Part shown: positions 1 through 59,706 of the stretch, piece after piece
How positions within the stretch are numbered: the stretch's first letter is position 1
Layout of the letters: every line of letters starts with the position of its first letter
From: Chitinophaga pinensis
GTDB taxonomy: Bacteria > Bacteroidota > Bacteroidia > Chitinophagales > Chitinophagaceae
Assembly: GCA_945860605.1 (NCBI GenBank)
Contig: CAMAQL010000003.1
Location: 1 to 59,706, forward strand
Reading direction: 5' to 3'
Length of the DNA stretch: 59,706 nt
Position numbers and translations under genes: made by a program
The notes under the pieces: generated by a model
Databases searched by the model: none
What the model saw: the letters and a program-made list of their open reading frames with translations, nothing else
What the model was told of the DNA's origin: nothing

Positions 1-51
1 AAACAAAACAAGTCTGGATTTTTAAGCAGACTTAAATTTAAGCGTAAATAA
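1..51 (+). CDS. 3' end of an upstream gene (partial)
   Basis: An open frame runs in from the left edge and stops with TAA at 49-51, giving a basic tail of 16 residues that ends KFKRK. It lies 26 bases before uppS on the same strand. In many Bacteroidota the gene before uppS encodes a DUF6089/PorG-like outer membrane protein, but too little is visible to name this one. That it is coding is inferred only from the open frame, the tight spacing and the shared strand. Confidence 0.35.
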   Translation, partial: KQNKSGFLSRLKFKRK

Positions 52-77
52 CCTGCTGATTTTCTTAATTTTACATC

Positions 78-818
78 ATGGACAAATTGGACTTACATAG
101 GCTTCCCAAGCATATTGCAATAATCATGGATGGGAATGGTAGGTGGGCCGAGGAGCAGGGGCAGGATCGCTTATATGGTCATTATCATGGTGTCATCAGC
201 GTTCGTAAAGTGGTGGAGGCGGCCACCGAAATAGGCATTCAGTACCTTACTTTATATGCATTTAGTACTGAAAACTGGGACCGACCACAGGCCGAAGTGT
301 TGGGCTTGATGTCCCTATTTGTAGATACGATCAGCAAGGAAGTGCCAGATTTGCATAAGAATAACATCCGACTTCATTTCATAGGAAACTTAGATCTTTT
401 GCCAGATGAAGCCCGTCAGGCCCTAGCTACTGCGACCCAGACAACAGCACAAAATACTGGTTTACAATTAGTTATCGCATTAAGCTATAGCAGTCGATGG
501 GAAATCATTCAGGCCGCAAAGTCCCTTGCTGAAGCGGTTAAGGCAGGCAAATTGGATCCAACACAGATAGATGAAGCCTGTTTTGTACAATCCTTATCCA
601 CTAAAGACTTCCCAGATCCTGAACTGATGATTAGAACAAGCGGAGAACACCGAATAAGCAATTTTCTACTCTTTCAACTGGCCTACGCAGAGCTTTATTT
701 TACCGAAACTCGATGGCCAGCTTTCGGAAAAGATACTTTTATTGAAGCAATTATGGATTTTCAGTCTAGGGAACGCCGATTTGGTAAAACTAGCGCTCAA
801 ATTAACCTAGATACATAA
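78..818 (+). CDS. uppS: Isoprenyl transferase (undecaprenyl diphosphate synthase)
   Basis: This cytoplasmic cis-prenyltransferase condenses isopentenyl diphosphates on farnesyl diphosphate to make undecaprenyl diphosphate, the lipid carrier for peptidoglycan and surface polysaccharides. The 246-residue protein has the family hallmarks: MDGNGRWA with catalytic Asp at residue 18, the substrate-binding segment LTLYAFSTENW, and the C-terminal block RTSGEHRISNFLLFQ followed by AYAELYFTETRWP and RERRFG. Length matches the family (about 240-250). The ATG at 78 puts the catalytic motif at its usual distance from the N-terminus. It precedes bamA, the conserved Bacteroidota envelope arrangement. Confidence 0.97.
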   Translation: MDKLDLHRLPKHIAIIMDGNGRWAEEQGQDRLYGHYHGVISVRKVVEAATEIGIQYLTLYAFSTENWDRPQAEVLGLMSLFVDTISKEVPDLHKNNIRLHFIGNLDLLPDEARQALATATQTTAQNTGLQLVIALSYSSRWEIIQAAKSLAEAVKAGKLDPTQIDEACFVQSLSTKDFPDPELMIRTSGEHRISNFLLFQLAYAELYFTETRWPAFGKDTFIEAIMDFQSRERRFGKTSAQINLDT

Positions 819-916
819 AATTATTAACTTGTTTTTTTGGGTTTTTAACAAAGACTTTGAAATATTACGAGTAATTTGCGCCTCTTATAAATAATACATA
901 TATAGCCCACTAGCAG

Positions 917-3655
917 ATGCAGAAATTGACCCAGTTTACTATAGGAATGCTCTCCTTACTTATCTTATCCACCTCTAGTTTTGCCCAAGACCAAAAAGGG
1001 CAGGATTCAGTTAGCCAGATCAATGTTAAGTTGCTGGGGATTTTAAATCAAAAAACACCTTCAAAGTACAAGATTCGTAGTATCAAAGTTGTTGGTAATC
1101 AATTCTTTGATGAAAGCTTATTGTTATCCTTATCCACCCTAAACGATGGGGATGAAGTGGCCTTACCTGGCGGAGATAATTTTGCCAAAGCCATTCGAAA
1201 ATTAATGGATCAAAATTATTTCAGCGATGTAAGTGTTTTTTTAACCGATGTAAAAGGAACTGAAATTGATGTAGAGATCAATGTGGTGGAAAGACCAAGG
1301 TTGGCTCGATTCAATTTTACTGGCATTAAAAAATCAGAAACGGAAGAACTTTCAGGTAAAACAGGGTTGACACCTAATAGGGTGGTGACTGATAATATGC
1401 GCATCACTGCCATCGAAGGCATTAAAAAATTCTATGCAGAAAAAGGTTTTCAAGATGCGAGTGTTCGTATCAAAGAAACAATAGACTCAGTTCGGAAAAA
1501 TCAATTAGTACTTGATTTTATTGTAAATAAAGGGCCCAAAGTAAGAATCAATAATATCAACTTTGGTGGTAATCTAATTGATGAAACTAAATTAAAGAAA
1601 AGCTTAAAAGAGATCCATGAAAAGTCTCGCTTGACCATATTCCCAGTGAATGACAAGCCTGCCATTGTAAAAACCTCTCCATATACTTTTGATCAATATT
1701 TAAAAGAGCGTGGTTACTTGACTTTTTCAAAAACAAAAAAAATATTAAATCCATACGCGAGAATTGGTTTTTCATCTTCCAAGTATGATATTAAAAAATA
1801 CGATGAGAGTAAGGATAATTTATTGAACTATTATAATTCTTTAGGTTTTAGAGATGCGGTGATTGAAAAAGATACCATCTATCATAACGCTGTGGGGCAT
1901 TTGCATATTGATATGCAAATCAAAGAAGGACGTAAGTATTTCTTTGGTAGTATTAGCTGGAGAGGCAACACAAAATATCCTGATTCTGTTTTATCAAGTA
2001 TATTGAATATTAAAAGAGGAGATATCTACAACAGAGAAATCTTTTTTAATAAATTAGGTAAAACGCCTACAGCAGAAGGTGGAGATATTAGTGGTATTTA
2101 CCAAGATGATGGTTATTTATTCTTTAGCATCAACCCAATTGAGACTGCTGTATACAATGACACAATCGATTTTGAAGTAAGAATACAAGAAGGTCCTCAA
2201 GCAACCATTAAAACTATTCGTATTGCTGGAAATGAGAAGACGAAAGACTTTGTTGTGCGTCGAGAAATCAGAACAGTACCAGGTGATAAATTTAGCCGTT
2301 CATTATTGATTCGTTCTCAACGTGAGATTTCACAATTAAATTATTTTGACCAAGAGAAAATAAAAATCGATCCGGTTCCTAATCCAGAAGACGGTACAGT
2401 TGATATCAATTATGGGGTAGAAGAAAAATCAAGTGATCAATTAGAATTAAGTGCTGGATGGGGAGGTTTTATTGGATTGACAGGAACTTTGGGTGTGACC
2501 TTTAATAACTTTTCATCAAAAAATATTTTCAAAAAATCGGCTTGGGATCCATTGCCAATGGGGGATGGACAAAAATTAAGTATCCGTTTTCAAAGTAACG
2601 GTAAAGCGTTTAGATCTACTAACTTCTCATTCACTGAGCCATGGTTTGGGGGTATTAAGCGTAATTCTTTAACAGTGAGTGTGTACAATACAAAATTCGG
2701 ACAAACCTTTGATCAACTGACTGGAATGTTTGATCCAAATGCGGCAGATTCAAGGTACATTTCGACGACTGGTGCAACCGTTTCTTTTGGCCGTCAATTG
2801 GCATGGCCGGATGACTTTTTCTCTTTAAGTATGGGATTGAACTACACACGTTATACTTTAAAGAACTATGCGATTGACCCTTTCAACCTTCCTAATTTTG
2901 ACAATGGTATTGTTAATAATTTAAACTTTAGGATTGCTTTACAAAGAACTTCTGTTGATCAACCCTTGTTTCCAAGAACAGGTTCTACTTTCTTATTGAG
3001 TGGTCAATTGACACCTCCATATTCTTTATTTGATCCTAATTTTGCTTTCAAGCAAAATCCATATGAATTATTGGAGTACCATAAATGGCGCTTTAATGGA
3101 GAATGGTTTGTGCCATTAGGTAAACCAGCTGGGGAAGATCGCAACAAACAATTTGTATTAAAGTTTGCTGCAAAATATGGTTTCGTAGGAAGATACAATT
3201 CTGATTTAGCTATCTCACCATTTGAGCGATTCCAGGTGGGTGACGCAGGTTTAAGCAATCAGTTTGCACTTTTAGGCTTCGATATCATTGCACAAAGAGG
3301 TTATCCTGTTTATGAATCCTCTAATCCAAAAATCAATCCTGATCAACAATCTTCAAGACAAAAGTTTACCATTTTTAATAAGTATGCTGTTGAACTTAGA
3401 TACCCATTAAGTTTAGCAGCAAGTAGTACCATTTATGCATTGGGCTTTTTTGAAGCAGCGAATGGTTGGTACAGTATGAAAGATTACAATCCATTTAAAC
3501 TGAGAAGATCAGTTGGTGTGGGTATGCGTTTTTTCTTGCCGATGTTTGGACTACTTGGATTTGATTATGGTATCGGTCTAGATCGCTTAAATGGAACCAA
3601 TTCATTAAAGGATGCAGCTAGATTCACCTTTATGTTAGGATTTGAACCTGAATAA
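917..3655 (+). CDS. bamA: Outer membrane protein assembly factor BamA
   Basis: BamA is the core of the BAM complex, which folds beta-barrel proteins into the outer membrane. The 912-residue protein starts with a Sec signal peptide (cleavage after about residue 23, SSFA-QD). A tandem POTRA region follows (roughly residues 50-500, repeated motifs such as IKSIKVVGNQFFDE and IKTIRIAGNEKTKDF), then a C-terminal Omp85 barrel with the conserved L6-loop RGY near the C-terminal third. It is larger than the E. coli protein (about 810), as is common in this phylum. The barrel strand FTFMLGF is followed by EPE, so the terminal aromatic is not the last residue. A near-consensus -7 box (TAATTTG at 872-878) lies in the 98-base gap after uppS. 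Two Skp-like chaperones follow. Confidence 0.95.
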   Translation: MQKLTQFTIGMLSLLILSTSSFAQDQKGQDSVSQINVKLLGILNQKTPSKYKIRSIKVVGNQFFDESLLLSLSTLNDGDEVALPGGDNFAKAIRKLMDQNYFSDVSVFLTDVKGTEIDVEINVVERPRLARFNFTGIKKSETEELSGKTGLTPNRVVTDNMRITAIEGIKKFYAEKGFQDASVRIKETIDSVRKNQLVLDFIVNKGPKVRINNINFGGNLIDETKLKKSLKEIHEKSRLTIFPVNDKPAIVKTSPYTFDQYLKERGYLTFSKTKKILNPYARIGFSSSKYDIKKYDESKDNLLNYYNSLGFRDAVIEKDTIYHNAVGHLHIDMQIKEGRKYFFGSISWRGNTKYPDSVLSSILNIKRGDIYNREIFFNKLGKTPTAEGGDISGIYQDDGYLFFSINPIETAVYNDTIDFEVRIQEGPQATIKTIRIAGNEKTKDFVVRREIRTVPGDKFSRSLLIRSQREISQLNYFDQEKIKIDPVPNPEDGTVDINYGVEEKSSDQLELSAGWGGFIGLTGTLGVTFNNFSSKNIFKKSAWDPLPMGDGQKLSIRFQSNGKAFRSTNFSFTEPWFGGIKRNSLTVSVYNTKFGQTFDQLTGMFDPNAADSRYISTTGATVSFGRQLAWPDDFFSLSMGLNYTRYTLKNYAIDPFNLPNFDNGIVNNLNFRIALQRTSVDQPLFPRTGSTFLLSGQLTPPYSLFDPNFAFKQNPYELLEYHKWRFNGEWFVPLGKPAGEDRNKQFVLKFAAKYGFVGRYNSDLAISPFERFQVGDAGLSNQFALLGFDIIAQRGYPVYESSNPKINPDQQSSRQKFTIFNKYAVELRYPLSLAASSTIYALGFFEAANGWYSMKDYNPFKLRRSVGVGMRFFLPMFGLLGFDYGIGLDRLNGTNSLKDAARFTFMLGFEPE

Positions 3656-3689
3656 TACCAATCCATTACCACAAATAAATACCTACATT

Positions 3690-4217
3690 ATGAAATATAA
3701 CAAATTGTTTTTTTTGGGTGTTGTACTCCTTGGTTTAGCTTTTACTTCACAAGCACAATCAAAATATGCAGTGATTAACACCAAGTATATTTTAGACAGA
3801 ATTCCTGAATACAAGGAAGCAGATAAGAAATTAAAAGCACTGGGGGATCAGTGGCAACAAGAAATTGATGAGCAACAAATGATCCTGGACAAAATGTACA
3901 AGAACTATGAAGCTGAGCAGTTTATGTTGTCCGAAGATTTAAGAAAAAAGCGTGAAGATGAGTTGTTTATGAAAGAAAAGGCCTTGCGTGATCTGCAAAA
4001 AAAGCGATTCGGATACGAGGGGGATTTGTTTAAGGAACGTCAAAAATTAGTAAAGCCGATACAAGATAGGGTCTATAATGCCGCTCAAAAAATGGCTACC
4101 GCCCGTTCGTATGACTTCATTTTAGATAAAAGTGAAGGAATTACCATTATATTTGCAGACCCGAAGTTGGATAAAAGCGACGATATTTTAAAAGAATTAG
4201 GGGTCATCAATAATTAA
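3690..4217 (+). CDS. OmpH/Skp-family periplasmic chaperone (first copy)
   Basis: Skp/OmpH proteins hold unfolded outer membrane proteins in the periplasm for delivery to BamA. The ATG at 3690 gives a signal peptide (MKYNKLFFLG to SQA) and a mature protein beginning SKYAVINTKYILDRIPEY, the typical OmpH start. The middle is a charged, heptad-rich helical hairpin (about residues 45-130, many K/E/Q), forming the tentacles of the trimeric chaperone. An upstream start at 3642, inside the end of bamA, would add 16 residues before the signal peptide and is unlikely. With this start the protein is 175 residues, normal for the family. It lies 34 bases after bamA and is probably co-transcribed with it. 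Confidence 0.9.
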   Translation: MKYNKLFFLGVVLLGLAFTSQAQSKYAVINTKYILDRIPEYKEADKKLKALGDQWQQEIDEQQMILDKMYKNYEAEQFMLSEDLRKKREDELFMKEKALRDLQKKRFGYEGDLFKERQKLVKPIQDRVYNAAQKMATARSYDFILDKSEGITIIFADPKLDKSDDILKELGVINN

Positions 4218-4237
4218 ACAAACAAACAAAAATAGAC

Positions 4238-4840
4238 ATGAAGAAAGTTTTATTTGCAGCCATCTTGTTAGTGGCATGTGCTTTCGGTAACAGTGCGACC
4301 GCACAAACAAAAATTGGTTATTTCGATGACCAAAGCGTAATCGCATTATTTCCTGGTATCCAAGAAAAATTAGATACTGTATTAAACTCTTATGCTAAAG
4401 ATTCTTTACAAGACGAGTACAACTATACTTTAAAGGATTACCAAGTAAAAGATAGTATCTACAAAAGAGATTCTGCTGATTTGTCAAAAAGACCAAAGGC
4501 TTTACAAATGGCTACTGACGATTTAAATCGTTTAAAGTATAAGTTGATCAACTGGCAACAGTACCAACAACAAATGATGGAGCAAAAGCAAGATGGCTTA
4601 TTGTTACCTTACAGACAAAAAATTGCACAAGCTTTAAGTGAAATCGTAGCAGAGCAAAAATACAATTTGGTATTGAAGGCAGACGCTTTGTCTCCTTATG
4701 CTCAACCATCTATCGCTGACAACTTAACGGTTCGTGTTGCTTTAAGATTGAAGCTTCCAGTTCCTAAGGACATCGAAGATGCTTTCAAAGCTGCAACAGG
4801 TGGCGCTGCTAAACCAGCGACTCCAGCTAAAAAAGGATAA
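4238..4840 (+). CDS. OmpH/Skp-family periplasmic chaperone (second copy)
   Basis: This second Skp-like protein of 200 residues lies 20 bases after the first. It has a signal peptide (MKKVLFAAILLVACAFG to ATAQ) and a mature start TKIGYFDDQSVIALFPG, typical of OmpH. A Q/K/D-rich helical middle follows, then a C-terminal core (IAQALSEIVAEQKYNLVLKAD). The tail is Ala/Pro/Lys-rich (about the last 14 residues). The paralogues are clearly diverged, so they may differ in client or form mixed trimers; that is inference. A hairpin terminator follows at 4861. Confidence 0.88.
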   Translation: MKKVLFAAILLVACAFGNSATAQTKIGYFDDQSVIALFPGIQEKLDTVLNSYAKDSLQDEYNYTLKDYQVKDSIYKRDSADLSKRPKALQMATDDLNRLKYKLINWQQYQQQMMEQKQDGLLLPYRQKIAQALSEIVAEQKYNLVLKADALSPYAQPSIADNLTVRVALRLKLPVPKDIEDAFKAATGGAAKPATPAKKG

Positions 4841-4860
4841 TATTTTAGAAAAAATAGTTT

Positions 4861-4893
4861 AATACACCTCGTTGTTTTACAACGGGGTGTATT
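4861..4893 (+). terminator. Rho-independent terminator after the bamA-ompH-ompH unit
   Basis: A 15-base stem with one G-T wobble (arms 4861-4875 and 4879-4893) encloses a 3-base TTT loop and is followed by a short T-rich stretch (agtttta). It sits between the second ompH and murI, so murI probably has its own promoter or relies on read-through. Confidence 0.7.
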
Positions 4894-4923
4894 AGTTTTA
4901 CGAAATCAGTGAATACCTATTTT

Positions 4924-5745
4924 ATGCAAGCACCCATTGGCGTTTTTGATAGTGGTTATGGTGGTCTAACCATCTTAAAAGAATTGAAGCAGCAACTGCC
5001 TCAATATGATTATCTCTATTTGGGAGACAATGCCCGTGCGCCATATGGAACAAGGTCTTTTGATTCGGTGTACCAATATACTTTGGAAGCAGTTGAATGG
5101 TTTTTTAAACAAGGTTGTAGCTTAGTTATTTTAGCATGCAATACAGCATCTGCAAAAGCACTTAGAAATATCCAACAATTGGATTTGCCTCATCTCGCAC
5201 CAGATAAAAGAGTCTTAGGTGTGATTAGGCCTAGTTCAGAAATCTTAGGCACCTATTCTAATTCGCATCATCTTGGTATTTTAGGAACAACGGGTACGAT
5301 TCAGAGCGATAGTTATCCAATTGAATTAGCAAAATTTGCGCCAGAAGCATCCATTTTTCAACAAGCCTGTCCTATGTGGGTGCCATTGATCGAAAATGGG
5401 CAACAAGATGGCCCAGGTGCCGATTACTTTGTACAATTATACATTGATCAACTATTTGCTCAGTCCTCCAAAATTGACACCGTATTGCTTGCCTGTACCC
5501 ACTATCCATTAATGGAAAAAAAGATTCAAAGCTTCTTGCCAGAAAATGTCAAATTAGTGACCCAAGGGGATATTGTTGCAAAGAGTTTAGCCACCTATTT
5601 GCAAAATCACCCAGAAATGGACCAAAAATGCAGCAAAAATGGTCAGCTTCTTTTTTTCACTACAGACAATCCTACCAGCTTTGAGGAGCAAGGAAGTTTG
5701 TTCTTTGGCCAAAAAATTGCTGCAAATCACACAGATTTAGCTTAA
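4924..5745 (+). CDS. murI: Glutamate racemase
   Basis: MurI interconverts L- and D-glutamate in the cytoplasm, supplying D-Glu for peptidoglycan. The protein carries the N-terminal catalytic Asp (IGVFDSGYGG, Asp9), LGDNARAPYG, the first catalytic Cys in ACNTASAKAL and the second in LACTHYPLM, the standard two-Cys racemase layout. The ATG at 4924 gives 273 residues and starts right before the conserved APIGVFDSG. A GTG at 4909 would add five residues and cannot be excluded. It closes the envelope gene group that begins with uppS. Confidence 0.95.
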   Translation: MQAPIGVFDSGYGGLTILKELKQQLPQYDYLYLGDNARAPYGTRSFDSVYQYTLEAVEWFFKQGCSLVILACNTASAKALRNIQQLDLPHLAPDKRVLGVIRPSSEILGTYSNSHHLGILGTTGTIQSDSYPIELAKFAPEASIFQQACPMWVPLIENGQQDGPGADYFVQLYIDQLFAQSSKIDTVLLACTHYPLMEKKIQSFLPENVKLVTQGDIVAKSLATYLQNHPEMDQKCSKNGQLLFFTTDNPTSFEEQGSLFFGQKIAANHTDLA

Positions 5746-5762
5746 AAATTCAAAAAAAACCC

Positions 5763-5770
5763 TATTTTTG
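5763..5770 (+). promoter_or_regulatory. Candidate Bacteroidota -7 promoter box for rpmH
   Basis: TATTTTTG matches the Bacteroidota -7 consensus TAnnTTTG. It lies 117 bases upstream of rpmH, just after murI, which would give a leader of roughly 110 bases. No clear -33 TTG is seen at the usual spacing, so support is limited. Confidence 0.35.
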
Positions 5771-5886
5771 CCGTCCTTTCACAGGTAGTGGTATGGTGAC
5801 TGCTATAAGAACGGATTTGAATAAAAAGTTTTAAACCTCAAGGGCATATAGGAATAATCCTAATAACCCGCAAAAAAAAGTATATT

Positions 5887-6042
5887 ATGAAACGTACATT
5901 CCAACCTCATAAACGTCGTCGTAAATCAGTTCATGGTTTTCGTAAGCGTATGGAATCAGCTAATGGTCGTAAGGTATTAGCAAGTCGCCGCAAGAAAGGA
6001 CGCAAGAAACTAACTGTATCTAGCGAGAAAGGATTAAAATAA
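5887..6042 (+). CDS. rpmH: 50S ribosomal protein L34 (bL34)
   Basis: The 51-residue, very basic protein begins [20 protein letters not shown], and [15 protein letters not shown] follows, the diagnostic L34 sequence. It is a late-assembling component of the large ribosomal subunit. Family length is about 44-52; the tail here ([12 protein letters not shown]) is the longer Bacteroidota form. The gene is followed by a strong terminator and then rnpA, the rpmH-rnpA-yidD order seen in most bacteria, here with yidC absent. Confidence 0.97.
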
Positions 6043-6074
6043 TTTAATCTCTATTCGTAGAAACTTATAATTTT

Positions 6075-6102
6075 AAAGTCCACTCGTTTTCGGGTGGACT
6101 TT
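6075..6102 (+). terminator. Rho-independent terminator after rpmH
   Basis: A 9-base perfect stem (arms 6075-6083 and 6094-6102) extends inward by further pairs to a TTTT loop and runs into a T-tract ending at 6105. It separates rpmH from rnpA, so the rnpA level may be set by partial read-through. Confidence 0.85.
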
Positions 6103-6145
6103 TTTAATGGATCATCCATAAAACAGTAAACAAGTATATTCATTA

Positions 6146-6556
6146 TTGGCAAAGATTTTTACATATCAACAACAGGATAAATTAAAAAGCAGGAAGCAAA
6201 TGCAAAATTTGTTTGCTTTAGGCAAGTCAATGTCTAATTCGCCGCTTAGGTTAATCTATACTTTAGAAAATATTGGCGAGGAACATACAATAAATTCAGC
6301 GCCACTAATTATACAAGCTGGGGTAGGTGCACCCACTAAACAGTTTAAAAAGGCAGTACAACGCAATCGAGTAAAGCGATTATTGAGAGAAGCCTATCGT
6401 TTAGAACTGCCTGCTTTCAAAGCCCAGCTTCCATTGCAAGACAAACGGTTAAGCATCTTTATTCTATACATGGAAGAAAATGTATTACCACAAATAGAGA
6501 TCAATGCAAAAATGAAATTGATATTGGATCAATTGGTAAAACGCATTTATGGATAA
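6146..6556 (+). CDS. rnpA: Ribonuclease P protein component
   Basis: RnpA is the protein cofactor of RNase P, which matures the 5' ends of tRNAs. The 136-residue basic protein shows the early segment KLKSRKQMQNLFALGKS, the middle GVGAPTKQFKKAV and the signature RNRVKRLLREAYR. The only usable start between the upstream in-frame stop (6119-6121) and the conserved core is TTG at 6146; no ATG precedes residue 19. The gene overlaps yidD by 8 bases, so the two are probably translationally coupled. TTG is a weak start, which would keep expression low. Confidence 0.92.
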   Translation: MAKIFTYQQQDKLKSRKQMQNLFALGKSMSNSPLRLIYTLENIGEEHTINSAPLIIQAGVGAPTKQFKKAVQRNRVKRLLREAYRLELPAFKAQLPLQDKRLSIFILYMEENVLPQIEINAKMKLILDQLVKRIYG

Positions 6557-6782
6557 GCTTAAACAAATCATTGCCTTTCCATTTATCGTATTGATACGAT
6601 TTTATCAATACGTTTTATCACCTTATTTAGGAGGAAGCAAATGCCGATTCACACCTTCTTGCTCTCACTATACCTCAGAGGCCATTCAAAAATATGGCCC
6701 TATTAAAGGAATTATGATGGGCATGAAAAGACTTAGCAAATGCAGGCCAGGTGGAGGAAATGGCTACGACCCAGTACCATAG
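6549..6782 (+). CDS. yidD: Membrane protein insertion efficiency factor YidD
   Basis: This small (77 residues) YidD-family protein helps insertion of inner membrane proteins, usually with YidC. It has the amphipathic N-terminus (IIAFPFIVLIRFYQYVLSPYLG), the conserved CRFTPSCSHYTSEAIQKYG and the C-terminal KCRPGGGNGYDPVP. These carry the family's three conserved Cys. The start overlaps the end of rnpA. A hairpin follows before the convergent sod gene. Confidence 0.95.
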   Translation: MDKLKQIIAFPFIVLIRFYQYVLSPYLGGSKCRFTPSCSHYTSEAIQKYGPIKGIMMGMKRLSKCRPGGGNGYDPVP

Positions 6783-6807
6783 TTAGTTATAGTATAATAC
6801 AACAAAA

Positions 6808-6832
6808 AAACCGCCCCTTGTGGAGACGGTTT
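6808..6832. terminator. Terminator between convergent yidD and sod
   Basis: Arms AAACCG (6808-6813) and CGGTTT (6827-6832) form a stem that extends inward with two mismatches. An A-run lies on the left and T-rich sequence on the right, so it could end transcription from both sides. Confidence 0.6.
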
Positions 6833-6855
6833 TGAGTATTGTTTTTTGTATTGAA

Positions 6856-7461
6856 TTATTTCGCAGCAGCAAAACGATCTGCAATCACAGACCAATTCAC
6901 TAGATTCCAAAAAGCTGCTAAATAGTCTGCTCTTCTGTTTTGATATTTCAAATAATAGGCATGCTCCCAAACATCAGCTCCTAAGATTGGTGCGCCTTTT
7001 ACTTCAGCTACATCCATTAAAGGATTGTCTTGATTTGGCGTAGAGCTTACTTCTAATTTACCATCTTTCACAATCAACCATGCCCATCCGCTTCCAAAAC
7101 GTGTCATACCAGCGTTGGCAAATTTTTCTTTGAATGCATCAAAACTTCCAAAGCTTGCATCAATCGATGCAGCTAATTCGCCTGTTGGATGTCCACCTGC
7201 ATTAGGCGCCAAGCTATTCCAAAAGAAAGTATGGTTCCAATGACCACCGCCGTTATTTCTTACAGCAGGACTAATGCTTCCAGCAACCGCAACTAGTTCT
7301 TCGATTGTCTTGCCTTCGTTAGGCGTACCGGTAACTGCTTTATTTAAATTATCAACATAAGCTTGATGGTGTTTGCCATGGTGTATTTGCATGGTCAATG
7401 TATCAAAATGCGGCTCTAAGGCTTCGTGTGCATAGGGTAATGCAGGTAATGTAAATGACAT
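6856..7461 (-). CDS. Superoxide dismutase, Fe/Mn family
   Basis: The 201-residue cytoplasmic enzyme dismutates superoxide to oxygen and hydrogen peroxide. The four metal ligands are His27 ([10 protein letters not shown]), His76 ([11 protein letters not shown]) and Asp162 with His166 ([11 protein letters not shown]). The Gln in TPNQDNPL (residue 143) is the position typical of Mn-type enzymes, though Bacteroidota members can be cambialistic, so the metal is left open. N-terminus [16 protein letters not shown] is canonical, and there is no signal peptide. A -7 box lies 32 bases upstream. Confidence 0.96.
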
Positions 7462-7492
7462 ATTTTTCTTTTTAATTTGAATGTTTGAATGT

Positions 7493-7500
7493 CAAAATTA
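7493..7500 (-). promoter_or_regulatory. Candidate -7 promoter box for sod
   Basis: On the minus strand this reads TAATTTTG, a perfect match to TAnnTTTG, ending 32 bases upstream of the sod start codon. No clear -33 TTG is visible. Confidence 0.35.
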
Positions 7501-7573
7501 CAATGCTTTGCGTTCATTTAAGCGACTTGATGCCTTTTTTTCAATAAATAGTATTTCAAATGATATGATCGCA

Positions 7574-7784
7574 GTAAAAAATAGCTTTCCTGCGTAATCT
7601 ATTTTCTTTTTATCGAAAGAAGCTATTGAAGCAATAAACATAGCTACCCCTCATCCTCATGCGGAAGGAACCGAAATCGTATTCGGGGCACTATGTTTAT
7701 TTCTAAATTTCTATACAGGCGGAGTAAATAAATAGTTTCTGAAGTAATCCGTTTTTAGGATTACGCAAGAAAGCTATTTTTTAC
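7574..7784. repeat. Nested inverted-repeat element, about 211 bp
   Basis: Most of the 344-base gap between sod and tadA is one symmetrical structure. The outer arms, 7574-7599 and 7759-7784, are inverted repeats matching at 25 of 26 bases. Inside are three hairpins: A pairs AATAGCTTTC (7580-7589) with 7615-7627; B pairs 7633-7643 with 7691-7701 (11 bases perfect), extended by CCCC (7647-7650) with GGGG (7685-7688); C pairs 7731-7739 with 7769-7778 and contains the perfect stem 7744-7750/7758-7764. No open frame of note is present. It could be a MITE-like mobile repeat or a structured RNA. The remainder of the gap, 7462-7573 and 7785-7805, holds the sod promoter region and nothing else I recognise. 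Confidence 0.75.
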
Positions 7785-7805
7785 AAAGCACTATAAAGGG
7801 AAAAG

Positions 7806-8246
7806 TTAACGTTTGGCTTTAAAGAAGGATTGCATTAGAGCTGCGCATTCTTCTTGCAGGATGCCTCCAGTGAGTGTAGTGGAAGGATGAAATGGATTTT
7901 TTTCGGTGACGCGTCGGTAACTGTTTTTTTCGTCAAAGGCGCCAAAAACAATATGGCCAATCTTATTCCAGTACAATGCACCAGCGCACATTAAGCAAGG
8001 CTCTAAGGTCACATAGAGTGTTGCTTCTGGCAGGTATTTAGATTGCAGGTTTTCACAAGCACTTGATAGGGCTAGAATTTCGGCGTGCGCTGTAACATCT
8101 TTTAAAAGTTGTACTTGATTGTATCCTTTCGCGATCACCTGATCGTTCATCACAATCACAGCACCTACGGGTACTTCATCTTCATCAAAAGCCCGCTTAG
8201 CTTGTAAGAGGGCCTGACGCATAAATTGTTCATGTTTATTTTCCAC
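7806..8246 (-). CDS. tadA: tRNA-specific adenosine deaminase (nucleoside deaminase)
   Basis: TadA converts wobble adenosine 34 of tRNA-Arg(ACG) to inosine. The 146-residue protein has the zinc deaminase signature: HAE (His54, Glu56 as proton shuttle) and PCLMCAGA (Cys84, Cys87). The N-terminal FMRQALLQAKRAFDEDEVPVGAV and the C-terminal FFKAKR are typical of TadA rather than guanine or cytosine deaminases, although the family is hard to split by eye. The gene stands alone between the repeat element and the sugar-oxidation locus. Confidence 0.9.
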   Translation of the reverse strand: MENKHEQFMRQALLQAKRAFDEDEVPVGAVIVMNDQVIAKGYNQVQLLKDVTAHAEILALSSACENLQSKYLPEATLYVTLEPCLMCAGALYWNKIGHIVFGAFDEKNSYRRVTEKNPFHPSTTLTGGILQEECAALMQSFFKAKR

Positions 8247-8264
8247 TCGTTTGAGTAACTATGC

Positions 8265-8972
8265 TTATAATTTTTGGATACGAATATTTCTGTACCAAAC
8301 TTGATCACCATGATCTTGCAAGCTGATATGCCCAGAAAATACTTTTCCAAAATCAGGTGATTCACCTTTCGAAAATTTACTTTTTCTAATTAACTCTTTC
8401 CAACTATCATCGCCTAAATGTGTGTTTACAGTGGTTACACCATTTAATTTCATGATTAAAACACCTTTGTTTACAATGATGTCTACTTGATTCCATTCTT
8501 CTGCAAGTTTAGCGCCAGACTCATCGCCAACAATCAGGTCATATAAATTGCCAGCTCTGTGGCTAATGATTTTACCATCTGGGTGACCTTCGTTATCTAA
8601 GACTTGCATTTCGGGTCCAGTGTGCCAAGTATTTTTATATTTTGATGGGTCATTTTGTACAAAAAAGATAATACCACTATTACCATTTTTAGCAATTTTC
8701 CATTCTAATTGCAAATGGAAATCTGAAAAACTTTCGTTGGTGACAATATCACCACCACCTACTATTCTTCCATATAACTTATTACTTGGGTCAAACATGA
8801 TTGCACCGTCTACTACTTTCCATGCTTCACCTGCAGTTTTTTTCCCGAATGTATGCCAGCCGTTGGTTGTTTTTCCGTCAAATAAAGAGATCCATTTTTC
8901 TTGAGCTTGAGTTTGATTAAAACCAAGCACTGCAAAAGTCAATAAGGTTAGAGCAAGTAATTGTTTTTTCAT
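8265..8972 (-). CDS. DUF1080 protein, probable periplasmic 3-keto-disaccharide hydrolase
   Basis: The 235-residue secreted protein has a Sec signal peptide (MKKQLLALTLLTFAVLGF to TQAQ) and one DUF1080 domain, a concanavalin-like beta sandwich. Diagnostic blocks are WISLFDGKTTNGWHTFG at the mature N-terminus, DFHLQLEWKIAKNGNSGIIFF, TGPEMQVLDNEGHPD, AEEWNQVDIIV and the C-terminal GHISLQDHGDQVWYRNIRI. Pfam names this family (PF06439) 3-keto-disaccharide hydrolase; members cleave glycosides already oxidised at C3. That activity here is inferred from family and context: the cytochrome c gene lies 2 bases upstream on the same strand, and a GMC dehydrogenase lies across the divergent promoter region. 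Confidence 0.88.
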   Translation of the reverse strand: MKKQLLALTLLTFAVLGFNQTQAQEKWISLFDGKTTNGWHTFGKKTAGEAWKVVDGAIMFDPSNKLYGRIVGGGDIVTNESFSDFHLQLEWKIAKNGNSGIIFFVQNDPSKYKNTWHTGPEMQVLDNEGHPDGKIISHRAGNLYDLIVGDESGAKLAEEWNQVDIIVNKGVLIMKLNGVTTVNTHLGDDSWKELIRKSKFSKGESPDFGKVFSGHISLQDHGDQVWYRNIRIQKL

Positions 8973-8974
8973 AA

Positions 8975-9361
8975 TTATTTTTTTAATAGTAAAATGTATT
9001 TCACCATCGCTTCTGCATCCTCCTCGCTCAGGTTTGCATGCGCTGTCATTGGGATAGCACCCCAGTTGCCACTTCCGCCTTTGATAATTTTTCCGGCTAG
9101 CATTTCAATATTGTCATCTGTATTTTCATATTTAGCTGCTACATCTTGGTAAGCTGGTCCTATACTTTTTTCAGCTACTTTATGACAGGTTAAACAATCG
9201 CTTCCTGCAATCAAGGCCAATCCTTTTGAATAATCCGGATTGTCAGATAATTTAGTTTCCGAAGTAGTGGTTGTTTCTGTTGTAGATGTTTTGTTGGTTG
9301 CTCCACCACCACAGGCCGCTAGGAAAATGGCTGCTGTTAGGGTGTATAAAATTTTATGCAT
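8975..9361 (-). CDS. Class I cytochrome c lipoprotein
   Basis: The 128-residue protein has a lipoprotein signal with lipobox LAAC (Cys17), then a Thr/Ser-rich linker. A single c-type heme domain follows: CLTCH (Cys56, Cys59, His60) with the distal Met ligand in IPMTAH (Met105). It is therefore a membrane-anchored periplasmic electron carrier. It sits between a TIM-barrel isomerase gene and the DUF1080 gene (2-base gap) on one strand. I infer it may accept electrons from the GMC dehydrogenase at 12822-14501. A general respiratory role is the alternative. Confidence 0.9.
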   Translation of the reverse strand: MHKILYTLTAAIFLAACGGGATNKTSTTETTTTSETKLSDNPDYSKGLALIAGSDCLTCHKVAEKSIGPAYQDVAAKYENTDDNIEMLAGKIIKGGSGNWGAIPMTAHANLSEEDAEAMVKYILLLKK

Positions 9362-9434
9362 ACTGTTATATTTGATTGTGTAAATTATATTCTTGATTTG
9401 AATTCTTGATTTGACTAAATATTTTACTTCTTGA

Positions 9435-10487
9435 CTAAATGCCTAATATTTTTTTGTTAAACGCCTCGTCCGATCCTGTACTAGCAAAATCATCAAAAGC
9501 TTTTGCTGTTATAGGGATGATATGGTTTTGAATAAATACAGCACCTTCTGCTGCACCCACTTCTGGATGCTTTAAACAACATTCCCATTCCAATACTGCC
9601 CAACCTTTATAATCATAAGCTGCTAGCTTGCTAAAGATACTTTTAAAATCTACTTGGCCATCACCAAGGGATCTAAATCTTCCAGCACGATCGATCCAGT
9701 TTTGATAACCACCATATACGCCTTGCTTTGCACTCGGATTAAACTCGGCATCTTTTACATGAAACATTTTGATACGCTCATGGTATGCGTCGATATAGCC
9801 TTTATAGTCCATGCATTGCAATACCAAATGCGATGGATCAAATAATAAACAAGCACGAGGATGTTGTCCCACTTTATCTAAAAACATTTCATAGGAAATG
9901 CCATCATGCAAATCCTCTCCTGGATGAATTTCATAACATAAGTCTACGCCAGCAGCATCAAATTCATTTAAAATTGGCAACCATCTTTTTCCTAATTCTG
10001 TAAAGCCTGTTTCGACTAAACCTGCAGGTCTTTGTGGCCATGGATAAACGGTATGCCATAATAAAGCACCGCTAAAAGTGGCGTGTGCATTCAATCCTAA
10101 ATGTTGAGATGCTTTTGCTGCATATTTTAATTGTTGTATGGCCCATTCAGTTCTTGCTTTGGGACTGCCTCTATATTCAACTGGTGCAAAGCCATCAAAT
10201 TGCGCATCATAGGCAGGATGCACTGCCACTAATTGTCCTTGTAAATGTGTAGACAATTCTGTGATCTCTAATCCAGCAGCCTGCACAATGCCTTTAATCT
10301 CGTCGGCATAGGTTTTGCTTTCTGCTGCTTTTTGTAAATCAATACAGCGTGCGTCCCAACTTGGAATTTGTACACCCTTGAAACCCAATCCTGCAGCCCA
10401 TTTGCAGATTCCCTCTAAAGTATTGAATGGAGAATGATCTCCTAAAAATTGTGCTAAAAATATACCTGGTCCTTTTACTGTTGTCAT
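9435..10487 (-). CDS. Sugar phosphate isomerase/epimerase-like TIM-barrel protein
   Basis: This 350-residue xylose-isomerase-like TIM barrel (AP endonuclease 2 superfamily) has no signal peptide, so it is cytoplasmic. Metal-site blocks are CYEIHPGEDLHDG, LLFDPSHLVLQ, KMFHVKDAEF and AVLEWECC, carrying the Glu, Asp/His, His and Glu ligands expected for a divalent metal. The N-terminal GPGIFLAQFLGDHSPFNTLEGI resembles isomerases paired with Gfo/Idh oxidoreductases in sugar catabolism. It follows such an oxidoreductase gene by 32 bases. I infer that it isomerises or epimerises a keto-sugar released by the locus; the exact substrate cannot be read. Confidence 0.85.
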   Translation of the reverse strand: MTTVKGPGIFLAQFLGDHSPFNTLEGICKWAAGLGFKGVQIPSWDARCIDLQKAAESKTYADEIKGIVQAAGLEITELSTHLQGQLVAVHPAYDAQFDGFAPVEYRGSPKARTEWAIQQLKYAAKASQHLGLNAHATFSGALLWHTVYPWPQRPAGLVETGFTELGKRWLPILNEFDAAGVDLCYEIHPGEDLHDGISYEMFLDKVGQHPRACLLFDPSHLVLQCMDYKGYIDAYHERIKMFHVKDAEFNPSAKQGVYGGYQNWIDRAGRFRSLGDGQVDFKSIFSKLAAYDYKGWAVLEWECCLKHPEVGAAEGAVFIQNHIIPITAKAFDDFASTGSDEAFNKKILGI

Positions 10488-10519
10488 ATGATAATGATTG
10501 CCTTTTTTAAATATCGCAT

Positions 10520-11686
10520 TTAAATTTTATGTGCCGTCCATTTTTGATCAGAACCTGCAGATAAAACTACATTGTCAATAAATGCCATCCCTCTAATTCC
10601 ATCTTCTACGCCTGGGAAATCTAACATTTCGGGTGTTGGAATAGTGCCATCCATTTTTGCAGACAAAGTAAGTGCAAAGTTTCTATAAATATTAGCGAAT
10701 GCTTCTAAATAGCCTTCTGGATGTCCGCCAGGAGTGCGACAATTATGTGTTGCAAAGCTGGATAAATGAGCGCCGTAGTTGGCCCCTGCTCGTAAAATTT
10801 GTGTTGGCTGATCCAACCATTTTACAATGAGTGAATTGGGCTCATGTTGAAACCATTCAATTCCTCCTTGTTCTCCGTATACTCTAATCTTTAATGCATT
10901 CTCCTCGCCTGCGGCCACTTGCGATGCCATCAATACGCCCTTTGCGCCATTGTCAAATTTCAACATGACTGCGCCATCATCATCCATCGCACGGCCATCT
11001 ACTAATGTGTTTAATTCTGCACAGATATCAGTGATTTTTGCACCAGTAATGTATTCGGCTAAATGGGCAGCATGCGTTCCAATATCACCCATCACAGAAC
11101 TCTTACCCGATTTTTTTGGATCCGTTCTCCATGCTGCTTGTGCATTGCCTTCTCTTTCCGACAGTCTACTTAACCATCCTTGTGGATATTCCACCCACAC
11201 CTTACGAATCTTACCCAGCTTGCCTTCGCGCACCATGGCCTTTGCTTGCTTGACCATTGGATAACCAGAATAGGTATGCGTTAAGCAAAGCGTTAAGCCT
11301 GTTTCTTTCAATTTTTGTGCTAATAATTTTGCTTCTTCTAAGGAGAAAGTAATTGGTTTTTCTATCACTACATTGAAACCATTTTCCAAAGCCATCATAG
11401 CAGGTGCAAAATGTGCAAAATTTGGTGTTACAATGGTTATGAAATCAATGCGCTCATCGGCTGGCAATTGCGCTTCTTTTGTAATCATCTCCTCATATGT
11501 TAAGTAGGTTCTTTCCTTAGGAAGAAACAAAGCTTCTCCAGAGGCTACAGCTATTTCTGGGTTGATACTTAATGCACCACATTTGACCTCAATGAGCCCA
11601 TCCATATTTGCGGCAAGTCTGTGTATGGCGCCAATGAATGCGTCCTTTCCACCACCTACCATACCCATGCGTAGTTTTCTGTTCAT
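10520..11686 (-). CDS. Gfo/Idh/MocA-family oxidoreductase (cytoplasmic)
   Basis: The 388-residue NAD(P)-dependent oxidoreductase has an N-terminal Rossmann domain (LRMGMVGGGKDAFIGAIH), the family EKP motif (VVIEKPITFSLEEA) and a C-terminal beta-sheet domain with MGDIGTHAAHLAEYITG holding the catalytic His. It has no signal peptide. It is the first gene of the minus-strand arm, which continues with the TIM-barrel gene. Family members reduce or oxidise sugar hydroxyls, and some act as 3-keto-sugar reductases; that activity is inferred here from context. Gene length and start (MNRKLRMGMVGGG) are normal. Confidence 0.88.
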   Translation of the reverse strand: MNRKLRMGMVGGGKDAFIGAIHRLAANMDGLIEVKCGALSINPEIAVASGEALFLPKERTYLTYEEMITKEAQLPADERIDFITIVTPNFAHFAPAMMALENGFNVVIEKPITFSLEEAKLLAQKLKETGLTLCLTHTYSGYPMVKQAKAMVREGKLGKIRKVWVEYPQGWLSRLSEREGNAQAAWRTDPKKSGKSSVMGDIGTHAAHLAEYITGAKITDICAELNTLVDGRAMDDDGAVMLKFDNGAKGVLMASQVAAGEENALKIRVYGEQGGIEWFQHEPNSLIVKWLDQPTQILRAGANYGAHLSSFATHNCRTPGGHPEGYLEAFANIYRNFALTLSAKMDGTIPTPEMLDFPGVEDGIRGMAFIDNVVLSAGSDQKWTAHKI

Positions 11687-11807
11687 TTTTTAGGGAGTAT
11701 TTATGCTTACAAAATAAGCTGAATGTGTCAAAATAACACGTTCATCCTATTGTAAGAGCAATTTCCTCATTATTTCTCAAAAAACCCCTTTTTTCCATGG
11801 AAAATAT

Positions 11808-11839
11808 TTGAAAAGAATGCAAAAATAAATTTACATTTA
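11808..11839 (+). promoter_or_regulatory. Candidate promoter of the GMC dehydrogenase operon
   Basis: TTG at 11808-11810 and TACATTTA at 11832-11839 (seven of eight consensus positions) are separated by 21 bases, the same spacing as in the candidate promoter at 29062-29093. The box lies about 26 bases before the proposed start at 11866. The 11687-11865 gap between the two divergent arms contains nothing else I can assign. Confidence 0.4.
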
Positions 11840-11865
11840 TAAACTCATCCAAATGCATGCTTGCT

Positions 11866-12774
11866 ATGTCTACAAAGCTCAATAGACGAAATTTACTGAA
11901 ACAAGTTTTATCCGGATCTGCCGCGATGGCTGCTGGTTTGGCGTTACCACATCAAGCGACTGCGCAATTAGCAAATCTATCCAATCCACCAGCTGATGCA
12001 GCTAATTTAAAAGGCAATATCAACCATAGTGTTTGCAGATGGTGTTACAGTGATTTTAGTTTAGAAGATTTATGTAAGGAAGTAAAAAGTATCGGATTCA
12101 ACGCCATTGATTTATTAAAACCAACTGAGTGGGATACGGTAAAAAAATATGGCATTGACTGTTCCATGTGTTATACTGCTGGTGAAACAAGTTTGACAAA
12201 AGGTTGGAATAACCCGATGCATCATCCTTGGTTGATCAAAGATTATTTGGAAGCAATTCCATTGGTAGCAGCAGCTGGGTATAAAAATTTAATTTGTTTT
12301 TCGGGAAATAGAAATGGCATGGATGACGCTACAGGATTGAAAAATTGCGTTGAAGGACTAAAAAAAATCATGCCATTAGCAGAAGCGAAAGGTGTGACCA
12401 TTCATATTGAATTATTCAATTCCAAAGTAGACCATAAAGATTATATGGGTGATAAATCTGCATGGGGTATCGAACTATGTAAACAATTGGGCTCTCCTAA
12501 TTTTAAAATTTTATTTGACATTTATCATATGCAAATAGATGAGGGAGATATCATTCGTTCTATTCAAGACAGTCATACTTATTTTGGGCATTATCACACT
12601 GCGGGTGTTCCAGGTAGACATGAATTAGATGATCGTCAGGAATTAAATTATCCAGCCATCATGCGTGCGATCAAAGCCACTGGTTACAATGGTTATGTGG
12701 CACATGAATTCATTGCAACGAACCCAGATAAAATTAGTTCACTCAAGCAAGCTGTTACAGTTTGCGATATTTAA
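11866..12774 (+). CDS. Tat-exported TIM-barrel isomerase-like protein (hydroxypyruvate isomerase-like)
   Basis: The protein begins with a twin-arginine signal (NRRNLLKQVLSGSAAMAAGLA, cleavage near ATA-QL) followed by a xylose-isomerase-like TIM barrel. Metal and substrate blocks are CRWCYSDFSLEDL, VTIHIELFNSKVDHKD, ILFDIYHMQIDEGD, GHYHTAGVPGRHEL and GYVAHEF, resembling hydroxypyruvate isomerase (Hyi)-type proteins. Export of a folded metal enzyme by Tat makes it periplasmic. I prefer the ATG at 11866 (302 residues); ATG at 11857 adds three residues. It leads the plus-strand arm, 47 bases before the GMC dehydrogenase gene. An isomerase acting on oxidised sugars in the periplasm is inferred. 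Confidence 0.85.
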   Translation: MSTKLNRRNLLKQVLSGSAAMAAGLALPHQATAQLANLSNPPADAANLKGNINHSVCRWCYSDFSLEDLCKEVKSIGFNAIDLLKPTEWDTVKKYGIDCSMCYTAGETSLTKGWNNPMHHPWLIKDYLEAIPLVAAAGYKNLICFSGNRNGMDDATGLKNCVEGLKKIMPLAEAKGVTIHIELFNSKVDHKDYMGDKSAWGIELCKQLGSPNFKILFDIYHMQIDEGDIIRSIQDSHTYFGHYHTAGVPGRHELDDRQELNYPAIMRAIKATGYNGYVAHEFIATNPDKISSLKQAVTVCDI

Positions 12775-12821
12775 ATAATACTTTTATAAACCAATCATAA
12801 TAACTCATAAATTTTTTTACA

Positions 12822-14501
12822 ATGGCCGAACAACAGTATGACGCAATCGTAGTAGGTTCTGGAATCAGTGGCGGATGGGCTGCAAAAGAGCTTACAGAAA
12901 AAGGACTTAAAGTTTTAATGTTAGAGCGTGGAAGAAACATCGAACACATTAAGGACTATGTGAATGCAGATAAAGAATCATGGGATTTTCCACATAGAGG
13001 TGGTAGAACACAACAGATGATCGAAGATTATCCTGTGTTAAAACGCGACTACCCGTTGAACGAAACGAATTTAGATTACTGGTGTTCTGATAAGGATCAT
13101 CCGTATACAGAAACAAAACGTTTTGATTGGTTTAGAGGATACCATGTTGGTGGTCGTTCTTTAATGTGGGGTCGTCAGTCTTATCGTTGGGCGGATGCTG
13201 ATTTTGAAGCGAATGCAAAAGACGGTATCGCAGTTGACTGGCCTGTACGTTATAAAGAGATTGAGCCATGGTATGATTATGTAGAAAAATTTGCAGGCAT
13301 TAGTGGAAATAGAGATGGGATTGATTTATTGCCTGATGGTCAGTTTTTACCTCCAATGGATTTGACATGTGTGGAGAAAGACGTGGCTGCAAGAATCAAA
13401 GAAATTTATAAAGGAAGCCGTCATTTAATCATTGGACGTACGGCTAATATTACTGTGCCACATGAAGGTCGTCCTGGTTGCCAGTTCAGAAATAAGTGTT
13501 GGTTGGGTTGTCAGTTTGGTGGATATTTTAGTACGCAATCTTCTACTTTACCAGCTGCAGTAGCAACAGGAAATTTAACTTTAAGACCTTTTTCTATTGT
13601 GACAGAAATCAAATATGATAAAGATAAAAAGCGTGCGACTGGCGTAACGGTATTAGATGCTGAGACCAATAAAACAATAGAGTATAAAGCAAAAATTATT
13701 TTTGTGAATGCCTCTACTTTAAACAGCACTTGGCTCTTGATGAATTCTGCTACAGATGTTTGGGAAGGTGGACTAGGAAGTAGCAGTGATGCATTGGGTA
13801 AAAATTTAATGGACCACCATTTAGGTAATCGTGCAGGTGGCACAATAGAAGGGTATGAAGACAAATACACATTTGGTCGTCGCGCCAATGGTTTCTATAT
13901 TCCAAGATTTAGAAACCTTGGGGATGAGAAGCGTGATTATATCAGAGGATTTGGTTACCAAGGTGGTGCCAACAGAGAAGGATGGGGTCACGATGTGGCA
14001 GAAGTGAGTATCGGTGGTAAATTTAAAGATGCATTGACTGAACCAGGTGGATGGTCTATTGGTATGATGGGCTTTGGTGAAATGTTACCAGACGAAACCA
14101 ATAAAGTGACTTTAGATAAAACTAAAAAAGATAAGTGGGGATTGAATGTCTTGAACATTGATTGTGAGTTGAAAGACAATGAAATCAAAATGCGTAAAGA
14201 CATTTTAGAAGACGCAAAAGAAATGCTGGAGCGTGCAGGTGCTAAAAATGTACAAGGTTTTGAAGGAGATGGTACACCAGGTAGAGGTATTCATGAAATG
14301 GGTACTGCGCGTATGGGTAGAGATCCTAAGACTTCTGTATTGAATGGCAATAACCAAGTATGGGATGCACCGAATGTATTTGTGACGGATGGTTCGTTCA
14401 TGACAAGTGCAAACTGCGTGAACCCTTCATTAACTTATATGGCATTCACTGCAAGAGCGGTAGACTTTGCTGTATCAGAATTGAAAAAAGGAAACTTATA
14501 A
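12822..14501 (+). CDS. GMC-family FAD dehydrogenase with CX5CX3C motif (probable glycoside 3-dehydrogenase large subunit)
   Basis: The 559-residue flavoprotein has the FAD-binding Rossmann motif (DAIVVGSGISGGWAA, then the Glu-containing LERG), the GMC segment GGRSLMWGRQSYRW, and the C-terminal active site with His491 (HEMGTARMG) and Asn534 (NPSLTY). Cys220, Cys226 and Cys230 form CX5CX3C, the arrangement that binds a [3Fe-4S] cluster in bacterial FAD glucose dehydrogenase alpha subunits. Electrons can then leave to a cytochrome rather than to oxygen. There is no signal peptide, as in that family, where the subunit is carried out by its Tat partner, here encoded 22 bases downstream. Glycoside C3 oxidation is inferred from the DUF1080, isomerase and cytochrome neighbours; simple glucose or alcohol oxidation is the alternative. 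Confidence 0.88.
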   Translation: MAEQQYDAIVVGSGISGGWAAKELTEKGLKVLMLERGRNIEHIKDYVNADKESWDFPHRGGRTQQMIEDYPVLKRDYPLNETNLDYWCSDKDHPYTETKRFDWFRGYHVGGRSLMWGRQSYRWADADFEANAKDGIAVDWPVRYKEIEPWYDYVEKFAGISGNRDGIDLLPDGQFLPPMDLTCVEKDVAARIKEIYKGSRHLIIGRTANITVPHEGRPGCQFRNKCWLGCQFGGYFSTQSSTLPAAVATGNLTLRPFSIVTEIKYDKDKKRATGVTVLDAETNKTIEYKAKIIFVNASTLNSTWLLMNSATDVWEGGLGSSSDALGKNLMDHHLGNRAGGTIEGYEDKYTFGRRANGFYIPRFRNLGDEKRDYIRGFGYQGGANREGWGHDVAEVSIGGKFKDALTEPGGWSIGMMGFGEMLPDETNKVTLDKTKKDKWGLNVLNIDCELKDNEIKMRKDILEDAKEMLERAGAKNVQGFEGDGTPGRGIHEMGTARMGRDPKTSVLNGNNQVWDAPNVFVTDGSFMTSANCVNPSLTYMAFTARAVDFAVSELKKGNL

Positions 14502-14523
14502 TTTAATTTTTAAAAAATATTTT

Positions 14524-15090
14524 ATGATAAATAGAAGAGAAGCCCTTTCTAGAGTTGCCATCATCATGGGTGGAACAGTTTTAGGTGCAGAAGCTTTTTT
14601 GACTGGTTGTAAAACCAATACCAAGGGGGTGACTTTCTCCCAAGCAGATATTGACTTTTTAAACGAAGTGGGTGAAACCATCCTACCTGCAACCGATACA
14701 CCAGGTGCAAAAGCTGCCAATGTAGGCGCTTTCATGCAAATCATGGTGAGCGATTGTTACGAAGCAAAGGACCAAGAAATTTTTATGAAGGGTATGGAGG
14801 AATTGAATGCTGCTTCTAAAAAGCACCACAATAAAGCATTCATGGAATCTACTCCAGAAGAGCGTACTGCTTTCTTAACTGAACTAGATCAAGAAGCGAA
14901 GGAGTACCAAAAAAATAAAAAACAAGAAGACCCTACGCATTACTTTACCATGATGAAGCAAATGACTTTATCTGGTTTGTTTACTTCAAAAATTGGTGCA
15001 ACAGAAGTGCTCAGATATGTAGCTGTTCCTGGTAAGTATGAAGGTTGTATGCCTTATACAAAAGGAGAAAAAGCTTGGGCTACTTCTTAA
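14524..15090 (+). CDS. Gluconate 2-dehydrogenase subunit 3-family protein (small subunit of the GMC dehydrogenase)
   Basis: The 188-residue partner starts with a twin-arginine signal (NRREALSRVAIIMGG) ending in a lipobox (LTGC, Cys29), so it is a Tat-exported lipoprotein. The body matches the subunit 3 family: FSQADIDFLNEVGETILPATDTPGAKAA near the N-terminus, then a helical region and MTLSGLFTSKIGATEVLRYVAVPGKYEGC. In FAD-dehydrogenase complexes this subunit is required to export and mature the GMC subunit. Here it would dock the complex on the membrane. Spacing of 22 bases from the GMC gene and the following terminator support one operon. Confidence 0.9.
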   Translation: MINRREALSRVAIIMGGTVLGAEAFLTGCKTNTKGVTFSQADIDFLNEVGETILPATDTPGAKAANVGAFMQIMVSDCYEAKDQEIFMKGMEELNAASKKHHNKAFMESTPEERTAFLTELDQEAKEYQKNKKQEDPTHYFTMMKQMTLSGLFTSKIGATEVLRYVAVPGKYEGCMPYTKGEKAWATS

Positions 15091-15102
15091 AAAAAAGATA
15101 CT

Positions 15103-15133
15103 ACTGAGCCTCCAAAAGGAGGCTCAGTTTTTA
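15103..15133 (+). terminator. Rho-independent terminator after the GMC operon
   Basis: A perfect 11-base stem (15103-15113 with 15118-15128) with an AAAA loop is followed by TTTTT. It separates the dehydrogenase operon from the next TIM-barrel gene. Confidence 0.9.
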
Positions 15134-15164
15134 CAATTATTCATTTGGTTTTCAATTTTAATTT

Positions 15165-16028
15165 ATGTCAAATTCAAGAAGAAGTTTTTTACGTGGTGCC
15201 GCTTTAACAAGTGTGGCATTGTCAATACCATTTAAAAATGAGTTAATGGCGATGGCGCCAAAGTCTAATCCATTTGGAATTCAATTGTGGTCAGTGAAAC
15301 AAGCATTGGCAAAAGATCCACTTGGGGTTTTAAAACAAATTGCTGCCAATGGCTATACAAAAATTGAAAGCTTCGAAGGTCCTAAAGGCATGTTTTGGGG
15401 TATGAAAAATACGGAGTTCAAAAAAGTAATGGATGATTTAGGAATGAATATGATTTCGACGCATTGTAATGATACTGGTAATTTTAAATCTTTCGAACAA
15501 AAGGCTGCAGCGGCGGGCGAAATTGGTTTAAAGTATATCATATGTGCATTTAAAGGGCCACAGAAAACGCTTGATAATTTTAAGCAATTTGCTGATGAGT
15601 TTAATGCATGTGGTGAAATTGCAAAAAAACATGGTCTTCGTTTTGCTTACCATAATCATGATTATTCTTTCAAGGCTATGGAAGGAATTGTCCCTCAGGA
15701 TTTAATGATGAAAAATACGGACCCAGCTATAGTGGATTTTGAAATGGATATGTATTGGACAGCAGCTGCAGGCGTAGATCCACTTGCATACATGGACAAG
15801 TTTCCTAATCGTTTTAAATTAGTGCATGTGAAAGATATGACTAAGATAGCCACTGGGCATGAGTCATGCGTGATTGGGAAAGGCACTATTGATTATAAAA
15901 CTTTATTACCAAAAGTTGCAAAACGTGGTGTAGCGCATATGATTGTAGAACAAGAACACTATAGAGGATCCAATGAATTAGATGCGGCAAGAGATGACGC
16001 TGCTTATGTCAAAACATTGAATTGGTAA
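15165..16028 (+). CDS. Tat-exported TIM-barrel sugar isomerase/epimerase-like protein
   Basis: This 287-residue xylose-isomerase-like TIM barrel has a twin-arginine signal (NSRRSFLRGAALTSVALSI). Blocks are FGIQLWSVKQALAKDP, MISTHCND, LRFAYHNHDYSF, VDFEMDMYWTAAAGVDP, FKLVHVKDM and MIVEQEHY. The His, Glu/Asp and final Glu ligands lie where the family expects a metal. It is periplasmic if Tat-exported. It follows the terminator of the GMC operon by 32 bases, so it may be separately transcribed or reached by read-through. Role in isomerising keto-sugars is inferred; its relation to the other two TIM barrels of the locus cannot be resolved by eye. Confidence 0.85.
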   Translation: MSNSRRSFLRGAALTSVALSIPFKNELMAMAPKSNPFGIQLWSVKQALAKDPLGVLKQIAANGYTKIESFEGPKGMFWGMKNTEFKKVMDDLGMNMISTHCNDTGNFKSFEQKAAAAGEIGLKYIICAFKGPQKTLDNFKQFADEFNACGEIAKKHGLRFAYHNHDYSFKAMEGIVPQDLMMKNTDPAIVDFEMDMYWTAAAGVDPLAYMDKFPNRFKLVHVKDMTKIATGHESCVIGKGTIDYKTLLPKVAKRGVAHMIVEQEHYRGSNELDAARDDAAYVKTLNW

Positions 16029-16046
16029 GGATACCAAGGATTAAAT

Positions 16047-16080
16047 AAAAAAAGGGACACGATTCGTGTCCCTTTTTTTA
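16047..16080. terminator. Bidirectional terminator between convergent genes
   Basis: A stem of nine pairs (16053-16061 with 16065-16073) has an A-run on the left and a T-run on the right. It separates the plus-strand TIM-barrel gene from the minus-strand aminotransferase-like gene. Confidence 0.85.
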
Positions 16081-16107
16081 TAGCTATACAATAAGATGTA
16101 CGATATT

Positions 16108-17274
16108 TTACTTTAAAAGTATTCCTTGCTTTTGAATCTCTTTTATTGCATTGTACAACGCATCTAGATTCTCCACTGAATTAAAAGCATTGATTGAATA
16201 TCTTAAATACACATCGTTGCCTTGTCGCATGATGGGCACTTCTATTTTATAATCTAAAAATAACGTCCTTTGTAATTTTTCTGGATCTGGCGTTTGAATT
16301 GGAATGCTAATCATTTGTCCAATCCACTCACTATTGAGTGGGCAAATTGGCTTACTATTGAATAAGTCAAAAAATCTTGGAGCATTTTCTAATACCATTT
16401 CATGACATTGTTGTCCAACAGCTTTCCAGTTGTGTTGCTCCATGAATTCAATACAAGTGTCTACAGTTAGGAAGGCCGAAAAGTCTCTGGTACCAATCAT
16501 TTGGTGGTAGTCTAAAAAATTAGAATGCGATGGCTTGGCAGCTTGGTAACCCCAGCTTACAATCATTGGATCACAAATGGGTTGTACTGCTTTTGCAGCG
16601 TATAAAAAGGAACATCCTTTTGGCGCCATCATCCACTTATGACAAGCACCTGTATAAAAATCTGCCTGAATTTGATTTAGGTCTAATGGGATATGTGCAG
16701 GTGCATGCGCGCCATCTACAATAGTAATAAGTCCTTTTGCTTTAGCGATGGCACAAATTTCTTCTGCTGGTAAAATCAATCCAGTAGCACTTGTGATATG
16801 AGAAATGAAAATGGCTTTTGTCTTTTCATTACATCCTTTAAAAAAATCTTCAATGAATTGCTCCTTGTTTAAAATGGGGAAGTTGATTTTTTGTCTTCTG
16901 TAATTAGCACCTTTTTTCTTGCAATAATATTCCCATGTTCTGTCACAAGCGCCGTATTCAATATCAGTAGCTAAAATTTCGTCCCCCGCTTCTAAAGGAA
17001 AACTTTTAGCAATCATATTGATTGCAAAACTTGGATTGGTGACATAGACCAAATCATCTTTGTCCGCACAGTTCAAAAACTTAGCCAATGCAGCTCTTGA
17101 ATCTGCAAGGTATTGATAGCCATCAAATGCGATGAACTGCACGGGCTCGGCCTCTAAAACCCTTTGCCATGCTTGGTATTTTTCGAATATTGGTTTTGGT
17201 GTAGCACCAAAAGACCCGAAATTCAAAAAATGAATATCGGGTCTTAGTAAAAATTGATCTTTTAAAGATTCCAT
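16108..17274 (-). CDS. Aminotransferase class V-fold PLP enzyme (isopenicillin-N epimerase-like)
   Basis: The 388-residue fold-type I PLP enzyme opens with FLNFGSFGATPKPIFEKYQ, a start typical of the isopenicillin-N epimerase/CsdA-like branch. It has the cofactor Asp and His in IVDGAHAPAHIPLDL and the Schiff-base Lys213 in GACHKWMMAPKG. No signal peptide is present. Its substrate cannot be told; such proteins may act as epimerases, lyases or desulfurases on amino acids. It is 11 bases downstream of the Tat-exported Gfo/Idh gene on the same strand and probably shares its transcript. Its link to the sugar locus is positional only. Confidence 0.85.
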   Translation of the reverse strand: MESLKDQFLLRPDIHFLNFGSFGATPKPIFEKYQAWQRVLEAEPVQFIAFDGYQYLADSRAALAKFLNCADKDDLVYVTNPSFAINMIAKSFPLEAGDEILATDIEYGACDRTWEYYCKKKGANYRRQKINFPILNKEQFIEDFFKGCNEKTKAIFISHITSATGLILPAEEICAIAKAKGLITIVDGAHAPAHIPLDLNQIQADFYTGACHKWMMAPKGCSFLYAAKAVQPICDPMIVSWGYQAAKPSHSNFLDYHQMIGTRDFSAFLTVDTCIEFMEQHNWKAVGQQCHEMVLENAPRFFDLFNSKPICPLNSEWIGQMISIPIQTPDPEKLQRTLFLDYKIEVPIMRQGNDVYLRYSINAFNSVENLDALYNAIKEIQKQGILLK

Positions 17275-17285
17275 ATTTTTTTTAA

Positions 17286-18734
17286 TTATGAACCTAAGCT
17301 CCAGCCTTCACGATAAGCACGTTTTACAAACTGATTTGCTAAGTCGAAATTAGTGATCTTCATATTTGGACCATCCCAGATTAATTGAATATTTCTTCCT
17401 GGATAGCTCGTCAATCCTTTTGCATCATTGGCTTTGACATCATAAGAACGGATAGCTAAATTACCCATCAATACCGATTCAGTCAATGGTCCTGCAATAT
17501 CAAAATTAGAACTCAATGCTTTTGCTTCTTTACTTCCTGGTCCTGCTTTACAGGCTTCAACCCATGCTGCATAGTGTCCATTGTCACCATTTTTAACTCT
17601 TTCAATGGTTTGCGGCACTTTTGTAGTTGCTGTTAAATTAGTTGGTAATAATTGAGGGTTTGCACCGTAAGTACCTGCCATCATCTTGCCTTTTGTTCCT
17701 TCAAAGATGATACCATTACCGCCATCACCCATGACTTCGTTTGGTCCTAATTCAGCTGGTCTTTCTGGTTGAATACCTCCATCCATCCAATGTAATTTGA
17801 CATCTGGTTTTCCGTTTTGTCCTTTGAAAGTTAAAATGATATGTGATGCTGCTGGTGGACTATCTGGTGAATACACTCTTTGCCATGGTGCAGTATACCT
17901 TGTTGCTACACTACATTCTGCAGAAACAGGATAACCTAATCCAAGCACAGCAAAACCTGGTGCCATAATATGACATGCCATATCTCCTAATGCACCGGTT
18001 CCATAATCCCACCATCCTCTCCAGTTAAACGGTAAAACGTTATCAAAATAAGCCTTTTGAGGTGCTGTACCTAACCATAAATCATAGTCTAAACCTGCCG
18101 GAATTGCAGAAGCTGTCGTTGGACGAATCACGCCTTGTGGCCATACTGGACGGTCTGTGTAACAATAAATTGTATGCACATCCCCAATCAATCCTGCATT
18201 GTACCAATCTTGCAACATACGCACCCCGTCTCCTGAAGCACCTTGGTTACCCATTTGTGTGACAACATTATATTTATGTGCAGCTTCTGTCATGATTCTA
18301 GCTTCGTAGATATCATGTGCCATTGGCTTTTGCACATATACGTGTTTATTTAATTGCATTGCGGCCATGGCTTGTACACCGTGCATATGGTCTGGTGTAG
18401 AAACAGAAACTGCATTAATATTCTTGTGTTCTTTGTCTAACATTTCTCTATAATCCTTATAGTATTTTGCTTTCGGAAATCTTTGAAGACTCTTTACAGC
18501 TTGTCGATCATCTACATCACATAAGAATGCGATATCTGCTTTTCCACTTTGATAAAATGCCCATAAGTCACTTTCTCCTTTACCTCCAGCACCAATACCG
18601 GCAACTTGTAATTTATCACTTGGAGCGGTAAATCCTGGTCCACCCAATACATGTCTAGGGACAATGTAAAATCCGCCTAAAGCCAGTGCGGCATTTTTGA
18701 CGAAGTCTCTTCTTGATTTTACGGTTTTTTTCAT
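17286..18734 (-). CDS. Tat-exported Gfo/Idh/MocA-family oxidoreductase
   Basis: The 482-residue protein has a twin-arginine signal (SRRDFVKNAALALGGFYIV) followed by a Rossmann domain (LQVAGIGAGGKGESDLW), the motif VYVQKPMAHDIYEA (QKP in place of EKP) and WWDYGTGALGDMACHIM in the catalytic region. Tat export fits a protein that folds with a tightly bound NAD(P) in the cytoplasm, as in glucose-fructose oxidoreductase. The long C-terminal part (Gfo_Idh_MocA_C and Bacteroidota-type extension) accounts for the size. I chose ATG at 18734 because the signal then starts MKKTVKSRRDF; ATG at 18743 adds three residues. In the sugar locus it may reduce or oxidise sugars in the periplasm. Confidence 0.87.
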   Translation of the reverse strand: MKKTVKSRRDFVKNAALALGGFYIVPRHVLGGPGFTAPSDKLQVAGIGAGGKGESDLWAFYQSGKADIAFLCDVDDRQAVKSLQRFPKAKYYKDYREMLDKEHKNINAVSVSTPDHMHGVQAMAAMQLNKHVYVQKPMAHDIYEARIMTEAAHKYNVVTQMGNQGASGDGVRMLQDWYNAGLIGDVHTIYCYTDRPVWPQGVIRPTTASAIPAGLDYDLWLGTAPQKAYFDNVLPFNWRGWWDYGTGALGDMACHIMAPGFAVLGLGYPVSAECSVATRYTAPWQRVYSPDSPPAASHIILTFKGQNGKPDVKLHWMDGGIQPERPAELGPNEVMGDGGNGIIFEGTKGKMMAGTYGANPQLLPTNLTATTKVPQTIERVKNGDNGHYAAWVEACKAGPGSKEAKALSSNFDIAGPLTESVLMGNLAIRSYDVKANDAKGLTSYPGRNIQLIWDGPNMKITNFDLANQFVKRAYREGWSLGS

Positions 18735-18885
18735 AGCAATCATTTAAATAGGAGGGGTACCCCTTCGGTTTTTTAAGTAGGTTAAATTATTGAAAATTGC
18801 CCAAATGCTGAAATTATTTTTATGAACGTATAAATTGGCATGGGTATGGGGATTAAAGTTTAAATTGCTATACATTTTATACGCT

Positions 18886-20253
18886 ATGAATACATCATTA
18901 GAAGCATTAAGACAGTATTTTCAGTCAGGAGCGACCCAGCCTTTTGCATTTAGGCTTTTGCAACTTAAAAGACTCAAGCAATTGGTACTTGACAACGAGC
19001 AAGCATTGTACAAAGCATTGCATGCCGATTTAAAAAAAACGGATGAAGATGCCTGGGCGACTGAAATTGGTTTTTTCTTAAGCGAATTAAATTATACCAT
19101 CGAACATTTGAAAGGATGGATGCAGCCCAAATCGGTTCCCACTAATTTGGTCAATATGCCTTCTTCTAGTTTTACTATTCAAGAGCCCTTGGGCGTGGTT
19201 TGTATCATTGCTCCTTGGAACTATCCATTTCAGTTATTGTTTACACCCTTAATTGGGGCCATTGCAGGAGGAAATTGTGCTGTTTTAAAACCAAGTGAGT
19301 TCGCCCCCGCTACTGCAGCGGTGATGCGCAGGATCATTGGCGATTTATTTCCTGAAAATTATATTTTATATATAGAGGGAGATGGTGCGCAAGTATTGCC
19401 ACCGCTACTTACAGAAAACAGGTTCGACCATATTTTTTATACGGGAAGTACCACGGTAGGAAAAATAATTTACAAATTAGCTGCTGAACAGTTAGTGCCT
19501 GTGACTTTAGAGTTAGGCGGCAAAAGCCCTGCGGTGATTTGTGATGACGCCAATTTAAGAGTAGCAGCGCGCCGTTTAGCAAATCCAAAATTTTCTAATT
19601 GCGGCCAAATGTGTATTGCACCTGACTATATTTTAGTGCCGCATCATTTGAGGGATAATTTAATTAAAGAATTAATTACTGCACTCCAAGCATTTTATGG
19701 TGCGGATGCAGAAAATTCAGAACATTATGGTAAAATAATTAATGACAAACAATGGTTGCGTCTTACTTCTTATTTAGGAGATGGTGAAATTGTGTATGGA
19801 GGAAAATCAAATAGAGAAAAATTATTTATTGAACCTACGATCATAGTAGGTGTTCAACCAGATGCAAAAATTATGCAGGATGAAATTTTTGGACCTATCC
19901 TTCCTATCCTTACTTATGCATCCAAGGAAGAAGCATTGGCAATTATTCAAAAAAATCCAAACCCATTGGCATTCTATGTGTTTACTGAAAATCAAGCAGA
20001 TGAGGCTTATTGGTTAACCAATGTGCCTTCAGGTGGGGCTTGTGTAAACAATGCCACTATGCATATTACCAATCATGAATTACCCTTTGGTGGTAGGGGT
20101 TTTAGCGGCACTGGAGGCTATCATGGTAAGTTAAGTTTTGATACATTTACGCATACGAAGTCGGTTTTAAAAACACCTACTTGGATAGACCCTAGTTTTA
20201 AGTATCCTCCTTACAAAGGAAAGGCTTGGTTGTTAAAAAGATTAATAGGATAA
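18886..20253 (+). CDS. Aldehyde dehydrogenase family protein (class 3-like)
   Basis: This 455-residue NAD(P)-dependent aldehyde dehydrogenase has IIAPWNYPFQL, the general base Glu209 in TLELGGKSP and the catalytic Cys243 in NCGQMCIAPDY. The short N-terminus and the tail LPFGGRGFSGTGGYHGKLSFDTFTH place it with class 3 or long-chain aldehyde dehydrogenases, which act on fatty or aromatic aldehydes. The ATG at 18886 begins MNTSLEALRQYF; starts further upstream (18835) would add 17 residues unlike the family. It is followed 13 bases later by a peroxidase gene, so aldehyde and peroxide clearance may be linked. Confidence 0.93.
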   Translation: MNTSLEALRQYFQSGATQPFAFRLLQLKRLKQLVLDNEQALYKALHADLKKTDEDAWATEIGFFLSELNYTIEHLKGWMQPKSVPTNLVNMPSSSFTIQEPLGVVCIIAPWNYPFQLLFTPLIGAIAGGNCAVLKPSEFAPATAAVMRRIIGDLFPENYILYIEGDGAQVLPPLLTENRFDHIFYTGSTTVGKIIYKLAAEQLVPVTLELGGKSPAVICDDANLRVAARRLANPKFSNCGQMCIAPDYILVPHHLRDNLIKELITALQAFYGADAENSEHYGKIINDKQWLRLTSYLGDGEIVYGGKSNREKLFIEPTIIVGVQPDAKIMQDEIFGPILPILTYASKEEALAIIQKNPNPLAFYVFTENQADEAYWLTNVPSGGACVNNATMHITNHELPFGGRGFSGTGGYHGKLSFDTFTHTKSVLKTPTWIDPSFKYPPYKGKAWLLKRLIG

Positions 20254-20266
20254 AGGCCTCAAAAAA

Positions 20267-20947
20267 ATGTACTTAAATAAATATAAAAATATGATCATAA
20301 AAATAGCCATTGCAGTGGGGATATTGGTAAGCGCTGCGTTATTGATGAAGAAAAAAGACATGACTTATCGTCAATCTATTTTAAAAACGATCTATCCGGC
20401 AATTATGTGGTCGACAGGGAAGTCGGGGTCTAAGCAAGTGCAGGTGAATACGGATATGAAAAAAGGGACGATTGAATTTTATAGTTTAACAACAAAAGAC
20501 ATTGCAGGTAATGCATTTAGTTTTGAGCAATTCAAAGGCAAAAAAGTATTGATTGTAAATACTGCGAGTGATTGTGGTTATACTGGTCAGTATGAAAATT
20601 TAGAAAAATTATCTAAACAGTTTGCTGGTTCATTGGTTGTGGTAGGTTTCCCTGCGAATGATTTTAAAAATCAAGAAACAAAGGATGATCAAGCCATTGC
20701 TGCTTTTTGTCAAAAAAATTATGGGGTGAGTTTTCCTTTAATGGCCAAGTCGGTGGTATTAAAATCGAATGATCAGAATTCAGTGTATACTTGGCTAAGT
20801 GCTGCCAATTTAAATGGCTGGTGTAATCAAGAGCCTGCTTGGAATTTTTGTAAATACTTAATCAATGAACAAGGTGTATTGACACATTACTTTCCAATGA
20901 GCGTGGATCCCTTGGATGTAAAAATCATTGAAGCCATTAATCGATAG
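20267..20947 (+). CDS. Glutathione peroxidase-family protein, membrane-anchored
   Basis: The 226-residue protein has an N-terminal hydrophobic anchor (about residues 10-27, IIKIAIAVGILVSAALLM), a linker, then a glutathione peroxidase domain. The peroxidatic Cys103 is in VNTASDCGYTGQYENL, the catalytic Gln in GFPANDFKNQE and the Trp/Asn in EPAWNFCKYLI. Cys replaces selenocysteine, so reduction by thioredoxin rather than glutathione is likely. The anchor would place it on the periplasmic face, which is unusual. An internal ATG at 20291 is an alternative start. Its 3' end overlaps the convergent dus gene by 11 bases. Confidence 0.88.
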   Translation: MYLNKYKNMIIKIAIAVGILVSAALLMKKKDMTYRQSILKTIYPAIMWSTGKSGSKQVQVNTDMKKGTIEFYSLTTKDIAGNAFSFEQFKGKKVLIVNTASDCGYTGQYENLEKLSKQFAGSLVVVGFPANDFKNQETKDDQAIAAFCQKNYGVSFPLMAKSVVLKSNDQNSVYTWLSAANLNGWCNQEPAWNFCKYLINEQGVLTHYFPMSVDPLDVKIIEAINR

Positions 20948-21977
20948 GGCAATGCTCATGGTAATTCTCTAAAACAATTTTACCTGAGTCTATTTCGATC
21001 CCTTTGAATTTTTCTTTGATCTCATCCAAAATAGCTTCGATGCCTTCGCGTTCTGTAATGCGCACTAATTGATTTCTATATTCTTTAATATTTGGTAAGC
21101 CTCTTAAGTAGTTGGCATAATGCCTGCGCATTTCGTTGATGCCACCAATAGGGCCTTTCCATTCTAAAGATTTAATTAAATGTTTTCTTGCCACTTCTAC
21201 GCGTTCCTCAATAGAAGGTGATTTCATTTTTTCTCCAGTGGCTAGGAAATGTTTTATTTCTCTAAAGATCCATGGATACCCAATAGCAGCCCTTCCAATC
21301 ATCACACCATCCACACCGTATTTATTTTTATATTCCAAGGCTTTTTCTGGAGAATTAATATCCCCGTTACCGAAAATAGGAATATGAATTCTTGGATCAT
21401 TTTTGATATTGCCTATGATGGTCCAATCTGCTTCGCCTTTGTACATCTGTACTCTTGTTCGTCCATGAATGGCCAAAGCTTTTATCCCAACATCTTGTAA
21501 TCTTAATGCGGCTTCATGCACATTTAAACTACTATCATCCCATCCCAATCTTGTTTTCACTGTCACAGGAAGGTTGGTACTTTTTACCACGGCTTCTGTT
21601 AAACGTACCATCAAATCAAGGTCTCTTAAAACGCCTGCACCAGCACCCTTCATGGCTACTTTTTTTACTGGGCATCCAAAATTAATGTCAATTAAATCCG
21701 GGTTTACAGTATCTACAATTTTGGTACATAAGGCCATCGCTTCCTCATCTCCACCAAATATTTGAATCCCTATCGGACGCTCGTAATCGTAAATATCTAA
21801 TTTCTGTTTGCTCTTGATGGCATCCCGAATCAAGCCTTCGCTACTAATAAATTCGGTATACATAAGGTCTGCACCATTGTCTTTGCACACGGCTCTAAAT
21901 GGAGGGTCACTTACGTCCTCCATGGGCGCTAATAAAAGCGGAAAATCTGGTAATTGTATGTTCCCTATAGATACCAT
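20937..21977 (-). CDS. tRNA-dihydrouridine synthase
   Basis: This FMN-dependent enzyme (346 residues) reduces specific uridines in tRNA D-loops. It has LLAPMEDVSDPPFR near the N-terminus, the catalytic Cys102 in DINFGCPVKKV, VTVKTRLGWDD, IHGRTRVQMYKG, and the FMN phosphate segment FGNGDI and GVMIGRAAIGYPW. This layout fits the DusB-like group common in Bacteroidota. The N-terminal ATG gives MVSIGNIQLPDFPLLLAPM, the usual start. The gene runs convergent with the peroxidase gene and divergent from the CPBP protease gene. Confidence 0.93.
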   Translation of the reverse strand: MVSIGNIQLPDFPLLLAPMEDVSDPPFRAVCKDNGADLMYTEFISSEGLIRDAIKSKQKLDIYDYERPIGIQIFGGDEEAMALCTKIVDTVNPDLIDINFGCPVKKVAMKGAGAGVLRDLDLMVRLTEAVVKSTNLPVTVKTRLGWDDSSLNVHEAALRLQDVGIKALAIHGRTRVQMYKGEADWTIIGNIKNDPRIHIPIFGNGDINSPEKALEYKNKYGVDGVMIGRAAIGYPWIFREIKHFLATGEKMKSPSIEERVEVARKHLIKSLEWKGPIGGINEMRRHYANYLRGLPNIKEYRNQLVRITEREGIEAILDEIKEKFKGIEIDSGKIVLENYHEHCPID

Positions 21978-22039
21978 ATGAATTCATTATCTTGCATCTA
22001 ACCGATACGCGGGCAAAGGTACCAATTAATTGCATTGAC

Positions 22040-22939
22040 ATGTATACTAATGAAACTTCTATTTTTAATATGAGCCCTGGATTCAGGATGGTTTTATTCA
22101 TTTCCATGACTGGATTGAGTATGATTCTTGGGGGCTTAATTACATTTTCGATTGTGGCTGCTGCATTGAATGTGCCTTTTATTGAGATTCAGACCGTTTT
22201 ATTGCGCCCCGAAAATACCAGCATGACGCAAATTGCCAATGCATTTGCCTCTATTATAGGTTTTGGCGTACCTGCTTTAGTGGTGGCTTATTTTACCAAA
22301 GGAAGTTTCGCTTCTAATTTAGGGTTTAAGCCCATCACGAATGAAAAACAGGTAGGGATTGTTATTTTATTAGCATTTACAGGACTGATATTGAGCGGTG
22401 CATTGGGTGACCTTACAGATAAAATCACATTTTCTTCCAGTATTAGAACCTGGGCAACGGACCTAGAAGCGCAATATAAAAAAGCGTTGATGGCTATGAC
22501 TCAAATGCGTTCGATTGGAGATTTAATACTTGCGATTGTGGCTATTGCAGTGGTGCCAGCCATTGTAGAGGAATTATATTTTAGGGGAACACTTCAAAAA
22601 ATAATTACAGACTGGTCGGGGAAGCCTTTCGTTGCGATAGTGATCACTGCTATTTTATTTAGTGCATTTCATTTTTCTTATTTTGGCTTTTTATCCAGGA
22701 TGTCATTGGGTATTGTACTTGGCTTAATTTACTATTATACTAAAACCATTTGGTTGCCGATACTCATGCATTTTGTCAACAATGCAATTGGCGTTTCTGC
22801 CTTGTATGCGGTAAGAAATAATCCCAAAAAAATAGACCAAGTGATGGACTCTAACCTTACTTTTTATTGGGTATTCATAGGACTAGTGGCTTTAGTGATT
22901 TTGTTCAAACAATTAAAAAAGACCACAGATGGCGTTTAA
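22040..22939 (+). CDS. CPBP-family intramembrane metalloprotease
   Basis: This polytopic inner membrane protein (299 residues, several hydrophobic helices) has the CPBP/Abi hallmarks: the EE pair in AIVEELYFRG, the second-motif His in FSAFHFSYFGF and the last motif in LMHFVNNAIG. CPBP proteins are glutamate-type membrane proteases; substrates vary and cannot be read here. The ATG at 22040 (MYTNETSIFNMSPGF) is preferred, since an upstream frame from 21992 adds unrelated residues. It overlaps cdsA by 11 bases, so it is probably in the phospholipid operon. Confidence 0.87.
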   Translation: MYTNETSIFNMSPGFRMVLFISMTGLSMILGGLITFSIVAAALNVPFIEIQTVLLRPENTSMTQIANAFASIIGFGVPALVVAYFTKGSFASNLGFKPITNEKQVGIVILLAFTGLILSGALGDLTDKITFSSSIRTWATDLEAQYKKALMAMTQMRSIGDLILAIVAIAVVPAIVEELYFRGTLQKIITDWSGKPFVAIVITAILFSAFHFSYFGFLSRMSLGIVLGLIYYYTKTIWLPILMHFVNNAIGVSALYAVRNNPKKIDQVMDSNLTFYWVFIGLVALVILFKQLKKTTDGV

Positions 22940-23837
22940 TTTTTCTGTTTTTAAAGTGAGGGCATTGTCTGCTATTGTATTTGTGATGATTATGTTAGCA
23001 GGACTAATCTTTAATAACTGGTCTTATTTTGCATTGTTTCTGTTGATACAAGTGGGTTGTTTATATGAGTATCAAAAATTGATGCGTATCATATTTCCTT
23101 CCTATCATCAGATTTCAAAAATGCATCAATGGGGTGTGTTGGTGGTGGGTACACTGATGATGACGAGTTTAGCGCCTACCGATATTGTATTGCCCGATTT
23201 TATAAAAAATAGTTTGCCACTTGCATATCAAGGAATTGGGTTAAGGTGGATTGGCTTGAAAGCTATGCCAGTCGCCCTTGTTTTGATGATGGTGGCAGAT
23301 GTCTTTGCAAGAAAAGCGGAAATCAAAAATATAGCGATTAGTTTTTTTGGGTTCATTTATATTTCAATTAGTCTGTCCTTATTTTACGCTATACGTGGCA
23401 TGTTTTTAAATTCTGCCATGTCTATATTTTTTCCGAATATAGAATTGATGGTGCCTATTTTAGTGATTGTAACAGTTTGGGTAAATGATACCATGGCCTA
23501 TATCGTAGGCTCTTTTATTGGTCGTACGCCCATCTCTCCCATCTCGCCTAAAAAAACTTGGGAAGGCACTATTGCTGGTATTATTTTATCTGTTGTGATA
23601 CTATCTACTGTTGCTGGTCAATTTATTCCAATCGCGACTAAGTACCTGTATATGATCACTATTGTAGCTTCTATCATGGGTAATTTGGGCGATCTTTTTG
23701 AAAGTAAATTAAAACGCATGGCAGGCGTGAAAGACAGTGGTAGTATGATGCCTGGACATGGGGGCTTCTTAGATCGATTTGATTCTATCTTGTTTGCAGG
23801 ACCATTTGTTTGGATATTGCTTCAATTTATCTTTTAG
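22929..23837 (+). CDS. cdsA: Phosphatidate cytidylyltransferase
   Basis: CdsA makes CDP-diacylglycerol from phosphatidic acid and CTP at the inner membrane, the branch point to phosphatidylethanolamine and phosphatidylglycerol. The 302-residue protein has several membrane segments and the C-terminal signature GDLFESKLKRMAGVKDSGSMMPGHGGFLDRFDS with its conserved Asp and Lys residues; IGRTPISPISPKKTWEG precedes it. The gene overlaps the CPBP protease gene and is followed 29 bases later by psd, placing two steps of phospholipid synthesis together. Confidence 0.96.
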   Translation: MAFNFSVFKVRALSAIVFVMIMLAGLIFNNWSYFALFLLIQVGCLYEYQKLMRIIFPSYHQISKMHQWGVLVVGTLMMTSLAPTDIVLPDFIKNSLPLAYQGIGLRWIGLKAMPVALVLMMVADVFARKAEIKNIAISFFGFIYISISLSLFYAIRGMFLNSAMSIFFPNIELMVPILVIVTVWVNDTMAYIVGSFIGRTPISPISPKKTWEGTIAGIILSVVILSTVAGQFIPIATKYLYMITIVASIMGNLGDLFESKLKRMAGVKDSGSMMPGHGGFLDRFDSILFAGPFVWILLQFIF

Positions 23838-23866
23838 ATGAATTACCTTTGGCAAAATTGCTATTT

Positions 23867-24523
23867 ATGACCATACACAGAGAAGGAATAGCTACGATTG
23901 CTTTGATTGCATTTGTGGTAGGTGTTTTGAATTTAATTAATTTCTCTTATTTATTTCCAATAAGTGCTTTGTTGGGTTGGTCTGTATTTGCAATTACAGT
24001 CGCTTTCTTTTTATTTATTGTATCTTTCTTTAGAATGCCCAATCGTGCATTAACGATGGACCCTTCGGCAATTGTTGCTCCAGCTGACGGGAAAGTGGTG
24101 GTGATTGAGGAAGTGATGCCTGATGAATTTTACAAAGAGCCAAGAATTCAATTAAGTGTATTTATGAGTCCAGCCAATGTGCATGTGAATCGTTTGCCTG
24201 TTGCTGGAAATATTATTTATAATCAATACCATCCTGGAAAATTCTTAGTCGCATGGCATCCTAAGTCGTCTACCGATAATGAAAGATGGTCTGTCGTAGT
24301 AGAAAATGAGAAAGGAACCATTTTATTAAAACAAATTGCTGGTGCACTTGCAAGAAGGATCTGTAACTATGCTGCTGTTGGAACTTCATTCAACCAATGT
24401 GACGAATATGGTTTTATTAAATTTGGCAGTAGGGTAGATTTATTATTGCCAATTGGTACCCAAATTGATTGTAAGATTGGGGATACGGTGAAAGGCGGTG
24501 TGACTGTCCTAGCAAGGTGGTAA
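23867..24523 (+). CDS. psd: Phosphatidylserine decarboxylase, short form
   Basis: Psd decarboxylates phosphatidylserine to phosphatidylethanolamine at the inner membrane. The protein (218 residues from ATG at 23867) begins with two hydrophobic helices (IATIALIAFVVGVL, SVFAITVAFFLFIV) followed by the catalytic domain: IVAPADGKVVVIEE, VFMSPANVHVNRLP and the self-cleavage site in FIKFGSRVDLLLP. There the Gly-Ser bond becomes the pyruvoyl group. Short length and this site fit the archaeal-type Psd found in Bacteroidota. An upstream TTG at 23810 would add 19 residues overlapping cdsA and is less likely. Confidence 0.93.
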   Translation: MTIHREGIATIALIAFVVGVLNLINFSYLFPISALLGWSVFAITVAFFLFIVSFFRMPNRALTMDPSAIVAPADGKVVVIEEVMPDEFYKEPRIQLSVFMSPANVHVNRLPVAGNIIYNQYHPGKFLVAWHPKSSTDNERWSVVVENEKGTILLKQIAGALARRICNYAAVGTSFNQCDEYGFIKFGSRVDLLLPIGTQIDCKIGDTVKGGVTVLARW

Positions 24524-24537
24524 TTCAAAAGAAAGCC

Positions 24538-25233
24538 CTATAAAATAGTTTCTAATTCTTTTAAATGCGTGATGGTATAAGTTGCCGGAATCGTTGGTAT
24601 GGCTTGAATATGGTTAACAAAAACGGTATCCATCCCCATATTAATCCCTCCTTGTATATCCGCTGACTCATTGTCTCCAATCATAATACTTTCTGTAACG
24701 CTAGCCTTAGCATTTTTTAAAGCGTATTCAAAAATATCCTTATGCGGTTTTAAACTATTGCTTGCTTCGGAAGTAATGACTTCGATAAAATAATCCTGTA
24801 GTCCTGAATTTTGTATCTTTTTAAATTGCACCGATTCAAATCCATTAGTGATGAGGTGCATTTTATAATCCTTCTGTTTTAAGTAGTCTAAGATTTCGAT
24901 GGTGTAGGGGAATAAATGTTTTTTATTTGGTAAGATTTCTAAATAGGCTTGCGACATTTCCTTTGCCAATGCTTCGTTGGCTACTTTAAAATCTAATAAA
25001 CTTAAATACACCCTTTTCCATCTCAACTCTTCTTGTTTGATAAAGCCCTTGGTATATCGGTCCCACAAACGATGATTGTGCGCCGAATAAGTGGCGTAAA
25101 ATCCATCAAAATCGACAATGCCTAGTTCCGCTAAACGGTGTGTGGTGTATAGTTCTTGAATGGTTTCCTTAGAATTAGTCTCGAAATCCCAAAGGGTGTG
25201 GTCTAAGTCAAAAAATAGGTCTTTATACGCCAT
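24538..25233 (-). CDS. HAD-family hydrolase, YjjG-like (pyrimidine 5'-nucleotidase type)
   Basis: The 231-residue haloacid dehalogenase-like phosphatase has all four HAD motifs: nucleophile Asp9 and Asp11 in LFFDLDHTLWDF, LITNGF with motif II Thr, the Lys in NSLKPHKDIF, and IMIGDNESADIQG. The helical cap between motifs I and II (about residues 15-105) is of the YjjG/nucleotidase type. Such enzymes dephosphorylate non-canonical pyrimidine nucleotides in the cytoplasm; the substrate here is inferred. Confidence 0.88.
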   Translation of the reverse strand: MAYKDLFFDLDHTLWDFETNSKETIQELYTTHRLAELGIVDFDGFYATYSAHNHRLWDRYTKGFIKQEELRWKRVYLSLLDFKVANEALAKEMSQAYLEILPNKKHLFPYTIEILDYLKQKDYKMHLITNGFESVQFKKIQNSGLQDYFIEVITSEASNSLKPHKDIFEYALKNAKASVTESIMIGDNESADIQGGINMGMDTVFVNHIQAIPTIPATYTITHLKELETIL

Positions 25234-25310
25234 GAGGATAGGATGAATTGTTAATTGAAATGCTAAATTACCGTATTGCTTGTTATCTTTATCTAGTAAA
25301 GTATGAATTT

Positions 25311-26009
25311 ATGAATATCATTATTACTGGCGCTTCTAAAGGGATTGGTTTTGCCATCGCAAAAGCGTTTGCAGCAGCAGGATACCATTTGTATCTAACT
25401 AGTAAAACGCCTGCTGATCTCTCTAGTGCAGCAGCATCCTTACAAAAAACATATCCCAATGTAAAGGTGGACTTTGTACATGCAGACTTATCGATACAAG
25501 CACAGGTACATTGTTTTTCTGAATGGGTTTTAGCAAGAACCACCCCTGATGTATTGGTGAACAATGCGGGCTATTTTTTACCTGGTCAATTACAAGACGA
25601 ACCGGATGGGCAATTAGAAGCCCAATTGAATGCGAATTTACTTTCGGCTTATCATTTAACACGTGATTTATTACCTTCTATGATGAAAGCAAAACAAGGC
25701 CATATTTTTAATATTTGTTCAATTGCTTCTTTACAGGCCTATCCTCATGGTGGGTCTTATAGTATTTCTAAATATGCACTATTAGGCTTTTCCACTAACC
25801 TAAGACTTGAATTAAAAGACAATGGGATTAAAGTCACCGCAGTTTGCCCGGGAGCCACTTATACCAATAGCTGGAAGGGTTCTGGTGTAACTGAAGATCG
25901 TATCATGGAAGCGGATGATATTGCTAAGATGATTTATGCAGCGACTCAATTAAGCCCTCAAGCGGTAGTAGAAGACATAGTGCTGCGTCCTCAGTTGGGG
26001 GATTTATAA
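25311..26009 (+). CDS. Short-chain dehydrogenase/reductase
   Basis: This 232-residue NAD(P)-dependent SDR has the dinucleotide motif TGASKGIG (residues 6-13), VNNAGYF, the catalytic Ser in NICSIASL, the YxxxK active site in GGSYSISKYAL, and VCPGATYT. The start is ATG at 25311 (MNIIITGASKGIG); an upstream frame from 25248 would add 21 residues. Substrate cannot be told. The gene is divergent from the HAD hydrolase gene and convergent with the 103-residue hypothetical gene downstream. Confidence 0.88.
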   Translation: MNIIITGASKGIGFAIAKAFAAAGYHLYLTSKTPADLSSAAASLQKTYPNVKVDFVHADLSIQAQVHCFSEWVLARTTPDVLVNNAGYFLPGQLQDEPDGQLEAQLNANLLSAYHLTRDLLPSMMKAKQGHIFNICSIASLQAYPHGGSYSISKYALLGFSTNLRLELKDNGIKVTAVCPGATYTNSWKGSGVTEDRIMEADDIAKMIYAATQLSPQAVVEDIVLRPQLGDL

Positions 26010-26035
26010 GGAATCAGGCATTCACATTTGTCAAA

Positions 26036-26347
26036 TCAGAATCGCTCAAGGTCTTCATCATTATCCTCATTTTTATCTGCGATAGGTGAATCTATTTTAT
26101 TGGTTGTACTAAAACTTGCTCTTGCTGCTTTTGTTGCAGCCAATCTTTCTACAATGACTGCTGCAATTAGTTTTGCTGCATCTTCATTAGGGTTTAATTG
26201 TAGTATATATTTCAACTTTTCTTCAGATACATCAATACGGTATAGTAATTGCACCAACTTATTAAAATCATGTTGTATGCAATCATTGATATAGGCAATT
26301 AAATCGTTAGGGCCTAGTTGTTCTAATTCGGAAAATGTTTTTTCCAT
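26036..26347 (-). CDS. Conserved hypothetical protein, 103 aa
   Basis: I do not recognise a named family. The protein starts MEKTFSELEQLGPNDLIAYI and is mostly helical, with LVQLLYRIDVSEEKLKYIL and DAAKLIAAVIVERL, then ends in a highly acidic tail (NEDNDEDLERF). No signal or membrane segment is present, so it is cytoplasmic. The plus-strand frame opposite (26028-26294) is serine-rich and lacks a plausible start, so the minus-strand reading is favoured. It lies 10 bases after the TIGR02757 gene and is likely co-transcribed with it. Confidence 0.7.
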   Translation of the reverse strand: MEKTFSELEQLGPNDLIAYINDCIQHDFNKLVQLLYRIDVSEEKLKYILQLNPNEDAAKLIAAVIVERLAATKAARASFSTTNKIDSPIADKNEDNDEDLERF

Positions 26348-26357
26348 GTGGCTATAT

Positions 26358-27137
26358 TTACCTGATTTTTTCTGTGACGCCTAAACTAAATAAAGCAAAA
26401 TCATATTTGACAGGATCTCTTGCATCTAAAGTTCGGCAATAATCGGTTAATTCAATCGCGGTCAACCAATCTATTTGTGGACGGGAGATCAAACCAAAAG
26501 TTCTAGACACCCTTGCTACATGCACATCCATTGGAATGATTAAATCGGCAGGGGAGATGGCTTTCCATAAGCCAAAGTCAACCCCATGTTGATCCTTACG
26601 CACCATCCATCTTAGAAACATATTTAATCTTTTACAAGTAGATCCATTTTCTGGAGATGCAATATGTTTTTTGGTTCGGTATGGTGCGCCCTCTAATGAA
26701 AAAAAGTAATTTTTAAAATTGACCAATCCAGCTTCCACTGTCTTTAATGATTTGCCAGTTTTCTGGTCTTTGAAAAAAGCAGTCTCTAAACTTTTTTGCG
26801 TAGCATAATGTTGTTTAAAAAACGCGATGCAATACAATACATCGGTATCATTGAAAGTACGATGCGCAAAGCCTACTAATTTTTTAAGATCTGTTGCTTG
26901 GTGTTGGGTACAAAATTCAAAAGGCGCATTGTCCATTCTTTCAAGCAATTCCTTGCTCTTTTGAATGATGGTGGTTCGATTGCCCCAGGCAAAGATGGCG
27001 GCAAAAAAAGCAGCAAGCTCAATGTCTTGCTGCTTTGTAAATAAATGCGGTATACTAATTGGATCTTTTTCGATAAAGTCAATATGGTTGTATTGCTTTA
27101 CTTTTTGATCGAGTAATTGTTTGATTGCAGGGTTCAT
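26358..27137 (-). CDS. TIGR02757-family (DUF2400) protein
   Basis: The 259-residue protein matches the TIGR02757/DUF2400 family: an N-terminal IPHLFTKQQDIELAAFFAAIFAWGNR, a middle RLNMFLRWMVRKDQHGVDFGLW and a C-terminal LIIPMDVHVARVSRTFGL with DPVKYDFALFSLGV. The conserved Asp-His in PMDVHV recalls helix-hairpin-helix DNA glycosylase folds, but the function is unknown. No signal peptide. Its start codon overlaps the cystathionine gamma-synthase stop (TAATG), which suggests translational coupling. Confidence 0.88.
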   Translation of the reverse strand: MNPAIKQLLDQKVKQYNHIDFIEKDPISIPHLFTKQQDIELAAFFAAIFAWGNRTTIIQKSKELLERMDNAPFEFCTQHQATDLKKLVGFAHRTFNDTDVLYCIAFFKQHYATQKSLETAFFKDQKTGKSLKTVEAGLVNFKNYFFSLEGAPYRTKKHIASPENGSTCKRLNMFLRWMVRKDQHGVDFGLWKAISPADLIIPMDVHVARVSRTFGLISRPQIDWLTAIELTDYCRTLDARDPVKYDFALFSLGVTEKIR

Positions 27138-28288
27138 TATCCAATGGCCTGTGCTAAATCTGCAATGATGTCTTCGGCATCCTCAATCCCTACACTCAAC
27201 CGAATTAAGCCGTCAGCTAATCCATTGGCAATTCTTTGTTCACGAGGAATAGATGCATGGGTCATACTTGCAGGATGGTTAATCAAGGATTCAACGCCTC
27301 CTAAACTTTCGGCTAGTGAAAATATTTTAGTACTAGACAAAACTTTTGTTGCTGCTGCAACGCTATCGTCTTTTAATACAAAGCTCATCATGCCACCAAA
27401 TCCGCGCATTTGTTTTTTAGCAATATCGTGGTTATGATGATCTGTAAAGCCACACCAGTATACTTTTGCCACTTTTGGGTGCTGACGTAAATAGGCGGCT
27501 ACTTGTTCGCCATTCTCGCAATGTCTTTGCATTCTTACATGTAATGTTTTAATCCCTCTTAATACCAAAAAGCAATCCTGTGGCCCAGGAACTGCGCCCG
27601 TACTTTTTTGTATAAAATATAATTGGTCTCTTAGTGTTTGATCATTCAGCATTAAACAGCCTTGTATCACATCGCTATGACCTCCTAAATATTTAGTAGC
27701 AGAGTGCATTACAATGGTGGCACCTTGATCCAATGGATTTTGTAAATAAGGAGAGGCGAATGTATTGTCTACACAAATAATACAGTTGTGTTTTTTGCCA
27801 ATGGCTGATACCGCTTCGATATCTGTAATATTCATCAAAGGGTTGGTTGGTGTTTCTACCCAAATTAATTTTGTCTTATCCGTCATCGCAGCTGCGACAT
27901 TATTTACATCAGAAGTATCTACATAAATAAATTTGATGCCCATCTTCTCATGTACTTTAGAAAACAACCTGAAAGATCCGCCATACATATCATGTGCTGC
28001 AACTACTTCGTCCCCCGGAACTAATAAACGCATCACTGCATCTGTCGCTGCTACACCACTTGCAAAAGCCAATCCAAATTTTGCATTTTCTATCACCGCA
28101 AATGCTTCTTCCAAAGCGAATCTTGTTGGATTCTGACTTCTTGCATATTCATAGCCCTGGTGCACGCCAGGCGCGGATTGCACGTAGGTAGAGGTTTGGT
28201 AAATAGGTGTCATAATTGCACCAGTACTTGGATCTGGATGTGCACCTGCATGAATATATTTGGTCCCTAAATTATTTTTATTGCTCAT
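27137..28288 (-). CDS. Cystathionine gamma-synthase-like PLP enzyme
   Basis: The 383-residue trans-sulfuration enzyme has the family hallmarks: SQNPTRFALE, FASGVAATDAVMRLL, VDNTFASPYLQNP, the Schiff-base Lys199 in HSATKYLGGHSDV, and the C-terminal SLAESLGGVESLINHPASMTH. Family members are cystathionine gamma-synthases, gamma- or beta-lyases and O-acetylhomoserine sulfhydrylases. Sequence alone does not settle which, but gamma-synthase or gamma-lyase best fits the length and motifs. Methionine synthase genes lie elsewhere in the window (44.4-48.2 kb). Confidence 0.9.
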   Translation of the reverse strand: MSNKNNLGTKYIHAGAHPDPSTGAIMTPIYQTSTYVQSAPGVHQGYEYARSQNPTRFALEEAFAVIENAKFGLAFASGVAATDAVMRLLVPGDEVVAAHDMYGGSFRLFSKVHEKMGIKFIYVDTSDVNNVAAAMTDKTKLIWVETPTNPLMNITDIEAVSAIGKKHNCIICVDNTFASPYLQNPLDQGATIVMHSATKYLGGHSDVIQGCLMLNDQTLRDQLYFIQKSTGAVPGPQDCFLVLRGIKTLHVRMQRHCENGEQVAAYLRQHPKVAKVYWCGFTDHHNHDIAKKQMRGFGGMMSFVLKDDSVAAATKVLSSTKIFSLAESLGGVESLINHPASMTHASIPREQRIANGLADGLIRLSVGIEDAEDIIADLAQAIG

Positions 28289-28335
28289 CTTAAATTGTAT
28301 TTATTATTTTTTGTATAAATTTTTTTGAACCACAC

Positions 28336-29004
28336 TCAATATTTAATGACATTTCCATTTTTAAACATACGATATGAAAATACAGATGGAACAATCACCA
28401 TCATTGCAGTCGTCAACATAAATCCAATGAAGCCAAATTTCATGGGTAATAAAAATGTGATGATCGCTTGAAACAAGCCACCATAGATCCAATACTTGCT
28501 AGCCACTTTATGCGTTTCATTCCAGTTGTCTACATTTTCTAATGTCCAAGGCAATTTAAAACCTACAAAATAATTTTGTTTAAACTTAGGCATATACCAA
28601 CCAAGTCCTGCAAAAGACAATCCAACCAATGGTAAAATTAATTTACCTACATTGATTTGATCGGCATGGGTAGATGAATAAATAATAATCAAACTTAAAA
28701 TACTTAAAAATACAACCGTCAACACTGCAAAATCCTTATAAAGTGCATCATTTGCTTCATCGTATTTTTTTGGATCGAATTTTTTTAGATTCGACATTAA
28801 TACATAAATAAAAATGCTCACAGCCCCCATAATGCCAGGACCAATAAAAATACTAGACGGTCCACCCCAAGCGTCTGCCTTGCCCTCTATATTAAAATGG
28901 GTTGGAATTTTACTCGGCAAATTAGGAAAAATCAAGGCACCATAAATAAATGGGGCGATAATCAGCAGGGCCACAAGCCAAGGTCCGTATTTTCGAGTAT
29001 TCAT
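28336..29004 (-). CDS. SdpI-family (DUF1648) membrane protein
   Basis: This polytopic inner membrane protein (222 residues) has six hydrophobic stretches by eye. The DUF1648 segment is LPSKIPTHFNIEGKADAWGG and the SdpI segment is FVGFKLPWTLENVDNWNETHKVASKYWI. SdpI in Bacillus is an immunity and signal protein; in other bacteria the function is unknown. The ATG at 29004 gives MNTRKYGPWLVALLI; an earlier start at 29025 would add seven residues. The gene is divergent from the deoxyhypusine-synthase-like gene. Confidence 0.87.
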   Translation of the reverse strand: MNTRKYGPWLVALLIIAPFIYGALIFPNLPSKIPTHFNIEGKADAWGGPSSIFIGPGIMGAVSIFIYVLMSNLKKFDPKKYDEANDALYKDFAVLTVVFLSILSLIIIYSSTHADQINVGKLILPLVGLSFAGLGWYMPKFKQNYFVGFKLPWTLENVDNWNETHKVASKYWIYGGLFQAIITFLLPMKFGFIGFMLTTAMMVIVPSVFSYRMFKNGNVIKY

Positions 29005-29061
29005 GGCGTTCAATTTGAACCCCAAGGTACAAAATTTTGCCTTAGGAACCTTTTACATGAA

Positions 29062-29093
29062 TTGGGCAAATCTGCTTAAATAAATTACTTTTG
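29062..29093 (+). promoter_or_regulatory. Promoter of the deoxyhypusine-synthase-like gene
   Basis: TTG (29062-29064) and TACTTTTG (29086-29093, a perfect TAnnTTTG) are 21 bases apart. The -7 box ends 16 bases before the ATG at 29110, giving a short leader. This is the clearest -33/-7 pair in the window. Confidence 0.55.
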
Positions 29094-29109
29094 CATCAAA
29101 TTAATCGAC

Positions 29110-30084
29110 ATGAGCAAAGGACCTATTTCTCAGTTTATAGTACATAATTATAGACATTTTAATGCTGCTGCCTTAGTAGATGCTGCTAAAGGCTATGAAA
29201 CCCACTTATTAGAAGGCGGGAAGATGTTAGTGAGCTTGGCTGGTGCCATGAGTACAGCCGAATTAGGCATTAGCTTAGCGGAGATGATCCGTCAAGACAA
29301 GATTGCCATCATTAGCTGTACGGGTGCAAACTTAGAAGAAGACGTAATGAACCTTGTAGCGCATAGTCACTATAAGCGTGTACCTAACTATAGAGATTTA
29401 ACACCACAGGATGAATGGGATTTATTAGAAAACCATTACAACCGTGTGACGGATACTTGTATTCCAGAAGAGGAAGCATTTAGAAGATTGCAAAAACATA
29501 TTGTTAAGTTCTGGGAAGAAGCAGAGGCAAAAGGCGAGCGTTATTTCCCGCATGAATTTATGTATCAAGTTATTTTAAGCGGTGAGTTAGAGCAATATTA
29601 TGAAATTGATCCTAAGGACAGCTGGGTGGTCGCTGCTGCAAAAAAGAATATCCCAATCGTTGTACCAGGATGGGAGGATAGCACCACTGGAAATATCTTT
29701 GCAAGCTATGTGATCAAAAATGAATTGAAAGCAAGTACGGTTAAAAACGGTATTGAATATATGGTTCAACTAACAGAATGGTACAGAGCAAATAGTGGTG
29801 GTAAAGGGGTAGGCTTCTTCCAAGTGGGTGGAGGTATTGCTGGTGATTTTCCAATTTGTGTAGTACCAATGATGTACCAAGATCTTGAATGGCATGATGT
29901 GCCTTTCTGGAGTTATTTCTGTCAAATTAGTGATAGTACCACTTCTTACGGATCATACTCTGGTGCGGTTCCAAACGAAAAAATTACCTGGGGTAAATTA
30001 GATATTCATACGCCTAAGTTTATTGTAGAGAGTGACGCCACGATTGTCGTGCCATTGATATTCTCTTACATATTAGGTCAGTAA
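29110..30084 (+). CDS. Deoxyhypusine synthase-like protein lacking the catalytic lysine
   Basis: The 324-residue protein clearly belongs to the deoxyhypusine synthase fold: LLEGGKMLVSLAGAMSTAELG, IAIISCTGANLEEDV, VVPGWEDSTTGNIFASYV, FFQVGGGIAGDFPI, and the C-terminal SYGSYSGAVPNEKITWGKLD. In eukaryotic and archaeal enzymes a Lys six residues into the GGG motif (human Lys329) forms an imine with the substrate. Here that position is Gly245 (GGGIAGDF). Bacteria also lack eIF5A. The enzyme therefore probably acts on free polyamine-like substrates or does other NAD chemistry. It is a single-gene unit with its own promoter and a terminator. Confidence 0.88.
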   Translation: MSKGPISQFIVHNYRHFNAAALVDAAKGYETHLLEGGKMLVSLAGAMSTAELGISLAEMIRQDKIAIISCTGANLEEDVMNLVAHSHYKRVPNYRDLTPQDEWDLLENHYNRVTDTCIPEEEAFRRLQKHIVKFWEEAEAKGERYFPHEFMYQVILSGELEQYYEIDPKDSWVVAAAKKNIPIVVPGWEDSTTGNIFASYVIKNELKASTVKNGIEYMVQLTEWYRANSGGKGVGFFQVGGGIAGDFPICVVPMMYQDLEWHDVPFWSYFCQISDSTTSYGSYSGAVPNEKITWGKLDIHTPKFIVESDATIVVPLIFSYILGQ

Positions 30085-30098
30085 TCCAATAAAAACAC

Positions 30099-30204
30099 GT
30101 TCGAAAAAATACCTAATCCTCGCTCACGCTCGCAAGAGGAATTTACGGGCTTCCATCAGACGCTTATTCGCGTCTTCTCGCTCGGATTAGTATTTCTTTC
30201 AAAC
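30099..30204. repeat. Palindromic intergenic element, about 106 bp
   Basis: Imperfect inverted arms (30099-30119 and 30184-30204, about 19 of 22 aligned positions) flank an internal region. That region carries a perfect 6-base hairpin, AGACGC/GCGTCT (30158-30163 with 30170-30175), and a CCTC/GAGG hairpin around 30118-30139. The interior is much richer in G and C (cgctcacgctcgc) than the surrounding DNA. It lies between two convergent genes and has no open frame. It may be a dispersed REP-like element. Confidence 0.6.
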
Positions 30205-30235
30205 GCTAATATTGTATAAAAAATTTATAAGAAAT

Positions 30236-30270
30236 AAAAAAAGCCCCTTCATTTTGAAGGGGCTTTTTTT
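30236..30270. terminator. Bidirectional terminator
   Basis: The stem AGCCCCTTC/GAAGGGGCT (30242-30250 with 30255-30263), with a short loop, is flanked by an A-run on the left and a T-run on the right. It serves both the deoxyhypusine-synthase-like gene and the convergent M28 peptidase gene. Confidence 0.9.
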
Positions 30271-30287
30271 ATGCGTATAGTACGAGA

Positions 30288-31742
30288 CTATCGCGTCGCT
30301 GGCATATTCAAAGGCATGTCGCGCTTTAGCATCTCTTCTCTTGTAGCCATATCCCAAGCAGTTTCAAAAATGATTCTTGTTCTTTTTTCCATTAAATCAA
30401 AATTGATTTTTTCCACTCTATCGGTTGGTTTATGGTAGTCTGCATGTGTTCCGTTAAAATAGAAAATAACAGGAACGCCTTTTGCAGCGAAATTATAATG
30501 GTCACTTCTGTAATAAAAACGGTTTGGATCTTTAGGATCGTTGAATCTTCTATCCAATTCCATATTATAGTTTTTATTCACCTTATCTGTGATAGGTTGC
30601 AAATCACTACTTAATTTATCTTCTCCAATCACATACACATAGTTCATTGAATCTCCTTTGTAAGTTGGATCAATACGACCAATCATGTCAATGTTTAAAT
30701 CGGCAGTGGTTTTTTCTAATGGGAAAATAGGATGATCTCCATAATACTTAGATCCTAACAATCCTTTCTCTTCGCCCGATACATTCATGAATACAATATT
30801 TCTTTTTGGGCTAAATCCTTTTTTTCTTGCATATGCAAATGCTTCTGCAATGGCAACTACACCTGTCGTACCTGATCCATCATCATCTGCGCCGTAATAG
30901 ATCACGCCATTCTTAACACCTTCGTGGTCATAATGACTCGTGATGAACAAATACTCGTCCGATTTTTCTTTACTTGGGATATAGGCAATGACATTCGCAC
31001 TTGGTATCGTCACACTTGTTCTGTCCGATGTCCATTCAATAGCAGCAGTATATTTGCCCACTGGGAGGGTTTCCCATTCTTGATCACTGAATTCTTTTGT
31101 ACCACCCAACAATGCAGCCCCAACAGTTTTAGAAACTGTCATGCTTATAAAAGTATTGGTGTTGGCAGCAAAAGCCAATCTACCACTTAAGTTACTAGCC
31201 ATGGTTGGATTTGTTTTTGCAATATTGATAATACCAATCGCACCCAACTTTTGTGCCGCCATTGTTTTGCTCATGGCTCTTTCTTTGCCTTCTGTACTGA
31301 TTAATAATTTACCTCTAACATCTAAAGTAGACTTGTCATTGAATTCAGCGCCTACAAAAAACAAATCACTGCTTGTAAATAATTTTTGTGGTGCTGCTGC
31401 TGCACTCATCCAAAAGTCTTTGTCTAAAGTATAACTTGTGCCATTGACTTTTAAACTTGCACTAGTCAATTTATCTTGAAACAAACTAAATGGCATTCTA
31501 TAAGATCCAGCATTACCAGGTGTTAGTTCCATTTTCTTGTATTGGCTTACTAAATAGCTAGCCGCTTTTCTTTCTCCTTCTGTTCCAGTTTCTCTACCTT
31601 GCATTTCCTCGCCAGCAATGATGCTAAGGTGTTTTTTTAAGCCTGCTGCTGTGATAGTTTTAGCTGCAGTGTTGGCATCAATGGTTTGTGCATTCACAAA
31701 TCCAATACTCAAACTCAGCAGTACAATGAAAATTTTACGCAT
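30288..31742 (-). CDS. M28-family zinc aminopeptidase, secreted
   Basis: The 484-residue protein has a Sec signal peptide (MRKIFIVLLSLSIGFVNAQ) and an M28 peptidase domain. Di-zinc ligands are in TSHYDHEG (His, Asp), GADDDGSGTTG (Asp), NVSGEEKGLLGS (catalytic Glu-Glu) and NIDMIGR (Asp), with the last His in HADYHKPTD. A PA-like insert lies around residues 120-250. It would trim amino acids from peptides in the periplasm or outside the cell. It stands alone between a terminator and rpiB. Confidence 0.92.
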   Translation of the reverse strand: MRKIFIVLLSLSIGFVNAQTIDANTAAKTITAAGLKKHLSIIAGEEMQGRETGTEGERKAASYLVSQYKKMELTPGNAGSYRMPFSLFQDKLTSASLKVNGTSYTLDKDFWMSAAAAPQKLFTSSDLFFVGAEFNDKSTLDVRGKLLISTEGKERAMSKTMAAQKLGAIGIINIAKTNPTMASNLSGRLAFAANTNTFISMTVSKTVGAALLGGTKEFSDQEWETLPVGKYTAAIEWTSDRTSVTIPSANVIAYIPSKEKSDEYLFITSHYDHEGVKNGVIYYGADDDGSGTTGVVAIAEAFAYARKKGFSPKRNIVFMNVSGEEKGLLGSKYYGDHPIFPLEKTTADLNIDMIGRIDPTYKGDSMNYVYVIGEDKLSSDLQPITDKVNKNYNMELDRRFNDPKDPNRFYYRSDHYNFAAKGVPVIFYFNGTHADYHKPTDRVEKINFDLMEKRTRIIFETAWDMATREEMLKRDMPLNMPATR

Positions 31743-31804
31743 ATTGATTTATTTAATTGAAATAGTTAATTTAAATGTAGTTATTTTTTGTTGAAATTAG
31801 GGTA

Positions 31805-32257
31805 TCAGCATCGAATCTTATCTACCCTTCCTTGATGTCGTCCACCTTCAAATGCGGTCGTCATAAATAAATCAATCATTTCGATGGCAGATTCAATACC
31901 CACAAATCTTGCAGGGATACAAATGATATTTGCGTCATTATGCAATCTTGTTAACTCTGCCACTTCTGGCAACCAACATAAACCAGCTCTAATACTAGCA
32001 TGTTTATTGGCTGTGATGGCTACACCATTTGCAGAGCCACAAAATAAAATACCAAAAGCGGCTTCTCCAGTTTCAACACTTGCTGCAGTCGGATGCGCAA
32101 AATCTGGGTAATCCACTGAATCAGTAGAGTAGGCACCTAAATCTTTGACTTGGTAGCCTTTATTTTCGAGCCACTCAATTACTTCTTTTTTGTACGCTAC
32201 GCCAGCGTGATCTGCCCCTAATGCAATAGGTTTAGAAGGATTAAAAACATAAGCCAT
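31805..32257 (-). CDS. rpiB: Ribose 5-phosphate isomerase B
   Basis: RpiB interconverts ribose 5-phosphate and ribulose 5-phosphate in the cytoplasm. The 150-residue protein has the N-terminal LGADHAGVAYKKE (with His17), the catalytic Cys73 in ILFCGSANGVAI and the ANKHASIRAG segment. The tail GGRHQGRVDKI is typical of RpiB. The related LacAB proteins differ at the N-terminal block. It is followed by tatC 30 bases downstream on the same strand, though function gives no link. Confidence 0.95.
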   Translation of the reverse strand: MAYVFNPSKPIALGADHAGVAYKKEVIEWLENKGYQVKDLGAYSTDSVDYPDFAHPTAASVETGEAAFGILFCGSANGVAITANKHASIRAGLCWLPEVAELTRLHNDANIICIPARFVGIESAIEMIDLFMTTAFEGGRHQGRVDKIRC

Positions 32258-32287
32258 ATGAATCGATTTTTATTTGTTGCTAACTTA

Positions 32288-33139
32288 TTATTCCCACTCT
32301 TCTTCAGCCTTCTTCACACTTTTATAAGCCCATCTAGACACGATAATACTTAATTCAAATAAGGAATATAAAGGAATAAAAACCAATAACTGACTATACC
32401 AATCCGGACTTGGTGTAATGAATGCAGCCACAATTAAAATAACAACAGCTGCATATTTACGCGCTCCGCTTAAAAACTTAGGGGTGACGATGCCTATTTT
32501 AGTTAATAAGAACGCCAATACAGGTAATTCAAACGCAATGCCACAGCCCAATATCAGGTTGGTTAAATTATCTAAGTAATCTGCAAAAGTAGGCATGGTC
32601 GTAATCACATTCTTGGTACCTAATTGGAAGCTTGCTAAGAAATTAAAAGTGAATGGACCTAATATGAAAAATCCAAACGCTGCGCCTAAGAAGAAAAAGA
32701 AGGAGACCCAAAAAATCATGAATCTTGTATTGCTTAATTCACGCTCTTTTAAAGCAGGCTTGATAAAGGACCAAAATTGATAAAAAATAAACGGGAAAGC
32801 TGTAATGATGCCACCCACAATCGCCATGCTAATACTACTCAAAAACTGTCCACCAAATGTGGTGCTTTGCATGGTTACTTTCACAGCAGGCATACACAAT
32901 GCATTGCCTAATCCAGCCCAATGACTGAATTCGCAAAATAAACGATAGGTAATAAAATCTGGTTGAATCGGACCCGTAATGATGTTGTCCATGACCCAGT
33001 CACGCTTAATGAAAATCACTAAGGCCATGACCAAAATTGCTGCTGCAGATCTTACGATGGTACCTCGTAAGACTTCGAGATGATCGATGAAAGACATCTC
33101 GGAACCATCTTTTGAATTTAAACGATCAAATAGTGCCAT
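32288..33139 (-). CDS. tatC: Sec-independent protein translocase TatC
   Basis: TatC is the signal-binding core of the twin-arginine translocase. The 283-residue protein has the N-terminal MSFIDHLEVLR motif, six hydrophobic segments, and FPFIFYQFWSFIKPALKERE in the second part. A longer first periplasmic loop (residues about 50-90) is common in Bacteroidota. tatA or tatB is not present within the window. Four predicted Tat substrates (11866, 14524, 15165 and 18734 starts) are encoded 13-20 kb away in the sugar locus and would depend on it. Confidence 0.95.
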   Translation of the reverse strand: MALFDRLNSKDGSEMSFIDHLEVLRGTIVRSAAAILVMALVIFIKRDWVMDNIITGPIQPDFITYRLFCEFSHWAGLGNALCMPAVKVTMQSTTFGGQFLSSISMAIVGGIITAFPFIFYQFWSFIKPALKERELSNTRFMIFWVSFFFFLGAAFGFFILGPFTFNFLASFQLGTKNVITTMPTFADYLDNLTNLILGCGIAFELPVLAFLLTKIGIVTPKFLSGARKYAAVVILIVAAFITPSPDWYSQLLVFIPLYSLFELSIIVSRWAYKSVKKAEEEWE

Positions 33140-33210
33140 GGATTGTACAGAATGAGGCCTAAAGTTAAGGCTTCTAGGGCAAAATGAGGACGTAAAAACT
33201 AAAAATAGTA

Positions 33211-34446
33211 TTAGTGAATGGTGAGCTTTACTTTCTCGATTCTGGTATCGCTTACTAAGAGTATTTCGGCATCAAAATGGCTTAAATGGATCACTTCTCG
33301 TACTTTAGGAATGGCTTCGTGTTTATGGATCAAATATCCACTCAAAGTCTCTGCGCTATCTGCTGCAAAGTCGATGCCATATTTTTCATATAAATAGTCC
33401 AATTCCAACCTGCCACTAAATATATATTCGTTGGCAGAAAGTTTCTTTTCTAAAAACTCTTGTTCATCATATTCGTCATTGATCTCGCCAAAAATTTCTT
33501 CTAACACATCTTCCATGGTAACAATCCCTGCAGTGCCACCAAATTCATCCACCACCCATGCAATACTCTTTCTTTTTTTAGAGAATAAATTAATCAAGTC
33601 TGCTGCATTCATGCTTTCAGTCACTAATAAAACAGGGTGTAGTATCGCTTTAATTTCTGTAGGCTTTTTAAATAAATCCAACTGGTGCACATATCCAACA
33701 ATATTGTCTAGCGTATCATTGTAGACAATGAGTTTGCTCAATTTGGTTTCAATGAAAAGCGCTTTTAATTCGGCTATAGGAGTAAGGATATCCACGCCAA
33801 TAATTTCTGTTCTAGGTACTAAACACTTGCGCACTTTAATATCAGGCAAGCTTAATGCATTTTCAAATAAGTCTGTATTCAATTCTTGTTGTTCCTGATG
33901 TGGATTGGTTTGTTGCACAAAATGTGCTAAATCGACTTTAGTAAAGGCTTCTTTTTTATACACCATTTTAACTTGCAGTACATTACTTAAAACCCATTGC
34001 GCCGTATTCACTAAAACCACCGTCAGTGGTTTAAATAAGATATGGAAAAATTGTGCGACTGGCGCAAAAGTATTGATTAAGGAAGCTGCTCTTGCCTTGA
34101 ACATGGCTTTTGGAACAAGCTCGCCTATAAATAAAATAACGAAGGTAGAGACCAATGTATTGCCAACTAAAATCGCACCATCGCCCAATCCAAATTTACT
34201 CCAAATATGGGTATGCAATAGTTCTTCAAATAAAATACCAAACACAACCAATGAAATATTGAGTCCTATTAAACAAGTGCCAATAAATTGCGTCGGTGCT
34301 TCAAGAAAGCCAGCAATGATTTTGCCTGACCTGCTGCCTTGTTTTTTCTTTAATTCTAAACTAAGGCGATTGGCACTTACAAAGCCAATCTCATAGCCAG
34401 AGAAAAAACCAATTAAAATTACAGATGCAACGATGGCAAAAATCAT
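33211..34446 (-). CDS. CNNM/CorC-HlyC family membrane protein
   Basis: The 411-residue protein has an N-terminal DUF21 (CNNM) transmembrane domain (about residues 1-180, beginning IFAIVASVILIGFFSGYEIGFVSANRLSL). Paired CBS domains follow (about 200-320, VRKCLVPRTEIIGVD and KKRKSIAWVVDEFGGTAGIVTMEDVLEEI), then a C-terminal CorC_HlyC domain (about 330-411). Family members are linked to magnesium/cobalt efflux, and in Bacteroidota one member is called GldE in gliding motility. The GldE name is not supported here by neighbours (tatC, AKR). Confidence 0.9.
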   Translation of the reverse strand: MIFAIVASVILIGFFSGYEIGFVSANRLSLELKKKQGSRSGKIIAGFLEAPTQFIGTCLIGLNISLVVFGILFEELLHTHIWSKFGLGDGAILVGNTLVSTFVILFIGELVPKAMFKARAASLINTFAPVAQFFHILFKPLTVVLVNTAQWVLSNVLQVKMVYKKEAFTKVDLAHFVQQTNPHQEQQELNTDLFENALSLPDIKVRKCLVPRTEIIGVDILTPIAELKALFIETKLSKLIVYNDTLDNIVGYVHQLDLFKKPTEIKAILHPVLLVTESMNAADLINLFSKKRKSIAWVVDEFGGTAGIVTMEDVLEEIFGEINDEYDEQEFLEKKLSANEYIFSGRLELDYLYEKYGIDFAADSAETLSGYLIHKHEAIPKVREVIHLSHFDAEILLVSDTRIEKVKLTIH

Positions 34447-34474
34447 AGTTTGTTTTTAAATCAAAAATACCTGT

Positions 34475-35464
34475 TTACCATTCTGGCAATACAGGTTTTG
34501 TGTCAATGATCCCTTCAATTTGCTCCATGATTTCCGGAGTCAACAGTGTAGCGGTTTCTAGTGCAGTTAAATTATCTAATAATTGTGTTTTATTGGTGGC
34601 ACCCAATATCGCAGTGGATACATTTGGATTTTTAATACACCATGCAATGCTCAAAGAAGCAGTACTTACTTTTAAAGCTTTTGCCAAAGCACCCAATTGC
34701 TTCACTTTCGCAATTTTATCTTGCATCAACATTCTATCTCTTAACCATTCAAAACCTTCAATATGCATTCTTGATCCTTCTGGAATGCCATCATTGTACT
34801 TCCCTGTTAATAATCCAGAAGCCAAAGGACTCCAAATAGTGGTGCCCATGCCCACATTTTTAAAGATCTCTACAAATTCATTTTCCATTTTATTGCGCTC
34901 AAACATATTGTACTGTGGCTGTTCCATTGAAGGCCCTATCAATTTATATTTTTCTGCAATTCTATGTGCTTCCATGATCTCTACGCCACTCCATTCGCTG
35001 GTGCCCCAATACAATATCTTTCCTTGTTGAATCAAGGTATTCATGGTTTGCACCACTTCTTCGATAGGGGTCGTTTTATCCGGACGATGACAAAAATATA
35101 AATCTAGGTAATCTGTTTGAAGACGGAGTAATGCTTCATGACATGCTTCCGTTAAATGCTTTCTACTTAATCCTGTTTGGTTAGGCTTATTGGCTTTTCC
35201 TCTCCACCCAAAATAGGCTTTTGAAGATAAAACAATAGATGTTCTATCCCATTTTTTTTGACTTAAAACACGGCCCATCATCTTCTCACTTTCCCCAGCT
35301 GCATACACTTCTGCGTTGTCAAAAAAGTTCACACCTGCATCATAAGCAATTCCCATTAATTCATCTGCAATACGGTCATCAATTTGTTTGTGAAATGTAA
35401 CCCAGCTTCCGAAACTTAAAGTGCTTAATTGGAGCCCTGTTTTACCCATCTTTCTGTAGTCCAT
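34475..35464 (-). CDS. Aldo/keto reductase, potassium-channel beta-subunit-like
   Basis: This 329-residue NADPH-dependent oxidoreductase has the AKR tetrad: Asp and Tyr in NFFDNAEVYAAG, Lys in SSKAYFGW and His in LYFCHRPDK. WSPLASGLLTGKYNDG and the NADPH-binding C-terminal part (VSTAILGATNKTQL) match the AKR6/Kv-beta-like branch. Cytoplasmic; substrate unknown (aldehydes are typical). It sits 10 bases before lptC on the same strand, a positional link only. Confidence 0.93.
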   Translation of the reverse strand: MDYRKMGKTGLQLSTLSFGSWVTFHKQIDDRIADELMGIAYDAGVNFFDNAEVYAAGESEKMMGRVLSQKKWDRTSIVLSSKAYFGWRGKANKPNQTGLSRKHLTEACHEALLRLQTDYLDLYFCHRPDKTTPIEEVVQTMNTLIQQGKILYWGTSEWSGVEIMEAHRIAEKYKLIGPSMEQPQYNMFERNKMENEFVEIFKNVGMGTTIWSPLASGLLTGKYNDGIPEGSRMHIEGFEWLRDRMLMQDKIAKVKQLGALAKALKVSTASLSIAWCIKNPNVSTAILGATNKTQLLDNLTALETATLLTPEIMEQIEGIIDTKPVLPEW

Positions 35465-35474
35465 CTGCTTTATA

Positions 35475-36065
35475 TTAAGGGTTTAAACTACTGCTATCTT
35501 GAAGGATGGCGTAGCTATTTGATTGTGGTTTAAAGATACGAATGTCTGTCAAATTTTGGTTGGCCTCTAGTCCTTTCCCATAAATTTTGGCCAATGGATT
35601 GTGCTGCTTCACCACCACATCCTTCTCGGTATAGAACTTGCCCGTGTTCTGATCCCAATACATTTCCTTACACCATAAGGTATCTCCAAGGGTGTTGAAA
35701 ATAATCACGTCCTCTTTTAAAAAGACAATATTTTCAGTTTCTTTATATTTTGCGTACTTAGCAGAAAGTTGACTTTCTACTTGATTGCTATCCTTGTAAA
35801 AATCTACATGAATTGATAGAGGAAACTCAATCATTTTGCTACTGTCCTCTAAATATCGATTCATCAATGGCGAAGTTAATTTAGCCCCTAACTTTCCATC
35901 ATTACTAATATAGATTGCCACATCCTTTCCTACATCAATCCCGATAACCCTTGCGCCTAGTGCTTTTACTGCATCTACATCGTTCTCGCATGAAGTCATA
36001 AAAAAGCAGCTACTCAAACAAGCAACTGCTATTTTCAATATTGTATAACGGGTTGTATTAGTCAT
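35475..36065 (-). CDS. lptC: LPS export ABC transporter periplasmic protein LptC
   Basis: LptC passes lipopolysaccharide from the inner membrane LptBFG complex to the periplasmic bridge. This 196-residue form is a lipoprotein: a hydrophobic segment ends in FFMTSC. The LptC fold follows, with LSAKYAKYKETENIVFLKEDVIIF and GDTLWCKEMYWDQNTGKFYTEKDVVVKQ, which are typical. The ATG at 36065 overlaps the end of the outer membrane protein gene by 8 bases; a GTG at 36092 is unlikely. The order coaX - outer membrane protein - lptC links it to envelope assembly. Confidence 0.9.
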   Translation of the reverse strand: MTNTTRYTILKIAVACLSSCFFMTSCENDVDAVKALGARVIGIDVGKDVAIYISNDGKLGAKLTSPLMNRYLEDSSKMIEFPLSIHVDFYKDSNQVESQLSAKYAKYKETENIVFLKEDVIIFNTLGDTLWCKEMYWDQNTGKFYTEKDVVVKQHNPLAKIYGKGLEANQNLTDIRIFKPQSNSYAILQDSSSLNP

Positions 36066-37452
36066 ATTTACGTTTATTGAACCAAACGTCACTCAAGCTA
36101 TACCCCACAGTGAATTGAACAAAATTTTCTTTAAAGTTAGATCCACCTCCACCTCTTTGACCCATCTGTAAAGCTAGGTTCAATAAAGTGAATTGGTAAT
36201 CATAAGAACGATACTTTCTAATAGGCAATCCTAAGCCCATTGTAAGTCCTTGTACATTTAATCCACTGTTATTGATGTTGATATAATCTTTACCACTGAA
36301 CACCCCAAATCGATAGGTCACTGTAGACCAATAATTTTCAAAAGCAAATGGATTAGGAGATAATTGAGCTCCAGCACGAAACATTGTGGCATTGCGCACT
36401 TGATCTGTTACGCCATAAAATTTATAACCATCCTTCCAATTAGATTGATTCAATTCAAGCCCAAACACCCATTGATCGTAGTTACCCCTTACTGTGGTAA
36501 TTTTTTTGTGCAAGGCAATACCTGCTGTGATAGTACTTGGTAGTTCTACTATCCCCCTTATATTTTTTTGATATAACGCAGTATCCACTGCTACTTCTTG
36601 AGAAGATGTAAATGTACCAGTGGATCTTAAAATATCTTGCTTCCCACTTAATCTTTGGTTAAGGGTATAGGTTCCACCGTAGCTAAGGGTATATTCTGTT
36701 TTATCTTTTGTAAGGGTATTGCTTTTACTTGATAATGGGAATTCACCTTGTAGACCTAGGTTTAGAAATACACCACCAAAACTTGTGTTGGTACTAGAAA
36801 GGGATTGATAAAAAGAAGTAGAATCAATATTATATAAAAGCGCCTTCACTACATCTATTCTTTTTCTGCCTAAATTATAACCAGTATTCATTCCAATACT
36901 TAAATACTTCCAACTTTTACCAACTCCAAGAAAAACTTGATTGATGCCGCCCTCTCCTTTATAGTTGGTGTAGATAGAATCAATCGTATTATCTGAAGAT
37001 GTATAATCGTCATAATCGTTCACAGAATAATTTATCTGAGTGAGTGGTCTTAGTCCAAAAGCAAATCCAATTTTTTTTGCTTTACTAATAGGTACACCTA
37101 CTACTATATAATTAGGTATTAAATAGGTTGATTTTTCTTTTCCTGCAGGGTTCATTCTTTTAAGCGTACTATTGGATAAGTTCAGGCCAATATCAAATGT
37201 GGTCATATAAATACCTCCGTAAGAAGCCGGATTACTAAAATTGATACTTTGTCCAAAAGCGCCATTCATATTGGGTGTATACGCAGCAGTTAACCCACCC
37301 ATACCTTGGTTTGCAGCATTTTGACTGTTGTAAACTTCGTTGCCTATGCCATATCTTGAAAATGGAGAATTGATTTGAGCCTTTAATGGGGCTATAAAAC
37401 AGAAAAGTCCAATGAACGGGGTTAACCTAAGTATTTTTTTCACTAATCGCAT
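36058..37452 (-). CDS. Outer membrane beta-barrel protein, Bacteroidota type
   Basis: The 464-residue protein has a signal peptide (VKKILRLTPFIGLFCFI to LKAQ) and a mature start INSPFSRYGIGNEVYNSQNAANQGMGG, which I associate with a Bacteroidota group of FadL-like or PorV-like barrel proteins. Many alternating hydrophobic strands and a C-terminal YSLSDVWFNKRKYD support a barrel. The function is unknown. It overlaps coaX by 26 bases and lptC by 8, so the three are likely one operon. Confidence 0.8.
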   Translation of the reverse strand: MRLVKKILRLTPFIGLFCFIAPLKAQINSPFSRYGIGNEVYNSQNAANQGMGGLTAAYTPNMNGAFGQSINFSNPASYGGIYMTTFDIGLNLSNSTLKRMNPAGKEKSTYLIPNYIVVGVPISKAKKIGFAFGLRPLTQINYSVNDYDDYTSSDNTIDSIYTNYKGEGGINQVFLGVGKSWKYLSIGMNTGYNLGRKRIDVVKALLYNIDSTSFYQSLSSTNTSFGGVFLNLGLQGEFPLSSKSNTLTKDKTEYTLSYGGTYTLNQRLSGKQDILRSTGTFTSSQEVAVDTALYQKNIRGIVELPSTITAGIALHKKITTVRGNYDQWVFGLELNQSNWKDGYKFYGVTDQVRNATMFRAGAQLSPNPFAFENYWSTVTYRFGVFSGKDYININNSGLNVQGLTMGLGLPIRKYRSYDYQFTLLNLALQMGQRGGGGSNFKENFVQFTVGYSLSDVWFNKRKYD

Positions 37453-38152
37453 ATAGTCCTTTATAAATTAAATTTGGGTCGGCAAATATCCTTCTTTTTA
37501 AGTGAGGTACAAAATAACTAAGGTCTCCACCGGTTAATAGGGCGTTAAATTTGCTGTATTTGGCCTCATAAGCATCAATTATACCATTAATTTCGGCCGA
37601 TATCCCTAAAACGACACCAGAAAGCAGGTTAGTTTTAGTGTCATAGCCGACCAAACCAAAGCTTGGTGCGGGTTCAATCAATGGCAAAAGTGCCGTTAAA
37701 TCGTTCATTGATTTAAATCGCATTTGCATTCCTGGAGAGATACTCCCTCCTAAAAACTGCCCTCGATTGTTGACAAAATTATAGGTGATACAAGTGCCAA
37801 GGCAAATGACTAGACTATGTTGTTCGGGGTATAAATCTACAGCGGCTGCCACAAGCCCTAAACGATCGGCTCCAATGGTTTCGGGTTTGCCTACAGGTGT
37901 GGTGAAATTTAATTTAGATGCTGGACCTAATAAATGAAACCGACCGTATGCTGTTAATAAGCTTTCGATGGCTTGATCATGATGGATTACTGAGGAAAGT
38001 AATGTTTTGCTAGGCTGGTACTTATCTAATAAATTTTGGACAGCTGAAAGTGGATCATTTTCTAGTAGCTCCAATTTTTCAAAATGGGTGCCTTTAAAAA
38101 TTGCCGCCTTTAATCGGGTGTTGCCAAAATCGAAACAAATGGTTGTAGACAT
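37427..38152 (-). CDS. coaX: Type III pantothenate kinase
   Basis: CoaX phosphorylates pantothenate, the first step of coenzyme A synthesis, and is not feedback-inhibited by CoA. The 241-residue protein has the ASKHA nucleotide motifs CFDFGNTRLKAAIF at the N-terminus, the middle ETIGADRLGLVAAA and LVICLGTCITYNFV, and GGSISPGMQMRFKSM and ALLTGGDLSYF. It is the first gene of a three-gene minus-strand run. Confidence 0.94.
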   Translation of the reverse strand: MSTTICFDFGNTRLKAAIFKGTHFEKLELLENDPLSAVQNLLDKYQPSKTLLSSVIHHDQAIESLLTAYGRFHLLGPASKLNFTTPVGKPETIGADRLGLVAAAVDLYPEQHSLVICLGTCITYNFVNNRGQFLGGSISPGMQMRFKSMNDLTALLPLIEPAPSFGLVGYDTKTNLLSGVVLGISAEINGIIDAYEAKYSKFNALLTGGDLSYFVPHLKRRIFADPNLIYKGLYAISEKNT

Positions 38153-38256
38153 AATGATTTAAGTAGTTCAAAATTAATTGCTTTCAAGCAAACTTTAGGT
38201 AAAACAATAGGCAAGTTGCAAAAGATTTCGGTTATTTGAAGAACAATTAAGCGAAT

Positions 38257-39132
38257 ATGAAGGTTGCTGGGTTTACAATCATTAAAAATGCCGTGGTGAA
38301 TGACTTTCCCATCTTGGAAGCCATTCGTTCTATTTTACCTGTGGTGGACGAAATGATTGTTTTAATAGGAGATTCGACAGATGAAACCATCGCATTGATT
38401 GAATCCATTGGTGATCCCAAAATTAAAATTCATCATTCCATTTGGAATAAAGATTTACGAAAAGGTGGGGTCGTTTTAGCGGATGAAACCAATAAAGCCT
38501 TTCAATTAATTGATGCCAGTTTTGATTGGGCATTTTACATTCAAGGAGATGAAGTGGTACACGAAAAATACCATCCAGCAATTCGTGCTGCCTGTGAAAA
38601 ACATAAAGATGATTTAGCTGTGCAAGGACTATTGTTTAAGTACAAACATTTTTATGGCACTTATGATTATGTAGGTGATAGCAGAAAATGGTATGCACAT
38701 GAAATAAGGATTATTAGAAATAATAAAGCCATTAGTGCTTATAAGGATGCGCAAGGTTTTAGAATTGGCCATCAAAAATTACCGGTAGCTGCTATTGATG
38801 CAAGTATCTATCATTATGGATGGGTAAAAAGTCCTGAACAAATGCGTAAAAAACAAAAAGAGAGTGCGGCATTTTGGAATGATGATACGCAAATGGAAAA
38901 AATAATTGCAAGTCCAGATTTTTATGATTTTTCTGAATTTGATTCTTTAGAACGCTTTACAGGCTCGCATCCCAATGTGATGTTAGATAGAATTAAGCAA
39001 AAAAATTGGGTGGTTGATTTAGATGTTTCAAAAAAGAAGTTATCTTTTAAAAAATTCGTTTTATACTATTTTGAAAAGTGGACGGGCATTCGTCCTTTTG
39101 ATTTTAAAAATTATAAAATTATCCGTTCTTAA
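38257..39132 (+). CDS. Glycosyltransferase family 2-like protein
   Basis: The 291-residue cytoplasmic protein has an N-terminal GT-A-like domain: GFTIIKNAVVNDFPILEAIRS, VDEMIVLIGDSTDET and FDWAFYIQGDEVVHEKY, with an acidic cluster in place of a clear DXD. The middle GIRP and the C-terminal basic region are typical of Bacteroidota glycosyltransferases acting on surface polysaccharides. Substrate unknown. It ends directly before meaB, with no gap. Confidence 0.8.
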   Translation: MKVAGFTIIKNAVVNDFPILEAIRSILPVVDEMIVLIGDSTDETIALIESIGDPKIKIHHSIWNKDLRKGGVVLADETNKAFQLIDASFDWAFYIQGDEVVHEKYHPAIRAACEKHKDDLAVQGLLFKYKHFYGTYDYVGDSRKWYAHEIRIIRNNKAISAYKDAQGFRIGHQKLPVAAIDASIYHYGWVKSPEQMRKKQKESAAFWNDDTQMEKIIASPDFYDFSEFDSLERFTGSHPNVMLDRIKQKNWVVDLDVSKKKLSFKKFVLYYFEKWTGIRPFDFKNYKIIRS

Positions 39133-40035
39133 ATGTTTGATGTAATAGATATCGCAAAAGGTGTTGCCGAAGGTAATTTTTTATTATTGGCAAAAACCAT
39201 TTCACAAATTGAAAATAAAGTGGAGGGGACAGATGCGTATTTGGCCAATCTAGTTCCTAAAGCAATTCCAATCATTGGCATCACAGGTCCTCCAGGTGCA
39301 GGTAAAAGTACTTTGATTGCGGGCTTGGTGGGCGAGTGGATTGCAGCAGGTAAAAAAGTAGCAGTGCTTTCGGTTGACCCCTCTTCGCCTTTTCATAAAG
39401 GCGCCATTTTAGGGGATCGAATTCGCATGAAGGATTGGTATTTGCATCCTCAAGTATTCATTCGTTCATTTGCTTCTAGGGGTCATTTAGGTGGCTTAAA
39501 TAGTTCTATGATTGAATTGACTACTTTATTACAAGCAGTAGGGTTTGATCAAATAGTATTGGAAACTGTGGGAGTGGGACAATCCGAAGTGGAGGTAGCC
39601 TCTTTGGCTGATACCACTGTGGTGGTGTTAGTGCCAGAAGCAGGGGATGAAGTGCAGATGATGAAATCTGGATTAATGGAAGTGGCTGATGTATTTGTAG
39701 TTAATAAGAGTGATCGTCCTGATGCAGAAACATTTACCAACCATATTCGTCAAATGATCATGGAGCATGGGGTATCTGAAGCGCTTTTAAAAGTAATCCC
39801 TACAATAGCATCACAAGGGGTTGGTATGAAAGAATTGATTCAATCATTGGATGCACATCAAATTGCCAATAAAGAATTAGACACCCGTCATAAATTGATT
39901 GTAGCAAAAGTAGTACAGTTAATTGTTGCGCAAAAAATGCGACAGCTGGATCTTATAAAATTAGAGGAGGATGTAGCGGCATCGATTTCAAAAGAAGGGT
40001 TTAATATCTTTAGTTTTACACAAAATTATTTTTGA
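39133..40035 (+). CDS. meaB: Methylmalonyl-CoA mutase-associated GTPase MeaB
   Basis: This 300-residue G3E-type P-loop GTPase (ArgK/MeaB) guards and reloads the B12 cofactor of methylmalonyl-CoA mutase. It has the Walker A GPPGAGKST (residues 52-60), VAVLSVDPSSPF (switch region), QIVLETVGVGQSEVEVA and VFVVNKSDRPDAE (base recognition). No mutase gene is visible in this window. The start codon follows the upstream stop without a gap, and the stop TGA overlaps the next start (TGATG), so it is tightly coupled to both neighbours. Confidence 0.93.
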   Translation: MFDVIDIAKGVAEGNFLLLAKTISQIENKVEGTDAYLANLVPKAIPIIGITGPPGAGKSTLIAGLVGEWIAAGKKVAVLSVDPSSPFHKGAILGDRIRMKDWYLHPQVFIRSFASRGHLGGLNSSMIELTTLLQAVGFDQIVLETVGVGQSEVEVASLADTTVVVLVPEAGDEVQMMKSGLMEVADVFVVNKSDRPDAETFTNHIRQMIMEHGVSEALLKVIPTIASQGVGMKELIQSLDAHQIANKELDTRHKLIVAKVVQLIVAQKMRQLDLIKLEEDVAASISKEGFNIFSFTQNYF

Positions 40036-40856
40036 TGGACGCCTCAACATCTGTAGCTATATTAATTGCAACTTACAATTGGCCTAAAGCATTACAGCAA
40101 ACATTAATGTCTGTTGCCAATCAAACCATCCAGCCTAATGAGGTCCTCATTGCAGACGATGGTTCTGATGAGAGGACTTCTAAATTGATTCAAGCTTTTA
40201 AACTTCATCATCCTAATCTTAATATCATTCATGTTTGGCATGAAGACAATGGCTTTAGATTAGCAGCTATAAGAAATAAGTCCATACGCATGGCGCAATC
40301 AGATTATATCATTCAAATAGACGGTGATATCATTTTAGATCAACACTTTATTGCAGATCATTTAAGTCTTAAAGAAAAAGGTTTTTTTGTTACGGGCAGT
40401 AGATTGCTTTTAGGTAAAAAAATCACTGATGAATTACTGGAATCAGAAAAAATAAATTTTGCTCGTTTAAGGTGGAAGGGAAAGAACTTTTTCAATACGC
40501 TTAGAATACCAATGTTTACGGGCTTATTACAAAACAGCTATAAAACAAAAGGGAAATATTTATATTATGTCAAAGGGTGTAATATGGCATTTTGGAAATC
40601 AGATCTATATCTAGTGAATGGATATGATGAATCATTTAATGGTTGGGGAAGAGAGGATACAGATATCTGCATTCGTTTAATACATACAGGCGTAAAGAAA
40701 AAATTTATCAAATTTGGCGGCGTGCAATACCATTTACATCATCCACTTGCATCTAGGGATCAACTCGAAGCCAATGACGCGCTGATTGAACAACTAAGAT
40801 TAAATCAAATAAGTTTTTGTAAGCAAGGACTGGTCAAGTCTGAGCAAAAAAATTAG
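40035..40856 (+). CDS. Glycosyltransferase family 2 with Glyco_transf_7C-like C-terminus
   Basis: The 273-residue GT-A enzyme has VAILIATYNWPKALQQTL, LIADDGSDERT, the DXD motif in IQIDGDIILDQHF and the C-terminal YDESFNGWGREDTDICIRL of the glycosyltransferase 7C type. This makes it a probable sugar transferase on polysaccharides or lipids. The ATG at 40035 overlaps the meaB stop; a TTG at 40032 adds one residue. The 3' end overlaps the convergent 68-residue gene by 4 bases. Confidence 0.9.
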   Translation: MDASTSVAILIATYNWPKALQQTLMSVANQTIQPNEVLIADDGSDERTSKLIQAFKLHHPNLNIIHVWHEDNGFRLAAIRNKSIRMAQSDYIIQIDGDIILDQHFIADHLSLKEKGFFVTGSRLLLGKKITDELLESEKINFARLRWKGKNFFNTLRIPMFTGLLQNSYKTKGKYLYYVKGCNMAFWKSDLYLVNGYDESFNGWGREDTDICIRLIHTGVKKKFIKFGGVQYHLHHPLASRDQLEANDALIEQLRLNQISFCKQGLVKSEQKN

Positions 40857-41059
40857 TCAGCTTTTTCATTTTTCCACCATCTGTAAGCGACGTAGCTCAT
40901 GATGCCAAATGGCATGGCAGCGAGATAGAGAATACCTACATTAAAACCTTTTCCAGCTTCTTCGCCAATCTGCGCGGCTGTTTTAGTACAGATGGCGCAT
41001 TGCGCTTTCCCTGCTAAAACAATCAGTTGAAATACAAGTAGTAAATAAATACTTTTCAT
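40853..41059 (-). CDS. Small membrane protein with CxxC motif, 68 aa
   Basis: I do not recognise a named family. The protein has a signal peptide (MKSIYLLLVFQLIVLAGKAQ), then CAICTKTAAQIGEEAGKGFN with a CxxC, a hydrophobic helix (VGILYLAAMPFGIMSYVAY) and a basic end (RWWKNEKAD). It would be a small inner membrane protein with a periplasmic metal- or disulfide-type motif. It overlaps the glycosyltransferase end by 4 bases. A possible -7 box (TATTTTTG on the minus strand, 41064-41071) lies only five bases upstream. Confidence 0.6.
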   Translation of the reverse strand: MKSIYLLLVFQLIVLAGKAQCAICTKTAAQIGEEAGKGFNVGILYLAAMPFGIMSYVAYRWWKNEKAD

Positions 41060-41076
41060 ATTGCAAAAATAGGCAT

Positions 41077-41098
41077 AAAAAACCCCGAATAATCGGGG
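41077..41098 (-). terminator. Terminator after the bTHX gene
   Basis: The stem CCCCGA/TCGGGG (41083-41088 with 41093-41098) is followed on the minus strand by a T-run (an A-run on the plus strand at 41077-41082). It lies downstream of the minus-strand ribosomal protein gene at 41119. Confidence 0.75.
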
Positions 41099-41118
41099 GA
41101 ATCTATTTTTAAAAAAAA

Positions 41119-41238
41119 TTAAGCATTTGCCTTTGGAGCGGCTGCTGCCTTAATATTTCTTGTTTTGTGTGGTCTGCTTTTACCAAAAGAACCTAAAAAG
41201 CGCTTCCCTTTTGCTGTTTTTTTATCTCCTCTACCCAT
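41119..41238 (-). CDS. 30S ribosomal protein THX (bTHX)
   Basis: The 39-residue protein begins MGRGDKKTAKGKRFLGSFGK and continues SRPHKTRNIKAAAAPKANA, the pattern of Thermus and Bacteroidota THX, which sits in the head of the small ribosomal subunit. Strongly basic. The ATG at 41238 gives the proper length; a longer frame from 41322 adds an unrelated hydrophobic stretch and is not real. It lies 97 bases after HU, between two terminators, with its own -7 box. Confidence 0.9.
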   Translation of the reverse strand: MGRGDKKTAKGKRFLGSFGKSRPHKTRNIKAAAAPKANA

Positions 41239-41270
41239 GATATTATAATTTTTAAATTGTGATTGGACTG

Positions 41271-41278
41271 CAAATATA
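41271..41278 (-). promoter_or_regulatory. -7 promoter box for the bTHX gene
   Basis: On the minus strand it reads TATATTTG, a perfect TAnnTTTG match, 33 bases upstream of the start. No clear -33 TTG is found because the HU terminator lies immediately upstream. Confidence 0.4.
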
Positions 41279-41279
41279 A

Positions 41280-41316
41280 AAAAACCCTCTGAATAAATGG
41301 TTATCCGAGGGTTTTT
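41280..41316 (-). terminator. Terminator after the HU gene
   Basis: The 10-base arms AAAAACCCTC (41280-41289) and GAGGGTTTTT (41307-41316) enclose a 17-base loop, and the A-run on the plus strand provides a U-tail on the minus transcript. Confidence 0.75.
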
Positions 41317-41334
41317 ATTCAAATAAATTTGAAA

Positions 41335-41604
41335 TTACAACTTGCCGCTCAATTCTTTACCTGCCTTGAAACGTGCAACTTTCTTTGCTTTGATCTTGAT
41401 TGCCTCACCTGTTTGTGGGTTACGACCAGTTCTTGCAGCACGCTTAGATACTGAGAAAGTACCAAAACCTACTAAAGTTACTTTGTCACCTTTTTTCAAA
41501 GATTTAGTTACTGCTTCGATAAAAGCGTCTAAAGCTGCATTAGCTTGAGTTTTTGGACAACCAACTGAGTCGGCGATGTGTGCGATTAATTCTGCTTTGT
41601 TCAT
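41335..41604 (-). CDS. DNA-binding protein HU
   Basis: The 89-residue protein is a standard HU/IHF-type nucleoid protein: [61 protein letters not shown] and [17 protein letters not shown]. It binds and bends DNA with little sequence preference as a dimer. It has a good -7 box (41636-41643) and a terminator, so it is a single-gene unit. Confidence 0.96.
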
Positions 41605-41635
41605 GATGTGTTTTTTATAGTTTTAAACGATAGAA

Positions 41636-41643
41636 CAAATTTA
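41636..41643 (-). promoter_or_regulatory. -7 promoter box for HU
   Basis: On the minus strand it reads TAAATTTG, a perfect TAnnTTTG. A TTTG at 41659-41662 lies 15 bases further upstream, a shorter spacing than elsewhere. The HU start is 32 bases downstream. Confidence 0.45.
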
Positions 41644-41770
41644 TTGAGTTTGAGGAAACAAAAAAATATTTTAGTGTTTTTTTTATTTTTATTTTTCCAC
41701 TAAAACCCTTAAATAGTAAGGCTTTCCGCCAAATCCAATATTTCTATTTTGGACTTATAATTATAGTGTA

Positions 41771-41794
41771 ATGCTGTAACCCTTTACAGCATTG
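41771..41794. repeat. Perfect 10-bp inverted repeat
   Basis: AATGCTGTAA (41771-41780) and TTACAGCATT (41785-41794) form a perfect hairpin with a CCCT loop. It lies downstream of the minus-strand DUF4286 gene; no T-run follows on the minus strand, so it may be a weak terminator or an RNA-stabilising hairpin. Confidence 0.6.
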
Positions 41795-41860
41795 AATTAC
41801 ATCGATCTTTTAAATGAAAATGAAGCCAGTAATGGGTTTTGGGAGCCTAGCTATCCACAA

Positions 41861-42163
41861 TCAATTCACAATTTTCATGCTTGTATTAAAGTGAAAACAT
41901 TGTTCTCCCCACTGCTCTGTTACGCTAAAAAGGAGTGTTTCTGCGTGTTTTTCCTGGAATTCGGCCAATTGAGGAGCCGCTTTACTAAATAATTGTAGTG
42001 TAAAAGTAGGGGGCTGATCTGCTGCAAGGTCTAATTGGTAGAGCTGATGCTCTACGAAACAAGCTGTTGAAAGACAGCTTGGGATAAAGCTTTGCTTGAT
42101 CCAATTCAACCATGCTGATTCAATGGAAGGATCTATTTGAAAACTAATATTATATACAAACAT
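41861..42163 (-). CDS. DUF4286-family protein
   Basis: The 100-residue protein matches DUF4286, a small Bacteroidota family of unknown function: MFVYNISFQIDPSIESAWLNWIKQ at the start and a C-terminal FNTSMKIV. No signal or membrane segment is present. It lies 4 bases after the exodeoxyribonuclease III gene on the same strand, so the two are probably co-transcribed. Confidence 0.82.
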   Translation of the reverse strand: MFVYNISFQIDPSIESAWLNWIKQSFIPSCLSTACFVEHQLYQLDLAADQPPTFTLQLFSKAAPQLAEFQEKHAETLLFSVTEQWGEQCFHFNTSMKIVN

Positions 42164-42167
42164 GGAT

Positions 42168-42938
42168 TTACTTTTTTATTTCTATCACAATCGGACAATG
42201 ATCACTATGCTTTATGTCTGGTAGGATCAATGCCTCTTTAATTTTTGTTGACAATACTTTTGTGGTACAAAGATAATCAATTCTCCATCCTTTGTTTTGT
42301 AATCTAACAGAAGGAAATCTTTGGCTCCACCATGAATAAGCACCAATGGCATCTTCATGTATATGTCTAAAACTATCTACCCAATTATTTGCAAGTAACT
42401 GATCCATCCAAGCTCTTTCTTCCGGTAAAAAACCAGAAGATTTTTTATTGCCTTTTGGATCATGGATATCAATTGCTTGATGCGCAATATTGTAATCTCC
42501 CGCCACAATGATATTTGGTCTTTCTTTTCTGAGTTGTTCTACCCAATTGTAAAACTCTTCTAACCATTGGTATTTATAGGCTTGTCTAAGGTCTCCACTT
42601 GTGCCTGAAGGGAAATAAGCATTGATGATGGTAAGGTCGCCAAAATCAACTCGAATCACTCTTCCCTCTGCATCGCTCATTTCATGTCCAGTCCCTTGAA
42701 CAACTAGACTCGGCTTTTGTTTACTAAATACGGCCACGCCACTGTATCCTTTTTTTTGGGCAGGATACCAAGCAATATGATATCCTAAATCGGTAAAAAG
42801 ATGTTGGTCAATATCAGTACTGCTTGCTTTTGTTTCCTGAACACATAGTATATCCACTGGATACGCTTTAAGCCATTCGATTAATCCTTTTTTTATGGCG
42901 GCTCTAATTCCATTGACATTATAACTGACTATGCGCAT
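42168..42938 (-). CDS. xth: Exodeoxyribonuclease III
   Basis: This AP endonuclease and 3'-5' exonuclease of base excision repair has the endonuclease/exonuclease/phosphatase fold (256 residues): MRIVSYNVNGIRAAIKKG, the metal-binding Glu in CVQETKA, AGDYNIAH (Asp, Asn), and the catalytic C-terminal SDHCPIVIEI. The segment WWSQRFPSVRLQNKGWRIDYL is typical of the ExoIII (Xth) type. Cytoplasmic. Confidence 0.95.
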   Translation of the reverse strand: MRIVSYNVNGIRAAIKKGLIEWLKAYPVDILCVQETKASSTDIDQHLFTDLGYHIAWYPAQKKGYSGVAVFSKQKPSLVVQGTGHEMSDAEGRVIRVDFGDLTIINAYFPSGTSGDLRQAYKYQWLEEFYNWVEQLRKERPNIIVAGDYNIAHQAIDIHDPKGNKKSSGFLPEERAWMDQLLANNWVDSFRHIHEDAIGAYSWWSQRFPSVRLQNKGWRIDYLCTTKVLSTKIKEALILPDIKHSDHCPIVIEIKK

Positions 42939-42944
42939 GGATAT

Positions 42945-44321
42945 TTAATTTGGCGATTGAAAAATTTCACTATAAGCAATCAATAATAAAAGCGATGTGA
43001 TTGAATTTGTATATCCCTGCTGTAATGGTATAATGTAATTAGGCTTGTTCCTTCCTTTTGCAGCCATGATGGCCACATTGTTAAGGTATATTATTTTAAC
43101 ATCAATGTCATTGTTGAAAAGGATTTTAAATGTATCCTTCCCAATCCTTCCTTCTACTGATTTTGATAGGTAGATGACTCCTTTTGGGTAATTGCTATTC
43201 AATGAATAGATCGAGCTTGAGTCATATCCATTATAGATTTGATTTGAATTGAACATCAAGCTAGTGTTAGTTGGTTGCTCTATGACTTTAAACCTGCCAA
43301 TTAAATTGGTATCGGCAAAAATTTTATGAACACTATCTGGTAAAAAACGAATAGGAGGTGTGGCGCGCAATTCAGGATCGACCATTGGATTAAATTCAAT
43401 GTAAGCTTCCAATGAATAGTCTTTATTTTCACTCGTATTTCTTAGAGATTGTATTGCTTGATAGTATTCTTTAAATAGGGTGTTGGTCCTTTTTTTAATT
43501 TCAGGTAAAATAGCAAAAAAAGGGTTGTTAGTTGTTTTATCTTTTGTATCTATTTTCTGCATCATCGCAGTTGGCGTTCTTAGCACAACCCTTGAATTAT
43601 TTTGTGTAAACTGAAAAAAATCTTTACTTGTATCTACCGTAATTCTTGGCTTAGCTTGTAATAAAGACATGGTGAAATTATCAGAGGCATAACTGATGGG
43701 CACTTTTGCTTCAATGTAGGCCAACTCTTCGCCGTCTTTGTCAAAATAACTGACTCCAGATTGAATGGCTTTGAACATGCTTTTAGGAGTGGTGACAGGC
43801 ACATTGATTGGATAGCCAATTCCTTGATTGGCGACTGGTATCATGCCTATTAAAATCGTTTTTTGGAAAATAGGTTTTTTAGTTTGATCTAAAATGGTAC
43901 AGGTTAAAAACCAAGTGGATTGAATACTGTCTTTTTTTGGAATGATAATATTGACCATTGAATTGCTAAATGTTTGTTCTGGTTGCAATTCGTAAACTTC
44001 TAAATAGGCATGATATGCAGCAGCTTGGCTTTGACTCCAATCAATCACTATTTTGCCGATTTGATTTGATTTGGTTATTATTTTTATTTTAGTTGGATAG
44101 CTCGGGTCTCTTTTAAGTTGCAATGGATTAAATAATGCAGTATCTAACATGCTCGCAAAAGCTTGTACTTGTGTTGCTGAGGGGTGCCAATATTTTCCTT
44201 CAGGTTGAATGCTAGAATACATTTGAACTTGTTCAAATGCCACTTGATTGGATTGTCCAAATGTGGCGATGCAAATACATTGCGTGAAGACTAGACTTAA
44301 AAAGTAAAAGCTGTTTTTCAT
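42945..44321 (-). CDS. Hypothetical secreted protein, 458 aa
   Basis: I do not recognise a named family. The protein starts with a signal peptide (SFYFLSLVFTQCICIATFG-QS). The rest is beta-rich with no Cys-rich or repeat signature, and no catalytic motif is evident. Blocks such as AYLEVYELQPEQTFSNSMVN and VPISYASDNFTMSLLQ suggest Ig-like or carbohydrate-interacting beta modules, but this is weak. It lies 6 bases after xth on the same strand. The location is periplasm, surface or outside. Confidence 0.65.
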   Translation of the reverse strand: MKNSFYFLSLVFTQCICIATFGQSNQVAFEQVQMYSSIQPEGKYWHPSATQVQAFASMLDTALFNPLQLKRDPSYPTKIKIITKSNQIGKIVIDWSQSQAAAYHAYLEVYELQPEQTFSNSMVNIIIPKKDSIQSTWFLTCTILDQTKKPIFQKTILIGMIPVANQGIGYPINVPVTTPKSMFKAIQSGVSYFDKDGEELAYIEAKVPISYASDNFTMSLLQAKPRITVDTSKDFFQFTQNNSRVVLRTPTAMMQKIDTKDKTTNNPFFAILPEIKKRTNTLFKEYYQAIQSLRNTSENKDYSLEAYIEFNPMVDPELRATPPIRFLPDSVHKIFADTNLIGRFKVIEQPTNTSLMFNSNQIYNGYDSSSIYSLNSNYPKGVIYLSKSVEGRIGKDTFKILFNNDIDVKIIYLNNVAIMAAKGRNKPNYIIPLQQGYTNSITSLLLLIAYSEIFQSPN

Positions 44322-44422
44322 TTTGCAGGTTCAAATTGGGTAGTCAAATTTAGTTGATTTAGACGTTTAATACTTATTTTATTCTAACTACATATCCAAT
44401 AAGTCCATACCTCACAAAAAGA

Positions 44423-47155
44423 TTAATCAATCACAGGTTGCAACCACTTGGTGATATATTCTAAAGATTCATTTTTCCTTTTTGCATAATCAACCACTTG
44501 GTCTTGCTGAATTTTTCCTAATCCAAAATATTGACTTTGTGGATGTGCAAAATACCAGCCACAAACACTTGATGCTGGATACATGGCTAAACTTTCCGTT
44601 AAGCTAATACCAGTATGTTCTGATGCATTCAATAAATCAAATAAGCGATATTTTTCAGTATGGTCTGGACAGGCAGGATAGCCCGGTGCTGGACGAATAC
44701 CTACATAATTTTCTTGAATCAATGCCTCGTTGTCTAATTGTTCGTCTTTGGCATAACCCCAATATTCTTTTCTTGTTTTGACATGCAAGTATTCGGCAAA
44801 TGCTTCGGCAAAACGATCTGCCAAGGCTTGCAAGATAATTTTATTGTAATCGTCTAAATTATCCTCAAATGCTTTGATATGCTTTTCGATACCATGAATA
44901 GTTACCGCAAATGCACCTATATAATCTGCTTTGTTTTCGGATGCAGGACAAATAAAATCTGCTAAGGAGAAATTTGGTTGACCTGCTGCTTTTTTTGCTT
45001 GTTGTCTTAGGAAATGCAAGTCAACTTGATTTGCACCGTCGGTCACCATCACATCATCACCAGCAGCACTTGCTGGCCAAAATCCAACTGCGCCCTTCGC
45101 CGTTAACCAATTTTCTTCAATGATCTTTTTTAATAAGGCTTGCGCGTCTTGGTATAATTTACTTGCGACTTCACCAACGACTTCATCTGTTAAAATGGCT
45201 GGGTAATTTCCATGTAATTCCCATGCAATAAAGAATGGCTTCCAATCTATATAGTCCACTAGTACAGAAAGATCTGTTATTTCAATCCCTTTATTTCCAG
45301 TGAAGCTTGGTGCAGTTACATTAAATCCACTCCAATCAATCGCTACTTTATTTTCCAATGCGCTGGCATAAGGGATGCTTTGCTTCACTGTTTTTTTATT
45401 GTCAAAGTCAGACTTTAGTTGCAAGTAGGTTTGTTCTAACTCTGCTAAGAAAGGCTTTTTTAATTCTTTGTTCAATAAAGAACCAGCCACGGTCACACTT
45501 CTTGATGCGTCTAATACATGAATAACACCATCATTGTATTCTGGGGCAATTTTAACTGCGGTATGCATTCTAGAAGTAGTCGCTCCTCCAATCATCAATG
45601 GAATGGTCATCCCACGACGTTTCATTTCTTTGGCAATGTAGACCATCTCGTCTAGTGATGGGGTAATCAATCCACTCAATCCTATGATATCTACTTGGTG
45701 TTTTTCTGCTTCTGATAAAATTTTATCTGCAGGTACCATCACCCCAATGTCTATAATTTCATAGCCATTACAGCCCAATACCACACCTACAATATTTTTT
45801 CCAATATCATGCACGTCTCCTTTTACAGTGGCTAGTAAAATTTTAGCTGGTCCTTTTGTTTGACCATTTGGATTGGCAGAGGCATTTTTTAATCTTTCTT
45901 TTTCGGCTTCAATAAATGGTGTCAATACGGCTACACTCTTTTTCATCACCCTTGCACTTTTCACCACCTGTGGTAAAAACATTTTACCTGCACCAAACAA
46001 ATCACCCACTTGATTCATGCCCGCCATCAATGGCCCTTCAATCACTTCCAATGGTGCACTATATTGTTGTCTTGCTTCTTCTGTATCTGCTTCAATGAAA
46101 TCGGTAATACCATTAATCAATGAATGTGCCAATCGCTCTTCTACCGTGCCCGATCTCCATGCTAATTTTTTACTATTGGCTTCTGCGACTTGTCCTGCGT
46201 CTTCACCTTTTGCCTTCAATGCATCGGCGTATTGAATTAACGCTTCAGTCGCTTGGTTATCATCGTTGTTTTGATTCAAAATCACATCCTCGCATAATTT
46301 TTTTAATTCAGGCTCAATCTCATCAAATACAATTAATTGACCTGCATTCACAATGCCCATATCCATCCCTGCATTTACTGCATGGTATAAAAACACGGCA
46401 TGAATGGCTTCTCTTACTGCATCATTGCCTCTAAATGAAAATGACACATTCGATACACCACCGCTTACTTTTGCCAAAGGCATTAATGCTTTAATTTCTC
46501 TTGTTGCTTCAATAAAATCTACTGCATAATTATTATGCTCTTCGATACCTGTTGCAACCGCAAAAACGTTTGGATCAAAAATGATATCTTCTGGATCGAA
46601 TCCAACTTGTTCTACTAAAATTTTGTAGGCGCGCGCGCAAATCTCTACTTTTCTTGCTTTGGTATCTGCTTGTCCTACTTCATCAAAGGCCATCACAATC
46701 ACTGCTGCACCATAGGCTTTACAGATATGTGCTTGTTCTATGAACTTGGCTTCTCCTTCTTTCAAAGAGATGGAGTTCACGATACATTTTCCTTGCACAC
46801 ATTTTAATCCCGCTTCGATGATCTCAAATTTTGAGCTATCAATCATGATGGGAATTTTTGCAATATCAGGTTCGCTCTGTAATAAATTCAAATAAGTGGT
46901 CATAGCTTTCACACCTTCAAGTAAGGCGTCATCCATATTAACATCAATGATCTGTGCACCACTTTCTGCTTGTTGACGTGCTACAGACAATGCCTCTTCG
47001 TATTTATTTTCCTTAATAAGCCTTGCAAATTTTTTAGATCCAGTCACATTGGTTCTTTCACCAACATTCACAAAATTTGTTTCAGGACGAATCACTAAAG
47101 GCTCTAGTCCTGCCAATCTTAAATAGGGCTTAATATGTATTACTTGATCGCTCAT
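44423..47155 (-). CDS. metH: Methionine synthase, cobalamin/folate part (split MetH)
   Basis: The 910-residue protein holds the C-terminal domains of MetH. They are the pterin-binding domain (about residues 20-290, [19 protein letters not shown]), the B12 cap and binding domain (about 320-570, [22 protein letters not shown] with the cobalamin His, and a four-helix cap), and the reactivation domain (about 590-905, [22 protein letters not shown] for AdoMet binding). The homocysteine-binding domain is encoded separately, 4 bases upstream on the transcript. The two parts are in different frames and both are complete, so this is the split form used by Bacteroidota, not a frameshift. Confidence 0.95.
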
Positions 47156-47159
47156 AATC

Positions 47160-48173
47160 TTAAATAGTTTTGTCTACAATTGGTAATTTTCTTGGTTGAA
47201 TGCTGCGTACATTATCTGCCATATGTTTGATATGATCTGGGGTGGTACCACAACAACCGCCTACAATATTTACGAATTTATTATTGGCCCATTCTTCAAT
47301 AAAATGTGCTGTTTGATGCGGGGCTTCATCATATTCTCCCATCGCATTCGGTAAGCCTGCATTGGGATAGGCCGATGTATAACAGGTAGCTATTTGAGAA
47401 AGCTCCTCGATATGCGCACGCATTTCTTGCGCACCTAATGCACAATTCAATCCTACACTCAATGGTTTTGCATGTGCCACAGAAGTATAAAATGCTTCTA
47501 AAGTTTGTCCACTTAAGGTTCTACCAGATGCATCTGTAATGGTACCGCTAATCATAATCGGTAATTCTGGTTTTCCTATCTTTCTAAAGTATTCTTTGAT
47601 CGCAAAAATAGCTGCCTTGGCATTGAGTGTATCAAAAATAGTTTCAACTAAAATAAGGTCTACACCTCCATCTACTAATCCACGAATCTGCTCTGTATAC
47701 GCTACCACCACTTCGTCAAAAGTCACTGCACGATAACCTGGATTATATACGTCGGGAGAAAGACTTAATGTTTTATTTAAAGGGCCAATTGCTCCTGCAA
47801 TATATTTTTCGGTGCTATTTGGATTTTTTACTTTGTATTGTTGAATTGCATCACAAACACATTTTGCAGCTGCCACATTCAATTCATATGCCAGTTCCTG
47901 CATATCATAATCCGCCATGGCAATAGATGTACTACTGAAGGTATTGGTTTCAATAATGTCTGCGCCTGCTTCTAAGTATTGTAAATGGATACCAGTAATA
48001 ATGGCGGGTTGTGTAATGCATAAAAGATCATTATTACCTTTTACATCGGAATGCCAATTGGCAAATCTTGTTCCACGAAAATCTTCTTCCGTTAATTTAT
48101 GACGTTGAACCATGGTGCCCATGGCGCCATCTATCACTAAAATTCTTTCTTGTAAAGCTTCTTTAATTGACAT
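47160..48173 (-). CDS. Methionine synthase, homocysteine-binding part (split MetH)
   Basis: The 337-residue zinc-dependent domain binds homocysteine for methyl transfer from methylcobalamin. It has the N-terminal [19 protein letters not shown], the first zinc Cys in [12 protein letters not shown] and the last pair in [12 protein letters not shown]. It corresponds to roughly the first 340 residues of a single-chain MetH. With metH 4 bases downstream it makes the complete synthase, giving methionine and tetrahydrofolate. Confidence 0.94.
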
Positions 48174-48357
48174 AATACTACATTAAATTTTATGCAGCAT
48201 CCAATAGGAAAAGAAGTAGGGGGGCGATAAGTGTACCGTTTATTAGTTCTTTTCTCCTTTCGGATGGCAGGGTGAACAATAAACAAATCCTCCTGCTGTT
48301 GCGCAGCGAAGATAGGGCACAATCAAATGATGACCAAAATAATAGGCAGGATAATGA
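48174..48357 (-). other. Upstream region of the split metH genes with a cryptic Cys-containing mini-ORF
   Basis: This 184-base interval before the methionine synthase pair has no obvious promoter match. On the minus strand it contains a 25-codon frame (48243-48320, GTG start) whose product has CxxC spacing (CSPC) and a short hairpin GCTG/CAGC. I saw none of the conserved cores of SAM-I or cobalamin riboswitches. The frame might be a leader peptide, a relic or chance. Confidence 0.3.
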
Positions 48358-48891
48358 TTATTGATAATTGGCAACCACTTCTATATCTACTTGATCGGCA
48401 ACCATCTTAATCAACAGGCCGCCAATGCCAAAATCTTTTAAACTTACTCTAAACTTAGCAGTCGCTTTAGGCAATCCTTTTGTAATGACAATCACACCCT
48501 TAGTCTCAATGGCTTTATTGACGCCATGTACTTGCATATTGCCTTTAACTATGATTGGGTAGCTGCCGTCTTTAGCGAAATTGACAGATTTTATATTGGT
48601 GATTTCTCCATTGAAAAAGCCTCTAGGAAATTTATCTGACTCTACATATTCCTCATTAAAATGCTTTTGCATTAAATCCATTTCAAAACTAAAATCTTTC
48701 AATAGCATGATGAAACTCAATTTCCCATTGGCTTCTAGACGACTCACAGCCTTTGTATTGGTGGCATCAATATCCTTATCATCAACTGCAATGAATCTAA
48801 CAGTGGCCGCTTTCGTACTATATACTTTTTGAGCTTGTACATGTACAAATGCAAGACTTGCTACAAGTAGGGTGATGAGTCTTAGGTTCAT
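48358..48891 (-). CDS. YceI-like periplasmic protein
   Basis: The 177-residue secreted protein has a signal peptide (LRLITLLVASLAFVHVQAQ) and a YceI-like lipocalin barrel: KVYSTKAATVRFIAVDD, FPRGFFNGEITNI, GNMQVHGVNKAIETKG and the C-terminal LKDFGIGG. YceI proteins bind isoprenoid-like or other hydrophobic ligands in the periplasm. Partner and ligand cannot be read. It lies between recR and the split MetH genes on the same strand. Confidence 0.85.
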   Translation of the reverse strand: MNLRLITLLVASLAFVHVQAQKVYSTKAATVRFIAVDDKDIDATNTKAVSRLEANGKLSFIMLLKDFSFEMDLMQKHFNEEYVESDKFPRGFFNGEITNIKSVNFAKDGSYPIIVKGNMQVHGVNKAIETKGVIVITKGLPKATAKFRVSLKDFGIGGLLIKMVADQVDIEVVANYQ

Positions 48892-49002
48892 AAATCAATG
48901 TTTGAACATTAAAATTAGTGTTTCTCCTTTATTTTGCCAAATAGTATTGCCAAAATGGGTCAAATGTCTAATTGAAAATAGGGGTTTACCTTACATAACA
49001 AT

Positions 49003-49617
49003 TTACTTGATGTATTGTTGGATGGGTTGACGGTTGGAGATACTTTTGCCCAAGGTCATTTCATCGGCATATTCTAATTCGCCCCCAAATGCAATGCCTC
49101 TTGCAATGGTCGTGACCTTGCATGCATTGCCCGTCATTTTCTTTTGAATATAATAAATGGTGGTATCGCCTTGGATGGTTGGATTTAATGCAAAAATCAA
49201 TTCTGTTACCCCATTTTTTTGAATGCGCTCCATCAAAGGCTCAATGGTTAATTGTTCTGGGCCAATGCCATCCAATGGAGAAATGATACCGCCTAATACA
49301 TGGTATGTGCCATGGTATTGACTGGTATTTTCAATCGCAATTACGTCTCTAATATTCTCTACCACACAAATGGTTTCTTTGGATCGGGATGTATTTGAAC
49401 AGATAGAACAGATAGGCCCATCACTAATATTAAAGCAGTTTTTACAAAATTGGATCTCCTTTCGCATCCTAACTAAAGCTTCACTAAACTGGTTGGTGCT
49501 GGATGCGTCTTGCTTTAATAAATGCAATACCAAACGCAATGCCGTTTTTTTACCAATACCCGGAAGTTTGGAAAATTCTGCTACAGCGTTTTCAAGTAAG
49601 GAAGAGGGTAGTTGCAT
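49003..49617 (-). CDS. recR: Recombination protein RecR
   Basis: RecR helps RecFOR load RecA at gaps in DNA. The 204-residue protein has an N-terminal helix-hairpin-helix ([21 protein letters not shown]), a zinc finger (Cys58, Cys61, Cys70, Cys73 in [17 protein letters not shown]) and a Toprim domain ([16 protein letters not shown] to [13 protein letters not shown]). The length is normal. It is near an Ig-like lipoprotein gene without clear functional link. Confidence 0.97.
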
Positions 49618-49636
49618 ACAATTATAAAAAACAAAA

Positions 49637-51052
49637 TTAGGGTTTTAAAATGAGGTTCATTTCATTATCCCAATTAGACTTGATATTTAAAACTAGTTTA
49701 AGATTGCGCACCAATTCTGGCTGCAGTTTTTTACCCATGAATTTACCTGTATCCCAGCGCCCATTTTGATTGGCGTCAGACAATAATTTTAATTGGTATT
49801 CTCCTGGTGGCAATAAATCAATGCGCAATAGGTTCTGGGTGATTGGGTAACTAAATTTTACTTTCTGGTCCTGTATCAATAATAAAACAGGGTGCTCGAA
49901 TTGTTGAAAGCCATTTATTCTTAGAATCGCTGTACCATAACTTGATTCAGACTTGGTTTTAAATCGGATGGTATCTGCTTTCACTAAAAAATTAGAAAGA
50001 CTGTCCTTGATTGATCTTTGGGGCAAGACCAATTTGTAGTCTGTGTCGGCTTCCCATGGAAAATCAATTTCAACTTGTTGTTTATTTTGTGCATTGATCG
50101 CTGGTACAGCAGCTTCTTTTTGTACTAAATTGGTATCGGTGATCTGAATTTTGAAGCTATCGTTTAAACGAATAGGTGTTTCAAAATTCAAGATCAATGG
50201 ATTTAATATATCTTTTTCATTATTCTCTAAATTGCTATTGTATTTTAAAAGGGGAGATTGTTTTTTTGCATTTTTTGTACTCCCTGCAATTGCTACTTTT
50301 TTTTCTTTTTTTGGTGCGGCTTCAAACGCATATAACTGAATACTGTCCTTCGTCTTCGTTGGAGCAACGCTGCGGTCTAGAAATGCAAATAATTTTGTTG
50401 AATCATCATAACGTTTGCTATAATCATTTGGAACAATGTAGATATTAAAATCTCTCGCTGGTAAAAATTTGAATTCAAAAATACCTTGACCATTGATTCT
50501 AGAATAGTAAGTGGGTTTGTCTTTATAGATGGCAGAATCTTTTTCAATTGGATGCAAGACCGCAATTAAACTACTATCCACTAATCCGGTTTCAGCAATT
50601 TGAACTTTTCCAAATAATTTACCTGTGTCAATTTGATTGCCTGTGCTAAATACATAGGTATAATTTTGAACTATATTACCTTCATTCACATCTCTTAATG
50701 CATTGCCAAATTGTAAACTATAAGTGGTGTTTGCATTTAAGCTATCTGATAATCGAATGCGCACCATATTTAACCTTTGATCTACCAAGGGATTGTTCTT
50801 GATATTAGGGGATACAATCAATTGCTCTTGTAAGGCATTGGTGGTAATATACTCGTTAAAGCTGATCAAAATCTCCTTGGGTGCAATGTTGGTACTAGAG
50901 TCTTTTGGTTTTGCATATACAGCATAAGGAGGGATGCTATCTCTTGGCCCTCCGGAAGGGGGTACAATATTGGCACAACCACCCATTTGAATGAGTGCCA
51001 TTGCAGTCAAACAACATAGAAGGATTGTTGGAATTAATTTTAATCGGGTCAT
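49637..51052 (-). CDS. Ig-like domain lipoprotein
   Basis: The 471-residue secreted protein has a lipoprotein signal ([13 protein letters not shown]) and a mature start [20 protein letters not shown], a signature of a large Bacteroidota lipoprotein group. An N-terminal Big_5-type Ig domain (about residues 35-135, [12 protein letters not shown]) follows. Beta-rich domains and a C-terminal [13 protein letters not shown] (SdrD/carboxypeptidase-like turn) come next. It probably sits on the periplasmic or outer surface. Function unknown. Confidence 0.82.
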
Positions 51053-51067
51053 ACTTTACAAACTTAG

Positions 51068-54000
51068 TTAAATTTCCTCCTCTAGGGCATGCAATGCTAC
51101 AGCTAGTTCGTTGTTTTTTACAAAATTGCACCAATGGCAATCTTCCTTGCCACAGCCGGTATAAAAATCTTTCTGTTGGATTTTTTCCCAGACCATTTTT
51201 ATTTGCTGTTGGACTGTGGTGATGTCTGCTTCTGTAATGGCTATCGCTATTTTTTCAAAAGCTTTTTTCTTGTTAGGCTCTACAAAATCAAATTCTGCAC
51301 TCGTGACCTGCCAATTTTTTGGATGATGTCTTAAGAGTATTTTATAGAAAACAGCTTGTCTCCAGTAATCACCGCCATCTGGATTTTTTTCATTCGGTCC
51401 CTTTAGTTGCTCTCTTGCGTTGTCAATATTACCAGTCTTATAGTCAATTACCACCACTTCTTTACCATTGAATTCAATTTTGTCAATCGCACCTTTCAAA
51501 GGAATATCATTCACAACTACATTCGTGACCCTGTATTCTGTTGCGACAATTTTATTCCATTGCTGCACATAAAAATCATAATAGTTCACAAGGACAGTGC
51601 CGCCAAGATCTACTCGGTCTTTAAATTCTTGTTGTGTAAATGCCTCATGATGTCTTTTCATGTAAAATTCAAAATCTTCGACAAGGGTTTGCTTATCAGG
51701 GAATACGTTTCCTGCTTTTTGCATTTTCTCAAATAGTTTATTAAGTGCATCGTGGATCGCAGAACCAAAAGTAGTGGCTTCTGATTTTCCAGAAGGTACA
51801 CGAATTAAGCTATTGTAATAAAAACGTAAAGGGCATTTTAAGTAATTGTTCAATGCGGTAACATTCATTGAAAACTTATCTAATTTTGGTTGAATAAAAT
51901 CTGCTTCTAATTGTGCAATCTCAGGTTTAACTGTCGTTTCTAAACGGAGTAATTTATATTGCATTTTGATAGATGCATCTAGTTGTTGCGCGTCTATCAT
52001 GCCATTATTACCTTGAACGAGTTCAATTAAAAATTGACTTGGTTCAAGCTCTTTCCCATCTGCCTTAAACTTACTGTAAGAAATGGTTAAATGCTTTTTT
52101 GCTCTTGTGATGGCTACATAAAATAATCTTCTTAATTCTTCCTTATCATCTGCTCTTTCCAAACTACTAAGCACAGTATCCGGTAGACTATAACCTGCAG
52201 CAGCTGTTGTTCTTTTTTTCTCCCAATAAGCTGCATTTGTTCCTGCTAAAAACACATGGGTGAATTCAAGCCCCTTGCTACCATGTGTGGTTAATAAATT
52301 CACTCCAGCATCGGAGCCTAAGGTAATAGGCAGCGGTAGGCGAATGTCTTCGCGTTTCATTAATCGAAAGATGTCTACCAAGGTTTTGAGATCTAAACTA
52401 GGCTTACGATGTGTTTCATCTTTAATGAAGTCAAAGAAGGAAGTGACCATATCCAATTCTGCCGCTTTTTCATCGCTATTTAAAACGGCTTGTATGATGC
52501 CTGTCTTTTGTAAAATCTGTTCGATCAAATTCACTAAAGTTACATTTGGAATTTGTCCAATTAAATCCTCTAATACTTTTACCGCTTTGGCCACTTGCTC
52601 TAATCCGCCTTTTGAAAATAAATCGGTTTGAACTTCTTGTGTCTTATCAATTAATACTTTTCTAAAACTATTTTCTTTCGCATTGTATTTTAATTGATTG
52701 GCTTCAACTGTAAGTGTAGCAATGGTGATAGGGGATATCTGCCACCATTTAAAATGCAGTATTTCAAATAATAAATTAGCGCCCTCGTTAGGTTGATCCC
52801 ACTCACAGGCTAAATAGTCTAGTATTTTTAATATTTGCTGAATCAGTATTTGGTCAAAAAGATTCGCAGTTCTTCTGCTGTAAATAGGAATATTCTTTTG
52901 CTGTAAAAAATGCGCGATTTCGGTTCCATATTTATGTTCTTTATATAAGACTGCAATCTCTTTTGGTGGCGTCCCAGTCTCTATTAGCTGCGCAATTTTT
53001 TCTGTGATATCCATCATCTCTTCTTGTGGATCATTGTATTGCAAGATAGATGGCGCAATGTCAATGGCTTGATTCTCGGGAAGTGATGCAATTAAATTTT
53101 TTGTTAAGCCTCCAATTTTATTGATTAATCTTTCTTGATTTTGATTGATGACCTGTGTGGATGCATCTAATATTGGCTGGGTAGAACGGTAATTTTGTTC
53201 TAAGACAATATTGATAATATCATCCTTGAATTTTGTTTGAAAGTGCAACATGTTTTCGACATTGGCACCTTGGAATCTAAAAATACTTTGGTCATCATCT
53301 CCCACTACAAATAAGTTGGGTTGCTCCCAATAGTTGGTCAACAATTGCACGAGCTCGTTCTGAGTGCCACTCGTGTCTTGGAATTCATCTACTAAAATAT
53401 ATAAGTAACGTTCTTGGTATTGCGCTAATAGATTTTTATTTTCTTTAAACGCGCCAATGACCCAATTAATCATATCATCAAAATCGTAACGTCCATGTTT
53501 TTTCATCAGCGATTGGTACTGGTCAAAAGCGGCCACCGCAGCTTTTAGCTTACCCATCTTTTCAATCGCATCATCCACCAACCCCTGTTTTAAATCACCC
53601 GCCTCAAACTGTTTGTACTTTTTTTTGTATACAAATTCATCTCTAAATGGAATGTCCTTTATGTATTCATCTATCTGTGTTGTTAAGTAAGCCACATCCC
53701 ATCCTTCCTTTTTCATAGTGCTAAACAACTTCATTAAGTTGTTCATCTCATAATACACATCTCCCTTGAATCGCTTTAAGGGATTGGTTTTATCGAATTG
53801 GTCTATGAGTTCTTTGAGTAAAGCAATTTTTTCTAATTCGGATATCGGGTCTAAACTTGGCTTCTCAAAAAGGGATAAATTGTCTTGAATGATATCATTG
53901 CAAAAAGAGTGAAAGGTGGCGATGGTGACTTTATAAGCCGCAGTTCCAATAAAATCCATCAACCTTTTGCGCATTGCGATTGCGCCTGCATCTGTATAAG

Positions 54001-54205
54001 TAAGACATAAAATGCTTTCTGGTGCAGTATCTGTCTCCAATAAAATTTTTCCTATCCTAGCACCCAGAATCTGAGTTTTACCCGTGCCCGGTCCAGCAAT
54101 CACCATGACTGGTCCCTCAATGGTGTCTACTGCCTTTTTTTGTGCCTCGTTTAATCCTTGGTACACCTTTTCAAAGGCCAACTGCTGATCTGCTTTACTA
54201 ATCAT
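51068..54205 (-). CDS. UvrD/Rep helicase fused to a C-terminal PD-(D/E)XK nuclease with an iron-sulfur motif
   Basis: The 1045-residue protein combines a superfamily I helicase with a RecB-like nuclease. The helicase has Walker A GPGTGKT (residues 38-44), the DEXX box in VDEFQDTSGTQN, and VVGDDDQSIFRFQG; helicase motif V/VI is in LTTHGSKGLEF and LFYVAITRAKKHL. The nuclease (about residues 780-1045) has GAIDKIEF and VVVIDYKTG (catalytic Asp/Lys), and Cys791, Cys1018, Cys1023 and Cys1026 are spaced like an AddB-type iron-sulfur cage. It most resembles the single-chain RecB/AddA-like helicase-nucleases of Bacteroidota that process DNA ends for recombination. Confidence 0.9.
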   Translation of the reverse strand: MISKADQQLAFEKVYQGLNEAQKKAVDTIEGPVMVIAGPGTGKTQILGARIGKILLETDTAPESILCLTYTDAGAIAMRKRLMDFIGTAAYKVTIATFHSFCNDIIQDNLSLFEKPSLDPISELEKIALLKELIDQFDKTNPLKRFKGDVYYEMNNLMKLFSTMKKEGWDVAYLTTQIDEYIKDIPFRDEFVYKKKYKQFEAGDLKQGLVDDAIEKMGKLKAAVAAFDQYQSLMKKHGRYDFDDMINWVIGAFKENKNLLAQYQERYLYILVDEFQDTSGTQNELVQLLTNYWEQPNLFVVGDDDQSIFRFQGANVENMLHFQTKFKDDIINIVLEQNYRSTQPILDASTQVINQNQERLINKIGGLTKNLIASLPENQAIDIAPSILQYNDPQEEMMDITEKIAQLIETGTPPKEIAVLYKEHKYGTEIAHFLQQKNIPIYSRRTANLFDQILIQQILKILDYLACEWDQPNEGANLLFEILHFKWWQISPITIATLTVEANQLKYNAKENSFRKVLIDKTQEVQTDLFSKGGLEQVAKAVKVLEDLIGQIPNVTLVNLIEQILQKTGIIQAVLNSDEKAAELDMVTSFFDFIKDETHRKPSLDLKTLVDIFRLMKREDIRLPLPITLGSDAGVNLLTTHGSKGLEFTHVFLAGTNAAYWEKKRTTAAAGYSLPDTVLSSLERADDKEELRRLFYVAITRAKKHLTISYSKFKADGKELEPSQFLIELVQGNNGMIDAQQLDASIKMQYKLLRLETTVKPEIAQLEADFIQPKLDKFSMNVTALNNYLKCPLRFYYNSLIRVPSGKSEATTFGSAIHDALNKLFEKMQKAGNVFPDKQTLVEDFEFYMKRHHEAFTQQEFKDRVDLGGTVLVNYYDFYVQQWNKIVATEYRVTNVVVNDIPLKGAIDKIEFNGKEVVVIDYKTGNIDNAREQLKGPNEKNPDGGDYWRQAVFYKILLRHHPKNWQVTSAEFDFVEPNKKKAFEKIAIAITEADITTVQQQIKMVWEKIQQKDFYTGCGKEDCHWCNFVKNNELAVALHALEEEI

Positions 54206-54271
54206 GGGTTAAAATTAATGGCTTTGTGGCGATTTTATACAACAAAATGCCAAAAGCATTGTTAATCAGTT

Positions 54272-54745
54272 ATGTCTAAAGTTTATACCATCCACACCGA
54301 GCAATTCATCCCTATCTCTTTAACCGAGGCCTGGGATTTCTTTAGTAGTCCAGCCAATTTGGCTAAAATAACTCCGGCCAAGATGGGGTTCAATATCATC
54401 AGTCAATTTCATGGTGAAAAAATGTATCCAGGGCAGATCATTGAATACACGGTGAAACCGCTTTTAAATATTTCTTTGTATTGGATGACCGAAATCACCC
54501 ATGTGGTGGAAGGTGCTTATTTTGTAGACGAGCAGCGATTTGGTCCTTATACCATGTGGCACCACCAACACCATTTTAAAGCAGTACCGGGTGGAGTTAA
54601 GATGGATGATATAGTCCATTATAAAATCCCAATGGGGTTCTTGGGGGATATTGCGCAAGTACTTTTTGTCAAAAAGCAGCTGCAGGACATTTTTGATTTC
54701 CGTTTTAAAGCGGTGGAGGAGAAGTGGGGGGCTTACAAGCCTTAG
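54272..54745 (+). CDS. SRPBCC-family protein
   Basis: The 157-residue protein fits the SRPBCC (START/Bet v1-like) ligand-binding fold: VYTIHTEQFIPISLTEAWDFFSSPANLAKITPAKM, the middle EIT, and the C-terminal LQDIFDFRFKAVEEKWG helix. No catalytic motif is evident. The role is probably small hydrophobic ligand binding; the partner is unknown. It is divergent from the helicase gene and precedes kup. Confidence 0.82.
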   Translation: MSKVYTIHTEQFIPISLTEAWDFFSSPANLAKITPAKMGFNIISQFHGEKMYPGQIIEYTVKPLLNISLYWMTEITHVVEGAYFVDEQRFGPYTMWHHQHHFKAVPGGVKMDDIVHYKIPMGFLGDIAQVLFVKKQLQDIFDFRFKAVEEKWGAYKP

Positions 54746-54838
54746 TATTTCTATGTAGAATATATTTTAAAAATAGTTCCCTATTGTGATTTTTGAGTAC
54801 AGAAAATGTATCAACTTTGGTGTCTAGATTATTTATCC

Positions 54839-56806
54839 ATGGTACAAAATTCAGGGCACCAGCAAAAACTTTCAGTCGCAGGCTTATTAGTTACTTTAGG
54901 AATTATTTATGGTGATATCGGAACCTCTCCTTTGTATGTATTTAGTACCATTATTAACCACAAAGTAATTACAGAACAATTAATCTATGGCGCTATCTCT
55001 TGCGTTTTTTGGACTTTAACATTACAGACTACTTTTAAATATGTGCTCTTAACACTTAGAGCAGACAATAGAGGTGAGGGCGGCATTTTTTCTTTATTTG
55101 CATTAATTCGTCGTTATGTAAAATGGATTTATATCCCAGCAATCATAGGCGCAGCTATGTTATTAGCTGACGGGATGATTACACCACCCGTGTCTGTGTC
55201 TTCAGCTATTGAAGGATTAGCGGGCATTAAAGGGTTGGAAAAAATTATTGTACCTGGTAACGACTTAACAGTTGGTATTGTACTTGCCATTATCTCTTTA
55301 CTTTTTTTCTTTCAACGTTTTGGTACAAAAATTATTGGATTTGCATTTGGTCCTATTATGTTGATATGGTTTTCCATGATTACAATTTTAGGATTGATTC
55401 AGGTAATAGGTAATATCTCAATTCTTAAATCATTGAATCCTTATTATGGACTTGATTTATTATTAAACTACCCTAAAGGTTTTTGGTTATTGGGTGCTGT
55501 GTTTTTATGTACTACTGGAGCCGAGGCTTTGTATAGCGATTTAGGGCATTGCGGTCGTAAGAATATTCAGGTAAGCTGGATGTTTGTAAAATTTGCCTTA
55601 GTGATGAGTTATATGGGACAAGGTGCTTGGTTATTAAATCACGTTGGCACTACTTCAAATGGCATTAACCCATTTTTTGAAATCATGCCGCACTGGTTTT
55701 TATTAATTGGCATTGGCATTGCCACTATTGCAACTATTATTGCAAGCCAGGCTTTGATTAGTGGTTCTTTTACTTTAATTAACGAGGCTATTAGTTTAAA
55801 TTTTTGGCCGCGTGTTACTGTTAAATTTCCAACCGATCAAAAAGGCCAAATTTATATTCCTAGTTTAAACTTAATTCTTTGGGTAGGCTGTGTGACCATG
55901 CTACTTTATTTTAAAAAGAGTGAACATATGCTTGCCGCTTATGGCTTCTCCATTATTGTCACCATGATTATGACTACCGTTTTGATTAATTTTTACATGT
56001 TAAATGTAAAAAGGTGGAATCGCTGGGTGGTAGCGTTTATCATTTTAGTTTTTTGCATTGTTGAAATCTCCTTTTTTGTAGCCAATGTGGTGAAAATTCA
56101 TGAAGCATTGATCACGTTTGTATTTTCTTTCAGTATGATTTTTGTGATGACGATATGGCATCGTGCAAGAAAAATCGCCAATCGTTATTTGGATTTCGTG
56201 AAACTAAATACCTATTTAGAACAACTATCCAACTTAAGTGCAGACAAAGATGTGCCAAAGTATGCGACCCACTTGGTCTACTTAACCAAGGCCAATAACC
56301 ACAGAGAAATTGAGCATCGTATCATTGATTCTATTTTAAATAAGAAACCCAAGCGCGCAGATATTTATTGGTTCATTCATATCGACCGCACAGATTCTCC
56401 ATATGGTATGTCCTATAGCATTCGTGAATTAATTGATGACAAAGTAATGCGTGTTGATTTTAAATTAGGCTTCCGTATTCAACCACGCGTGAATGTCTTG
56501 TTCAAGAAAGTGATGCAGGAATTGAATGAGTGTCAGGAATTAGGTATTTATAGCAAGTACGAATCCTTGAAACAAAAAGACTTCCATGCAGATATTACCT
56601 ATGTCATTATTGAAAGCTTCTTCTCTATTGAAAATGAACTTTCATTGAAAGAGGACTTTATCATGGATTTATACTTTAATATCAAGCATTTGTCACAAAG
56701 CGACCAGAAAGCTTTTGGCTTGGACAATGACATGACCATTGTAGAACATGTTCCTTTGATTATTAAGGCCAATGAGAACCTTCCTTTAAAACGTACCTAC
56801 GATTAA
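54839..56806 (+). CDS. kup: Potassium uptake protein Kup
   Basis: Kup imports potassium with protons through the inner membrane. The 655-residue protein has about 12 transmembrane helices and the family signature GIIYGDIGTSPLYVF, with LTLRADNRGEGGIFSL and GADGMITPPVSVSSAIEG as further conserved blocks. A cytoplasmic C-terminal domain (about residues 460-655) follows. The ATG at 54839 (MVQNSGHQQKLSVAGLLV) is chosen; a start at 54806 adds 11 residues. The stop codon abuts the convergent GHL10 gene directly. Confidence 0.95.
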   Translation: MVQNSGHQQKLSVAGLLVTLGIIYGDIGTSPLYVFSTIINHKVITEQLIYGAISCVFWTLTLQTTFKYVLLTLRADNRGEGGIFSLFALIRRYVKWIYIPAIIGAAMLLADGMITPPVSVSSAIEGLAGIKGLEKIIVPGNDLTVGIVLAIISLLFFFQRFGTKIIGFAFGPIMLIWFSMITILGLIQVIGNISILKSLNPYYGLDLLLNYPKGFWLLGAVFLCTTGAEALYSDLGHCGRKNIQVSWMFVKFALVMSYMGQGAWLLNHVGTTSNGINPFFEIMPHWFLLIGIGIATIATIIASQALISGSFTLINEAISLNFWPRVTVKFPTDQKGQIYIPSLNLILWVGCVTMLLYFKKSEHMLAAYGFSIIVTMIMTTVLINFYMLNVKRWNRWVVAFIILVFCIVEISFFVANVVKIHEALITFVFSFSMIFVMTIWHRARKIANRYLDFVKLNTYLEQLSNLSADKDVPKYATHLVYLTKANNHREIEHRIIDSILNKKPKRADIYWFIHIDRTDSPYGMSYSIRELIDDKVMRVDFKLGFRIQPRVNVLFKKVMQELNECQELGIYSKYESLKQKDFHADITYVIIESFFSIENELSLKEDFIMDLYFNIKHLSQSDQKAFGLDNDMTIVEHVPLIIKANENLPLKRTYD

Positions 56807-58273
56807 TTAATCGATTACTTGGTACTTGCTTAATTGATTTTGTTTTCCAACTGCGACAATCCAAATTGGTTCTGATGTCGACTTTGTGATACCTAAAGTA
56901 TTCAACTTTATAGACTTGGTCTCTTTTGGTATGATTGCAGCAACCTGGTAACCAATTTTGGTTTTTTGAATCAATGCAAAATATTTTAAGGTATTGCTAG
57001 GATTGCTATCAATAATATTGTAGCTATTTTCATCCTGCTTTACAAGTTTCGGACTTGTCATTTTATGTTGAACCAACCATTCAATGGGTGCAATTAAAGC
57101 GGGTTGGCGGTAATAAGTATTTTGTAAGCTATCATTCCATCCATTGGCATTGGTTTTAAAACTAGCACTGCTAAAATAAATACTGCCATGGGTATTTTTT
57201 AAGGACCTCATTTTTTTAATTTGATTTGGAATCTCATTGGGAGACTTCCATGCAGCATTGCTTTCAGCTCTATAAATACCATGACCCACATAAAAATTCT
57301 TACCATAACTATTGCGATTCCACCACTCAATTAATTCGTTGTAGTCTGCTAAAGCATGCCCTTGTTCCCAATACAATTGTGGTGCCACATAATCAATCCA
57401 GTCTTTTTCTAACCACAATAAAATATCTGCATACAAGTCTTCATAGTTGGTTGATGCTTTTGTTTTACTACCTCTTGGGTCTGTAGATTGATTTCTCCAA
57501 ACACCAAATGGACTAACGCCAAATTGAACCCCTGGCTTGACTTTATGAATGGTGGCAGACAATTGTTTCACAATGGTATCACAGTTACTTCTTCTCCAAT
57601 CATCCTTACTTAAACCTCTTGCATTTTTTTGAAATGTGGATTCATCTGGAAATTCTTTTCCTACAATTTTATAAGGATAAAAATAATCATCCATATGCAC
57701 TGCATCAATATCATAACGTGTCACTAAATCACCCACTACTTTGTTGGTATGTTCCCATACTTCTGTTAGGCCAGGGTTAAAATATTTTTTATCACCGTAA
57801 GTTAAAAACCATTCAGGGTGGACTTTAGATAAATGCGTATTGGCAATACTTGATTTATTGACATCAAACACCGCTCTATAAGGGTTGATCCAAGCATGAA
57901 ACTCCATACCACGTTGGTGTGTGGCTTCAATCATAAAACTCAAAGGATCATAATAAGGACTAGGCGCTTCACCTTGTTTACCCATTAAGTATTCACTCCA
58001 AGGTTCTAGGGTGGATGGATATAAGGCATCTCCGGATGGTCTTACTTGCATGATGATGGCATTCATGCCATTCTTTTGGTGCATATCTAATAATGCTTCA
58101 AACTCGGCTTTTTGCACTTGACTACTCAATCCGGGTTTACTTGGCCAGTCGATGTTAACGACTGTTGCAACCCATACTGCTCTGAATTCAAATACGTTTT
58201 TATCTGACAAACTTGGTTGTGCAGATACTGAAAATGGGATGGCTAATAAAAGTGCAAATAAAATTTTATGCAT
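56807..58273 (-). CDS. GHL10-type glycoside-hydrolase-like protein (DUF187)
   Basis: The 488-residue secreted protein has a signal peptide (KILFALLLAIPFSVSAQ) and a GHL10 (DUF187) TIM-barrel domain: FRAVWVATVVNIDWPS, MNAIIMQVRPSGDALYPS, FHAWINPYRAVF, DAVHMDDYFYPYKIVGKEF and FGVSPFGVWRNQSTD. Acidic residues in the DAVHMDDY block are probable catalytic residues. Related proteins cleave cell-surface or peptidoglycan-like glycans, but the substrate is unknown. The C-terminal ~90 residues form an extra beta-module. Confidence 0.87.
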   Translation of the reverse strand: MHKILFALLLAIPFSVSAQPSLSDKNVFEFRAVWVATVVNIDWPSKPGLSSQVQKAEFEALLDMHQKNGMNAIIMQVRPSGDALYPSTLEPWSEYLMGKQGEAPSPYYDPLSFMIEATHQRGMEFHAWINPYRAVFDVNKSSIANTHLSKVHPEWFLTYGDKKYFNPGLTEVWEHTNKVVGDLVTRYDIDAVHMDDYFYPYKIVGKEFPDESTFQKNARGLSKDDWRRSNCDTIVKQLSATIHKVKPGVQFGVSPFGVWRNQSTDPRGSKTKASTNYEDLYADILLWLEKDWIDYVAPQLYWEQGHALADYNELIEWWNRNSYGKNFYVGHGIYRAESNAAWKSPNEIPNQIKKMRSLKNTHGSIYFSSASFKTNANGWNDSLQNTYYRQPALIAPIEWLVQHKMTSPKLVKQDENSYNIIDSNPSNTLKYFALIQKTKIGYQVAAIIPKETKSIKLNTLGITKSTSEPIWIVAVGKQNQLSKYQVID

Positions 58274-58335
58274 AGCTGAAAAATAATGTTGTAAACAACT
58301 TAATAATGATTTTGAAAATAAGACAATTGCTTTTT

Positions 58336-58797
58336 CTAAGAACCTGAATGTACCGTTCTTATTTTATCAAGGATTTGATTCATGGTGGCTGCTTCGGATG
58401 CATTGATCCCTTTTAATAAATCGTCTATACGATCATTGAACTGATCTAATTGATCCACCAAACCAAGGCCTTTAGGAGAGAGGGTGATATCTACCAATCT
58501 TTTATCTTTTTCGCAGGTATTTTTTACAACCAATTCTTTTGCAATTAAACGATCTACAATCCTACTCGTATCACTCATCTTATCCAACATGCGTTCTCTG
58601 ATTTTAAGTGTGCTCAATGGTGTAGCACTTCCTCTTAATATGCGCAGGATATTGTATTGTTGTTGTGTAACGCCTTCTTCGGAAAGTATTTTACCAATTT
58701 GTTCATTCAACCAATTGGCAGTGAAAAGGAGATTGATGCCCATCTTCTGAAACTCATTTCTGAAACTAGCTTGTTGTATATCTTGTTCTATCCCCAT
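58336..58797 (-). CDS. MarR-family transcriptional regulator
   Basis: The 153-residue winged-helix regulator of the MarR type begins with a helical dimerisation segment (LFTANWLNEQIGKILSEEG), then the DNA-binding helices (VTQQQYNILRILRGSATPLSTLKIRERMLDKMSDTSRIVDRL) and the wing (KELVVKNTCEKDKRLVDITLSPKG). It binds DNA as a dimer and often responds to phenolic ligands or oxidants. The target cannot be read; the nearby GHL10 gene is a candidate only by position. Confidence 0.9.
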   Translation of the reverse strand: MGIEQDIQQASFRNEFQKMGINLLFTANWLNEQIGKILSEEGVTQQQYNILRILRGSATPLSTLKIRERMLDKMSDTSRIVDRLIAKELVVKNTCEKDKRLVDITLSPKGLGLVDQLDQFNDRIDDLLKGINASEAATMNQILDKIRTVHSGS

Positions 58798-58834
58798 TGT
58801 TGCATTGGTATTAGGTTTCAGTTAAAAATACAAA

Positions 58835-59209
58835 TTATTGTCTTTTCTTCCACAATTGATATAGTGGCAATGCGAATAATACCCCAGCGGCATCTGCAAT
58901 CATATCTTTTACTTCGAATCCTCTGCTAGGCACATACCATTTTTGGTAGTATTCCATTGCAATCCCATACACAATACAGAAAATCATGGCCCAGGCTTGA
59001 ACTCGGACCGATTTTAGAGCTTGTATGGTGGTATGATCAAAAAAACAATAGAAGGACCAGGCCAGCGAACCAAATAAAATCACATGCACAATCTTGTCAA
59101 TTGGTAAAAGGTACAACCATCCAGTTCGATCTGTAAAGCTACTGCCAGGAAGGCTCAGCAATACAAATACGAGTGCGATTTCTGCGATCACCCAAATAAG
59201 GTATTTCAT
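58835..59209 (-). CDS. VanZ-family membrane protein
   Basis: This 124-residue polytopic protein (four hydrophobic segments) has the VanZ features: LPIDKIVHVILFGSLAW, IVYGIAMEYYQKWYVPSRGFEVKDMIADAAGVLFA. In enterococci VanZ modifies glycopeptide susceptibility; elsewhere the role is unclear. The ATG at 59209 (MKYLIWVIAEIALVFV) is chosen, because a longer frame from 59269 would run into gcvH. It follows gcvH by 10 bases. Confidence 0.85.
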   Translation of the reverse strand: MKYLIWVIAEIALVFVLLSLPGSSFTDRTGWLYLLPIDKIVHVILFGSLAWSFYCFFDHTTIQALKSVRVQAWAMIFCIVYGIAMEYYQKWYVPSRGFEVKDMIADAAGVLFALPLYQLWKKRQ

Positions 59210-59219
59210 AAAGGTTGGT

Positions 59220-59597
59220 TTAGTGCACCAACTGCGCATAGGCTTCGCTCGTAAGCAATGCATCCACATCTGCTGGATTGCTTACAGTCATTTTAATCAT
59301 CCAACCTGCTCCATATGCATCGGTATTTACCAATTCTGGTTGAGCTGATAAAGCTGGATTCACTTCTAAGACCGTGCCAGCGATAGGTAAAAATAAATCA
59401 CTTACTGTCTTCACCGCTTCTACAGTACCAAATACGGCTTCTGCAGCTAAAGTAGTTCCAATAGTATTAATATCTATGTAGACAATATCTCCTAACTCGC
59501 CTTGCGCAAAGTCTGTGATACCAATCGTAGCGGTATTGCCTTCTAATTTAATCCACTCGTGGTCTTTTGTGTAACGTAAGTCTGCTGGGAATTGCAT
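59220..59597 (-). CDS. gcvH: Glycine cleavage system H protein
   Basis: GcvH carries the aminomethyl group on its lipoyl arm between the P, T and L proteins. The 125-residue protein has the N-terminal [22 protein letters not shown], the lipoyl-lysine motif [11 protein letters not shown] (Lys63) and the tail [17 protein letters not shown]. The length is normal. A near-consensus -7 box (AATATTTG on the minus strand, 59618-59625) lies just upstream. A small palindrome, ATTGGT/ACCAAT (59633-59638 with 59644-59649), lies close by and could be an operator. I see nothing else in 59598-59706. Confidence 0.95.
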
Positions 59598-59706
59598 AGG
59601 TTATTTTTTTATTAGTGCAAATATTCATAAAAATTGGTAAAAAACCAATGGTCTAGAACTGATTGTTATCAAAATAAAGTAAAACATGGTCTTTTAGGAA
59701 AACCTC

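Follow-up and report, generated by a model that had tools for sequence, protein, structure and literature searches.

From the gene content, the export signals and the recurrence of the cluster, we propose that positions 8265 to 18743 of the window (the whole stretch of DNA analysed, 59,706 nucleotides) hold a locus for glycoside use in which oxidation is followed by elimination, hydration and reduction. We put the probability of this reading at about 0.8. Since one TIM barrel is 67% identical to the hydratase AtHYD and another resembles a 1,2-lyase, these four steps are probable, with the work split between periplasm and cytosol. The GMC flavoprotein and its small subunit would be exported together by the Tat system, and the periplasmic flavoprotein would oxidise a glycoside at C3, its electrons passing to cytochrome c. 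Either the product of cleavage or 3-keto-glucose would enter the cytosol, perhaps via a permease encoded elsewhere in the genome; there the 350-aa hydratase would yield 3-keto-glucose, which Gfo388 would reduce to glucose. A preliminary description of this DNA had put forward oxidation of a glycoside at C3 and subsequent processing of the 3-keto sugar, and this stands as the best reading, supported by the AtHYD-like hydratase, the lyase relatives and the clustering of the genes (Table 1).

Table 1. Features of the locus, in window coordinates.
Feature	Position	Strand	Basis
DUF1080 (3keto-disac_hyd, PF06439) protein, Sec-type signal peptide by eye	8265..8972	-	Pfam 160.3 bits
Small cytochrome c, resembling a lipoprotein in the window	8975..9361	-	Pfam 39.2 bits
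Very probable 2-hydroxy-3-keto-glucal hydratase, 350 aa, predicted cytosolic	9435..10487	-	full-length match to 8ro4
Gfo388, Gfo/Idh/MocA oxidoreductase, 388 aa, probably cytosolic	10520..11686	-	Pfam, 3v5n
Divergent intergenic region, 170 bp	11687..11856	.	site of a permease gene in many homologous loci
Tat-type TIM barrel, 305 aa, ketose-3-epimerase/YcjR-like	11857..12774	+	twin Arg, sequence and fold matches
GMC flavoprotein, catalytic subunit of a probable glycoside 3-dehydrogenase	12822..14501	+	Pfam
Gluconate_2-dh3 small subunit, Tat-lipoprotein-like signal	14524..15090	+	Pfam 135.2 bits
Tat-type TIM barrel, 287 aa, 3-keto-beta-glucopyranoside-1,2-lyase relative	15165..16028	+	8tcd, 8tct
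Class V aminotransferase-like protein	16108..17274	-	Pfam 118.2 bits
Gfo485, Tat-type Gfo/Idh, BT_2158 glycoside 3-dehydrogenase family-like	17286..18743	-	NF058561, 8tdf

All genes named for the locus are intact open reading frames with Pfam scores above the curated cut-offs. Beyond the scores in Table 1, the GMC C- and N-domains reach 81.7 and 63.1 bits, the two Gfo/Idh proteins 101.0 and 63.1 bits and the three xylose-isomerase-like TIM barrels 123.4, 90.7 and 57.0 bits. Reading frames and Pfam thus confirm the inventory of the preliminary description (GMC dehydrogenase, small Tat subunit, cytochrome c, DUF1080 protein, three TIM barrels, two Gfo/Idh proteins), a list that left out a tenth gene, the aminotransferase-like one; at more than 40% identity this gene is confined to the window and seven close relatives among 101 loci. 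Export signals were judged with simple patterns on orthologues of 40% identity. Twin-arginine patterns are kept in the small subunit and in both Tat-type barrels (43 of 48 orthologues of the 305-aa protein, 31 of 32 of the 287-aa protein) as well as in Gfo485 (31/32), and the genome encodes TatC.

The 9435-10487 barrel matches AtHYD (8ro4) over its full length at E 1.6e-172, with 236 of 350 residues identical, and is very probably a 2-hydroxy-3-keto-glucal hydratase. Twin-arginine, lipobox and hydrophobic patterns occur in none of its 96 orthologues. The best solved relative of Gfo388 is 3v5n (E 7.4e-102); among 95 orthologues none has the twin-arginine or lipobox pattern and 20 have the hydrophobic one, and a relative is present in 78 of the 80 named loci, which are the top 80 among at least 592 relatives of the hydratase. 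Gfo388 is probably a 3-keto-glucose reductase, where we infer the direction of the reaction, as for Gfo485. Since neither the hydratase nor Gfo388 carries a Tat or lipoprotein signal, the pathway probably does not run in the periplasm throughout but is split between the two compartments. The periplasmic processing first described would fit the oxidation arm, with its Tat-type signals, and probably does not fit these two enzymes.

How would the oxidised glycoside be cleaved? The DUF1080 protein shares 85 identities over 209 residues with 3osd, and 8rr2 and 8tda score alike; all three structures we take to be BT2157. A Q[DN]HG motif is found in 62 of 64 orthologues, and the protein is probably a periplasmic 3-keto-glycoside lyase. 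The 287-aa barrel matches 8tcd (E 1.1e-33) and 8tct (E 1.1e-30), and AtOGE (8bvk) more weakly (E 2.8e-14); its resemblance to a 3-keto-beta-glucopyranoside-1,2-lyase is backed by structure titles and by fold. The DUF1080 protein had been listed under the 3-keto-disaccharide hydrolase family. Elimination by the lyase candidates is the most likely mode of cleavage, rather than plain hydrolysis. The label of three TIM-barrel isomerases must also be given up: one barrel is very probably the hydratase and one is the relative of the 1,2-lyase, which leaves the third as the sole possible epimerase.

The GMC protein carries a Cx5Cx3C pattern at residues 220-230 that is present in all 69 orthologues; the hydrophobic pattern also fires on all 69, at the Rossmann start, and was left out for this family. 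The small subunit, with twin arginines in 50 and a lipobox in 47 of 51 orthologues, is the probable Tat carrier of the GMC subunit. Likewise, the cytochrome c (CxxCH in 78 and lipobox pattern in 49 of 79 orthologues) is the probable electron acceptor of the complex. We infer the C3 position of attack, the substrate and the anomer preference. The solved structures closest to the GMC protein are chains of fructose and glucose dehydrogenase, which counts against our reading and would suit an enzyme for free aldoses or ketoses, the TIM barrels and Gfo enzymes then serving inositol or levoglucosan. Matches to IolE (60.0 and 53.3 bits) and to levoglucosan dehydrogenase (110.6 bits) lean the same way; they lie, however, far below the respective cut-offs of 290 and 650, the hydratase match is full-length, and DUF1080 shares the locus with a 3-keto-lyase relative. 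We hold this explanation very unlikely, and inositol or levoglucosan catabolism was rejected on those scores.

Alternatively, it could be Gfo485 that really oxidises C3, or that acts there as a periplasmic transhydrogenase keeping its cofactor tightly bound, the GMC enzyme being an optional second entry. Gfo485 matches 8tdf at E 5e-101 and scores 486.1 bits against the BT_2158_fam equivalog model NF058561, below the cut-off of 750; the BT_2159_fam disaccharide 3-dehydrogenase model (cut-off 650) drew only 36.1 bits, from the same protein. Two close relatives (L071 and L072) keep the locus, with Gfo485, the small subunit and both Tat-type barrels, but at the place of the GMC gene in other loci they have none; L093 (only 3.8 kb) and L138 likewise show Gfo485 with no GMC in view. 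Yet at 40% identity or more Gfo485 is rarer than GMC, in 29 against 48 of the 80 named loci (the best 80 of at least 592) and in 7 against 20 of 20 family loci, which were chosen for GMC. In addition, the genomes of L071 and L072 contain other GMC genes outside the locus that could pair with the small subunit. This makes Gfo485 an improbable first oxidant in our view; its score below the cut-off and the two GMC-less relatives are counted against the GMC-based reading.

The genes of the locus recur together. In 117 family genomes spanning 100 genera (thresholds E 1e-30 for GMC, 1e-10 for DUF1080 and 1e-100 for the hydratase; co-occurrence counts ignore shared ancestry), GMC was found in 81, DUF1080 in 82 and the hydratase in 78, with none of them in 34. 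DUF1080 accompanies GMC in 80 of the 81 GMC genomes, and the hydratase in 78, all three being present in these 78. Loci were compared in two sets, both fixed by selection: 20 family loci picked from the 30 best-scoring GMC places, so that GMC is present in all 20 by construction, and the 80 named loci, all of which hold the hydratase by construction. In the GMC-chosen set, at 40% identity or more, the small subunit occurs in 20, the 305-aa barrel in 19, Gfo388 in 18, the hydratase in 16, DUF1080 in 15. The divergent gene order recurs among homologous loci, including those of the family, which is the check that had been proposed earlier. Could the genes nevertheless be chance neighbours from abundant families? 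DUF1080 reaches 25 copies per family genome. Against this stand the recurrent order, the 80/81 co-occurrence and the own genome, where 1.64 Mb hold only two DUF1080 and two GMC matches. We give chance clustering next to no credence and rejected it on gene order and genome co-occurrence; the claim of a coherent unit is upheld by the scarcity of these genes genome-wide and their joint recurrence in family loci.

The pairing of DUF1080 with GMC is looser at the level of the locus than of the genome. Of the 49 GMC-bearing loci that span 19 kb or more, 36 hold DUF1080 at 40% identity or more and 13 have none in view; 12 further loci have DUF1080 without GMC, and the two close relatives lack GMC. 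The co-occurrence envisaged in the preliminary description is therefore borne out by genomes and only in part by loci. The first tally accepted every tblastn match at E 1e-6, down to identities of 22-37%; in the recount at 40% or more, DUF1080 fell from 40 to 36 of the 49, and among the 80 named loci (the best of at least 592) the number with the 287-aa barrel dropped from 48 to 19, which lowered our confidence slightly. The 13 and 12 discordant loci and the 19 of 80 (best of at least 592) count against our reading. Loci were cut off near 20 kb or where the contig stops, and a gene that seems missing may be out of view; in L048 and L056 DUF1080 lies further along the same contig. L051 and L088 apparently come from a single contig, which means at least one duplicate among the pooled 101 loci; the 75 loci that reach 19 kb include neither.

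Transport is also part of the proposal. The window's locus has no permease gene; in many homologous loci the place of its 170-bp gap, between the two divergent arms, is taken by a permease of the MFS_1 or Nuc_H_symport type. The small-genome clade of the window has none there, though this genome keeps a related one elsewhere: a Nuc_H_symport permease, 50-55% identical to three locus-type permeases, adjoins a Gfo/Idh gene and a NUDIX/AraR-type regulator, unlinked to the locus. A search of this genome at E 1e-5 with the MFS_1-type permease of a same-genus relative gave no match. A Pfam search of the locus matched neither SusC/SusD nor classical glycoside hydrolase families, in agreement with what was first described, and a classical PUL was rejected; four SusD matches lie outside the locus in the same genome. 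Uptake had been thought to differ from a standard locus. It does not fundamentally, given the permeases of many homologous loci and SusC/SusD with GH65 next door in one, on a Hymenobacter volaticus plasmid. For the same reason, and with a related permease in the own genome, an absent uptake route as a novelty was rejected.

The substrate might be lactose or another galactoside, as in Caulobacter LacABC, an alternative that differs from our reading mainly in this respect. The GMC enzyme would oxidise the galactosyl unit, DUF1080 would cleave the 3-keto-disaccharide, and glucose and 3-keto-galactose would be recovered. Three Algoriphagus loci (L104, L113, L114) would fit, with DUF1080, cytochrome, hydratase, Gfo388, 305-aa barrel, GMC and small subunit, the 287-aa barrel in two and Gfo485 in none in view. 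However, the hydratase is close to an enzyme for a glucose-derived glucal, and a search with the small subunit at E 0.001 hit no NCBIfam model; we think this alternative rather unlikely. In the accessible text of PMC9007349, none of 10 Pedobacter DUF1080 genes had a lactose phenotype, and in that of PMC11501099 deletion of BT2157 or BT2158 in B. theta left growth on raffinose-family sugars unaffected; both count against our main reading.

The 305-aa barrel matches 3ngf, D-psicose 3-epimerases and 6wn6 by sequence and fold, and its structure model (pLDDT 75) resembles many epimerase-like proteins, none of which stands out. We suggest, very tentatively, that it is a periplasmic C4 epimerase of the YcjR kind acting on 3-keto-glycosides (or 3-keto-hexoses). 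If so, 3-keto-galactosides would become 3-keto-glucosides ahead of elimination, and a single lyase, hydratase and reductase would handle glucosides and galactosides alike. The fate of 3-keto-galactose, called unknown in the accessible part of PMC9007349, would be explained, and uptake in the small-genome clade would hang on the unlinked Nuc_H_symport gene.

The GlycDH flavoprotein of Agrobacterium is presumably a GMC protein. Like its operon (GlycDH, AtOGE, AtHYD and the Gfo enzyme Oxo), the window combines a flavoprotein dehydrogenase and Tat small subunit (by Pfam and signal patterns), a TIM-barrel lyase, the AtHYD-like hydratase and a Gfo enzyme; the 3-keto-glycoside lyase is represented purely by homology, in DUF1080 and the 287-aa barrel. 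The window adds DUF1080, cytochrome c and two more Tat-type proteins, a second TIM barrel and a Gfo/Idh protein, and its beta-lyase candidate is closer to Alistipes and Bacteroides lyases than to AtOGE. The B. thetaiotaomicron set BT2156-BT2160 reportedly figures in Nature and Angewandte papers of 2024 on the 3-keto pathway. Like it, the window has DUF1080, a BT_2158-like dehydrogenase and a 1,2-lyase relative; unlike it, the first oxidation is probably due to a respiratory GMC complex, the signals are of Tat type and the BT_2158 and BT_2159 cut-offs are missed. The general system is already in print, as the Agrobacterium GlycDH operon (PMC10628242) and as LacABC+DUF1080 clusters (PMC9007349). 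According to the available portion of PMC10628242, the same four steps fall to the products of the A. tumefaciens operon, namely GlycDH, a pair of 'sugar phosphate isomerases' and a Gfo enzyme, and the dehydrogenase was combined with a Tat-pathway protein of Rhizobium sp. GIN611. PMC9007349, in the part available, places LacA near DUF1080 in Bacteroidetes and LacABC with DUF1080 in Caulobacter, similarity to LacA being set there at 40% identity or more. The window resembles such clusters in gene content, with DUF1080 near a dehydrogenase complex and epimerase-type and reductase genes alongside; the LacABC cluster has a transporter, whereas the window's locus has none and many relatives do. The levoglucosan pathway (LgdA, LgdB1, LgdB2, LgdC) follows the same four-step logic in the accessible part of PMC10066097, but starts with the NAD-dependent LgdA, and Gfo388 falls far below the levoglucosan dehydrogenase cut-off. 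Compared with a classical SusCD PUL, the window's locus is without SusC/SusD and classical glycoside hydrolase, while the Hymenobacter volaticus plasmid locus adjoins both.

What are the consequences for sugar use in the family? Agrobacterium, Caulobacter and Bacteroides each have some of the parts that this locus unites; their division between periplasm and cytosol is conserved, and the recurrent 11857-12774 enzyme stands out as one that would be easy to assay. Pathway prediction would go astray here if DUF1080 were annotated as a 'hydrolase' and the TIM barrels as 'isomerases'. The presence of the hydratase in 78 of 117 genomes suggests that a non-hydrolytic 3-keto route is common in the family and is kept even in a genome of 1.64 Mb.

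The region at 8265-18743 holds ten ORFs, all intact (table). The preliminary description named nine of them, omitting the class V aminotransferase-like gene, and its gene content is confirmed. Its interpretation as periplasmic C3 oxidation of glycosides and 3-keto-sugar processing is partly right.

Genes of the locus at 8265-18743, in order
Order	Gene	Strand	Coordinates
1	DUF1080	minus	
2	cytochrome c	minus	
3	350-aa TIM barrel (hydratase)	minus	
4	Gfo/Idh protein, 388 aa (Gfo388)	minus	
5	305-aa TIM barrel	plus	
6	GMC flavoprotein	plus	
7	Gluconate_2-dh3 small subunit	plus	
8	287-aa TIM barrel	plus	
9	class V aminotransferase-like protein	minus	16108-17274
10	Gfo/Idh protein, 485 aa (Gfo485)	minus	

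The 350-aa barrel matches PDB 8ro4 over its full length (E 1.6e-172, 236/350 identical), an entry titled '2-hydroxy-3-keto-glucal hydratase AtHYD from A. tumefaciens', and four of its acidic and histidine motifs recur across the orthologues, each in at least 92 and at most 96 of 96. The closest solved structure to Gfo388 is 3v5n. The nearest chains to the GMC protein are named fructose dehydrogenase large subunit and glucose dehydrogenase; its Cx5Cx3C motif at 220-230, a pattern present in 69/69 orthologues, is presumably the [3Fe-4S] site of these closest dehydrogenases. Gfo485 scores 486 bits against the BT_2158 glycoside 3-dehydrogenase model, under the cut-off of 750. For the 287-aa barrel, the hits to 8tcd (E 1.1e-33) and 8tct (E 1.1e-30), whose titles give 3-keto-beta-glucopyranoside-1,2-lyases from Alistipes sp. 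and B. thetaiotaomicron, are stronger than the hit to AtOGE (8bvk). Over 209 aligned residues DUF1080 is identical to 3osd at 85 positions, and it scores similarly with 8rr2 and 8tda, a group which we take to be BT2157, with a preference for alpha-glycosides. Both the sequence and the fold of the 305-aa barrel are similar to those of 3ngf, of D-psicose 3-epimerases and of YcjR, a 3-keto-D-glucoside 4-epimerase; by analogy, its E185, D221, H247 and E284, kept in 14/14 aligned sequences, are putative metal ligands.

Loci of this type have already been described, as the A. tumefaciens operon (PMC10628242) and as LacABC with DUF1080 (PMC9007349). The former is presented with four steps and preliminary evidence for the hydratase (PMC10628242). 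In the latter, from Caulobacter, LacABC is grouped with DUF1080 and with genes for a transporter, two epimerases and a reductase, LacA close to DUF1080 being reported for Bacteroidetes as well (PMC9007349). The levoglucosan pathway follows the same logic as this locus (PMC10066097). Two published results count against our reading: the lack of a lactose phenotype for any of ten DUF1080 genes in Pedobacter (PMC9007349) and unimpaired growth on raffinose-family sugars after deletion of BT2157 or BT2158 (PMC11501099).

Where would the steps take place? Among orthologues, a twin-arginine pattern is found in the small subunit (50/51), the 305-aa barrel (43/48), the 287-aa barrel (31/32) and Gfo485 (31/32), and in none of 96 hydratases or 95 Gfo388 proteins. 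A hydrophobic-stretch pattern occurs in 67/79 cytochromes, 40/64 DUF1080 and 20/95 Gfo388 proteins and in 0/96 hydratases, and TatC is encoded within the window (32372-33085). From this distribution, oxidation and cleavage are probably periplasmic, as first proposed, but hydration and reduction probably cytosolic. A glycoside would be oxidized and then cleaved in the periplasm; hydration and then reduction would follow in the cytosol.

What are the implications for uptake? In 17 of 43 loci with divergent Gfo388 and 305-aa barrel genes <3.5 kb apart, an MFS_1-type permease lies between them. Fifteen loci without an MFS_1 match were examined: in 13 (12 if L051 is the L088 contig) the gap holds an ORF encoding 399-443 aa, and both of the two checked by Pfam are Nuc_H_symport permeases. 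The other two carry a long gene of another sort, about 1130 aa (L099:5261-8656, L105:4004-7408), the L099 protein combining ThuA, glucose/sorbosone dehydrogenase, PKD and cytochrome c domains. No permease separates the arms in the window and ten other loci (L054, L068-L075, L078), where gaps are <400 bp. The window's own genome encodes a Nuc_H_symport protein (contig C1:56695-57873) that shares 50-55% identity with three permeases of the locus type; its gene has a Gfo/Idh gene and a NUDIX/AraR-type regulator as neighbours, and this unlinked permease may serve the 3-keto pathway. SusC/SusD and GH65 accompany the locus genes on a plasmid of Hymenobacter volaticus, where GMC, small subunit, 'nucleoside permease', Gfo/Idh, hydratase, cytochrome, TIM barrels and DUF1080 are all present. 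The missing permease and SusCD are therefore local features rather than a different mode of action, and the earlier suggestion of uptake unlike that of a standard polysaccharide utilisation locus is not upheld.

The host genome measures 1.64 Mb (114 contigs, 98% complete), and the eight closest loci, L068-L075, among the best 80 of at least 592 hydratase relatives, belong to genomes of 1.6 to 3.0 Mb. Because record titles name Loclat and Baikal for some of these and Lac Pavin for slightly more distant relatives, we infer a freshwater group. The same genome has a second GMC and Gluconate_2-dh3 pair (contig C20, L155:8851-11248) near methionyl-tRNA synthetase and class II ribonucleotide reductase genes; GMC matches of 34-37% identity are present in 8/8 close-relative genomes searched. 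Its second DUF1080 protein (contig C2, L154:8977-9924; 315 aa, domain at residues 144-310) is 25% identical to the window's and adjoins a peroxidase-family gene.

Across 117 family genomes from 100 genera (thresholds E 1e-30 for GMC, 1e-10 for DUF1080, 1e-100 for hydratase), GMC was found in 81, DUF1080 in 82, hydratase in 78, GMC with DUF1080 in 80, all three in 78 and none in 34 (GMC/DUF1080 co-occurrence, Fisher p 6e-26, kinship uncorrected). The proposed co-occurrence of DUF1080 and GMC thus holds for 80/81 GMC genomes, but is looser within loci, where genes were scored at >=40% identity. A pooled set of 101 loci, window included, has 75 of >=19 kb; GMC is in 49 of these, accompanied by DUF1080 in 36 and the small subunit in 42, leaving 13 with GMC alone of the two and 12 the converse. 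Two close relatives (L071:7100-8604, L072:7075-8598) keep the small subunit with no GMC gene between it and the 305-aa barrel, and DUF1080 is not seen in the L071 locus; both genomes have other GMC genes (34-62% identity). Among the 101 loci, the aminotransferase-like gene at >40% identity is confined to that of the window and those of seven close relatives (L068-L074). The core of the locus extends beyond Bacteroidota, with consecutive Gfo/Idh, hydratase, small subunit and GMC genes on a plasmid of Croceicoccus marinus. A hydratase relative 71% identical to the window's lies on Klebsiella pneumoniae plasmids (NZ_CP063938.1, NZ_CP132737.1), and records titled Pelagibacteraceae (L144:10001-13679, L147:10001-21050) pair a ~71% hydratase with a 45% Gfo388 relative, the remaining locus genes not being found in view. 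Twenty family loci chosen by GMC contain the small subunit in 20, 305-aa barrel in 19, Gfo388 in 18, hydratase in 16, DUF1080 in 15, cytochrome in 13, 287-aa barrel in 12, Gfo485 in 7 and the aminotransferase-like gene in none. The best 80 of at least 592 hydratase relatives give Gfo388 78, cytochrome 66, 305-aa barrel 51, GMC 48, DUF1080 48, small subunit 41, Gfo485 29, 287-aa barrel 19 and aminotransferase 7. On these counts, the hydratase and Gfo388, the probable reductase, form the most constant unit of the locus, and the dehydrogenase and lyases behave more like separable modules.
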